Origin: Chromatiales bacterium
GTDB lineage: Bacteria > Pseudomonadota > Gammaproteobacteria > Thiohalospirales > Thiohalospiraceae
DNA length: 38,323 bases
NCBI GenBank assembly: GCA_026982395.1
Contig: JALSHD010000192.1
Span: forward strand, 1-38,323
Direction: 5' to 3'
Made by a program: the position numbers and the translations under genes. Numbering within the stretch: position 1 is the stretch's first letter; each line of letters opens with the position of its first letter. This document shows, piece by piece, positions 1 to 38,323 of this stretch. The notes beneath the pieces are model-generated. The model was not told where the DNA came from. It ran no database searches and worked only from the letters and a program-made list of their open reading frames with translations.

Positions 1-5
1 TCCAT

Positions 6-64
6 GCCAGTTTACCTTTATGATCAGAGGATTATTTGTCAAAAGATCTGATCGGCAAACTGGC
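6..64. repeat. Nested inverted repeat (large hairpin)
   Basis: Two nested perfect stems are visible. The outer arms GCCAGTTT (6-13) and AAACTGGC (57-64) enclose the inner arms GATCAGA (22-28) and TCTGATC (47-53). No T-run follows on either side, so it is not a classical intrinsic terminator. It could be the 3' end structure of a gene lying before the window or a cis element upstream of lgt. The function is unknown. Confidence 0.5.
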
Positions 65-102
65 GTTAAGTTCACGTCTTATCCCGAGTTCAGGTTATAC
101 TA

Positions 103-221
103 GGGTTCCCCATAACTGCTCCACATAGTCCTGTGCAGGGGGGCTTTCTTGTTCTCGCAAAAATCACTAATTTCAGTGGTGCCCTCTGAGAGATTACTCG
201 ATATCGAGTGATTATCAAAAC
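103..221 (+). ncRNA. Candidate structured RNA element, copy 1 (upstream of lgt)
   Basis: This segment is similar to 36918-37040. Both copies share GGGGC-TTTCTTG-(T/C)TCTCG, a run of A, a 6-bp hairpin, GCCCT, GAGAGA and, 41-43 nt after the start of GCCC, TATCAAAAC. Here the hairpin is ATCACT (163-168)/AGTGGT (175-180) with a 6-nt loop. GGGC (141-144) can pair with GCCC (181-184) around it. TCTC (153-156) can pair with GAGA (188-191), which would make a pseudoknot. The element ends about 80 nt before the lgt start, so it may be a leader, but no promoter is obvious. A dispersed DNA repeat is the main alternative. I do not recognise a named riboswitch or RNA class. Confidence 0.4.
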
Positions 222-303
222 TTTGTAACAGGTTATTGCTTTTTTGGGTTGTTGCATGTTTAGTTGAACAGCAGAAAAGCGCTTGATTTGATATACTCGG
301 CGG

Positions 304-1113
304 ATGTTACCTTATCCTGAAATAGATCCGGTTGCGCTGCAGCTGGGTCCTTTGAAAATTCATTGGTATGGTCTGACCTATCTTGTCGGATTTTCGGCCG
401 CCTGGTGGTTAGGGCGTCTTCGCGCACGTCGGCCCCATTCTGGCTGGACGGATCAGCAAGTGGCGGATCTGATTTTCTACGGAGCATTGGGGGTGGTTCT
501 GGGGGGGCGAATAGGCTATATCCTGTTCTACGATTTTGCTGTTTATATTGAAAATCCGTTGCGAATTTTCCAGATATGGCAGGGGGGCATGTCATTTCAT
601 GGGGGGTTGGTCGGTGTTCTGATCGGTATGTGGTTGTTCGGGCGGCGCTACAAGAAAACCTTTTTTGAGGTTACCGATTTTCTTGCGCCTATCGCGCCCA
701 TCGGATTGGGGGTGGTGCGGATTGGCAACTTCATCAATGGTGAACTGTGGGGCAAGGTGACTGACGTCCCTTGGGCGATGGTATTTCCGGGAGCAGGCCC
801 ATTGCCACGGCACCCTTCGCAGCTGTATGAGTCGTTTCTGGAAGGAGCGGTTTTGTTTTTGATTTTGTGGTTGTTTTCTAGCAAGCCACGCCCCGTCCGT
901 GCGGTATCCGGTATGTTCTTGTTGTTTTATGGTGTATTCCGGTTCTTGGTTGAATTTGTTCGCATGCCAGATCCTCAGTTGGGTTATCTCGCGTTTGGTT
1001 GGGTGACCATGGGCCAGGTTCTCTCCTTGCCCATGATTATTGCCGGCGTCATTTTGTTCTGGCTCGCCTACCGCAATCGGGAAACTTCCACAAAAACCGT
1101 CGGAGCCAAGTAG
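304..1113 (+). CDS. lgt: Prolipoprotein diacylglyceryl transferase
   Basis: Lgt transfers diacylglycerol from phosphatidylglycerol to the lipobox cysteine of prolipoproteins in the inner membrane, the first step of lipoprotein maturation. The 269-aa length, multiple hydrophobic segments, an early HWYGL segment, the HGGLVG motif and the [12 protein letters not shown] signature are typical of the family. The ATG at 304 gives the expected N-terminus; the ribosome binding site is weak. The stop is followed one base later by the thyA start, so lgt, thyA and folA are probably one transcript, an order also common in E. coli relatives (lgt-thyA). At least six probable lipoproteins in this window would be substrates. 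Confidence 0.96.
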
Positions 1114-1114
1114 G

Positions 1115-1909
1115 ATGCGGCAGTATCTGAATCTGATGCGTCACGTATTGGATAACGGTGCGCGTAAGGAGGACCGTACCGGTACGGGGACTCTCAGCGT
1201 GTTTGGATACCAGATGCGCTATGATCTTGGTAAGGGTTTTCCTGTCGTTACCACGAAAAAACTGCACTTGCGTTCCATTGTTCATGAACTGTTATGGTTT
1301 TTGCGGGGTGACACGAACATCAAGTATCTGAGAGATAATGGTGTCAGCATCTGGGATGAGTGGGCGGACGAGAATGGAGAACTGGGGCCTGTTTATGGTT
1401 ATCAGTGGCGCTCCTGGCCAACTCCCGATGGTGAATGCATTGATCAGATTAAGCAGGCGGTTGAACAGATCAGAAGCAATCCGGATTCTCGACGCATCAT
1501 TGTCAGCGCCTGGAACGTTGCGCAGATAGAGAAGATGGCGTTGCCGCCCTGTCATGCTTTCTTTCAGTTTTATGTGGCCGATGGAAGGCTCTCTTGCCAG
1601 CTTTATCAACGCTCTGCTGATATTTTTTTGGGGGTTCCGTTCAATATAGCATCCTACGCCCTACTGACCATGATGATGGCACAGGTGGCTGGCCTGAAGC
1701 CGGGAGATTTTGTGCATACTCTTGGTGATGCGCATCTCTATGTGAACCATCTCGAGCAGGCCAAACTGCAGCTGTCCCGTGAGCCCTTTCCATTGCCAAC
1801 CATGAAAATCAACCCGGCGGTGAAAGATATTTTCGATTTCAGTTTTGACGATTTTGAATTGGTGAATTACCAGTATCATCCTCATATAAAGGCTCCTGTC
1901 GCGGTATAA
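1115..1909 (+). CDS. thyA: Thymidylate synthase
   Basis: ThyA methylates dUMP to dTMP with methylenetetrahydrofolate, producing dihydrofolate. Starting at ATG 1115 gives 264 aa, the E. coli length, and an N-terminus MRQYLNLM that aligns with MKQYLELM; the longer open frame from 1040 lies inside lgt and is not the real start. The catalytic region [11 protein letters not shown] contains the nucleophilic cysteine, and the [16 protein letters not shown] and C-terminal IKAPVAV segments are conserved. It sits one base after lgt and just before folA, which recycles the dihydrofolate it makes. Confidence 0.97.
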
Positions 1910-1916
1910 GGCGAAA

Positions 1917-2408
1917 ATGAAAATTTCGTTGATCTGGGCCATGTCTGATGATCGCGTAATCGGAACCAGTAACCGGTTACCCTGGAAGTTGCCTGCGGAT
2001 ATGCGCTGGTTTCGTCGCCATACTTTGGGGAAGCCCGTTGTTATGGGGCGCAAAACGTTCGAATCCTTTGGTGCCAAGCCTCTTCCGGATCGCCACAACA
2101 TTATTGTTACCCATGATCGAGACTACCTGGCGGAGGGGGCGCAGGTGGCATCTTCGGTTGATGAAGCTCTGGCTGCTGCTGCGTCTGCAGAGGAGGTTAT
2201 GGTTATCGGTGGGGCCCTTTTATATCAGCAACTGTTGCCGCGTGCCGATCGGCTTTACATGACTTTGGTACATGGTTCTTTTGAGGGGGATACCTGGTTT
2301 CCCCGGTTTGATCCAGATGAGTGGCAGGAGAAAGAAAGACATGACTTTAGTGCAGATGAAAACAATCCCTGGCCGTACAGTTTTTTTATTCTGGACAGGA
2401 AAAGTTAA
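1917..2408 (+). CDS. folA: Dihydrofolate reductase
   Basis: This enzyme reduces dihydrofolate to tetrahydrofolate with NADPH. The 163-aa length and the N-terminal MKISLIWAMSDDRVIGTSNR, followed by LPWKLPADMRWF (with the substrate-binding acidic residue) and VVMGRKTFESFG, are diagnostic for chromosomal DHFR. The nucleotide-binding VMVIGGALLY segment follows. It lies 7 bp after thyA and its stop overlaps the start of the next gene, so it belongs to the same operon as thyA, a functionally logical pairing. Confidence 0.96.
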   Translation: MKISLIWAMSDDRVIGTSNRLPWKLPADMRWFRRHTLGKPVVMGRKTFESFGAKPLPDRHNIIVTHDRDYLAEGAQVASSVDEALAAAASAEEVMVIGGALLYQQLLPRADRLYMTLVHGSFEGDTWFPRFDPDEWQEKERHDFSADENNPWPYSFFILDRKS

Positions 2409-2728
2409 TGTTAATCAGTAACCTGGAGGTGGTTCCCGGCTACAATATTGTAAAACACCTTGGTCTGGTTCAGGGTAGTACTGTGAGAGCCAAACATGTT
2501 GGTCGCGATATTATTGCAGGGCTGAAAAACATTTTCGGGGGTGAGTTGAGTGGCTATACCGAGCTGCTGCAGGAGGCCCGGGAGGAGGCTGTGGAGCGAA
2601 TGAAACAGCAGGCGCTGGCGGTTGGTGCCAACGCCGTGATTAATGTCCGTTTCTCCACCTCTTCGGTGACTCAGGGGGCCGCCGAACTGTTTGCTTACGG
2701 AACGGCGGTGGTTGTGGAAGAGAAATGA
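2408..2728 (+). CDS. YbjQ/UPF0145 family protein
   Basis: This 106-aa protein matches the YbjQ (UPF0145, putative heavy-metal-binding) family. It has the N-terminal PGYNIVKHLGLVQGSTVRAK segment, a central GLKNIFGGELSGYTELL and a C-terminal GANAVINVRFSTS followed by AYGTAV. These proteins form pentameric or decameric rings in known structures, but the biochemical role is not established. It starts at the last base of the folA stop and overlaps the next gene by 4 bp, so it is translationally coupled in the operon. No signal peptide is seen, so it is probably cytoplasmic. Confidence 0.85.
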   Translation: MLISNLEVVPGYNIVKHLGLVQGSTVRAKHVGRDIIAGLKNIFGGELSGYTELLQEAREEAVERMKQQALAVGANAVINVRFSTSSVTQGAAELFAYGTAVVVEEK

Positions 2729-3180
2729 GCAATCTGGTCCTTTTTCTGCTTCTGCTGGTTTTAGGCTACAGTTTTGGCCGTTACGCCGAGCAGCGCCACT
2801 ATCGTTCGATTATTCGGAGAGAAAAAGAGTATAGCGATGTGGTGCTGACCACTGTTCGGCGACCGGCGCCCGGTGTTGAGTTGACAGGGAGCGAACTGGT
2901 TGCGGGTAGTGTGGTGATTTCTGTCGATTATTTCAAACGATTTCTAGCCGGACTGCGCAACCTGATCGGCGGCAGGATGACGTCCTATGAGACGTTGCTG
3001 GATCGTGGCCGGCGTGAAGCAATTTTGCGGATGAAGCAGCAGGCCAAAGCCCGGGGAGCAAATATGGTTTTCAATGTCAAAATGGAAACCGCCTCTATTT
3101 CAAAAGATGGTGGCAGTGCGTTGGGATCCGTAGAGATCCTGGCCTACGGAACTGCCACTACAGTTACCATACGGGAGTAG
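2725..3180 (+). CDS. Membrane-anchored YbjQ-like protein
   Basis: This is a second YbjQ-like protein in tandem, 151 aa. A hydrophobic N-terminal segment (about residues 3-17, LVLFLLLLVLGYSFG) is followed by a YbjQ-like domain. That domain has GLRNLIGGRMTSYETLL, RMKQQAKARGANMVFNV and a C-terminal AYGTATTV, closely paralleling the preceding gene. It overlaps that gene by 4 bp and stops 8 bp before the M48 protease. The pair probably arose by duplication, with this copy gaining a membrane anchor. The function is unknown. Confidence 0.8.
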   Translation: MSNLVLFLLLLVLGYSFGRYAEQRHYRSIIRREKEYSDVVLTTVRRPAPGVELTGSELVAGSVVISVDYFKRFLAGLRNLIGGRMTSYETLLDRGRREAILRMKQQAKARGANMVFNVKMETASISKDGGSALGSVEILAYGTATTVTIRE

Positions 3181-3188
3181 CGGTGTAG

Positions 3189-4022
3189 TTGAGATATGAG
3201 AATCCTACGGTTCCGGAGGGTATAAACACCTCCCGGGGGCATCCGCTGAAACGGCTGCTGTTTCTTTTCGCTGCCCTGTTTTTTCTGCTTGTTATCGTTG
3301 TCTTTTCTTTGCGCTTGATGGCGGTTTGGGCGGCCCCCTATATTCCGTTTGCCTATGAACAGCGACTGGTCGGGCACTATTTCTCGCAAGACAAAAAAAG
3401 TGAGAGTCATGCCCGGCTGCTCTCCTATCTTCAGTGGCTGGCGCAGCGGCTGACCAAGGCGGCGAATCTGCCTGATGATATGACTGTAACCATTCATTAC
3501 CGGGATGAACCCATGGTCAACGCGGTAGCAATGCCGGGTGGCCATATTGTTATCTATCGGGGTTTGCTGGAGCGGCTTGATAGTGAAAATGCCCTCGCGA
3601 TGGTGATGGCCCATGAGATCGCGCATGTTAAACGCCGTCATCCGCTGATCAATTTGGGCAGCGGGGTTGTTTTCAGTCTTGTGATTGCCGTTGTTACCGG
3701 TTCAACGGGAGATGCTGTGACGGGTAGAATTATCGGTCAGTTGGGCAGGATTGCCGATTTGGGGTTCAGCCGGGAGCAGGAGTTGCAGGCGGATTTTGAT
3801 GCTCTTTACGCTGTTCATGCTCTCTATGGCCATGTTTCAGGTGCAGATGATCTGTACAGCGTGTTGCTGCAGGAGGCGGAAGATGACCTATCCAGCCGGG
3901 TTCCCGAATTCATGCAGACCCATCCTGTGCTAAAAAAGCGTCTTGAACGTCTGCGTGGAGTGATACGTGAACGGAACTGGCCGGATGACAGGCCGGTTTT
4001 AATGCTGCCTGATTTCAACTGA
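3189..4022 (+). CDS. M48 family metallopeptidase, membrane-anchored
   Basis: The protein has 277 aa with a transmembrane segment at about residues 22-46. Its zinc protease domain carries the HEIAH motif at residues 142-146 and a downstream SREQELQAD segment that supplies the third zinc-ligand glutamate. A preceding stop codon abuts position 3189, so the start must be the TTG there (GGAG about 10 nt upstream); no ATG occurs before the membrane segment. This looks like a periplasm-facing, BepA/Oma1-like protease rather than HtpX, which is encoded separately at 20386. It is probably the last gene of the lgt operon, and its association with YbjQ proteins may be functional. Confidence 0.85.
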   Translation: MRYENPTVPEGINTSRGHPLKRLLFLFAALFFLLVIVVFSLRLMAVWAAPYIPFAYEQRLVGHYFSQDKKSESHARLLSYLQWLAQRLTKAANLPDDMTVTIHYRDEPMVNAVAMPGGHIVIYRGLLERLDSENALAMVMAHEIAHVKRRHPLINLGSGVVFSLVIAVVTGSTGDAVTGRIIGQLGRIADLGFSREQELQADFDALYAVHALYGHVSGADDLYSVLLQEAEDDLSSRVPEFMQTHPVLKKRLERLRGVIRERNWPDDRPVLMLPDFN

Positions 4023-4048
4023 GAGTGATAAAAGCTGTTGTCCGATTA

Positions 4049-4063
4049 ACCAGCAAGGCTGGT
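4049..4063. terminator. Possible hairpin between convergent operons
   Basis: A perfect 6-bp stem ACCAGC/GCTGGT with an AAG loop lies 27 bp after the M48 protease stop. It is not followed by a T-run, so it is at best a weak or Rho-assisted terminator. The remaining 180-bp gap before the tatC stop shows no convincing gene. Confidence 0.25.
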
Positions 4064-4200
4064 ATTGTCCTACGCGAAAAAGGATCGGATTCCGTTATGG
4101 AGCGGTAACTGAGAAAGCCTTTCTGGCTGCCGGGGAGTACCAGGCGGGCATGTCAGCCAAGTTGATGGTGGTAGAATAGCCGAGAACCGCAAAGATGCCG

Positions 4201-5004
4201 TTAACCGGAGATATCCCTGTTATTAGCGGCTTCCTCTGCTGCCTTGCGCCTTTGTAACATAACCCGGGATATGAAAAGCCCCGCTTCAAACAGCAGCCAC
4301 ATGGGGATCGCCAACAGGGTCTGGGAGATGATATCAGGAGGTGTTAGTAGCATGCCGATAACGAATGCTCCAACAATGATATAGGGACGCATGGCAGCCA
4401 GTTTTTCCGGCGTTACCGCACCGGTCAGCACCAACAAAAAAGTGGCGACCGGTACTTCGAAGGCGACTCCGAAGGCAAAAAACATCTTGAGTACAAAATC
4501 GAGGTATTTACTGATATCCGTCATCACTGCGACGCCTTCCGGAGCGGTTGAGGTGAGAAAACCAAATACCAGAGGCATAACGGCGTAGTAGGCGAAAGCC
4601 ATGCCGATGTAGAACAGCAGGGTACTGGATACCAGCAGTGGCAACATCAATCGCCGTTCATGCCGGTACAGGCCGGGTGCCATAAAAGCCCATGCCTGGT
4701 ACAGGATTACCGGGATGGCGAGGAACATGGCAAGAACGAGCGTCAATTTGAACGGGGTCAGGAAAGGGGAGGCAACCTCTGTTGCTATCATGGAGCTGCT
4801 TTCCGGCAGGTGCGCCAGTAGCGGTGCTGCCAGCAAGGTATAGAGATCGTTGGCGAACGGGATCAGGGCCAGGAAAAGCAGCCCTACTACCAGGACTATA
4901 CGCAACAGTCGATCACGCAGTTCGACCAGGTGGGAGAGAAAGGGTTGCTCCCGGGTTACCTTGTCTTCACTATCGCCGGGCGGGAGGCTGTCGTGTTGCG
5001 TCAT
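4201..5004 (-). CDS. tatC: Sec-independent protein translocase TatC
   Basis: TatC is the polytopic inner-membrane receptor for twin-arginine signal peptides. This 267-aa protein begins with a polar region, then [13 protein letters not shown], the conserved cytoplasmic N-terminal TatC signature, followed by six hydrophobic segments. The [18 protein letters not shown] loop and the [11 protein letters not shown] segment are also family hallmarks. Its start overlaps the tatB stop by 4 bp. It ends the long - strand his-tat operon. A Tat substrate candidate, the DUF1501 protein, is encoded at 27980. Confidence 0.96.
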
Positions 5005-5372
5005 TTTGACGGAGCGTTGAGTTCATTTGTTGCCGGGTTGGCAGTCGGCGATTCAGATTCGGGCTGTTTCTCCGTTGGCTTTATCGCCTCTTCCAGATAG
5101 TCTGCTGCCGCTACCCGCTCCAGCTCGGATTGGGTCTGGTGCAGTGACTGTTTAAGCTGATCGAGTTCGGCCTTCTGCTCCTCCATAATCTGCTTCAGTT
5201 CGCTGGCCTTGAGCTCCTGCTCGATATCTGATTTAACCGAGGTAATAAAGCGCTGTATCTTTCCATACCAGTTGCCCGCTGTACGCGCAACCGCCGGAAG
5301 CCGCTCCGGCCCGATCACCAGCAAGGCGATGATGGCGATAATGGATAGTTCCCAGAAACCGATATCAAACAT
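5001..5372 (-). CDS. tatB: Sec-independent protein translocase TatB
   Basis: TatB forms the substrate receptor complex with TatC. The 123-aa protein has an N-terminal membrane helix ([20 protein letters not shown]) followed by GPERLP, the TatB-specific hinge with a conserved glutamate and proline. A long amphipathic and coiled-coil region then leads to an acidic, low-complexity tail. The length fits TatB rather than TatA. It overlaps tatC by 4 bp and lies 51 bp after tatA. Confidence 0.95.
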
Positions 5373-5423
5373 GGTTGTGGTGGTTCCAGATGTTGCCGGG
5401 TGGAAAAAGAGGCTGTTTCCGGA

Positions 5424-5642
5424 TCAGCTTTTGGTTTTTTCCTTGCTGGCTTCACCTTCGATGATACGACTCTGTTCCTGCTCCTTTTTTTCAATGTTGT
5501 CCTGTTCTTCATCTTTCATGGCAGTACGAAAGCCTTTGATGGCTGCACCCATATCACTACCCACGTTGCGCAGCCGTTTGGCACCAAACAGGACGAGCAC
5601 GATGGCCAGAATAATCAGCAATTGCCAGGGACTGATACCCAT
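5424..5642 (-). CDS. tatA: Sec-independent protein translocase TatA
   Basis: TatA assembles the protein-conducting element of the Tat system. The 72-aa protein has the N-terminal membrane helix [18 protein letters not shown], the FGAKRL hinge, and the amphipathic helix with [17 protein letters not shown] short charged tail ends it. It is the first of tatABC and lies 26 bp after hinT in the same direction. Confidence 0.95.
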
Positions 5643-5668
5643 AAGTTTATCTCCAGTTGTTAAATCGT

Positions 5669-6004
5669 CTAAAAACCACGTAGTTCAGGGCCACCCAGCA
5701 AGTGAATATGCAGGTGGAAAATGATCTGTCCGCCGCCCTTTCCGGTATTGATTATGGTGCGGAACCCCTGTTCCAGCCCTTGTTCTCTGGCCAGTTCCGG
5801 TAGTAGCCGTATCATATGGCCGATGAGTTCATCATGCTCCGGTTTGAGATCCTCCAGCGTAGCAAGGTGAATACGGGGAATGACCAGCAGGTGAACTCTG
5901 GCTTTCGGGTTGATATCCTTGAACACGACTACCCGCTCATCTTCATATACCTTGTCTGCGGGAACGTCGCCTGCGACAATTTTGCAAAACAGACAGTCAC
6001 TCAT
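5669..6004 (-). CDS. hinT: HIT family purine nucleoside phosphoramidase (HinT-like)
   Basis: HinT-type proteins hydrolyse purine nucleoside phosphoramidates, including aminoacyl-adenylates. The 111-aa protein starts with [19 protein letters not shown], typical of the HinT branch with its zinc-associated cysteines, and carries the histidine triad HLHIHLLGG near the C-terminus. It overlaps hisE by 4 bp. A HIT gene between hisE and tatA is a recurring proteobacterial arrangement. The physiological substrate is not shown by context. Confidence 0.9.
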
Positions 6005-6321
6005 TTCTGTTCTCTCCCGGCCTTCTCCTTAATACCCGACAGGCCAAAGCGGCGCTCCAGTTCTGCCAGAACATCCCCAGGGCCGGCACCGAGGTGAGCC
6101 AGCATTACCATCGTATGAAACCACAGATCGGCTGTTTCATAAATGACCTGTGGCATGTTTTCATCTTTGGCAGCTATCACGGTCTCGGTGGCCTCTTCAC
6201 CAATCTTCTTGAGAATGGTATCCAACCCCTTGTCATACAGTCCCGCCACATAGGAAGAGGCTGGATCGGCCTGTTTTCGCGCCTCCAGTACTTGAGACAG
6301 TTTTTCCAGTGTATCATTCAT
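6001..6321 (-). CDS. hisE: Phosphoribosyl-ATP diphosphatase
   Basis: HisE hydrolyses phosphoribosyl-ATP to phosphoribosyl-AMP and pyrophosphate, the second step of histidine synthesis. The 106-aa all-helical protein carries the MazG-like metal-binding pattern [17 protein letters not shown] and the [14 protein letters not shown] helix. HisE and HisI are separate genes here, unlike the fused HisIE of E. coli. Its start overlaps the hisI stop by a base and its stop overlaps hinT by 4 bp. Confidence 0.95.
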
Positions 6322-6716
6322 TATGATGTATAAATTTCCGCAGGATCCTTGATTACCGGCTCGACAGTCTGCCAGCGCTCTTTTTCCAGGCGTTGGTAGA
6401 AGCAGCTTTCACGTCCGGTATGGCAGGCTATCCCGCCTTGTTGCTCCACGCGCAACAGGATGACGTCGTTGTCACAATCCAGGCGGATCTCCCGGACTTT
6501 TTGCCGGTGGCCTGAGGATTCACCTTTGTGCCACAGTTTTTCTCGTGAACGGGACCAGTATACTGCGTGGCCCTGAGCTGCAGTAAGGCGCAGTGCTTCA
6601 CGGTTCATCCAGGCAAACATCAATACCCGGCCGCTGTCTGAATCCTGGGTGATAACCGGTACCAGTCCGTCCGGGTTCCAGTGTATTTTTTCCAGCCAGC
6701 CGGATTCCAGGTTCAC
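6321..6716 (-). CDS. hisI: Phosphoribosyl-AMP cyclohydrolase
   Basis: HisI opens the purine ring of phosphoribosyl-AMP in histidine synthesis. The 131-aa protein contains [12 protein letters not shown], the [18 protein letters not shown] signature, the metal site around DCDNDVILL, and the [13 protein letters not shown] zinc-binding segment. It overlaps hisF by 4 bp and hisE by one base. It is a stand-alone, monofunctional enzyme. Confidence 0.96.
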
Positions 6717-7486
6717 AGCCGTACCTCGATACCCTTGTCTTGCATGTGGCGTTTGGCTTGTTCGATAGTGTACTCACCAAAATGAAAAATGCTGGCGGCC
6801 AGCACGGCATCGGCGTGGCCCTGGATAATGCCTTCTGCCAAATGCTCCAGGTTGCCTACACCACCCGATGCAATTATGGGCACAGAAACCGCATCGCTGA
6901 CCGCCCGGGTAAGTTCAATATCAAATCCTGCCCTGGTGCCGTCCCGATCCATGCTGGTAAGCAGTATCTCGCCAGCGCCGTAATCCACCATTTTGCGCGC
7001 CCATGCGACTGCATCGATACCGGTGGGGTTGCGCCCGCCGTGGGTGAATATCTCCCAGCGCGCCGGTTCACTGTCTGTGTTGACGCGCTTGGCGTCAATG
7101 GCCACGACAATGCATTGGGAGCCAAAGCGTCCGGCGGCTTCCCTGACGAATTCGGGGTTGTTTACCGCTGCGGTATTGATAGCGACCTTGTCGGCGCCCG
7201 CTTTGAGCATGTGACGGATATCCGGGCTGGTGCGAATTCCGCCGCCGACTGTGAGGGGGATGAACACCTGTCCGGCCACAGCTTCCACCACATCGGCCAT
7301 GGTTTTGCGATCTTCATGGCTGGCGGTGATATCCAGAAAGGTGAGTTCATCGGCTCCCTGTTCATCGTAGCGGCGGGCAATCTCCACCGGATCACCGGCA
7401 TCACGGATATCCACAAACTGAACCCCCTTGACCACACGGCCATTGTCCACATCCAGACAGGGAATAATTCGTTTTGCCAGACTCAT
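6713..7486 (-). CDS. hisF: Imidazole glycerol phosphate synthase, cyclase subunit
   Basis: HisF uses ammonia from HisH to convert PRFAR to imidazole glycerol phosphate and AICAR. The 257-aa TIM barrel starts with [18 protein letters not shown], including the catalytic aspartate. It also has the [15 protein letters not shown] phosphate-binding loop and the second catalytic aspartate in [15 protein letters not shown]. The C-terminal [13 protein letters not shown] phosphate loop is intact. It overlaps hisA and hisI by 4 bp each. Confidence 0.97.
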
Positions 7487-8229
7487 GATTCCGTGCGGGT
7501 CAGTTCATCGGCCAGTTTCTGTCCGGCGCTGAAATCCAGCGTGCCTTCATAGATGGCGCGTCCGGTAATGGCGCCCTGTATACCTTCCTCGGCCACTGCG
7601 CACAGGGCACGGACATCTTCCATATTGGTGATGCCGCCGGAGGCGATTACCGGTATGGTGATGGACTGGGCCAGGGCAACGGTGGATTCGATGTTGACGC
7701 CGTTCATCATTCCATCGCGGCTGATATCGGTATAAATGATCGCTTCCACGCCATCTTTTTCAAAATGCTGTGCCATGTCGATAACATCGTGATGAGAGAG
7801 TTTCGACCAGCCATCCACGGCAACCTTGCCATCTTTGGCATCCAGGCCGACGATAATGTGGCCGGGAAACTCCAGACAAAGATCATTGACGAAGTGGGGG
7901 GCGGTGACAGCCTTGGTGCCGATGATGACATAGCGCACACCGGCATCCAGGTAGGTTTGCACGGTATCTTCATCCCGGATTCCACCGCCGATCTGAACCG
8001 GCAGATCAGGAAACGCCTCACAGACCTCATGCACAGCGGAGGCATTTTTCGGCTGCCCGGACAGGGCGCCATCCAGATCGACCATGTGCAGCCGTCGGGC
8101 ACCTGCCTCTACCCAACGCCGGGCCATCTCTACCGGGTGGTCGGAGTAGGTGGTGACATCATCCATGCGGCCCTGGCGCAGGCGTACGCATTTGCCGTCT
8201 TTGAGATCGATTGCAGGTATCAGCTCCAT
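7483..8229 (-). CDS. hisA: Phosphoribosylformimino-AICAR ribotide isomerase
   Basis: HisA isomerises ProFAR to PRFAR. The 248-aa TIM barrel is homologous to HisF. It starts with [20 protein letters not shown], with the catalytic aspartate in AIDLKDG, and has [15 protein letters not shown] and [14 protein letters not shown] with the second catalytic aspartate. It lies 54 bp after hisH, the widest gap in this part of the operon, and overlaps hisF by 4 bp. Confidence 0.97.
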
Positions 8230-8283
8230 ATGCGTTTACTGTCTCATGGTTGTTCAGGGTTCGGGTTTCTGTGGCAGCCGGGA

Positions 8284-8931
8284 TTATCCATCCCAACGCA
8301 GAAAGTTGGCGTACAGGGTCAGCCCGGCATGTTGGCTCTTTTCCGGGTGAAACTGTACCGCAAAGATATTGTCCCGCGCTACTGCTGAAGCAAACGGTTC
8401 GGGGTAGCAGGTGGTGGCGGCTGTCAGTCGATCGCCGGCCGGGGTTACGTAGTAACTGTGTACGAAATAGAATCGCGTGTCCTGCTCGATGCCCCGCCAG
8501 AGCGGATGCTCAATACACTGGTGTACCTGATTCCAACCCATGTGGGGAATCTTCAGACGAGTGCCACTGGCCGGATCGTTCATGTCCGTGGCAAAGGCAT
8601 GCACCCCGCCCGGCAGGATTCCGAGGCAGGGGGTACCGCCGTTTTCTTCACTGTGTTCGAACAGCGCCTGCATGCCGACACAGACACCCAGAAAGGGCTT
8701 GCTCTGTGCCGCTTCGCGTATGACCTCATCCAGTCCGAGGCGTGTAATTTCTGCCATACAGTCGCGGATTGCCCCAACTCCGGGCAGGACGACCCGTTCG
8801 GCGCGCAGGATCTCTTCAGGATCATGGCTGACAGAGACCTGCACGGCATCGCCGCCGGCAAACTCCAGCGCCTTAGCAACGGAATGGATATTGCCCATCC
8901 CGTAGTCAATGATTGCAACCCTGTTTCCCAT
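8284..8931 (-). CDS. hisH: Imidazole glycerol phosphate synthase, glutaminase subunit
   Basis: HisH releases ammonia from glutamine for HisF. The 215-aa class I glutamine amidotransferase starts with VAIIDYGMGNIHSVAKAL. It has the oxyanion segment LPGVGA, the nucleophile cysteine in FLGVCVGMQALFEHSEE, and the catalytic His-Glu pair in VQFHPEKSQ. It starts 3 bp after the hisB stop, so the two are coupled. Confidence 0.97.
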   Translation of the reverse strand: MGNRVAIIDYGMGNIHSVAKALEFAGGDAVQVSVSHDPEEILRAERVVLPGVGAIRDCMAEITRLGLDEVIREAAQSKPFLGVCVGMQALFEHSEENGGTPCLGILPGGVHAFATDMNDPASGTRLKIPHMGWNQVHQCIEHPLWRGIEQDTRFYFVHSYYVTPAGDRLTAATTCYPEPFASAVARDNIFAVQFHPEKSQHAGLTLYANFLRWDG

Positions 8932-8934
8932 CGC

Positions 8935-9528
8935 CTATAAGGTACCTTTCGTGGACGGGACAGTATTTTCGCAGCGTGGATCTTCTTCCAGCGCCATGCG
9001 CAGGGCACGTCCGAACGCCTTGTACACCGTTTCAGCAATGTGGTGAGCATTCTTGCCCCGCAATCCATCGAGATGCAGTGTTACCTGGGCGTGATTGACA
9101 AAGCCCTGGAAAAACTCGCTGAACAGTTCGGTATCAAATTCGCCGATGGTGGCGCGAGGAAATTCCACTGCGTATACCAGACCGGGGCGGCCGGAGAAGT
9201 CTACCACCGCCCTGGCCAGCGCCTCGTCCAGGGGAACATAGGCATGACCATAACGGCGGATCCCTGTTTTGTCGCCAACCGCTTTGGCAAACGCCTGCCC
9301 CAGCGTGATACCAATATCCTCCACAGTGTGGTGGCCATCGATATGCAGGTCGCCTTCAGCCTGGATGTCCAGATCGATCAGGCCGTGCCGCGCCACCTGA
9401 TCCAGCATGTGATCCAGAAATGGCAGACCGGTGTTGAGGTGAGCCTGCCCGCTGCCGTCCAGATCAAGCGTGATGCTGATCCGGGTTTCCAGGGTTTTAC
9501 GCTCTACTGTGGCGCAACGTTTTGACAT
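8935..9528 (-). CDS. hisB: Imidazoleglycerol-phosphate dehydratase
   Basis: HisB dehydrates imidazole glycerol phosphate to imidazole acetol phosphate. At 197 aa it is the monofunctional form without the histidinol-phosphatase domain found in E. coli. The metal-binding signatures [20 protein letters not shown] and [15 protein letters not shown] are both present. It is the first his gene of this operon; hisG, hisD, hisC and a histidinol phosphatase are not in the window. Confidence 0.96.
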
Positions 9529-9564
9529 GATTTTTCCACGGGTTGAAATCGGTTCATAGCGGAT

Positions 9565-9593
9565 AGAATACTCTTATCTGCCATTAGTTTGAA
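9565..9593 (-). promoter_or_regulatory. Candidate promoter for the his-tat operon
   Basis: Reading the - strand, TTCAAA (9593-9588) and TATTCT (9570-9565) are separated by 17 bp, each matching the sigma-70 consensus at four of six positions. It lies about 40 bp upstream of the hisB start. The match is moderate and unverified. Confidence 0.35.
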
Positions 9594-9613
9594 TAGTGAT
9601 GCCCGCTTTGCGA

Positions 9614-10348
9614 TTAACCAATGGCTTTCATCAGCTTTCCAATTTTCTCCGCACTACCCGCCACATGAAGCGTAACCGCGCCTTCACAATCCTCTGCGCC
9701 ACCCGATGCCACCATGGTGGCAGTCAGGTCATACAGGATCCGGATGGCGTCAAGCTCGGTCACTACCGTGGCGAAACCCGCCATGATCGGCATATATCCC
9801 AGCGGGGCGCCGGTTGCCTGTGACAGCCGCTGTTGCCCGAGTTTGCCACCGATGGCAGGGATTGACGGGACAAGTTTTGTCAGGGAGATCGGGATGATCA
9901 GTTCAGCGCCGCGAGCATAGATGATCGGCAAGGCGCTGCCAATCCCCCCGCCAACAGGGGAGCCCAGCAGGATCCCCACATTGCCTTCAGCATCAATCGC
10001 ATTGCCGCTTTTGATGTAGATATCACCAGCTTCAAACTGTTCCAGCAACGGGCCTGGCCATCCCCTGGATACGTGGCTGTGTTCGATCAGGTAAGGGCCG
10101 GGGCCGCGGCTTTTTACCGGAGTTTCTGCGAATGCTCCACCCTGGATCCAGCCAATGGAAAAGGCGGCATGGCCAGGATCCTCACCCAATAGCGACTGCA
10201 CAACATGACGGGTGGTACCGCCGCCGGCGATGATAATTCGGCCATTGACCATGGCTCGTTTCAGCTGCGGCAGTTCGGCAACGGCACGGCCAATCAGGTG
10301 ACGGGCTGTGTCGGGAGGCAATACGATCAGGGCAGTTTGTGGTTTCAT
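9614..10348 (-). CDS. Conserved-looking protein of unknown function
   Basis: I do not recognise this 244-aa protein. It is rich in glycine and hydrophobic residues, with IIIAGGGTTRHVVQSLLGE near residue 40, NAIDAEGNVGILLGSPVGGG in the middle and SIPAIGGKLGQQRLSQATG later, suggesting an alpha/beta ligand-binding or nucleotide-binding fold. No signal peptide or membrane helix is obvious. It is a full-length open frame with codon use like its neighbours. It lies 85 bp upstream of hisB on the same strand, with a candidate promoter between, so membership of the his operon is possible but not shown. The ends are bounded by DUF1249 upstream. Confidence 0.7.
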   Translation of the reverse strand: MKPQTALIVLPPDTARHLIGRAVAELPQLKRAMVNGRIIIAGGGTTRHVVQSLLGEDPGHAAFSIGWIQGGAFAETPVKSRGPGPYLIEHSHVSRGWPGPLLEQFEAGDIYIKSGNAIDAEGNVGILLGSPVGGGIGSALPIIYARGAELIIPISLTKLVPSIPAIGGKLGQQRLSQATGAPLGYMPIMAGFATVVTELDAIRILYDLTATMVASGGAEDCEGAVTLHVAGSAEKIGKLMKAIG

Positions 10349-10422
10349 CCGCCCTATTATCGCGGATTCTGTAACTTGCTGCTAATCAGAATTCCAGTTT
10401 GTCGTCTCGGTTGGAGCCGGCG

Positions 10423-10872
10423 TTAACCCTGAAGCAGTGCAGGTTCCGCAGTGAAGCTCTCATAATGGGTGAGGCAGTAGCCAAGCCACTCTTGCAGTAG
10501 TTGATTCAGCTGGCGCTTTTCGTCCCGATGCCGCATCTGGGGATTGGGGTAGTCGTAGCGACCTTCAAAACGGTGTTCTCCCTGGTAGGAAAGAACTTCG
10601 GCTACCTGAGCATCATGATAGATGCGGACTTTCATGGCCATATCAACAAGATAGGGGGTTTGCTGTTTGAAAGCGTGTTTGATAGTGAGGGTTGTGGTAT
10701 AACGGCTGCATTCCTGGATAACGACATTCAGCGTCATTTTGTCATTCTGGATGCTGATCTCGGGGGTTGCCATATCGATCAGATCCGGAAACAGTTGCAA
10801 CAGGTTGCGATAGTTGTTTTCAAATACCCACATGGGTGAGGGTTGTCGATTGTTGGTCTGATATTGATGCAT
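10423..10872 (-). CDS. DUF1249 (YqiB-like) family protein
   Basis: This 149-aa protein resembles E. coli YqiB (DUF1249). It has an N-terminal MWVFENNYRNLLQLFPDL, a central region ending CSRYTTTLTI, and the typical VRIYHDAQVAEVLSYQ and HRDEKRQLNQLLQEWLGYCL segments. Members are small soluble proteins of unknown function, often near nudF and cpdA; neither is next to it here. It lies 74 bp upstream of the unknown 244-aa gene on the same strand. Confidence 0.8.
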   Translation of the reverse strand: MHQYQTNNRQPSPMWVFENNYRNLLQLFPDLIDMATPEISIQNDKMTLNVVIQECSRYTTTLTIKHAFKQQTPYLVDMAMKVRIYHDAQVAEVLSYQGEHRFEGRYDYPNPQMRHRDEKRQLNQLLQEWLGYCLTHYESFTAEPALLQG

Positions 10873-11024
10873 GGCTGTTACTGTTTATTTGTCAATGATT
10901 CTGGATATAGCTATCGACATCTGTTGCTGCGTTCTGTAGTTTTTATCCTACCTGAATTTATCCTGGATGTTTCATTGAGTTCACTTGTCTGTTGTCGCTC
11001 CGAGACTACTCTCTGGAATACTGA

Positions 11025-11906
11025 ATGACCAAAATAATAGATTATTCGAAAACTTTGCCCCAATATCTGCTGCCGCACCATCTGCTGTCACGGGCCGTAG
11101 GTGGATTGGCGCGATGCCGGATTCCGGCGGTCAAGAACCTGCTGATTGACGGATTCAGACGCCTGTATGACGTAGATCTGAGTCTCGCAGTCGAGACCGA
11201 TCCGCACGGCTATCCGGATTTCAACAGTTTTTTCACCCGCGCTTTGCGCCCTGATGCACGCCCTCTGGCTTCGGCAAACGGAGCAGTCGTTTCTCCGGTG
11301 GATGGCCGGGTCAGTCAGGCGGGGGCGATACATGATGATTCTCTTCTGCAGGCGAAAGGAAAAGAGTTTTCACTGGCCCAACTTCTGGGCTCTCCGCAAC
11401 GGGCCAATGTTTTTCAGGGGGGGGATTATGCGACGATCTATCTTTCTCCGCGGGACTATCACCGTATCCATATGCCGCTGGCCGGGAAGTTAACCGGGAT
11501 GGTGCATATACCGGGTCGTCTGTTCAGCGTCAGTCCGGCGACTACCCGTGTGGTCCCTGGCCTTTTTGCCCGCAATGAGCGGGTGGTCTGCCTGTTTGAG
11601 ACGGATGCAGGGCCGATGGCCATGGTACTGGTTGGAGCGATATTTGTGGCCAGTATCGAGACAGTATGGGCGGGGGTTGTGACGCCACCCGCAGGCAAGG
11701 AGATCAGTGTCCGGGATTTCCGCAATGATGCGCATGCGCTGGAACTGGAACAGGGGGCAGAGATGGGGCGGTTTAACATGGGTTCTACGGTTATCCTGCT
11801 GTTTGGCCGGGACCAGGTTGAATGGGGGCAGGCATGCAGGCTGGATGCAACTGTGAGGATGGGGCAGCAACTGGGTGTTTGCCGAAGCAAGCTGCCTGCC
11901 AACTGA
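11025..11906 (+). CDS. psd: Phosphatidylserine decarboxylase proenzyme
   Basis: Psd makes phosphatidylethanolamine from phosphatidylserine at the inner membrane. The 293-aa proenzyme carries the catalytic VVSPVDGRVSQ aspartate region, the YHRIHMP histidine segment, and the self-cleavage site FNMGSTVILLF. The serine there is residue 254, the same number as the pyruvoyl-forming serine of E. coli Psd. A methionine replaces the leucine of E. coli LGST. The ATG at 11025 gives the standard N-terminus. It is monocistronic by context. Confidence 0.95.
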   Translation: MTKIIDYSKTLPQYLLPHHLLSRAVGGLARCRIPAVKNLLIDGFRRLYDVDLSLAVETDPHGYPDFNSFFTRALRPDARPLASANGAVVSPVDGRVSQAGAIHDDSLLQAKGKEFSLAQLLGSPQRANVFQGGDYATIYLSPRDYHRIHMPLAGKLTGMVHIPGRLFSVSPATTRVVPGLFARNERVVCLFETDAGPMAMVLVGAIFVASIETVWAGVVTPPAGKEISVRDFRNDAHALELEQGAEMGRFNMGSTVILLFGRDQVEWGQACRLDATVRMGQQLGVCRSKLPAN

Positions 11907-12001
11907 CCTTGTTGGTGTGTCTGGCTTGTGTCTAAAAATGTCTCAAATCAGCTTTTTTCGGGTTTGTACAAAATTTTTTGATCCAGATTAAACGTGGTCG
12001 G

Positions 12002-12030
12002 TTGCGGTTTTGTATATACTCACGTATATA
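12002..12030 (+). promoter_or_regulatory. Candidate promoter of the alanine-zipper lipoprotein gene
   Basis: TTGCGG (12002-12007) and TATATA (12025-12030) are separated by 17 bp, about 125 bp upstream of the lipoprotein start. A second possible -10 box, TATAAT at 12117-12122, is closer to the gene but has no good -35 partner. Abundant outer-membrane lipoproteins usually have strong promoters and long leaders, which fits. Confidence 0.45.
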
Positions 12031-12040
12031 GTTATCCGGG

Positions 12041-12073
12041 AACAGGTCAAGTGTGAAGATATTTTGACCTGTT
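12041..12073 (+). repeat. 10-bp inverted repeat in the lipoprotein leader
   Basis: AACAGGTCAA (12041-12050) and TTGACCTGTT (12064-12073) are perfect complements separated by 13 nt. If the promoter at 12002 is used this forms a hairpin at the very 5' end of the mRNA, which could stabilise it. If the TATAAT at 12117 is used it could instead be an operator. Confidence 0.5.
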
Positions 12074-12155
12074 GCTCTGTCGAAGAGACGGAACGCTGCT
12101 GTGCAAAGTAAACTGGTTATAATGTAAATTCTAGTTGATTAAGAGGTAATAAGTG

Positions 12156-12440
12156 ATGAACGTAAAAGGAAGTATTCTTAAATTGTCTGCCGTTGCCCTG
12201 GCACTTGGCTTGATGGCCGGCTGTGCCCACAAGGGTCCTGCAGTAACACCGGAAGATGTTGCCAAGGCGCAGTCCGCTGCTGATGCAGCAATGGCTGCTG
12301 CAACCAAGGCTCAGAACAGTGCTGCTGCCGCAGAGCGGACAGCAAATGCGGCAATGAATACGGCAGAGGATGCCAAGCGTGCCGCTGATGCATGCAGCGA
12401 GCGTTGTGGTCGGATGACCGAGAAGGTGATGGCGAAGTAA
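12156..12440 (+). CDS. Small alanine-zipper lipoprotein (Lpp/OprI-like)
   Basis: This 94-aa protein has a lipoprotein signal peptide ending LMAGC, with the lipidated cysteine at residue 23. The rest is an almost uninterrupted alanine-rich helix with heptad spacing, as in the trimeric alanine zippers of Lpp and OprI. It ends in lysine (EKVMAK), the residue that in Lpp is joined to peptidoglycan. Two extra cysteines (ACSERC) sit near the C-terminus. ATG 12156 is preferred over GTG 12153 because AAGAGGT lies at 12141-12147. A convergent L,D-transpeptidase is the next gene. It is likely an abundant envelope structural protein. Confidence 0.8.
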   Translation: MNVKGSILKLSAVALALGLMAGCAHKGPAVTPEDVAKAQSAADAAMAAATKAQNSAAAAERTANAAMNTAEDAKRAADACSERCGRMTEKVMAK

Positions 12441-12474
12441 ACGCTGGATCTTTCGATAGCGGTATCTCTTCAAA

Positions 12475-12509
12475 ACAGCAAGCCGTGCGATAGCCGTCTG
12501 GCCTGCTGT
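12475..12509 (+). repeat. Hairpin in the lipoprotein 3' region
   Basis: ACAGCA-AGCC (12475-12484) and GGCC-TGCTGT (12500-12509) pair over ten positions with one mismatch around a 15-nt loop. No T-run follows. It may protect the 3' end of the abundant lipoprotein mRNA, ahead of the terminator at 12525. Confidence 0.4.
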
Positions 12510-12522
12510 GATGAGGGGAGAG

Positions 12523-13521
12523 TCAAGGGCTTGGTGGTAATACCTCCAGGCCCTTTTCCATATTATTTTCTGTAACAAACTCGGGCATACTCTTTTTCTT
12601 GGCTACAGCGATGGGGATTCCCCGTTGTTGGCGGGCTATCTGCTGAACTTTCTCCCAGTCCAGAACTGCCGGGATATCTCCACGGGCCGCGGCAACCACC
12701 TTTACCACGGGTGTCAGATTAAGTGCCTTGTCAGGCTCTTTCATTGTTTCTTCCAGTGGCGGATGGGCTTCCAGATATAACTTGTCATTAAGCCATCCGG
12801 CCTTGTAGGGCTGGTTGATAATCCGTACGGGTGTTTTTACGGGTATCAATGGAAACAGTGCTTCGATATCTTCCGGATACATCCGGATACATCCGTGGCT
12901 GACGCGCATCCCGACACCGTATGGCTTATCGGTACCGTGAATCAGGTAGCCCGGCATTCCCAGACGCAGGGCAAAACGTCCGAGAGGGTTGTCCGGGCCG
13001 GCTTTCACCACTCTCGGCAACTCGATTCCCTTTTCAGCATATTCAGCGCGAATGGATTCTGGAGGTGTCCAGGTCGGATCTTTGGTTTTTTGTGTAATCC
13101 GGGTTTTCCCGGTTGGTGTTTCCCATCCTTCCCGCCCAATTCCGATTGGGTGGGTAATCACGCGATTTTCTCCTGCGGGGAAGTAGTACAGACGGAGTTC
13201 GGCAAGATTGATAATCAATCCTTCCCGGGGAGGAGGGGGCAGGATAAACCGGGTAGGAATAACAATACGTGTTCCTGCACCGGGGAGCCAGGGGTCAACC
13301 CCCGGGTTGGCTGCCAGCATCTCACGATAACCGAGACCATAGTCTCTGGCAAAATCGGAGAAGGTGTCTTCGTATCGGCTAGTTATCTCCACAGGAGCGC
13401 CGACAACATCCTGTCCTTCCGGTGGTAAAGGGAAGCTGAGTGCATAACAGCCAGTGGAGATGAGCCCCAGCCAGATTCCTCCTAACCAAATCAATACTTT
13501 TTCCATGTTGTTTGCTGCCAT
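12523..13521 (-). CDS. L,D-transpeptidase (ErfK/YbiS/YkuD family)
   Basis: These periplasmic enzymes cut D-Ala from peptidoglycan tetrapeptides and form 3-3 crosslinks or attach Lpp. The 332-aa protein has an N-terminal signal (about residues 7-28). A LysM-like segment follows, with YEDTFSDFARDYGLGYREML and NPGVDPWLPGAGTRIVIP. The YkuD domain spans about 101-235, with His195 and catalytic Cys211 in VSHGCIRM. The C-terminal extension of about 95 residues resembles that of ErfK/YbiS proteins. It faces the alanine-zipper lipoprotein, a plausible acceptor. A cysteine in the signal region (STGC) is a poor lipobox match, so it is probably secreted rather than lipidated. Confidence 0.9.
   Translation of the reverse strand: MAANNMEKVLIWLGGIWLGLISTGCYALSFPLPPEGQDVVGAPVEITSRYEDTFSDFARDYGLGYREMLAANPGVDPWLPGAGTRIVIPTRFILPPPPREGLIINLAELRLYYFPAGENRVITHPIGIGREGWETPTGKTRITQKTKDPTWTPPESIRAEYAEKGIELPRVVKAGPDNPLGRFALRLGMPGYLIHGTDKPYGVGMRVSHGCIRMYPEDIEALFPLIPVKTPVRIINQPYKAGWLNDKLYLEAHPPLEETMKEPDKALNLTPVVKVVAAARGDIPAVLDWEKVQQIARQQRGIPIAVAKKKSMPEFVTENNMEKGLEVLPPSP
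12525..12557 (+). terminator. Likely intrinsic terminator of the lipoprotein gene
   Basis: AAGGGC (12525-12530) starts a stem of about 14 positions with GCCCTT (12550-12555), with one internal mismatch, and the + strand continues TTTTCC. The stem includes the final codons and stop of the convergent L,D-transpeptidase gene, so coding and termination functions overlap here. Confidence 0.6.
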
Positions 13522-13586
13522 CCGCCGTTAAGGCCAAGTTGTCGCACGCAGAAAATGTGCTGCGTCAATAATCAGCGCTCAGTATG

Positions 13587-13598
13587 CCCATATATGGG
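13587..13598. promoter_or_regulatory. 12-bp palindrome, possible operator
   Basis: CCCATATATGGG is a perfect palindrome in the gap between the divergent L,D-transpeptidase and unknown lipoprotein genes, 66 bp upstream of the transpeptidase start. A dimeric regulator could bind here; none is identified. Confidence 0.35.
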
Positions 13599-13610
13599 TT
13601 TCGATTAAAG

Positions 13611-13639
13611 AGCCTATCTCTCTTTGCCGATAGGTTTTT
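13611..13639 (+). terminator. Hairpin followed by T-run in a divergent gap
   Basis: AGCCTATC (13611-13618) pairs with GATAGGTT (13629-13636), and the strand runs on as T5 (13635-13639). AAAGAG (13607-13612) can instead pair with CTCTTT (13620-13625), so two exclusive folds exist. On the + strand this precedes the unknown lipoprotein, so attenuation is possible but speculative. Confidence 0.35.
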
Positions 13640-13655
13640 CATGGCAGTGGCACAT

Positions 13656-13679
13656 TATTGACGGGTGGAACCGTCAATA
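13656..13679. repeat. Perfect 9-bp inverted repeat
   Basis: TATTGACGG (13656-13664) and CCGTCAATA (13671-13679) flank a 6-nt GTGGAA loop. It lies 56 bp upstream of the unknown lipoprotein start, suitable for an operator or a leader hairpin. Confidence 0.4.
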
Positions 13680-13734
13680 TTGCGTCAGCCAGGATGGTCA
13701 CATCCCGGAAAGCGCACAGGGACGTTGATTGTAT

Positions 13735-14829
13735 ATGAAATGTCCTGAGAGCCATTGTTGTATGAATATTTTCAGATTCTGTAGCGAGGCCGGGTGTTGC
13801 GTTTTCGACACCAGAGCGCCACTGATGATCATATTGGGCAGTATGCTCATATTGATTCTGCTGGGAGGATGTCAGGACGGAAAATCAACCAGCGACAGCA
13901 GCCAGAAGATATTGAAAGAGCTCTACCCTTCAGTGGTCGATGTGATCCGAGACAGCCAGCCGGAAGATGCATATTTCAGTTATGACTCTGACAAGGGGAT
14001 CTACTATCGTGCCGTTCCCGGGTTTGTCTGGCAAGGGGTTTTGGCTGATGCTGATAACCAGTTCGCAAATCCGGCCGCTTACGACTATGCCGGTTTTGCC
14101 ATGCAGGTGGAAACCAATGAAAACAGGCCGGATCTGGAGCAGATTTGCAGCAGTTCGGTCGCGATAGCACTCTATCCTCCTGTTGCTACAGCTACGGGCA
14201 CCGGTGTGGTATTTGATCCGGTTGTCGGGCTCGGTAACAGCTCGGTTACCGGTAGTGACGGCCAGTGCGGGAATGACTATTTTCAGCTTCGGGCGCTGGA
14301 TGATGATGGTGATGGGGCGTGGGATCGTTTCCTGTACAGCTTTCCTCCCGGCGAGAACAGTGAGGTGTTGCTGACGGATGCAGCGCCCGGCGGCTGGCAG
14401 CTTCGGAATGGGGCAACTGTGCTGGCGAATTTTGAACTACCTTCTCTGTCTCCGATTGCGAATGGAGAACCTCGGGTGCTTATGCCCGTTCCACGTATCA
14501 ATCGGGATGTTGAAACAGGTCTGGTTGATAGCGTGGAGATCCGCTGGTGGCACTATAATTCGAATACCGCGCTTTATGAGCCGGTTCAGAGTAGCGATCA
14601 GATCTACCGTTCGGCGGTGGCGCTGCTTGATACGATTACCCCGGTTGACGGTGAAATCCGCGAGGAGTACCACGCCTATGGTCTTGCCGACCGGGCCGTT
14701 TTCCCAAAATATCCATGGCGAGTGGTTGGTGATCCCAGTGCAGGCGGGGATGATATGCGGGTTACTGCTGTGCAGATTTCGTATCAGGTTGATGGCGTTG
14801 CTTACCGTTTTGTCTGGCAGGCTTCATAA
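13735..14829 (+). CDS. Unknown probable lipoprotein
   Basis: I do not recognise this family. From ATG 13735 (AGGGA about 12 nt upstream) it has 364 aa. A cysteine-rich N-terminal stretch precedes a hydrophobic segment that ends LILILLGGCQDG, a good lipobox. ATGs at 13762 and 13825 would give shorter N-terminal regions and are possible real starts. The mature part is soluble, with an acidic LDDDGDGAWDRF segment resembling an EF-hand-type calcium loop and many aromatic residues. It is probably an envelope protein. The gene is isolated: a divergent transpeptidase lies upstream and epmA converges 3 bp after its stop. Confidence 0.65.
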   Translation: MKCPESHCCMNIFRFCSEAGCCVFDTRAPLMIILGSMLILILLGGCQDGKSTSDSSQKILKELYPSVVDVIRDSQPEDAYFSYDSDKGIYYRAVPGFVWQGVLADADNQFANPAAYDYAGFAMQVETNENRPDLEQICSSSVAIALYPPVATATGTGVVFDPVVGLGNSSVTGSDGQCGNDYFQLRALDDDGDGAWDRFLYSFPPGENSEVLLTDAAPGGWQLRNGATVLANFELPSLSPIANGEPRVLMPVPRINRDVETGLVDSVEIRWWHYNSNTALYEPVQSSDQIYRSAVALLDTITPVDGEIREEYHAYGLADRAVFPKYPWRVVGDPSAGGDDMRVTAVQISYQVDGVAYRFVWQAS

Positions 14830-14832
14830 ATT

Positions 14833-15834
14833 TCAGGCCCGCCCGATGGGGAAGCTTAATACCTCGCTGATTTCCGATGCGCCGGAGGAAAGCATTAACA
14901 AACGATCTACCCCCACTGCAACGCCAGCGCAATCGGGCAGGCCATAATTCAGGGCGGCCAGCAGATTTTCATCCATGGGTGTTGCGGTTTGCCCATTGTG
15001 AGCGCGTTGTTGCAGCTCTTCGAGAAAACGGCGCTGCTGTTCGGCCGCATCGGTTAATTCACGAAAGCCGTTTGCCAGTTCCACCCCCTGCAGAAACAGC
15101 TCAAACCGTTCTGCTACTAACGGATTGGTCGGGCAGATGCGGGCCAGAGCCGCCTGGGAGGCTGGATAATCAAATATAAAAGTCAGTCGTTGTTGCCCTA
15201 GTCGAGGTTGGATTACATGACTCATTAGCAGATTCAGCCAGTCATCCCGGTCCTGTTTGGCGAGTCCGGTTACCCCTTTTAATCCGTGCTGTTCTGCGCA
15301 GCTGATAAGCTGCTCGCAGTTGGCTTGGTGCGGATCAAGTCCTGCATATTGTTCAAAGGCCTGCTGGTAGCTGAGATATTCGCTTTTCCCCAGATCCAGT
15401 TGGGCCAGTAGCAGCCTGGTCAGTTGCTCCACCTCATCCATCAACTGATGGTGGCTGAAACCGGGACGGTACCACTCCAGCATAGTAAACTCGGGATTGT
15501 GGTAACGCCCCGCCTCGCCTTGGCGGAATACCTTGCAGATCTGGTAAACAGGTCCACTGCCTGCAGCCAGCAGGCGCTTCATCGGAAATTCAGGTGAGGT
15601 ATGGAGATAGAGCTGGCGGCCCTGTGCGGCATCAGGGCCGGCAAAGGTCGTGGTGAAGTTTTCTACCTGAGGATCGGTGTTGGCAGCGCTGGAAAGTATC
15701 GGTGTCTCTACCTCGAGTACATGGTGTGCGGCAAAAAAACCTCGAATCTGAGCCAGCAGGGCGGCCCGCAGCTGCAATACCTGAAGAGTCGTCTTGGGTT
15801 GCCAATTCACCACTGGCTCCCGTGAACTGTTCAA
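14833..15834 (-). CDS. epmA: EF-P--(R)-beta-lysine ligase
   Basis: EpmA (GenX/PoxA/YjeA) is a lysyl-tRNA synthetase paralogue that adds (R)-beta-lysine to Lys34 of elongation factor P. The 333-aa protein is the class II catalytic core without an anticodon-binding domain. It has EVETPILSSAANTDPQVENF, LHTSPEFPMKRLL, QICKVFRQGEAGRYHNPEFT (motif 2) and a C-terminal GVAVGVDRLLML (motif 3). The open frame begins at a TTG at 15834, with GAGAG upstream in the end of efp. A GTG seven codons later is an alternative and nearer to the usual EpmA start. It lies 3 bp after efp and is surely co-transcribed. Confidence 0.94.
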   Translation of the reverse strand: MNSSREPVVNWQPKTTLQVLQLRAALLAQIRGFFAAHHVLEVETPILSSAANTDPQVENFTTTFAGPDAAQGRQLYLHTSPEFPMKRLLAAGSGPVYQICKVFRQGEAGRYHNPEFTMLEWYRPGFSHHQLMDEVEQLTRLLLAQLDLGKSEYLSYQQAFEQYAGLDPHQANCEQLISCAEQHGLKGVTGLAKQDRDDWLNLLMSHVIQPRLGQQRLTFIFDYPASQAALARICPTNPLVAERFELFLQGVELANGFRELTDAAEQQRRFLEELQQRAHNGQTATPMDENLLAALNYGLPDCAGVAVGVDRLLMLSSGASEISEVLSFPIGRA

Positions 15835-15837
15835 ATG

Positions 15838-16407
15838 CTACTCTCTGACTCGCGACACATACTCTCCGGTACGCGTGTCCACCTTGATAAGCTCCCCTTC
15901 ATTGACAAACAGTGGTACCTGCACAACAGCACCAGTTTCCAGTGTTGCGGGCTTGTTACCACCGGTGGCGGTATCGCCCCGAACACCAGGCTCCGTTTCG
16001 ACGACCTTGAGAATGACATGGTTGGGAGGGGTCACACTGAGAGGAGCACCGTTCCACAAGGTAATCGTGCAGATGTCCTGCTCTTTCAGCCATGGTTTGG
16101 CATCCGCAACCACTATTTCATCGGCAGCGACCTGCTCAAAGGTTTCCTGATCCATAAAATGCCAAGCCTCCCCATCGTTATACAAATACTGCATTTCGGT
16201 CTCGACCACATCAGCTGCTTCGATGCTTTCCCCTGATTTGAAGGTACGTTCGATGACCCGGCCGGTTTTCAGATTGCGCAGTTTTACCCGATTGAAGGCT
16301 TGTCCCTTGCCGGGCTTGACGAACTCATTCTCGATAATGGCAGCCGGATCGCCATCCAGCATCACCTTGAGCCCCCGCTTGAATTCGTTGGTGCTGTAAC
16401 TTGCCAT
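15838..16407 (-). CDS. efp: Translation elongation factor P
   Basis: EF-P rescues ribosomes stalled at polyproline. ATG 16407, with AGGAG about 12 nt upstream, gives 189 aa starting [14 protein letters not shown]; a longer open frame to 16629 overlaps epmB and is not used. Lys34 in [10 protein letters not shown] is the residue modified in the EpmA/EpmB pathway. The KOW-like N-terminal and two OB domains are full length. A possible client with an 11-proline run is encoded at 37312. Divergent epmB and downstream epmA complete the core modification system. Confidence 0.97.
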
Positions 16408-16441
16408 GGTGTTGTTTGACTCCTGTACAATCTGTTTGCGT

Positions 16442-17482
16442 ATGATACCCATAAAAGCCGAACTTTTACATACAGCCTCCTGGCAGCGGGAGATGGCCCG
16501 TGCGGTCACCGATCCGCGAGAGTTGATGCGGCGCCTGGAGCTGCCTGATTCCGCTGTTGACCGTATGGCGAACCTGGATTTCCCCCTGCGAGTGCCGGAG
16601 AGTTTCATTGCCCGAATGGAACCGGGCAATCCTCGGGATCCACTATTATTGCAGGTGCTGCCGCATTACCAGGAAACCCGGCTCGTGCCAGGTTATCACC
16701 AGGATCCGGTGGGGGACCAGGCGTCAATGGCGGTTCCCGGGGTGATTCACAAGTACAGGGGCCGGGTGTTGCTGATTGCTGCCGCCAGTTGTGCATTGCA
16801 CTGTCGCTACTGCTTTCGCCGCCACTTTCCCTACGCCGAAGCCAATCCGAAGAGTGAGCAGTGGCGGGGGGCGCTGGATTATATCGCCGGTGATTCGACT
16901 GTCAACGAGGTGATTCTGAGTGGCGGTGATCCTCTACTGTTGGCGGACAGCCGTTTGTCAATGTTGATTGGACGGCTTGAAGCGATCCCGCATTTGCGCC
17001 GCGTGCGTATTCATACCCGGCTTCCGGTGGTATTGCCGTCACGGGTGAACAAAACATTGCTGCGCTGGCTGGGCAAGGGGCGTTTGCAGGTGGTTATGGT
17101 GATCCATACCAACCATCCTAATGAGCTGGATGAAACAGTTCATGTTGCCTTGCAGAAAATCGCGACTGCCGGAGTGACTCTGCTGAATCAATCGGTTTTG
17201 CTGAAAGGGGTTAATGATCGGGTAGAAACGCTGAATGAGCTGAGTGAAATACTGTTTTCGGCAGGGGTACTGCCCTATTATCTGCATTTGCTGGACAAGG
17301 TGCAGGGCGCGGCCCATTTTGAGGTCAGCGAAGAGAGAGCGCTTTCCCTGGTTGAGGTGATGCGGAACTCCTTATCCGGCTATCTGGTGCCCCGCCTGGT
17401 AAGAGAGCGGCAAGGGGCTCCAGCCAAACAACCGATTAGCGGGATGCTTCGTAGAACTGATGAAATACGGCTGGATATATAA
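16442..17482 (+). CDS. epmB: EF-P beta-lysylation protein, lysine 2,3-aminomutase
   Basis: EpmB (YjeK) converts (S)-alpha-lysine to (R)-beta-lysine with a radical SAM cluster and PLP. ATG 16442 gives 346 aa beginning [10 protein letters not shown], matching the usual N-terminus. The cluster motif CALHCRYC holds Cys117, Cys121 and Cys124. [12 protein letters not shown] and [13 protein letters not shown] are conserved aminomutase segments. The C-terminal region with APAK includes the likely PLP lysine. It is divergent from efp with only 34 bp between starts, as in E. coli. Its 3' end overlaps the convergent GNAT gene by 47 bp. Confidence 0.95.
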
Positions 17483-17969
17483 TGGTGCCACCTCCATTGA
17501 GCCCTCCCTCTTCCAGCTCCAGCACCAGTACCACTTCCTTTGCTACCGGCAAGTTGTAGTCGAGTTTTTTCAGCCAGGCAGGTTCAAATCCAAAACGGGA
17601 GTAATAATCGGGGTAACCAACCACAACAACTGCCGGAAAGCCCCGCTTTTTGGCCTGTTCCAGTGCCGTGGTTACCAGTTCAGAGCCAATGCCCCGGTGG
17701 GAATGGGAGGGGAGTACAGACATTGGCGCCAGCGCCAGGATATTAACATTGCGGCTCTGTTGATCAAGCTGTGCCAAAAACATCATCAAATGGCCGACAA
17801 TGCGATCGTGCCCTTCCGCCACCAGTGAGAGCTCGGGAATATAAGCCGGACTATGGCGGATCGCTGTTACTAGCCGGGCTTCGTCTTCCTCTTCAAAAGC
17901 ACTGATGTTGACTATGTCGATGCCGTGCAGATCATCAAAAGACTCAGGCCGAATCGTAATATTTGCCAC
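17436..17969 (-). CDS. GNAT family N-acetyltransferase (YhbS-like)
   Basis: This is a predicted acetyl-CoA-dependent acetyltransferase. The GTG at 17969 is preferred over an upstream ATG at 18020 because GGGAG lies 8 nt before it and translation then begins VANITIRPESFDD, a typical GNAT start; this gives 177 aa. The core has LALAPMSVLPSHSHRGIGSE, with the acetyl-CoA-binding H-R-G-I-G loop, and VVVGYPDYYSRFGFEPA, typical of the YhbS branch. The substrate is unknown. The 3' end overlaps epmB convergently. Confidence 0.85.
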   Translation of the reverse strand: MANITIRPESFDDLHGIDIVNISAFEEEDEARLVTAIRHSPAYIPELSLVAEGHDRIVGHLMMFLAQLDQQSRNVNILALAPMSVLPSHSHRGIGSELVTTALEQAKKRGFPAVVVVGYPDYYSRFGFEPAWLKKLDYNLPVAKEVVLVLELEEGGLNGGGTIIYPAVFHQFYEASR

Positions 17970-18256
17970 TCTGTCATCTCCCGTTAGCCACTCCCCCGTT
18001 TTGTGCAACCTTTTGAGCAATATCCAGAAATAGCGCTTTCACCAAGGATTATCGCACTTTTATAAAAAAATCTGTATTATCAAACGTCTTTTGGATGCCT
18101 TGGTTCGGTTCTGCACCCTTCGTTTCGGGCGAAATGCATTCTTATTAAAAATAATAGCCGGAGCTGCCGAAATATCAAATTACATGATATGTCGTTCTGT
18201 ATCGGTCAGTTTAGCCGGGACAAGGGGAAACAGTCAGTTTTCGGGAAGAGAAAATA

Positions 18257-20353
18257 ATGAGCATGACCAGTAAAAATCACCACCTGCATCTGATTCTGGT
18301 TGAGGATGAGGCAAATGACGGTGAGGAAATTATTAATCTGTTGCGTAGTGGCGGTTGCCCTGTTCTGGCGGAACGGGTAAAAAACGCCGCAGATATGAAA
18401 CATCTGCTTGAAAGCAGACAGTGGGATATGGTCATGGCCCGGATGCCTCATCAGGACTTTCCCCCCGCGGAGGCACTGGCAGAGGTCGTGCGTAGCGGCC
18501 AGGATCTCTCTTTTCTGATTCTGACGGATGAAAACCTGGAAAACAGTAATGAAGTAATGGAGTTGCTGCGCTCCGGAGCCAGGGGAGGGGTCAGCATGCG
18601 CTCTCCTGAACACCTGCGTCTGGTAGTGGGTCGAGAGCTGCAGGATCTGGAGGCGCGACGGGCTCAACGCTATTTTACCCAGAAATATTTTGATTCCGAG
18701 AAGCGCGGCCGGGATTTGCTGGAAAGCTCCCGGGACGCTATCGCCTATGTAAGGGACGGAGTATACGTATACGCCAACAGCGCGTACATAAGGCGTTTCG
18801 GATTTGCGGGATTATGGGAGCTGCAAGGAGAGTTGCTGCTGGAAACAATAGGCAAGGAGGAGCGGAGCCGGGTGAAGTCATTTCTGCGCAGTTGTGCAGA
18901 GGGCGAGCAGGGACAAACAGAAATACAGTTGCAGGGCCGCAATACCGATGGTCACATGTTTGAGACTACGATGGAACTGCGTTCCGCCACGCTTGGTGGA
19001 GAACCCTGTGTACAGATTACCATTCGCGAGCGGTCACTTAGCAAAGAGCTGGAAAACCGGGTTCGTGAGCTCAAGAACCTCGATCAGATCACCGGATTGT
19101 TTAACCGGCAATATTTCCTCCGTCGTTTGAATGCGGAGGTTAAGAAGGCCAGGCAGGGTCATTCCACCGGTGCCCTGCTATATATAGAGATAGATAATTT
19201 CAAGCGTATCCAGGAGCAACTGGGCGTTGTTGCCAGTGACCAGTTACTGATTGATATTGCTCATATATTGCGCAAGAAAGGCAGTCTGGCTCAAGGCTTG
19301 TCGCGCTTTTATACCAACATATTTACCGCTGTGGTGCGGAATTGCAGCGCTGCTACGGCAGGGAAAATTGCTGATTTGCTACGTGCCATGATCGAACGGC
19401 ATGTTTCAGAGGTCAACGGGCATTCGCTCCAGAGTACCTGCAGTATAGGTATTACCCTGATTAACGAGTCCGTGCCCGGCGCCCAGGAGGTGTTGGCACG
19501 GGCCAGCAAGGCGTGCGCGGAGAGCCGTGAGGCAGGGGGGAACTGTGTTACCCAGTTTGTTCCCGTTGTGGAAGATATGGCTGAGCGGGAGATGCAGAGT
19601 GAGTGGATCAAGCGTATTCGGCAGGCACTGGACCAGGGTGGACTGCACCTTCTGTTTCAGCCGATAGTCAGCCTGCACGGTGAGGCGGGTGAAAAATATG
19701 AGGTTTTGCTGCGCATGCGCGAAGGTGAACAGGAGATTTCACCAGCCGAGTTTATTCCGGTTGCTCAACAGGCGGGGTTGCTTCCCGAGGTGGAGCGTTG
19801 GGTGATCAGTCACTCTATTCTTGCTTTGGCCGAGCGCCAGAAAAAAGGCTTGAGTACAAAATTGTTTGTGAAGCTTTCTGAAGACTCAATCCAGGATGAG
19901 GGGTTGTTGTTGTGGATTGGCCGGCAGCTTCGTGATGCCGGTGTGAATGGTAGTGGTTTAATCTTCGAGATTAGAGAAGAGTGCGCCCTTTCCCGGCTCG
20001 GAGCGGTAACCCGGTTAGTCAAAGGGTTAAGTAAACTGGGTTGCGGGGTTGCGCTGGACCATTTCGGTGTTGCTCCCAACTCTCTTATGTTGCAAAAACG
20101 CCTCCGAGTGGCCTATCTGAAAATTGATGGTTCGCTGATAACCAGCCTGGATGAAAATCCGGAGTCCCATGAGAAGGTTCGGCACATTAACCAGGTTGCA
20201 CGTGATACCGGGGGAGTAACTATTGCCCAGTTTGTGGAGAGTGCAGATAGCCTCTCGTTGCTGTGGCAGACAGGGGTGAACTATATTCAGGGATATTTTG
20301 TACAGGAGCCCTCTTCTTCAATGCAATATGATTTTACGGGAGAGGCGTCCTGA
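18257..20353 (+). CDS. FimX-like degenerate REC-PAS-GGDEF-EAL c-di-GMP effector
   Basis: The 698-aa protein has a REC-like domain (about 10-125), a PAS domain (150-260), GGDEF-like (270-435) and EAL-like (445-690) domains. The REC phosphoacceptor position holds Met60. The GGDEF site reads YTNIF (352-356). EAL reads EVL (482-484), the catalytic double aspartate is Asp-His (ALDHFGV) and the late glutamate region reads AQFVES. These losses match FimX, a c-di-GMP-binding regulator of type IV pili without catalytic activity. It is therefore likely a c-di-GMP receptor rather than an enzyme. GGGAAGAG precedes ATG 18257. No pilus genes are in the window. A general dual-domain protein is the alternative. 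Confidence 0.8.
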   Translation: MSMTSKNHHLHLILVEDEANDGEEIINLLRSGGCPVLAERVKNAADMKHLLESRQWDMVMARMPHQDFPPAEALAEVVRSGQDLSFLILTDENLENSNEVMELLRSGARGGVSMRSPEHLRLVVGRELQDLEARRAQRYFTQKYFDSEKRGRDLLESSRDAIAYVRDGVYVYANSAYIRRFGFAGLWELQGELLLETIGKEERSRVKSFLRSCAEGEQGQTEIQLQGRNTDGHMFETTMELRSATLGGEPCVQITIRERSLSKELENRVRELKNLDQITGLFNRQYFLRRLNAEVKKARQGHSTGALLYIEIDNFKRIQEQLGVVASDQLLIDIAHILRKKGSLAQGLSRFYTNIFTAVVRNCSAATAGKIADLLRAMIERHVSEVNGHSLQSTCSIGITLINESVPGAQEVLARASKACAESREAGGNCVTQFVPVVEDMAEREMQSEWIKRIRQALDQGGLHLLFQPIVSLHGEAGEKYEVLLRMREGEQEISPAEFIPVAQQAGLLPEVERWVISHSILALAERQKKGLSTKLFVKLSEDSIQDEGLLLWIGRQLRDAGVNGSGLIFEIREECALSRLGAVTRLVKGLSKLGCGVALDHFGVAPNSLMLQKRLRVAYLKIDGSLITSLDENPESHEKVRHINQVARDTGGVTIAQFVESADSLSLLWQTGVNYIQGYFVQEPSSSMQYDFTGEAS

Positions 20354-20385
20354 TTTGACTGTCCCTCTCCCGTAATTCATCTGGA

Positions 20386-21267
20386 TCAGGCGTTGCGCAG
20401 CGCGGCTATGCGCTGTTCCAGCGGTGGATGAGACATGAAGAGGGCTTTCAATCCATGTCCGATATGCCCTGAAATACCAAAAGCGGCCATTTGGTCGGGG
20501 AGCTGGGCTTCACCCGCACTACGTTGCAATGCTTGCAATGCAGAGATCATTTTCTCTTTGTTTTCCAGCCGGGCGGCGCCGGCATCTGCACGGAACTCAC
20601 GTTGTCGGCTGAACCACATTACGATGATGGTGGCCAGGATGCCCAGCACCAGTTCAGCGACAATGGTGGTTATCCAGTAAGCGGGGCCATAGCCATGCTC
20701 GTTTTTGAATACCACCCGGTCCACCGTGTGTCCTACCACTCTGGAGATGAAGATAACAAACGTGTTGACTACCCCCTGGATCAAGGCAAGAGTGATCATG
20801 TCCCCATTGGCGATATGACTGACTTCATGAGCCAGTACCGCCTCAACGGCGTCTTTGTCCATCACATTCAGCAGACCGGTACTTACCGCGACCAGTGCGT
20901 TGTTGCGGTTGGCGCCGGTAGCAAAGGCATTGGGCTCCGGTGAGTCATAGAGGGCTATTTCGGGCATGCCGATACCGGCCTTGCGCGCCTGTCGCTCAAC
21001 AGTTTCGAATAACCACCGCTCAGTAGGGGTGGATGGCTGCTGAATCACCTGTGCGCCAACCATACGTTTGGCGCTCCATTTGGAGATCAGCAGAGAGATC
21101 AGTGAACCGGCAAAACCGAGTACGCCAGCAAAGATCAGCAGACTGGTATAGTTGATACCACCTTGCGCATCGGTTATGCGATCAATCCCCAGCAGGCGCA
21201 GGACAATATTCAGCACTAGGATAACCGCCAGATTGGTTACCAGAAACAGAAAAATGCGCTTCAACAT
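20386..21267 (-). CDS. htpX: Heat-shock membrane protease HtpX
   Basis: HtpX is an inner-membrane zinc protease that degrades misfolded membrane proteins. The 293-aa protein has two N-terminal membrane helices (about 5-27 and 42-62), the zinc motif HEVSH at 147-151, two more helices after it, and the SRQREFRADAGAARL segment with the third ligand glutamate. The C-terminal LFMSHPPLEQRIAALRN is typical. It converges on the FimX-like gene with 32 bp between. It is distinct from the M48 protease at 3189. Confidence 0.96.
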   Translation of the reverse strand: MLKRIFLFLVTNLAVILVLNIVLRLLGIDRITDAQGGINYTSLLIFAGVLGFAGSLISLLISKWSAKRMVGAQVIQQPSTPTERWLFETVERQARKAGIGMPEIALYDSPEPNAFATGANRNNALVAVSTGLLNVMDKDAVEAVLAHEVSHIANGDMITLALIQGVVNTFVIFISRVVGHTVDRVVFKNEHGYGPAYWITTIVAELVLGILATIIVMWFSRQREFRADAGAARLENKEKMISALQALQRSAGEAQLPDQMAAFGISGHIGHGLKALFMSHPPLEQRIAALRNA

Positions 21268-21376
21268 TACTTATATGCTCCGTTGTATCAAAGGTTCCAG
21301 AATCAACAGCGTCTAATTAGGCCACATTTAATCAAACAGATGCAAGCCATTGCCATGGAGGTTGGTGGCCGTGCCG

Positions 21377-21398
21377 ATGTGTCGTGAGATTGACACAT
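21377..21398. repeat. Inverted repeat upstream of the cyclase gene
   Basis: ATGTGTC (21377-21383) and GACACAT (21392-21398) are perfect complements with an 8-nt spacer, in the 255-bp gap between divergent htpX and the adenylate cyclase. A consensus TTGACA (21390-21395) overlaps the right arm, but I find no good -10 at 17 bp. It could be an operator for either gene. Confidence 0.35.
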
Positions 21399-21522
21399 AG
21401 GGTTTTGAGTTCCAATGTGGTATGTTATTGGCTTGGCCTGTCCGAAGAGTGTTTGACAATAATCTATAACCGGGAACCGGCTGCTTAAGCAATTAACCAG
21501 AGTGATGTGACTCTATCAGCCC

Positions 21523-23001
21523 ATGGCAAGTGGTAATTTTGTTACCAGGGCATGGCGAAACCTCCGCATTCCCATTGGGTACAAGCTGGCTTTCGCCATC
21601 ACCCTGTTGATAACGTCAGCAATGTCGTTGCTCGGATTGCTGCTGATTGACCGGCAGGGTGTATTGCTGCGTGCAGATATTGCGCGATTTGGTCATACCG
21701 TGGCCAACCAGGTGGCTGATTCCGCCAAGGAGCTGGTGCTTGCCAAGGATGAGCTCGGTCTCAAGGTGCTTGTTACCAATCTGACGCGTAACGAAAACAT
21801 CAATGGTACAGCCATTATCTCGGCAAATGGTGAGATTCTGGCCAGATCCGGTCTGGTACCACCGGAGAATGAAATCCCCCATACGCGATCGGTGGAACAG
21901 TCGGAAATTGCTGATATCCATGAAATCGAATGGTATGCCCCCGAAGAGGGAATCTATCTGATTAGTTTCATCAGCCCAATTCATTTTCAGGATGTGACCC
22001 TGGGTTACAGTCTGGCAACTTTCAGCAGGCAGTCGTTGGTACAGTCACTGCAAGAGTCGGTGCGGCTGGTTGTGAGTATTACTCTGGCGATGATTTTGCT
22101 CGGTGTTGGCGGTGCCTTTGTGCTTGGGGGGCGTATTGCCCGCCCCGTCCGGCAACTGATTGCGGCCAGTCGGGAGATCAAGGCCGGAAATTACGAATAT
22201 CGTATTAAAGAGCAGCGTAGTGATGAGCTTGGGCAACTAATGGTTGCGTTTAATGAGATGGCGCAGGGGCTGCGCAAAAAGGTGCAGGTGGAGCAGGCTT
22301 TTTCCCGTTTTGTGCCGGAAAGCGTGGCCAGGCATATGTTGTCCAATATTGAACAGGTAAAGCTGGGCGGTGAGACGGTAACCGCCAGTGTGCTGTTTGC
22401 AGATATTGTTGGCTATACATCACTGTCCGAAAAACTTTCCGCAGCAGAAATTGCCGAACTGTTGAACGAGTACTTCAGTTATATTGCGGAGGCGGCAAAG
22501 ATGTGCGGAGGGACGCTGGACAAATATGTAGGTGATTGCGCCATGATTTTGTTTGGTGTTCCGGAACATGATCCCAAACATGCCTTTCATGCGCTCTATT
22601 TTGCCGTGCTGTTGAAAAACCTGATTGAACGGTTGAATACCCAGCGTATGTGGACGGGCAAAATCCCCATTCAGTTCAGCATCGGGGTTAATTGTGGCTC
22701 GATGCTGGCGGGCACCATGGGGTCAAAAAGCCGCATGCAGTATACGGTACTGGGAGATGCGGTAAACCTTGCATCGCGTTTGTCCGGTGTGGCGGAAGCG
22801 GGAGAGATCATTATCAGTGAAGGGATGCTTCAGCAACCGATGGTCGGTGATTGTGTTGAAATCGGCGGATATCAGTCTGTTGCGGTGCGGGGGAAGGATA
22901 AACCGGTGGCGACCTACCGTGTGGATGGTGTTGTGGCGGCACTTCATCCGCGCATGCAGGAGCAGATTGATTCGCTGCTATCCAGGCGGTTGGCAGGATG
23001 A
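21523..23001 (+). CDS. Membrane adenylate cyclase with periplasmic sensor and HAMP
   Basis: The 492-aa protein has a membrane helix (about 20-42), a periplasmic sensor region (43-180), a second helix (182-202), HAMP (203-256) and a class III cyclase domain (280-470). Metal-binding Asp294 (FADIVGYT) and Asp338 (YVGD), adenine-selecting Lys334 and Asp412, and transition-state Asn415 and Arg419 (GDAVNLASRL) are all present, so it should be active and make cAMP. The sensor ligand is unknown. Its stop overlaps the next start by 4 bp, coupling it to a lipoprotein. Confidence 0.9.
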   Translation: MASGNFVTRAWRNLRIPIGYKLAFAITLLITSAMSLLGLLLIDRQGVLLRADIARFGHTVANQVADSAKELVLAKDELGLKVLVTNLTRNENINGTAIISANGEILARSGLVPPENEIPHTRSVEQSEIADIHEIEWYAPEEGIYLISFISPIHFQDVTLGYSLATFSRQSLVQSLQESVRLVVSITLAMILLGVGGAFVLGGRIARPVRQLIAASREIKAGNYEYRIKEQRSDELGQLMVAFNEMAQGLRKKVQVEQAFSRFVPESVARHMLSNIEQVKLGGETVTASVLFADIVGYTSLSEKLSAAEIAELLNEYFSYIAEAAKMCGGTLDKYVGDCAMILFGVPEHDPKHAFHALYFAVLLKNLIERLNTQRMWTGKIPIQFSIGVNCGSMLAGTMGSKSRMQYTVLGDAVNLASRLSGVAEAGEIIISEGMLQQPMVGDCVEIGGYQSVAVRGKDKPVATYRVDGVVAALHPRMQEQIDSLLSRRLAG

Positions 23002-24080
23002 GCCGTTTTTTTCTGCTATTGTTGATCCTGATGGCCGGGGGGTGTACCCATCTGCCGAATACCGGTTCTATCAGTTTGGCACAGATCAATGCCTGGCTGG
23101 AGGCGGATGAGTATGGCAATGCCTTGGCCACTTTGCAGCGCCAGACGCAACTGCACCCTGAAAATGACTCCTTGCGGAGCATGCTGTTGACGGCACAGCA
23201 GAAAGCCGGTTTGTATGCCCAGGAGAAGATTGCCAGGGCCAACCAGCTGGCGCAGCAAAACCAATGGGACAAGGCGTTGCAGGAGATAGATGATGCACGG
23301 GAGCGCTGGCCGCAAAGTGCTGTATTGCGGGTGGTGCGGGATGGGCTTGAGACGCGGCGTCAACAGCGGATCGAGCAGCTCCAGCTTGAATTGTTGCTGC
23401 ATGAGGGGCGGTCTTTGCTGGAGACCGCCCGCCAGCACCGGGAGCTGGAATTGGTAAACCCCGGATATCTGTTTCTGGACTGGGACCTGCGCAAATATCA
23501 GACCAAGCGGCGGACTGTTGCCAAAAAGCTGCTGGAGGTTGGTCTTCAGGTACAGGAGGAGGGAGATATCCGCCTGGCCCAGCACTGTTTTGTGATGGCT
23601 CAGAGGCTTGAGGATAGCCCGGATGTAAAAGAGGCGCTGCAACGCCTGCCGCAGATAGAGCGGGTAGAAGAGAGTGAGGAGTATGAACTGCAGCGCCACC
23701 AACCTGTTGTCCGGTACGCATCTCGCAAGGTTAAGCGGCAAAAGCGTGTTGGCCAGCTGTTGAGTGAATATGCACGGGTTCGTGATCGGAATGATCTGGT
23801 GGCTGCCCGTCGTATTATGTTGAAGATGCTGGAAATCAATCCGGAACATTCGCGGGTGCGTGAACTGAAAGCCGAGCAGGATGTGCTTGTTCGGCAATTC
23901 GTACATCGAAGTATTGCGCGGGGGGATGACCTATATAGCCAGGAGCGGATCAAGGAGGCTGTCGAGGTGTGGGAGGGTGCGTTAAAGCTGGCTCCGTTCA
24001 ACAAGGAGTTGCGAAACAAAGTGGATCGTGCAAAAACCGCGCTGAAAACCCTGCAGGAGATCAAGCAGAATCCACGTTGA
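22998..24080 (+). CDS. TPR-like helical lipoprotein coupled to the cyclase
   Basis: The 360-aa protein has a signal peptide with lipobox LMAGGC (Cys16). It is otherwise helical, with several TPR-like units such as QWDKALQEIDDARERWPQSA and EAVEVWEGALKLAPFNKEL. It is probably an envelope scaffold or partner protein. The start lies within the cyclase stop, so the two are translationally coupled and a role in sensing for, or signalling by, the cyclase is plausible inference. Its 3' end overlaps the convergent amidotransferase by 20 bp. Confidence 0.75.
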   Translation: MSRFFLLLLILMAGGCTHLPNTGSISLAQINAWLEADEYGNALATLQRQTQLHPENDSLRSMLLTAQQKAGLYAQEKIARANQLAQQNQWDKALQEIDDARERWPQSAVLRVVRDGLETRRQQRIEQLQLELLLHEGRSLLETARQHRELELVNPGYLFLDWDLRKYQTKRRTVAKKLLEVGLQVQEEGDIRLAQHCFVMAQRLEDSPDVKEALQRLPQIERVEESEEYELQRHQPVVRYASRKVKRQKRVGQLLSEYARVRDRNDLVAARRIMLKMLEINPEHSRVRELKAEQDVLVRQFVHRSIARGDDLYSQERIKEAVEVWEGALKLAPFNKELRNKVDRAKTALKTLQEIKQNPR

Positions 24081-25842
24081 GCTGCAGCCACAGCTCCAGA
24101 AGGGCAAGGTGCCACAGTTTGCTGCCCTTGATGCGGGTGAAGTGCTGCTCGGGCGATGCCAGCAGTTTTTCCACATAGGCAGTTTCAAACAGCCCGCGAT
24201 TGCGGCAGGCATCCGAGAGCAGTATCTCCCGCATGAACTCCAGGAACGGCCCGCGCAGATATTTTAGTGCGGGCATCGGGAAATACCCCTTGGGGCGGTC
24301 GATGACGGCATCCGGAAGCAATCCGCGCGCAATTTTTTTGAGTGGATATTTTCCGCCCTCTTTCAGCTTGAGTTCGGGTGGCATCTGCAGGGCCAGCTCT
24401 ACCAGCTCATGATCCAGAAAGGGAACCCTGGCTTCCAGCCCCCAGGCCATGGTCATGTTATCCACCCGTTTAACCGGGTCATCCACGATCAGAGTGGTGA
24501 CATCCATCCGCAGCACTCTGTCCATGAAACTATCTGCTCCCTCTATTGCCAGCAGTTCCGCTATGGTGGCGCGGGTATAATCCTCGCCATGGTAAGTGGA
24601 TGTGACGGTCTGCAGATACTCCTTATGGTCGCGATCAAGGTAGTGTTTGGCGAACCGATCCACCTCGCTGCCATCCTCCTCCGATGCCATTAATGGGTAC
24701 CAGAAATAACCACCGAACAGCTCATCAGCCCCTTGTCCGCTCTGGACCACCTTGACCTGCCTGGATACCTGTTCAGCCAGCAGGTAGAAGGCAACAGCAT
24801 CCTGTCCCACCATGGGTTCGGCCATGTTTTCCACCGCTTCGGGCAGCCGGTCGAGAACCTTGTCGTTGGCAATATGGATTTTATGGTGTCGGGTATTGAA
24901 GCACTCCACCACCTGATCGGAATATTCGAATTCGCTGCCCCGCTCTGAGCCAATATCCTCAAATCCGATAGAGAAGGTAAGTACATCCCTGACCCCCGCC
25001 TCTGCGAGCAGCGCCACCAACAGTGAAGAGTCCAGTCCTCCGGAAAGCAGCACGCCGACCGGAACATCCGCTACCATCAGGCGTTTCCCGACCGCCTGCT
25101 GCAATGCCTGTTTTACGGCATCACACCAAGCTTGTTCGCTCCGTGAGATCGAGGGGCGCCGGGCCTGGGGTTGCCAGTAGGTTCGTTTCTGCTTGTTGCC
25201 ATCCGGACCAATGGTCAGGGTGGTTGCAGGAGCCAGCTTGGATATCCCTTTCAATATAGTGCGCGGGGCCGGTATAACACCATGCAGAGAGAGCTGATGG
25301 TGCAAGCCTACGGGATCGATGGATGTGTCTATTTCACCAGTGGTAAGCAAAGCCTGCGTATTTGAAGCAAAATGGAATCGGTCGCCGGTATGGCTGAAAT
25401 AGAGCGGCTTGATCCCCAGCCTGTCCCGGGCAAGAAACAGCGTTTGGTTATGCATGTCCCAGATGGCGAAGGCAAACATGCCATGCAGGTGTTCCACGCA
25501 CCGTTCACCCCATGCAGCATACGCCTTGAGGATGGTTTCGGTATCACCCTGGGAGGAAAACTCATAACCCATTCCTTGCAGCTGTTTGCGCAGTTCGGGG
25601 TAGTTGTAGATAGTTCCGTTGAATACGATTGCCAGTCCGGAGTGATTGTCGATCATTGGCTGGTTGGAGTGCTCGGACAGATCGATGATCGCCAGCCGCC
25701 GGTGCCCGAAGGCGATGGGGCCATCACTGAAACTGCCGGAATGATCAGGGCCGCGCCGGGTCAGCTTGTCCAGCATACGCTCGATAGCAGACAGTGCTGG
25801 CGCACTGCTATTCAGATGTAGTGTTCCGCAAATACCGCACAT
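24061..25842 (-). CDS. N-acetylglutaminylglutamine amidotransferase-type protein (asparagine synthase family)
   Basis: The 593-aa protein has an N-terminal Ntn glutaminase domain with nucleophile Cys2 (MCGICG) and an AsnB-type synthetase domain with the pyrophosphate loop SGGLDSS (267-273). From memory of the family, segments such as VVQSGQGADELFGGY, DDPVKRVDNMTMAWGLEARV and RPKGYFPMPALKYL match the amidotransferase that makes the osmolyte N-acetylglutaminylglutamine amide rather than ordinary AsnB. Its usual partners, the GNAT/ATP-grasp ligase and a peptidase, are not adjacent. A different amide-forming role is possible. Confidence 0.75.
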   Translation of the reverse strand: MCGICGTLHLNSSAPALSAIERMLDKLTRRGPDHSGSFSDGPIAFGHRRLAIIDLSEHSNQPMIDNHSGLAIVFNGTIYNYPELRKQLQGMGYEFSSQGDTETILKAYAAWGERCVEHLHGMFAFAIWDMHNQTLFLARDRLGIKPLYFSHTGDRFHFASNTQALLTTGEIDTSIDPVGLHHQLSLHGVIPAPRTILKGISKLAPATTLTIGPDGNKQKRTYWQPQARRPSISRSEQAWCDAVKQALQQAVGKRLMVADVPVGVLLSGGLDSSLLVALLAEAGVRDVLTFSIGFEDIGSERGSEFEYSDQVVECFNTRHHKIHIANDKVLDRLPEAVENMAEPMVGQDAVAFYLLAEQVSRQVKVVQSGQGADELFGGYFWYPLMASEEDGSEVDRFAKHYLDRDHKEYLQTVTSTYHGEDYTRATIAELLAIEGADSFMDRVLRMDVTTLIVDDPVKRVDNMTMAWGLEARVPFLDHELVELALQMPPELKLKEGGKYPLKKIARGLLPDAVIDRPKGYFPMPALKYLRGPFLEFMREILLSDACRNRGLFETAYVEKLLASPEQHFTRIKGSKLWHLALLELWLQLNVDSA

Positions 25843-26346
25843 TGGCTAAAGTGCACTCCCTATTCAATCAAATTTTATGCCTACCGCCATTCTCGCAGTA
25901 GAGAATAAATTATTCCAGCCTGCCGGGTACTACTCGGCTTGTTTCTGAAATGAGCCACCTCTTCGCTGGAAAATGGTCGATTACCCTTGGCCGTTCCCTT
26001 ACATTCATGTACTACACGGCATTTGCACGTCCTGTTTGGTATAAACTTCCACTTTCCGGCTTGAACTGGTCCGTTTCAGCAGCAATCCGGGTAGTTACAC
26101 AGCGTATATTCACTATTTGCTGAGTGTAGTTATCCTGCCGGTTTGTTTCGAGTTGATTGCGAATTGTTACAAATTGTGACCGGTATCGCAGATAACCCCG
26201 GCCTGTCGGGTTTTAATACGCCTCAAGAACATAACAACAGATACCGCTAACAACATAAGCGCGGGTTTTTGATTTTTAAACACAGTGGACGCTAGTGTCC
26301 ATCAATATCATCTTGATGAGGCACCGGACAGGTAAGGGGCTTTCCC
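25843..26346. other. 504-bp intergenic region between divergent genes
   Basis: No coding frame is convincing here. The stretch holds an AACCCCGG/CGGGTTTT terminator-like hairpin at about 26194-26214, a near-palindrome TGGACGCTAGTGTCCA (26286-26301), and a hairpin CATCAA/TTGATG at 26300-26318 just before the lipoprotein ribosome binding site. The last two overlap by two bases, so they could compete. It must also carry the promoters of the divergent amidotransferase and lipoprotein genes, which I cannot place with confidence. Confidence 0.5.
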
Positions 26347-27966
26347 ATGAAAAAACTATTGTTATTGGTCATTCTGGTTGCGGCTGTCACCGGTTGTGAT
26401 GTAGATGTGCCCAGCAAAGGAGCGCAGGCCGGGTTCCAGGTTTCCGGTTTTGCCGCGCCGCTTTCTGAACAGGAGTATTCCCGCCTTAGCGATGAACAGC
26501 AATACCGTGTCGCCAACAAGCTGTTGGGTACCATGTATCGTGGTGTTGCCGTAGCTGACTTTTTTGATATCTCCCAAGGGATGGACAAGCCGGTGTTAAA
26601 AGAGGGGAAGGGGTTTCTCTCTTCGGTAGAGGCTGCTCTGTCCACCCCGCTGGACAGTGCTACCCTGGAGCACTACGACACTCTGATCGGAGGTGACGAG
26701 GAAAAAGGAATCGAGGCGCGATTCAGTTTTCGTCAGGTTCCCAAGGAGCGTCCTCTGGCGCGGATTTATCAATATCCTTTGAGCAAGGATATGTTCGACC
26801 ACTGGATCGCCTGGCACCTTGCTAACACCATTCTGTTTTCTCCGGCGGAAGAGATTGACAGTGCCAACATCAACGATGTTCAAAAGGTGTATAACAAACT
26901 GGTAGAGGATCTGCGCAATGGAAAAACGGTTCGCCAGATTATTGCGCGTCATCAGCGTACCCAGGAAAACTGGCGCCGGTTTCGTTCTCCGGAAGATAAC
27001 ACCCGGGAGATGATTGAAATTTATCTGGGGCTGTTTGATCGCGATGAGGACGTGCCTCGCGCTTCTATTGCCTGCGGAGATCTGTATCTTTCCGATGAGA
27101 GTGAAGGCTATGAGCTTCTTTCAACCGGTTCTCCAAATACCGAGCCCCAACTGGTGCTTGGTGCCTATGTAACGACTTGCGATGATTTTTACGATTTGAT
27201 TGCCGGACATCCGCTGGTGATCGGGCGGGTAATTACCGTGCTGGTGGAGTATTTCTTTGCTGAACGCAGTAATTCGGATCGGCTGAAAATCGTGGAATCC
27301 ATTTTGGCCAGCAATCCGGTTACGTTTGAAGAGATATTCAAGGGGATCATTTTTTCACGGGAATATTTGTTAAATACCGAGCGCCCGAAATCATTCGAGG
27401 AGAGCTTTTTGGGGGCGGCCCACCGGCTTGACTGGAGTGCGCCTGATAATTTGTTTCAGGGTATTGTTTCCAACCGTGGTGGAGCGTCACGTGCTTATAT
27501 GGGAGAGATGAGCTGGCCCACCATGTCGCTGAAACTGGGGCGGCTGTTTGGTATTCCCATGGACTCTCTGAGTTTTGCCAATTACCACAAGGGCTATCGC
27601 GAGGTACTGCTTATCAGCAGGAATCGCTGGCGTAAAGAGCTGGGTCTTGTTTCAGCAGATGAGCCCGGTGATGATGCCACTGCTGAAGAACAGATGTTAT
27701 ACGAAAAAAATCAGGAAAGATTTGCTGCAGTGGAAAACATGACCATCAATGAGTTTATCGATTATCTGTTCCTGAGTGCCGCAGTACGGAGATCGAGTGC
27801 GATGGAAAAGACCACCTTGACCAATATTGCCCGTGAGGCCAATTTCGTAAGAAACAGAGAGGGAAAGCAGGTGATCAGGGATGGATATCATGATGATTTT
27901 GCCGGCATGGTCTTTGACTATATTTCCAGATTACCTGAGTCGTATTACTTCAAGGCGATTAACTGA
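26347..27966 (+). CDS. Large unknown lipoprotein paired with the DUF1501 protein
   Basis: I do not recognise the family with certainty. The 539-aa protein has a signal peptide with lipobox AVTGC (Cys17) and a mainly helical mature part. That part includes LSDEQQYRVANKLLGTMYRG, FDHWIAWHLANTILF and a segment with FSREYLLNTERPKSFEESF. ATG 26347 follows AGGTAAGGGG. It lies 13 bp upstream of a DUF1501 gene. DUF1501 genes usually pair with DUF1800 genes, and this protein holds that position, so it may be a divergent functional equivalent. Only two further cysteines (IACGD, TTCDD) are seen and no haem-binding CxxCH. Confidence 0.6.
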   Translation: MKKLLLLVILVAAVTGCDVDVPSKGAQAGFQVSGFAAPLSEQEYSRLSDEQQYRVANKLLGTMYRGVAVADFFDISQGMDKPVLKEGKGFLSSVEAALSTPLDSATLEHYDTLIGGDEEKGIEARFSFRQVPKERPLARIYQYPLSKDMFDHWIAWHLANTILFSPAEEIDSANINDVQKVYNKLVEDLRNGKTVRQIIARHQRTQENWRRFRSPEDNTREMIEIYLGLFDRDEDVPRASIACGDLYLSDESEGYELLSTGSPNTEPQLVLGAYVTTCDDFYDLIAGHPLVIGRVITVLVEYFFAERSNSDRLKIVESILASNPVTFEEIFKGIIFSREYLLNTERPKSFEESFLGAAHRLDWSAPDNLFQGIVSNRGGASRAYMGEMSWPTMSLKLGRLFGIPMDSLSFANYHKGYREVLLISRNRWRKELGLVSADEPGDDATAEEQMLYEKNQERFAAVENMTINEFIDYLFLSAAVRRSSAMEKTTLTNIAREANFVRNREGKQVIRDGYHDDFAGMVFDYISRLPESYYFKAIN

Positions 27967-27979
27967 GGGAGTATCCGCC

Positions 27980-29437
27980 ATGAAAAGAAGAACTTTTATT
28001 AAATCGGTTGGTGCACTTGGTTTTACCGCCAGTCTGCCAGCTATGTTTTCCAACGAGTCACTGATCAAGCAGGTTTCTGCGGCACCAGCGCTAAACGAAG
28101 TCAATTTTGTGGCGCCACAAGTTATGCCCCAGGTCATAAACGTTTTTCTGTATGGCGGGCCCTCCGAGTTGGCGGGGAATCTGACCAATATTGATGATAT
28201 CAATGGCAACTCCCAGAATCCGTACCCCAGAAACCTGTTAAGAGCTGCAACGGAAGAGAATGGAAGAATAACGCGGAACGGTTTGTGGAGTGACGCAGGT
28301 GGAGATGCTATGGAGGATATGCTGGCCTCCGGGGATATGACAATTTACCGGACAGTGAATCGTCGTCGCAATAATACTCGCGCCCATCGTCCCAGTATTT
28401 TCTCCTGTCTGACCGGAAATCTCGATATTGACAACAGCCCCGGAATGGGTACGACACTGGCAGCAGTTCTGTATAAAAACCGGGCCTCTTTAAACAAGCC
28501 GATAGATCAGTTTGTTTTGCCATTTGTTTCTTTTGAGGGTGCATCAACAGCATTCATCAGCGATCCGAATAATCCGTTGCCCCTAGGTATGCGGTCAATC
28601 AGCCTTGACCAGAGGTTTGATAACCCGTATTCCCGCGGGAACAACCGGTTTGATGAAGCACTTGAAAAGCTGGCGGCTCAAATGAGTGTCGGGGCCGATA
28701 CCCGTTATGAGAAAGCTTTTGCCGGATTCAAGACTCGCCGCAGTCTGGAGCAGCTTATTGATGGTTTTTCCACAACGCTTAATGACTCGGGTTCACTTCC
28801 TGTACTTCCGGAAGGGGATGTGGATGCTGGAGATGATGGGCGGTTACAGTATCCGAATACGCGCTATACAGACCGGATAAAGGCGGCTGTCACCCTGGCA
28901 ATTGCCAACCCTGACAGCCTTTTTATCACGGTGGGGGGCGGTCTGGGTGGTTGGGATGATCATAACTCCGCAATCGAAGAGTATACCGGTCGGATGCAGG
29001 CCTTGATGACAACTTTGCGTGCGGCTACCAAGCATATTAAGTATGGAACGCGCCCCGGAGGCGGCAGCACCGGAAATATCATCATTAATGTATTCGGAGA
29101 TTTTGGCCGCAATGTCAACTTGAACAACTCCATGGGTTGGGACCATGGCAACAACCAGAATCTTTATACTTTTGGCGGTGCAGATCTTCGGCCCGCTAAT
29201 GCCTTGGGGAAAATCGTTGGAAAAACGGAACGTTTTGGCAGTTCAAAGCAGAATCGCCAGTTTACCAAGCCCACGGATGACAGCTATGAGTTCGAGCCTA
29301 CAGCGATTGCTGCAACTGTGTACTCCTATTTCGGGGTGCAGAACCCCGAGGTGCTGACCAGGGATTCGCGCTACTCTCTTCAGGGGGAAACGGCAATAGA
29401 TGAAACAGTTGCAGGTGAGCCGCCGATGTTTGCCTAG
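27980..29437 (+). CDS. DUF1501 family protein with twin-arginine signal
   Basis: The 485-aa protein starts at ATG 27980 after GAGGGAG; longer open frames overlap the preceding gene. The N-terminus MKRRTFIKS with a hydrophobic stretch and an A-A-P-A cleavage region is a Tat signal. DUF1501 features include the GGGLGGWDDHN segment and the C-terminal NVFGDFGRNVNLNNSMGWDH, related to the alkaline-phosphatase-like fold. Members are periplasmic or surface proteins of unknown activity. TatABC, at 4201-5642, would export it. It forms a two-gene operon with the preceding lipoprotein and converges on apbE. Confidence 0.85.
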   Translation: MKRRTFIKSVGALGFTASLPAMFSNESLIKQVSAAPALNEVNFVAPQVMPQVINVFLYGGPSELAGNLTNIDDINGNSQNPYPRNLLRAATEENGRITRNGLWSDAGGDAMEDMLASGDMTIYRTVNRRRNNTRAHRPSIFSCLTGNLDIDNSPGMGTTLAAVLYKNRASLNKPIDQFVLPFVSFEGASTAFISDPNNPLPLGMRSISLDQRFDNPYSRGNNRFDEALEKLAAQMSVGADTRYEKAFAGFKTRRSLEQLIDGFSTTLNDSGSLPVLPEGDVDAGDDGRLQYPNTRYTDRIKAAVTLAIANPDSLFITVGGGLGGWDDHNSAIEEYTGRMQALMTTLRAATKHIKYGTRPGGGSTGNIIINVFGDFGRNVNLNNSMGWDHGNNQNLYTFGGADLRPANALGKIVGKTERFGSSKQNRQFTKPTDDSYEFEPTAIAATVYSYFGVQNPEVLTRDSRYSLQGETAIDETVAGEPPMFA

Positions 29438-29465
29438 AAGGGTGTGTGGTTGCATCAGTGGGGAG

Positions 29466-30350
29466 TCAGATACACCAGAAGTCGACCTTCTGTGCTTCCA
29501 GAAAGCTTTGTGCCTTTGCTCCTTGTAACATGGCCATGGTTGAAAGCATGCCGGCTTCCAGGCAGGTATTGGCAATAACGGTAACGGCCCGGGGGGCTTC
29601 CGGAACAGGCCAGCCAGTGGTTGGGTCCAGTATGTGGCTGTAGCGGATACCATCTTTCAGCAGGTAGCGCCGGGCATCACCGCTGGTTGCCAGTCCCCCT
29701 TTTGACAGATTGACCGCGCCAACCTGGTTGGCGCCGGTAGCCTCCGGATCATCAACTCCCACACCCCAGGGCTCCCCGTTTTGCTGAGGGCCCAGCGCAA
29801 ACAGATCACCTCCATAATTTATCAGTGCACCTGTTTTTGATTTTGCAAAAATCAGCCGGGCAGTCTGATCGACGGCATACTCCTTGCCAATTCCCCCCAG
29901 ATCGATCTCCATTCCCGGGTGCAGGGTGATGACGGGTCTTTGCCATTTGACCTTGTCCCAGCCAACGCGGGGTAGTATTGACGCAACGGCAGCCGGTTCG
30001 GGAATGTTGTCACTGCCATCAAACTTCCACACCTCGCGCAGCACTCCGGAAGTGATATCAAACTTGTGTTCGCTGAGCTGGTAGCACTGCTGGGCAAAAT
30101 CCAGCAGGTTGGCGGTCTCTTCATCAACAGGGACTGGGGTACCGTTACTGTGATTGATCTGGTAAATACAGTTGTCTGTTCGGTAACGACTGAATTTCTG
30201 TTCGATACGTTTGGCTTCGGTATAACTCAGCAGCAAAATTTCTTGCGCCAGTGACCGGCTGTCGGTAGCGAGCAGTATTTCGCATGGGCTGGCCATGGCT
30301 TGAAAGCAACCACGCCAGTAACCGGCTTCTCTGGTCAGGCTGAGGGACAA
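29466..30350 (-). CDS. apbE: FAD:protein FMN transferase
   Basis: ApbE attaches FMN covalently to a threonine or serine of target proteins in a Mg-dependent reaction using FAD. The 294-aa protein has KFDITSGVLREVWKF, the EIDLGGIGKEYAVDQ FAD-binding segment, INYGGDLFALG, LATSGDARRY and HILDPTTGWP, all typical. The start is a TTG at 30350 with GGAGAG upstream; no ATG or GTG lies between the preceding in-frame stop and this codon. No signal peptide or lipobox is seen, which is unusual because most ApbE proteins act outside the cytoplasm. It is last in the operon with the DUF3570 and DUF4266 genes. Confidence 0.9.
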   Translation of the reverse strand: MSLSLTREAGYWRGCFQAMASPCEILLATDSRSLAQEILLLSYTEAKRIEQKFSRYRTDNCIYQINHSNGTPVPVDEETANLLDFAQQCYQLSEHKFDITSGVLREVWKFDGSDNIPEPAAVASILPRVGWDKVKWQRPVITLHPGMEIDLGGIGKEYAVDQTARLIFAKSKTGALINYGGDLFALGPQQNGEPWGVGVDDPEATGANQVGAVNLSKGGLATSGDARRYLLKDGIRYSHILDPTTGWPVPEAPRAVTVIANTCLEAGMLSTMAMLQGAKAQSFLEAQKVDFWCI

Positions 30351-30484
30351 GAGCTTGTTTCTCTCCGGGACTAAACCCCAGAGGCAGGGAGCATAGCAAG
30401 AATGGCTCTAAAATACCTGCTCATTCTGGCAGAAGATAGGCGTACTCCGCGCCTCTGTGGTGAGGTTTTTTTGGATTAGTACAG

Positions 30485-31702
30485 TTAATCAAATGCCTTC
30501 TTGAAGCTTGCCTGGAATATTACCGCCTTGTTGGTGTCGTATTCCGCTTCGGCAAATGTTTGGTACAGATACTCCAGGCGGAATCGCAGGGTGCCTCCCC
30601 ACGCGGGCAAGCCGTATTTTGCTCCCAGGGTCACGCTGCTCATTTCATCCAGGCGGTAATCGGCGCTGGCGTATTCAGGCACTGATTGATCATACTCCAG
30701 ACTGTGGCGGAAGAAAGCCGCAGCCGTCTGAGTGTAAATACGCAGGTGGGGTTCCAGGAAGCTGCCACCGCTAAATTCCCTGCGGTGCCGGTAAACTACG
30801 GTGTGGGAATTGATATCCCAGTCGTCCCAATAGAAGCGATAAGAGAGATGGATGGTGTCCTTGTTTTCCAGCCGGTGTACCATGGCACCATACAGGGTTT
30901 GCCGTTGCCTGTTGTCAGGCCGGCTTTCAAAATAGCGCTCCACTTCGATGCCATTGGCATCGGTGCTGCTAATCAGTTTGTAGGGATCAGTGAGGTATCC
31001 CTTCTGGGAGCCGATTGTGTAGTTGAGCTGCGCGACGGTGCGGCGATTGATGATTCGTGACACTCCCAGTATGCCCTCATACCCGCGCTTGTTCCCGGCT
31101 TCAAAAAACTTTGGTTTCCCCTCGTTTGCACTGATTTCACCCAGCGGTTCGGGTGTTCCTCCCGAGCTCTGCATAATGGTGTCATAGGAGCCGGCGATAC
31201 CTGCGGTGAAGGTCAGGCTTCGGTCATCCGTTTCCTTGTCAAAAGTGAGACTTCCACCATAGGCCTCATAGTCACGCTCGACGGAGATACTGGCACCGTA
31301 ATTTACCCTGAAAGTTCTGTTGTAGCTGTGTGTCCAGCCAACATTGACTCCGAGGCGGGTGTCATCAAAATCAACCAGATCGGGAGTCCCGGAGGTGGTT
31401 TTGAAACCAGCACCACCGGAAGAGGGGGTGGTGACCGATACCGGGCTAACCGATTTGACGGCTCCGGTGGGCGTGGCTCCGGTTATCGTATCGTAAACGG
31501 CCTCCAGCATGAGTAGATCATTGTCACCGAGGGTAACATCGGCGCGAGTGATGATTTTGTTGACGGTGACCCGGTCGGCTTCACTGTAAAACAGGTAAGA
31601 GGTATCTGTAGTCCACGAACTTTCTGTGGCGACTGCCTGTTGTGCGCCCTGGGACAGAACCGTACAGGTGGCAACGGCCAGCTTGTTGCGAATTGATTTC
31701 AT
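30485..31702 (-). CDS. DUF3570 outer-membrane protein, possible flavinylation target
   Basis: The 405-aa protein has a signal peptide (about 1-26) and then many alternating strands with aromatic residues, as in an outer-membrane beta-barrel. It matches DUF3570, a family found with DUF4266 and ApbE. Near the N-terminus, residues 71-77 read DTITGAT, which resembles the D-x-x-(S/T)-G-A-(S/T) sequences flavinylated by ApbE in NqrC and RnfG, making Thr77 a candidate FMN site. This link is inference. It lies 31 bp after the DUF4266 gene. The C-terminal residue is Asp, not the Phe common in barrels. Confidence 0.8.
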   Translation of the reverse strand: MKSIRNKLAVATCTVLSQGAQQAVATESSWTTDTSYLFYSEADRVTVNKIITRADVTLGDNDLLMLEAVYDTITGATPTGAVKSVSPVSVTTPSSGGAGFKTTSGTPDLVDFDDTRLGVNVGWTHSYNRTFRVNYGASISVERDYEAYGGSLTFDKETDDRSLTFTAGIAGSYDTIMQSSGGTPEPLGEISANEGKPKFFEAGNKRGYEGILGVSRIINRRTVAQLNYTIGSQKGYLTDPYKLISSTDANGIEVERYFESRPDNRQRQTLYGAMVHRLENKDTIHLSYRFYWDDWDINSHTVVYRHRREFSGGSFLEPHLRIYTQTAAAFFRHSLEYDQSVPEYASADYRLDEMSSVTLGAKYGLPAWGGTLRFRLEYLYQTFAEAEYDTNKAVIFQASFKKAFD

Positions 31703-31733
31703 GATGTCCGTTTATGTCTGCTGTTTGTTGTTA

Positions 31734-31964
31734 TCAGTTACATCCGCATCCGCCACCACCGACGCCTTTCCCGCCGGTAGAGGCTTCTTTGCTGAAATAG
31801 ATATGCTCATCGGCAAAACTCTCGATGGCGTCAGCCTCCAGCTGCATCGATTCCTCAGCCAGTATTCCTTTTTGCCAGGGTTTTACGGGTTCCGGTTTAA
31901 ATGCAGCGCAGGCCTGCAGCGTAACCAGCAACGTGCAAACCAGAGTGAGTCGGAGCTTGTTCAT
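31734..31964 (-). CDS. DUF4266 small lipoprotein with Gly/Cys-rich tail
   Basis: The 76-aa protein has a signal peptide ending LQAC (lipidated Cys19) and then the KPEPVKPWQKGILAEESMQL region typical of DUF4266. It ends in a glycine-rich tail GGKGVGGGGCGCN with two cysteines. The tail could be a metal or redox site or a modified peptide. It overlaps the thioredoxin-like gene by 4 bp and precedes DUF3570, so it is tightly coupled. The function is unknown. Confidence 0.8.
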   Translation of the reverse strand: MNKLRLTLVCTLLVTLQACAAFKPEPVKPWQKGILAEESMQLEADAIESFADEHIYFSKEASTGGKGVGGGGCGCN

Positions 31965-32464
31965 TGTTTGGTTACCAGTTGTTCAATGGCTGTTTCCGCT
32001 TTCTTCTTGAGGCTCTTGTTGAATCCTTCATATGTCTCCACAATGTAGCCCCGCTTGTCAATGAGATAGGAGGTTGGCATTACCTTCAGGCCATAGCCTT
32101 CCGCAACTTTCCCCTTGCGGTCGAAAGCAACGGTGAAAGCAGCCGGATATTTGCGGAGAAACGCGGTTGCATCGTCGGGAGATTCGTCAAGAGTTATGGC
32201 GATGACTTCGAATCCCTTGTCTTTATACCGCGCCTGGATCATGTTCATCCAGGGGAATGACTTGCGGCATGGCAAACACCATGATGCCCAGAAATCGAGA
32301 TAAACCACCTTGCCCCGGAATTGGGCCAGATCCACGACACCTTCCGTCCCCGGAAGCCGGAAACGGCGAGCTTTCTCCTCGGCCGTCACATTTGAGGCAT
32401 ACAAAAGCAGGGACAACAAACTGGAAATGATAATGGCGCTAACTGCCTGTTTGAGCATGCTCAC
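31961..32464 (-). CDS. TlpA-like periplasmic thioredoxin
   Basis: The 167-aa protein has an N-terminal membrane or signal segment (about 7-28) and a TlpA/ResA-type thioredoxin fold. The active site FWASWCLPCRKS carries Cys63 and Cys66. GFEVIAITLDES and a cis-proline segment MPTSYLID follow. It would reduce disulfides in the periplasm. It is first in the operon with DUF4266, DUF3570 and apbE, and the two cysteines of the DUF4266 tail are plausible substrates, by inference. Confidence 0.9.
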   Translation of the reverse strand: MSMLKQAVSAIIISSLLSLLLYASNVTAEEKARRFRLPGTEGVVDLAQFRGKVVYLDFWASWCLPCRKSFPWMNMIQARYKDKGFEVIAITLDESPDDATAFLRKYPAAFTVAFDRKGKVAEGYGLKVMPTSYLIDKRGYIVETYEGFNKSLKKKAETAIEQLVTKQ

Positions 32465-32490
32465 CCCTTGGTACTTTTTGTTAATGCCCC

Positions 32491-32519
32491 ATAATGCATA
32501 TTGGGCGTCTGATAATCAA
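32491..32519 (-). promoter_or_regulatory. Candidate promoter of the thioredoxin-DUF4266-DUF3570-apbE operon
   Basis: On the - strand TTGATT (32519-32514) and CATTAT (32496-32491) are separated by 17 bp, each with four of six consensus bases, 27 bp upstream of the thioredoxin start. Confidence 0.4.
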
Positions 32520-32540
32520 GTTTGGACAGGATTTTTTATG

Positions 32541-32557
32541 CCGGGTATGGTACCCGG
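32541..32557. promoter_or_regulatory. Perfect 7-bp inverted repeat upstream of the operon promoter
   Basis: CCGGGTA (32541-32547) and TACCCGG (32551-32557) flank TGG, lying 22 bp upstream of the candidate -35 box on the - strand. The position suits an activator or repressor site, or a hairpin. It is also in the 245-bp gap before typA, so it could act on that gene. Confidence 0.4.
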
Positions 32558-32709
32558 TTTAACCGTCCGTGAGTTGTGACGTATGCCGCATAAACGAGCG
32601 ATTGTCCCGGGTTGTTGTTTTCGGGCACGGGCATACATATCAATTTACAGGTGCATCTTCGGGTGATAAAAGGTTAAAATAGCGGGTTTTTGCAACGGAA
32701 TAACGAGCA

Positions 32710-34524
32710 GTGATTCAAAATCTACGTAATATCGCAATTATCGCCCACGTTGATCATGGCAAGACCACACTGGTGGACAAGCTGCTGCATCAGTCCGGCA
32801 CCTTCGACGAACGTGCCCGCATAGAAGATCGTGTGATGGACTCCAATGATCTGGAGCGTGAACGCGGCATTACGATTCTGGCCAAGAATACCGCTATCAA
32901 GTGGCGTGACTACCGGATCAATATCGTCGATACTCCCGGCCACGCCGATTTTGGTGGTGAGGTGGAGCGTATTCTCTCCATGGTGGATTCGGTGCTACTG
33001 CTGGTGGATGCGGTGGAAGGTCCCATGCCGCAAACCCGCTTTGTCACCCAGAAGGCGCTGCAGCACGGCCTCAAGCCGATTGTGGTGATCAACAAAATCG
33101 ACCGGCCGGGCAGTCGTCCTGACTGGGTTCTGGATCAGACTTTCGAGCTGTTTGATCAGTTGGGAGCAACGGATGAGCAGCTCGATTTCCCGGTGGTCTA
33201 TGCGTCGGCCCTGAACGGTTACGCAAGCCTGGAGGCGGACAGTCATGCCGATGACATGACACCTCTGTTCGAGGTGATTACCGAACAGGTCAGTCCGCCG
33301 GATGTGGATCCGGACGGCCCGTTTCAGATGCAGGTCAGCCAGCTGGATTACAGCAGCTACGTGGGAGTCATCGGTATTGGCCGCATCACCCGCGGCAGCA
33401 TCAAGACAAACACTCCGGTGGTGATCGTTGACACAGAGGGCAACAAGCGTAACGGCAGGATGCTGCAGATTATGGGGTTCCACGGTCTGGAGCGGGTTGA
33501 GATGGAGAGTGCCGAGGCGGGTGACATTATTGCCTTTACCGGCATCGACCAGCTGAATATTTCCGACACCCTGTGTGATCCCGCGACGGTGGAGGCGCTG
33601 CCGCCGCTTACTGTGGATGAGCCCACTGTGAGCATGACCTTCCAGGTCAATAACTCGCCCTTTTCCGGCAAGGATGGCAAGTTTGTTACCTCACGCCAGA
33701 TCCATGACCGTCTGCACCGCGAGCTGGTTCACAATGTAGCCCTGCGGGTAGAGGATACCGGAGACCCGGACAAGTTCCGGGTCTCCGGGCGCGGAGAGCT
33801 GCATCTTTCCATTCTTATCGAGAACATGCGTCGCGAGGGGTTCGAGTTGGGGGTATCGCGTCCCGAGGTGATCATTCGCGAAATAGATGGCGAGAAGCAG
33901 GAGCCCTATGAACAGCTCACCGTGGATGTGGAAGATACCCACCAGGGTACAGTAATGGAGAAGCTGGGACAGCGCGGCGCGGAACTCAAGGATATGCAGC
34001 CGGATGGCAAGGGGCGGGTGCGGCTGGACTACATCATTCCGGCCCGCGGGCTGATCGGTTTCCGTACCGAATTCCTGACCGCCACCCAGGGTACCGGACT
34101 GCTGTACAACGTATTCGACCACTACGGTCCGCTCAAGGCGGGTGATTTCGGTCAGCGAATCAACGGTGTGCTGATCGCCAACGGCGCCGGCAAGGCGCTG
34201 GGATATGCGCTGTTCAACCTGCAGGAGCGGGGGCGCCTGTTTATCGGCCATGGGGCCGAGGTGTATGAGGGGATGATTATCGGGATCCATGCACGCGCCA
34301 ATGATCTGGTGGTCAACCCGCTCAAGGGCAAACAGCTCACCAACATCCGTGCCGCAGGGACAGACGAAAATATCCAGCTCACCCCGCCGATCCAGATGTC
34401 ACTGGAGCAGGCGCTGGAGTTCATCGATGATGATGAACTGGTGGAAGTCACCCCCCACCATATCCGGCTGCGAAAAAAACTGTTGCTGGAACATGAGCGC
34501 AAAAAGGCCGCGCGGGCAGGATGA
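32710..34524 (+). CDS. typA: Translational GTPase TypA/BipA
   Basis: TypA is a ribosome-associated GTPase with roles in assembly and stress. The 604-aa protein has the G1 motif AHVDHGKT (12-19), G3 DTPGH (74-78) and G4 NKID (128-131). The EF-G-like domains follow, and the C-terminal region reads [17 protein letters not shown]. It starts with GTG at 32710. Length is near that of E. coli BipA. The stop overlaps dtd by 4 bp. Confidence 0.97.
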
Positions 34525-34997
34525 TCGGACTGCTGCAGCGGGTCAGCGAAGCCAGCGTTGTTGTTGCCGGGGAGGAGATCGGTGCTATCGGCCCTGGCCT
34601 GCTGGTACTGGTGGGTGTGGAAAAGGGTGATAGCGAAGCCCAGGCCGAGAGATTGCTGAAACGCCTGCTGGGTTACCGTGTGTTTGCCGATTCATGCGGG
34701 AAAATGAATCGCAGCTTGGCCGATATCAAGGGAGGATTGTTGCTGGTGCCGCAATTTACCTTGGCTGCTGACACAGGCAAAGGGATGCGACCCAGTTTTA
34801 CCCCGGCAGCTTCGCCGGAAACGGGGGAGCAACTGTTTTCGTGGCTGCTTCAGCAGGCGCAGCAACAGCACAGTCCGGTGGCGAGCGGGCGTTTTGGTGC
34901 GGATATGCAGGTGCGTTTGACCAATGATGGCCCGGTGACCTTCCTGTTGCGGGTTTCCACTTCTGGCCACCGAGGCAAAGTTGCCAATAAAAGCTGA
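34521..34997 (+). CDS. dtd: D-aminoacyl-tRNA deacylase
   Basis: Dtd removes D-amino acids mischarged on tRNA. The 158-aa protein starts [15 protein letters not shown]. It has the catalytic threonine in VPQFTLAADTGKGMRPSF and the Gly-cisPro motif NDGPVTFLL. Proline replaces the serine of the usual SQFTL. Its start overlaps the typA stop, so the two are translationally coupled. Confidence 0.94.
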   Translation: MIGLLQRVSEASVVVAGEEIGAIGPGLLVLVGVEKGDSEAQAERLLKRLLGYRVFADSCGKMNRSLADIKGGLLLVPQFTLAADTGKGMRPSFTPAASPETGEQLFSWLLQQAQQQHSPVASGRFGADMQVRLTNDGPVTFLLRVSTSGHRGKVANKS

Positions 34998-35024
34998 GGA
35001 GTTACGGCAGAGTTTAACTTCAGG

Positions 35025-35055
35025 ACACCTCTATCCGCGATAGCGGTGTTAGCCC
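35025..35055. repeat. Hairpin repeat upstream of selO, copy 1
   Basis: ACACC (35025-35029) and GGTGT (35045-35049) enclose CTATC/GATAG with a CGC loop, a stem of ten pairs with one mismatch. It contains TCCGCGATAGCGG (35034-35046), repeated exactly at 36802-36814. Spaced flanking bases (ACAC before, AGCCC after) also match. No T-run follows, so it is not a clear dtd terminator. Confidence 0.5.
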
Positions 35056-35107
35056 TCCCTCCCACTGCACTGTACAATCAGCGATTCTGAACTCCGCACA
35101 AATATCC

Positions 35108-36589
35108 ATGCTGAATATCCCTTTTGAAAACACCCACCTCCGTCTTGGCGAGGCATTTTATGTAAAAACACGACCGACCCCTGTTGCACAGCCAAAATTC
35201 GTGATTTTCAATGTTGAGCTTGCGGAACAGCTGGGGCTGGGCGGGGCGGGTCTGGATTCACCGGAAGGGCTGGCGATGTTTTCCGGAAACCTGGTTCCGC
35301 CAGGCGCGGAACCCGTTGCCATGGCCTATGCCGGCCATCAATTCGGTCATTTCAATCAGCAATTGGGTGACGGGCGGGCATTACTACTTGGGGAAATAGT
35401 TACTCCCGATGGCATGCGCCATGACATCCAGCTGAAGGGTTCCGGACCGACGGCTTTCTCCCGCAGAGGTGATGGCCGGTCTGCATTGGGACCTGTGTTG
35501 CGGGAGTATCTGGTCAGTGAAGCGATGGCGGCATTGGGTGTGCCAACTACCCGCGCCCTGGCAGCGGTGACCACCGGGGAGGATGTGGTACGCATGAAGC
35601 CTCTGCCCGGTGCCATTCTGACGCGCATTGCAACAAGTTATGTGCGTGTTGGTACTTTCCAGTATTTCGCTTTCCGCGGTGACAAGAGAGCGGTTCAAAA
35701 GCTCGCCAATTATGTCATACGGCGCAATTACCCCGATGTGCTCAATACGGAGCACAATCCTTATATTGCTTTTCTGGCAGCAGTAATTGAACGCCAGGCC
35801 GCTTTGATCGCCCGCTGGATGCAGCTCGGTTTTATCCATGGTGTTATGAATACAGATAATATGTCAGTGGCGGGAGAAACCATTGATTTTGGACCCTGTG
35901 CCTTTATGGATGGTTTCAATCAACAACAGGTTTACAGCTCGATTGACCGCAATGGCCGTTATGCCTATGGCAATCAACCCGCCATCGGAAAATGGAATCT
36001 GGCCCGTCTGTCGGAAACCCTGCTGCCGCTTTTGGCAGAAAATTCCGCAGATGCTATAGTAATCGCTCAAGACCTTTTGCATATTTACCAGGAAAAATAT
36101 GAATATTACTGGCTTTCCGGGATGCGGAAAAAGATTGGTCTGTTTGTCGCACGGGAAACAGACAAACCACTAATCGAGAAGCTTTTGAGCATAATGGATA
36201 AACAACAGGCTGACTTTAGCCTGACTTTCCACTATTTGTCGCAACTGAGTGGTGGGCAGAATGGATCTGACAACAAAATCCGGTCTCTTTTCAACCAGTC
36301 AGAAGATTTTGATCGCTGGCTTGCGGAGTGGCGTGTCCGTTTAACCGAAGATGTGTTGAGTGATGACAGGCGACAACAAAAAATGCAAGCCATCAATCCG
36401 GTCTGTATACCCCGAAATCATCAGATTGAGGCAGCTATCCGAGCCGCCGAAGAACAAGGTGATTTTTCACCTTTTCGTGAACTGCATACAGTTCTGACAA
36501 ATCCGTACAAACTGCAATTGGGGAAAGAGCGCTACATGCAGTCACCGCGCACAGAAGAGATTGTGCACCAGACTTTTTGCGGAACCTGA
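35108..36589 (+). CDS. selO: Protein adenylyltransferase SelO (YdiU family)
   Basis: SelO is a pseudokinase that transfers AMP to Ser, Thr or Tyr of target proteins. The 493-aa protein has YAGHQFGHFNQQLGDGRA, LKGSGPTAFSRRGDGR and the nucleotide-site segments HGVMNTDNMS and DFGPCAFMD. The third residue from the end is Cys491 in FCGT, the position of selenocysteine in animal SelO, so the bacterial form uses cysteine. ATG 35108 gives a standard N-terminus. It stands alone between dtd and a 722-bp non-coding stretch. Confidence 0.95.
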   Translation: MLNIPFENTHLRLGEAFYVKTRPTPVAQPKFVIFNVELAEQLGLGGAGLDSPEGLAMFSGNLVPPGAEPVAMAYAGHQFGHFNQQLGDGRALLLGEIVTPDGMRHDIQLKGSGPTAFSRRGDGRSALGPVLREYLVSEAMAALGVPTTRALAAVTTGEDVVRMKPLPGAILTRIATSYVRVGTFQYFAFRGDKRAVQKLANYVIRRNYPDVLNTEHNPYIAFLAAVIERQAALIARWMQLGFIHGVMNTDNMSVAGETIDFGPCAFMDGFNQQQVYSSIDRNGRYAYGNQPAIGKWNLARLSETLLPLLAENSADAIVIAQDLLHIYQEKYEYYWLSGMRKKIGLFVARETDKPLIEKLLSIMDKQQADFSLTFHYLSQLSGGQNGSDNKIRSLFNQSEDFDRWLAEWRVRLTEDVLSDDRRQQKMQAINPVCIPRNHQIEAAIRAAEEQGDFSPFRELHTVLTNPYKLQLGKERYMQSPRTEEIVHQTFCGT

Positions 36590-36602
36590 CAAATCCGAAG
36601 GC

Positions 36603-36690
36603 CTGTCCAATAGTATGGCGAAAAAATTCTGTAACTTGGCGTATCGCCAGAGGGCGGACCAGGACAGAAAAAAGTTCGCCTCACCTTTTT
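36603..36690 (+). terminator. Structured region after selO, possible terminator
   Basis: Nested stems GGCGAA (36617-36622)/TTCGCC (36675-36680) and TTCTGT (36627-36632)/ACAGAA (36664-36669) enclose a hairpin TGGCG-TAT-CGCCA (36637-36649). An alternative stem CTGTCC (36603-36608)/GGACAG (36662-36667) is exclusive with the second. A T6 run (36685-36690) lies 5 bp after. It may end selO transcription or be the end of a lost mobile element. Confidence 0.4.
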
Positions 36691-36794
36691 TCACACATTA
36701 GCAGCAAACCAAACCTTCTTGTCTAACGGTATTTTGGCCCGGGTTCGGGTTGTTTGGAACAGCTCTCGACCAATCAAAGGGCACCCCTGAAAAT

Positions 36795-36825
36795 ACACTT
36801 TTCCGCGATAGCGGCATCAGCCCCG
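36795..36825. repeat. Hairpin repeat, copy 2
   Basis: TCCGCGATAGCGG (36802-36814), identical to 35034-35046, is again preceded by ACAC and followed by AGCCC at similar spacing. The stem here is CCGC/GCGG around GATA. The outer stem of copy 1 is not conserved. Confidence 0.45.
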
Positions 36826-36917
36826 TGCCCGAATCCTATACACCACGCTTCTCGGAAGTCGCTCTATGCATTGTTCTCGGCTCTGGCTTTCTACTTTGTT
36901 CTATCTCGTCCATCCAT

Positions 36918-37040
36918 GGGCTCGTACCCCCTGCGTCCATGCAGTTGTGTGCACGGGGCTTTCTTGCTCTCGTGGAAAAATCTCTGTTTATAGAGATGCC
37001 CTGAAAGAGAGTGTGGTAGCCTATATCACGGTATCAAAAC
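36918..37040 (+). ncRNA. Candidate structured RNA element, copy 2
   Basis: This is the partner of 103-221. The conserved hairpin is ATCTCT (36980-36985)/AGAGAT (36992-36997) with a 6-nt loop. Compared with copy 1, an A-T pair becomes T-A and a T-G pair becomes T-A, keeping the stem. GGGC (36956-36959) can pair with GCCC (36998-37001), and CTCTC (36967-36971) with GAGAG (37007-37011), where copy 1 has a G-U in place of one C-G pair. It ends 271 nt upstream of the Calx-beta lipoprotein gene. A dispersed repeat cannot be excluded. Confidence 0.4.
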
Positions 37041-37311
37041 AAAGGCTGATCTGTCATGAAACTTCAGGAACGAGATCCGTTTCACAGATTGGCCGGATAT
37101 CAGGTGATACAGTTCGCGAAGAAAACAAGAAAAGCGCGATATCGAGTCTTTTGATTCGTGCGGCAGCGGAAAGCAGTTAATTACCACCCGCAGAAATGTA
37201 CCGTTCTGATGACCCCGTTTCAAATTCGGAGCCCAGATTGTGGGGTATTCAGCAAAGGGTGCTTCCCGTCAGGCAAGGAAATGCATTGATAACTACTCTA
37301 TTGGATAAAAA

Positions 37312-38323
37312 ATGTTGAATATACCTATATCACTTCGGTTGGCCGCGACCATTTTTTTTACTGTTTTGTTGGCTGCATGTCAGGAAAGCTCGCCCAATCC
37401 TTCCGAAAATCCGGGTTATGTTGCCAGTAGCGTCTGGCCTGGAGTAGGCGTGTCATCCGTTTCCGTGGAGGAAGGGGATGATGGTGTAACCGAGCTGGGT
37501 TTTACGATCTATCTGAATACAGCCTCCGCGCAGGATATCTCTGTAGACTACAAGACAGTTGACGGCTCTGCTATTGCAGGTGTTGATTACAACGCAGTAG
37601 CCGGGACGGCGATTATCCCCAGGGACAGCAATTCGGTTGAGGTTCGGGTTGAGATACTCGGTGACTATGAGGCCGAAGAGGATGAGAGTCTGAAACTTGT
37701 CCTGAGCAATCCGAAAAATGCTGTGATAAACAATGTTGAGGCCATGGCAATTATTGTCGATGACGATGTTGAACTCGACAATAACAGGCCTCCATCTTCT
37801 GCCCCGCCACCGCCACCGCCACCGCCACCGCCACCGCGAATCAATATTGCCTCAGCATCTACCGAAGAAGGGGACAATGGAACCAGAGTGCTTGTATTTG
37901 CCATCACTCTGGATCGGGCTGCAGACAGGGATGTGTCCGTAGAATTCACCACAACTGATGGAACGGCTACTGCTGGTAGTGATTATCAGGCCACCAGCGG
38001 TGAACTGGTTTTCCCGCAAGGAGCAACTTCTGGCACCGTGGCGGTTAGCATTCTTGGTGATTCCGAGCTGGAGAGCAACGAAACCTTCCGTATGCGGCTG
38101 AGCAACCCGGTCAACGCGGGCCTGCAGACTGCCGAGGCGACCGGCACCATCCGGAACGATGACGCTGCTCCGCTGCCGCAGATCCGCATCAACGCTGCCT
38201 CGGTGGAAGAGGGGAACAGCGGCACCAAAACAGTCGCGTTTTCTGTCGCCCTGGATCGTGCTGCGGACAAGGAGGTGAGCGTAAGATTCGCCACGGCAGA
38301 CGGCAGCGCCCGGGCGGGCAGCG
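37312..38323 (+). CDS. Calx-beta repeat lipoprotein (partial, runs off the window)
   Basis: From ATG 37312 the frame is open to the window end, at least 337 codons. A signal peptide ends LLAAC (lipidated Cys23). Calx-beta modules lie at about residues 46-150, 177-280 and from 284 on, each with the DGSA/DGTA-AGVDY or AGSDY pattern and a closing DD. An 11-proline run (165-175) separates modules one and two. Such proteins bind calcium and are often surface adhesins. The third module looks more GC-rich than the first, suggesting repeats added at different times. The C-terminus is unknown. Confidence 0.8.
   Translation, partial: MLNIPISLRLAATIFFTVLLAACQESSPNPSENPGYVASSVWPGVGVSSVSVEEGDDGVTELGFTIYLNTASAQDISVDYKTVDGSAIAGVDYNAVAGTAIIPRDSNSVEVRVEILGDYEAEEDESLKLVLSNPKNAVINNVEAMAIIVDDDVELDNNRPPSSAPPPPPPPPPPPRINIASASTEEGDNGTRVLVFAITLDRAADRDVSVEFTTTDGTATAGSDYQATSGELVFPQGATSGTVAVSILGDSELESNETFRMRLSNPVNAGLQTAEATGTIRNDDAAPLPQIRINAASVEEGNSGTKTVAFSVALDRAADKEVSVRFATADGSARAGS
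37804..37836 (+). repeat. Hexanucleotide tandem repeat encoding polyproline
   Basis: CCGCCA repeats five times followed by CCG, giving eleven proline codons in the Calx-beta lipoprotein. Gain or loss of units keeps the frame and would change linker length. Runs like this depend on EF-P for translation, and efp, epmA and epmB are in this window. Confidence 0.8.

Follow-up and report, generated by a model that had tools for sequence, protein, structure and literature searches.

A far-diverged DUF1800-like lipoprotein and DUF1501 gene pair joined to a DUF3570 flavinylation cluster in Gammaproteobacteria

Introduction

Proteins of the DUF1501 and DUF1800 families are common but, to our knowledge, have no known function. 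Ordinary DUF1800-DUF1501 gene pairs have one known link, namely to bacterial chitin synthases (PMC5122149). A different kind of gene cluster has been described around DUF3570: Meheust et al. 2021 showed that ApbE flavinylates a DUF3570 homologue from C. luteolum, and reported that genes for DUF3570, ApbE, a thioredoxin-like protein and DUF4266 travel together, their function being given as uncertain and the purpose of DUF3570-based electron transfer being described in the same terms (PMC8238504). In a search of the open-access literature we found no paper joining DUF1501 or DUF1800 with DUF3570. Here we describe a locus in which the two kinds of genes stand together. It lies in a stretch of 38,323 nucleotides from a Chromatiales bacterium (contig JALSHD010000192.1 of assembly GCA_026982395.1), hereafter the window.

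Gene content and organization of the locus

The locus comprises six genes:

26347-27966, + strand: lipoprotein of 539 aa, assigned as a remote DUF1800 relative, with lipid Cys17 and conserved Cys243/Cys278 (ORF, hhalign, family alignment, AF2 model)
27980-29437, + strand: DUF1501 protein of 485 aa with a twin-arginine signal and a predicted alkaline-phosphatase-superfamily fold (Pfam 31.1 bits, conserved motif, VIA)
29466-30350, - strand: apbE, FAD:protein FMN transferase without evident signal peptide (Pfam ApbE 239.7 bits, N-terminal hydrophobicity)
30485-31702, - strand: DUF3570 protein, a known type of ApbE substrate, with the flavin-acceptor motif TGAT (Pfam 301.5 bits, motif alignment)
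31734-31964, - strand: DUF4266 small lipoprotein with C-terminal GGGGCGCN (Pfam 76.1 bits, cut-off 27; the CGCN tail is common to the aligned DUF4266 rows)
31961-32464, - strand: TlpA/ResA-like thioredoxin with WASWCLPC and a hydrophobic N-terminus (Pfam Redoxin 84.1 bits, motif)

The lipoprotein and DUF1501 genes are separated by 13 bp and converge on apbE, with 28 bp between the stops; upstream of apbE on its strand follow the DUF3570, DUF4266 and TlpA/ResA-like genes. These coordinates, strands and gaps are as given in an earlier note made from the sequence alone. The elements of an ApbE-DUF3570 system are all present: a DUF3570 protein with an acceptor motif, ApbE, the CXC tail of DUF4266 and the WASWCLPC of the thioredoxin-like protein. 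The TGAT of DUF3570 fits the acceptor pattern [S/T]GA[S/T], and the second motif given in PMC8238504 is not clearly kept. No DsbD was found among the window ORFs scanned.

Predicted export of the encoded proteins

The earlier note envisaged mixed export routes, and the sequences bear this out, signal peptides being judged here by hydrophobicity and by eye. The lipoprotein has a lipobox (VTG-C17), the TlpA-like and DUF4266 proteins have hydrophobic N-termini, and the DUF1501 protein, read from the ATG at 27980, begins with the Tat motif MKRRTFIKS, in which R3, R4 and F6 are invariant in 20/20 aligned sequences; the Pfam TAT_signal score of this protein (14.2) falls under the cut-off of 22.7. 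The window's ApbE, however, has no visible export signal. Among pair-linked ApbEs whose N-terminus is complete, an evident signal peptide is missing from 18 of 20, that of the window among them; it is likewise missing from all 13 unlinked ones, and is present in those of loci L094 and L096. It follows that FMN may be attached before export, and cytosolic ApbEs are known (PMC12052999). The N-terminus of the pair-linked DUF3570 proteins is unusual, approximately LAxATCxLLS with a conserved Cys in 20 of 27 aligned rows.

The lipoprotein is a remote relative of DUF1800

Pfam and NCBIfam scans assigned the 539-aa lipoprotein to no family, and none of 12 members of its own family matched Pfam DUF1800 (PF08811, cut-off 26.1 bits) at E values up to 10. 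Profile-profile comparison gave a different picture. A 12-member lipoprotein profile scored 94.3% against a 15-member DUF1800 profile, and a 25-member lipoprotein profile scored 94.6% by hhalign (E 7e-8, 317 columns; 94.1% with the sides swapped), while nine control comparisons, including each family reversed, DUF1501, ApbE and DUF3570, remained at or below 0.3%. These profiles make the lipoprotein a remote relative of DUF1800 that Pfam does not see; since no member reaches the Pfam family, we call it DUF1800-like rather than DUF1800. The earlier note had left the protein unassigned, which holds for Pfam and NCBIfam families and no longer for the remote relationship, and had contrasted it with the usual DUF1800 partner. 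By the hhalign result the protein is no unrelated partner but a far-diverged DUF1800 relative, and the DUF1800-DUF1501 type of pairing is kept in diverged form rather than replaced. Two genomes (G003 and G006) also carry an ordinary DUF1800 gene elsewhere, adjoining a DUF1501, so that in them the lipoprotein does not simply make up for an absent DUF1800.

Besides the lipid Cys, Cys243 and Cys278 are conserved in 24 of 25 lipoproteins. In the remaining one, L024, they are replaced by A and G, and this is the one clearly unlinked copy. It belongs to a second, diverged lipoprotein-DUF1501 pair (L024:2492-5490) on a 13.5-kb contig that carries no flavinylation gene. The contig has, in addition, a cation-efflux-like gene, and it encodes a small exported protein containing CGCC; the genome has 6% reported contamination. 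Further unlinked copies, sought as a test of the Cys rule, were not found, the search again returning only the 16 of 369 class genomes.

The predicted structure of the lipoprotein (AF2; pLDDT 79.7, pTM 0.83), a check proposed in the earlier note, is mostly helical with short strands and has no trustworthy match among solved structures: no solved relative was found by sequence, and the best Foldseek E value was 0.43. For residues 145-535, phycobilisome linker/core proteins fill VIA ranks 1-7, at Z 5.2-6.5 and under the tool's trustworthy level for helical proteins; they give a weak hint at the ancestry of DUF1800-like folds.

Other assignments were considered. FTR matched 3 of 12 members over a short stretch under the cut-off (best E 0.01) and was rejected. 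DUF1592/PSD4 (PF07631) gave no Pfam match in the lipoprotein; the family is present in 3 of 114 genomes, too few for a profile. A further possibility, that ordinary pairs have a haem partner for which flavin stands in here, is not supported: CXXCH occurs in 0/22 DUF1800 ORFs and 0/25 lipoproteins, and nearby in 5/22 versus 4/25, the split ORFs of L142 and L144 being counted separately.

The DUF1501 partner and its predicted fold

The second gene of the pair is recognized by Pfam as DUF1501 (PF07394; 31.1 bits, above the cut-off of 27; one fragment in the genome search scored 25.9) and scores 99.1% against ordinary DUF1501 by hhalign. A search for solved relatives of DUF1800 and DUF1501 by sequence returned chance matches only. 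The DUF1501 model (pLDDT 75.9, pTM 0.82) has ten Foldseek matches to solved chains at E <=0.001 (best 1.1e-4), and among the 50 VIA matches listed PafA, ENPP enzymes, sulfatases and EptA stand at Z 15.1-17.0, with PafA at Z 17.0, rmsd 4.6 over 278 residues. The protein is thus predicted to have an alkaline-phosphatase-superfamily fold. Candidate site residues conserved in the family are S62, E63, H136, D326-H328, F375-R377 and D388-H389.

Distribution and gene neighbourhood

Within the window's family, the lipoprotein, DUF1501 and DUF3570 occur together in nine of 12 genomes and are jointly absent from three, two of which are 73% and 85% complete. In the class, the lipoprotein profile matches 16 of 369 genomes; DUF3570 is present in 95, including all 16 with the lipoprotein (Fisher 1.4e-10, kinship ignored). 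Counted by genus, DUF3570 is found in 11/11 lipoprotein genera versus 77/271 (5.7e-7, kinship again ignored). In the wider phylum, two of 398 genomes have the lipoprotein, both of the window's class, and the named database records with it are gammaproteobacterial metagenome-assembled genomes. The six-gene module has so far been seen in Gammaproteobacteria.

In 14 of the 16 lipoprotein genomes, DUF3570 lies within ~7 kb of the lipoprotein gene on the same contig. One of the two exceptions, G103, is on a contig that stops inside DUF1501, and there apbE adjoins the pair; in the other, G201, the pair occupies a 6.7-kb contig without DUF3570, and the sole DUF3570, encoded elsewhere, resembles the unlinked type. 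The earlier note proposed a neighbourhood analysis, with rare adjacency of the two gene sets as the outcome that would count against it, and the 14 linked genomes show clearly that this is not the case. The genes stay together while their order and strand vary in about nine arrangements. The locus in the window is convergent and L088 divergent. In four arrangements the pair runs in the same direction as flavinylation genes: it follows tlpA-apbE in L022/L023, precedes tlpA-DUF4266-DUF3570 in L091, follows apbE in L094/L096 and follows DUF3570 in L015. Neither tlpA nor apbE adjoins L092 and L097. Within the genus of the window, the flanking genes too are conserved, with asnB on one side and typA on the other where contigs reach; beyond the six, no gene family is common to more than 3 of the 19 loci. 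Collectively, the six genes form a real unit, and the suggestion of the earlier note that they make up one envelope system gains support from this persistence through many rearrangements.

Some loci have features of their own. In L015 (643-6810), a 943-aa PD40/hydrazine-synthase-alpha-like protein carrying CXXCH twice is followed by a second, very diverged DUF3570, whose flavin motif is degenerate (SSAS) and which lies ahead of the pair. In L088 (2302-6946), genes for a molybdopterin oxidoreductase and for its 4Fe-4S subunit end just ahead of the pair.

The association is specific in both directions. Near ordinary DUF1800 loci, apbE, DUF3570 or DUF4266 was found in 0/20 and a thioredoxin-like match in 3/20. 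Conversely, the lipoprotein or DUF1501 was found in 0/20 other DUF3570 loci, which were hand-picked rather than random, taken from the stronger matches not already known to be linked, with some strong ones skipped. DUF3570-DUF4266 clusters without apbE in the fetched stretch also occur (L153, L154, L155, L156, L162, L163 and L166). In a DUF3570 tree, which omits ORFs shorter than 300 aa (L016 and L018 among them) and L162/L163 as second stretches of included loci, 21 linked and 22 unlinked rows separate with two label changes, a number as low being reached in 0/500 shuffles; L015_5482 and L147_8490 form long branches that may have been joined falsely. Several genomes carry both kinds of DUF3570, pair-linked and unlinked.

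Possible role of the module

The conservation of the gene set, its specific association, the remote tie to DUF1800, the fold of DUF1501 and the Cys pair are computed results; a physical complex, the relay and its direction, and an enzymatic role of the pair are inferred. In the proposed reading, to which we give even chances, the six genes would make up a single redox module of the cell envelope, with a thiol/flavin relay that works for the lipoprotein-DUF1501 complex. DUF3570 would receive FMN at its TGAT site from cytoplasmic ApbE and would then go to the envelope. There, electrons may move between the thiol pool and the DUF3570 flavin by way of the TlpA-like thioredoxin and of DUF4266, the lipoprotein with the CXC tail. 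Together with the Tat-exported DUF1501 protein, the DUF1800-like lipoprotein would form a membrane-anchored complex as the working end of the chain, with Cys243/Cys278 as its candidate contact point with the thiol relay, a link suggested by the conservation of these residues together with the single exception, L024. The relay does not need the pair, which is absent from all 20 other DUF3570 loci examined, a point against the redox module. Further points against it are these: the G201 pair, on its short contig, has only a DUF3570 of the unlinked type in its genome; L092 and L097 have no adjoining tlpA and apbE; and the known proteins with an alkaline-phosphatase fold act mostly as hydrolases or transferases rather than in redox reactions. 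A broader version, in which DUF1800/DUF1501-type pairs are redox or redox-gated envelope enzymes whose electron source here is flavinylated DUF3570 and the thiol relay acting via the lipoprotein Cys pair, is put forward tentatively and is rather doubtful.

The predicted fold of DUF1501 also suits a hydrolase or transferase whose target is an envelope polymer or a phospho or sulfo group, for which the flavin and thiol genes would only maintain disulphides or share regulation, with no electron reaching the substrate through the pair. TlpA-like proteins commonly service disulphides, which is in keeping with such a role. So are the reports of ordinary pairs beside bacterial chitin synthases (PMC5122149). 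Disulphide service alone, however, would need no flavinylated protein, and yet DUF3570 is the most constant neighbour of the pair; we consider this explanation rather unlikely. The pair could instead be an assembly or quality-control factor that places or processes the diverged DUF3570 subtype, and not the working end at all. Its occurrence with one DUF3570 subset, and with none of the 20 other DUF3570 loci examined, is what would be expected of a dedicated helper, but related DUF3570 proteins do without the pair, and ordinary DUF1800-DUF1501 pairs stand without DUF3570 in 20/20 control loci, and so such pairs do have their own role. A helper role is accordingly unlikely in our estimation. Inherited gene order without functional meaning, which the asnB and typA flanks within the window's genus would favour, is highly improbable: the multiple arrangements with unrelated flanks in 11 genera and the absence of the association in matched controls refute it as far as this sample goes.

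If the redox module is correct, two large unsolved protein families would be tied to electron transfer at the cell surface; the pair is the obvious candidate for the end that the DUF3570 electron chain still lacks. The module gives DUF1501/DUF1800 and DUF3570 electron transfer a testable context, in which the flavin is visible by UV fluorescence and the cysteines can be mutated.

Comparison with known systems

The window has all four genes, with their motifs, of the ApbE/DUF3570/thioredoxin-like/DUF4266 cluster of PMC8238504, and lacks an adjacent DsbD, as do 316 clusters of that study. It differs in having two more genes, for the DUF1800-like lipoprotein and for DUF1501; the main text of PMC8238504 names neither DUF1800 nor DUF1501. 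With the alkaline phosphatase superfamily (PafA, ENPP, sulfatases and EptA) the DUF1501 protein has its predicted fold in common, at an identity of about 10-14%. The ordinary DUF1800-DUF1501 pair (PF08811 with PF07394) has the same order, DUF1800-like first and Tat DUF1501 second, the same DUF1501 export type, and a first gene remotely related to the lipoprotein over the aligned columns. In contrast to it, the first gene of the window pair is too diverged for Pfam (0/12) and has an extra conserved Cys pair, and the window pair sits with flavinylation genes, as 0/20 ordinary DUF1800 loci do. What is new at this locus is that a flavinylation cluster of a known kind includes a diverged DUF1800/DUF1501 pair.
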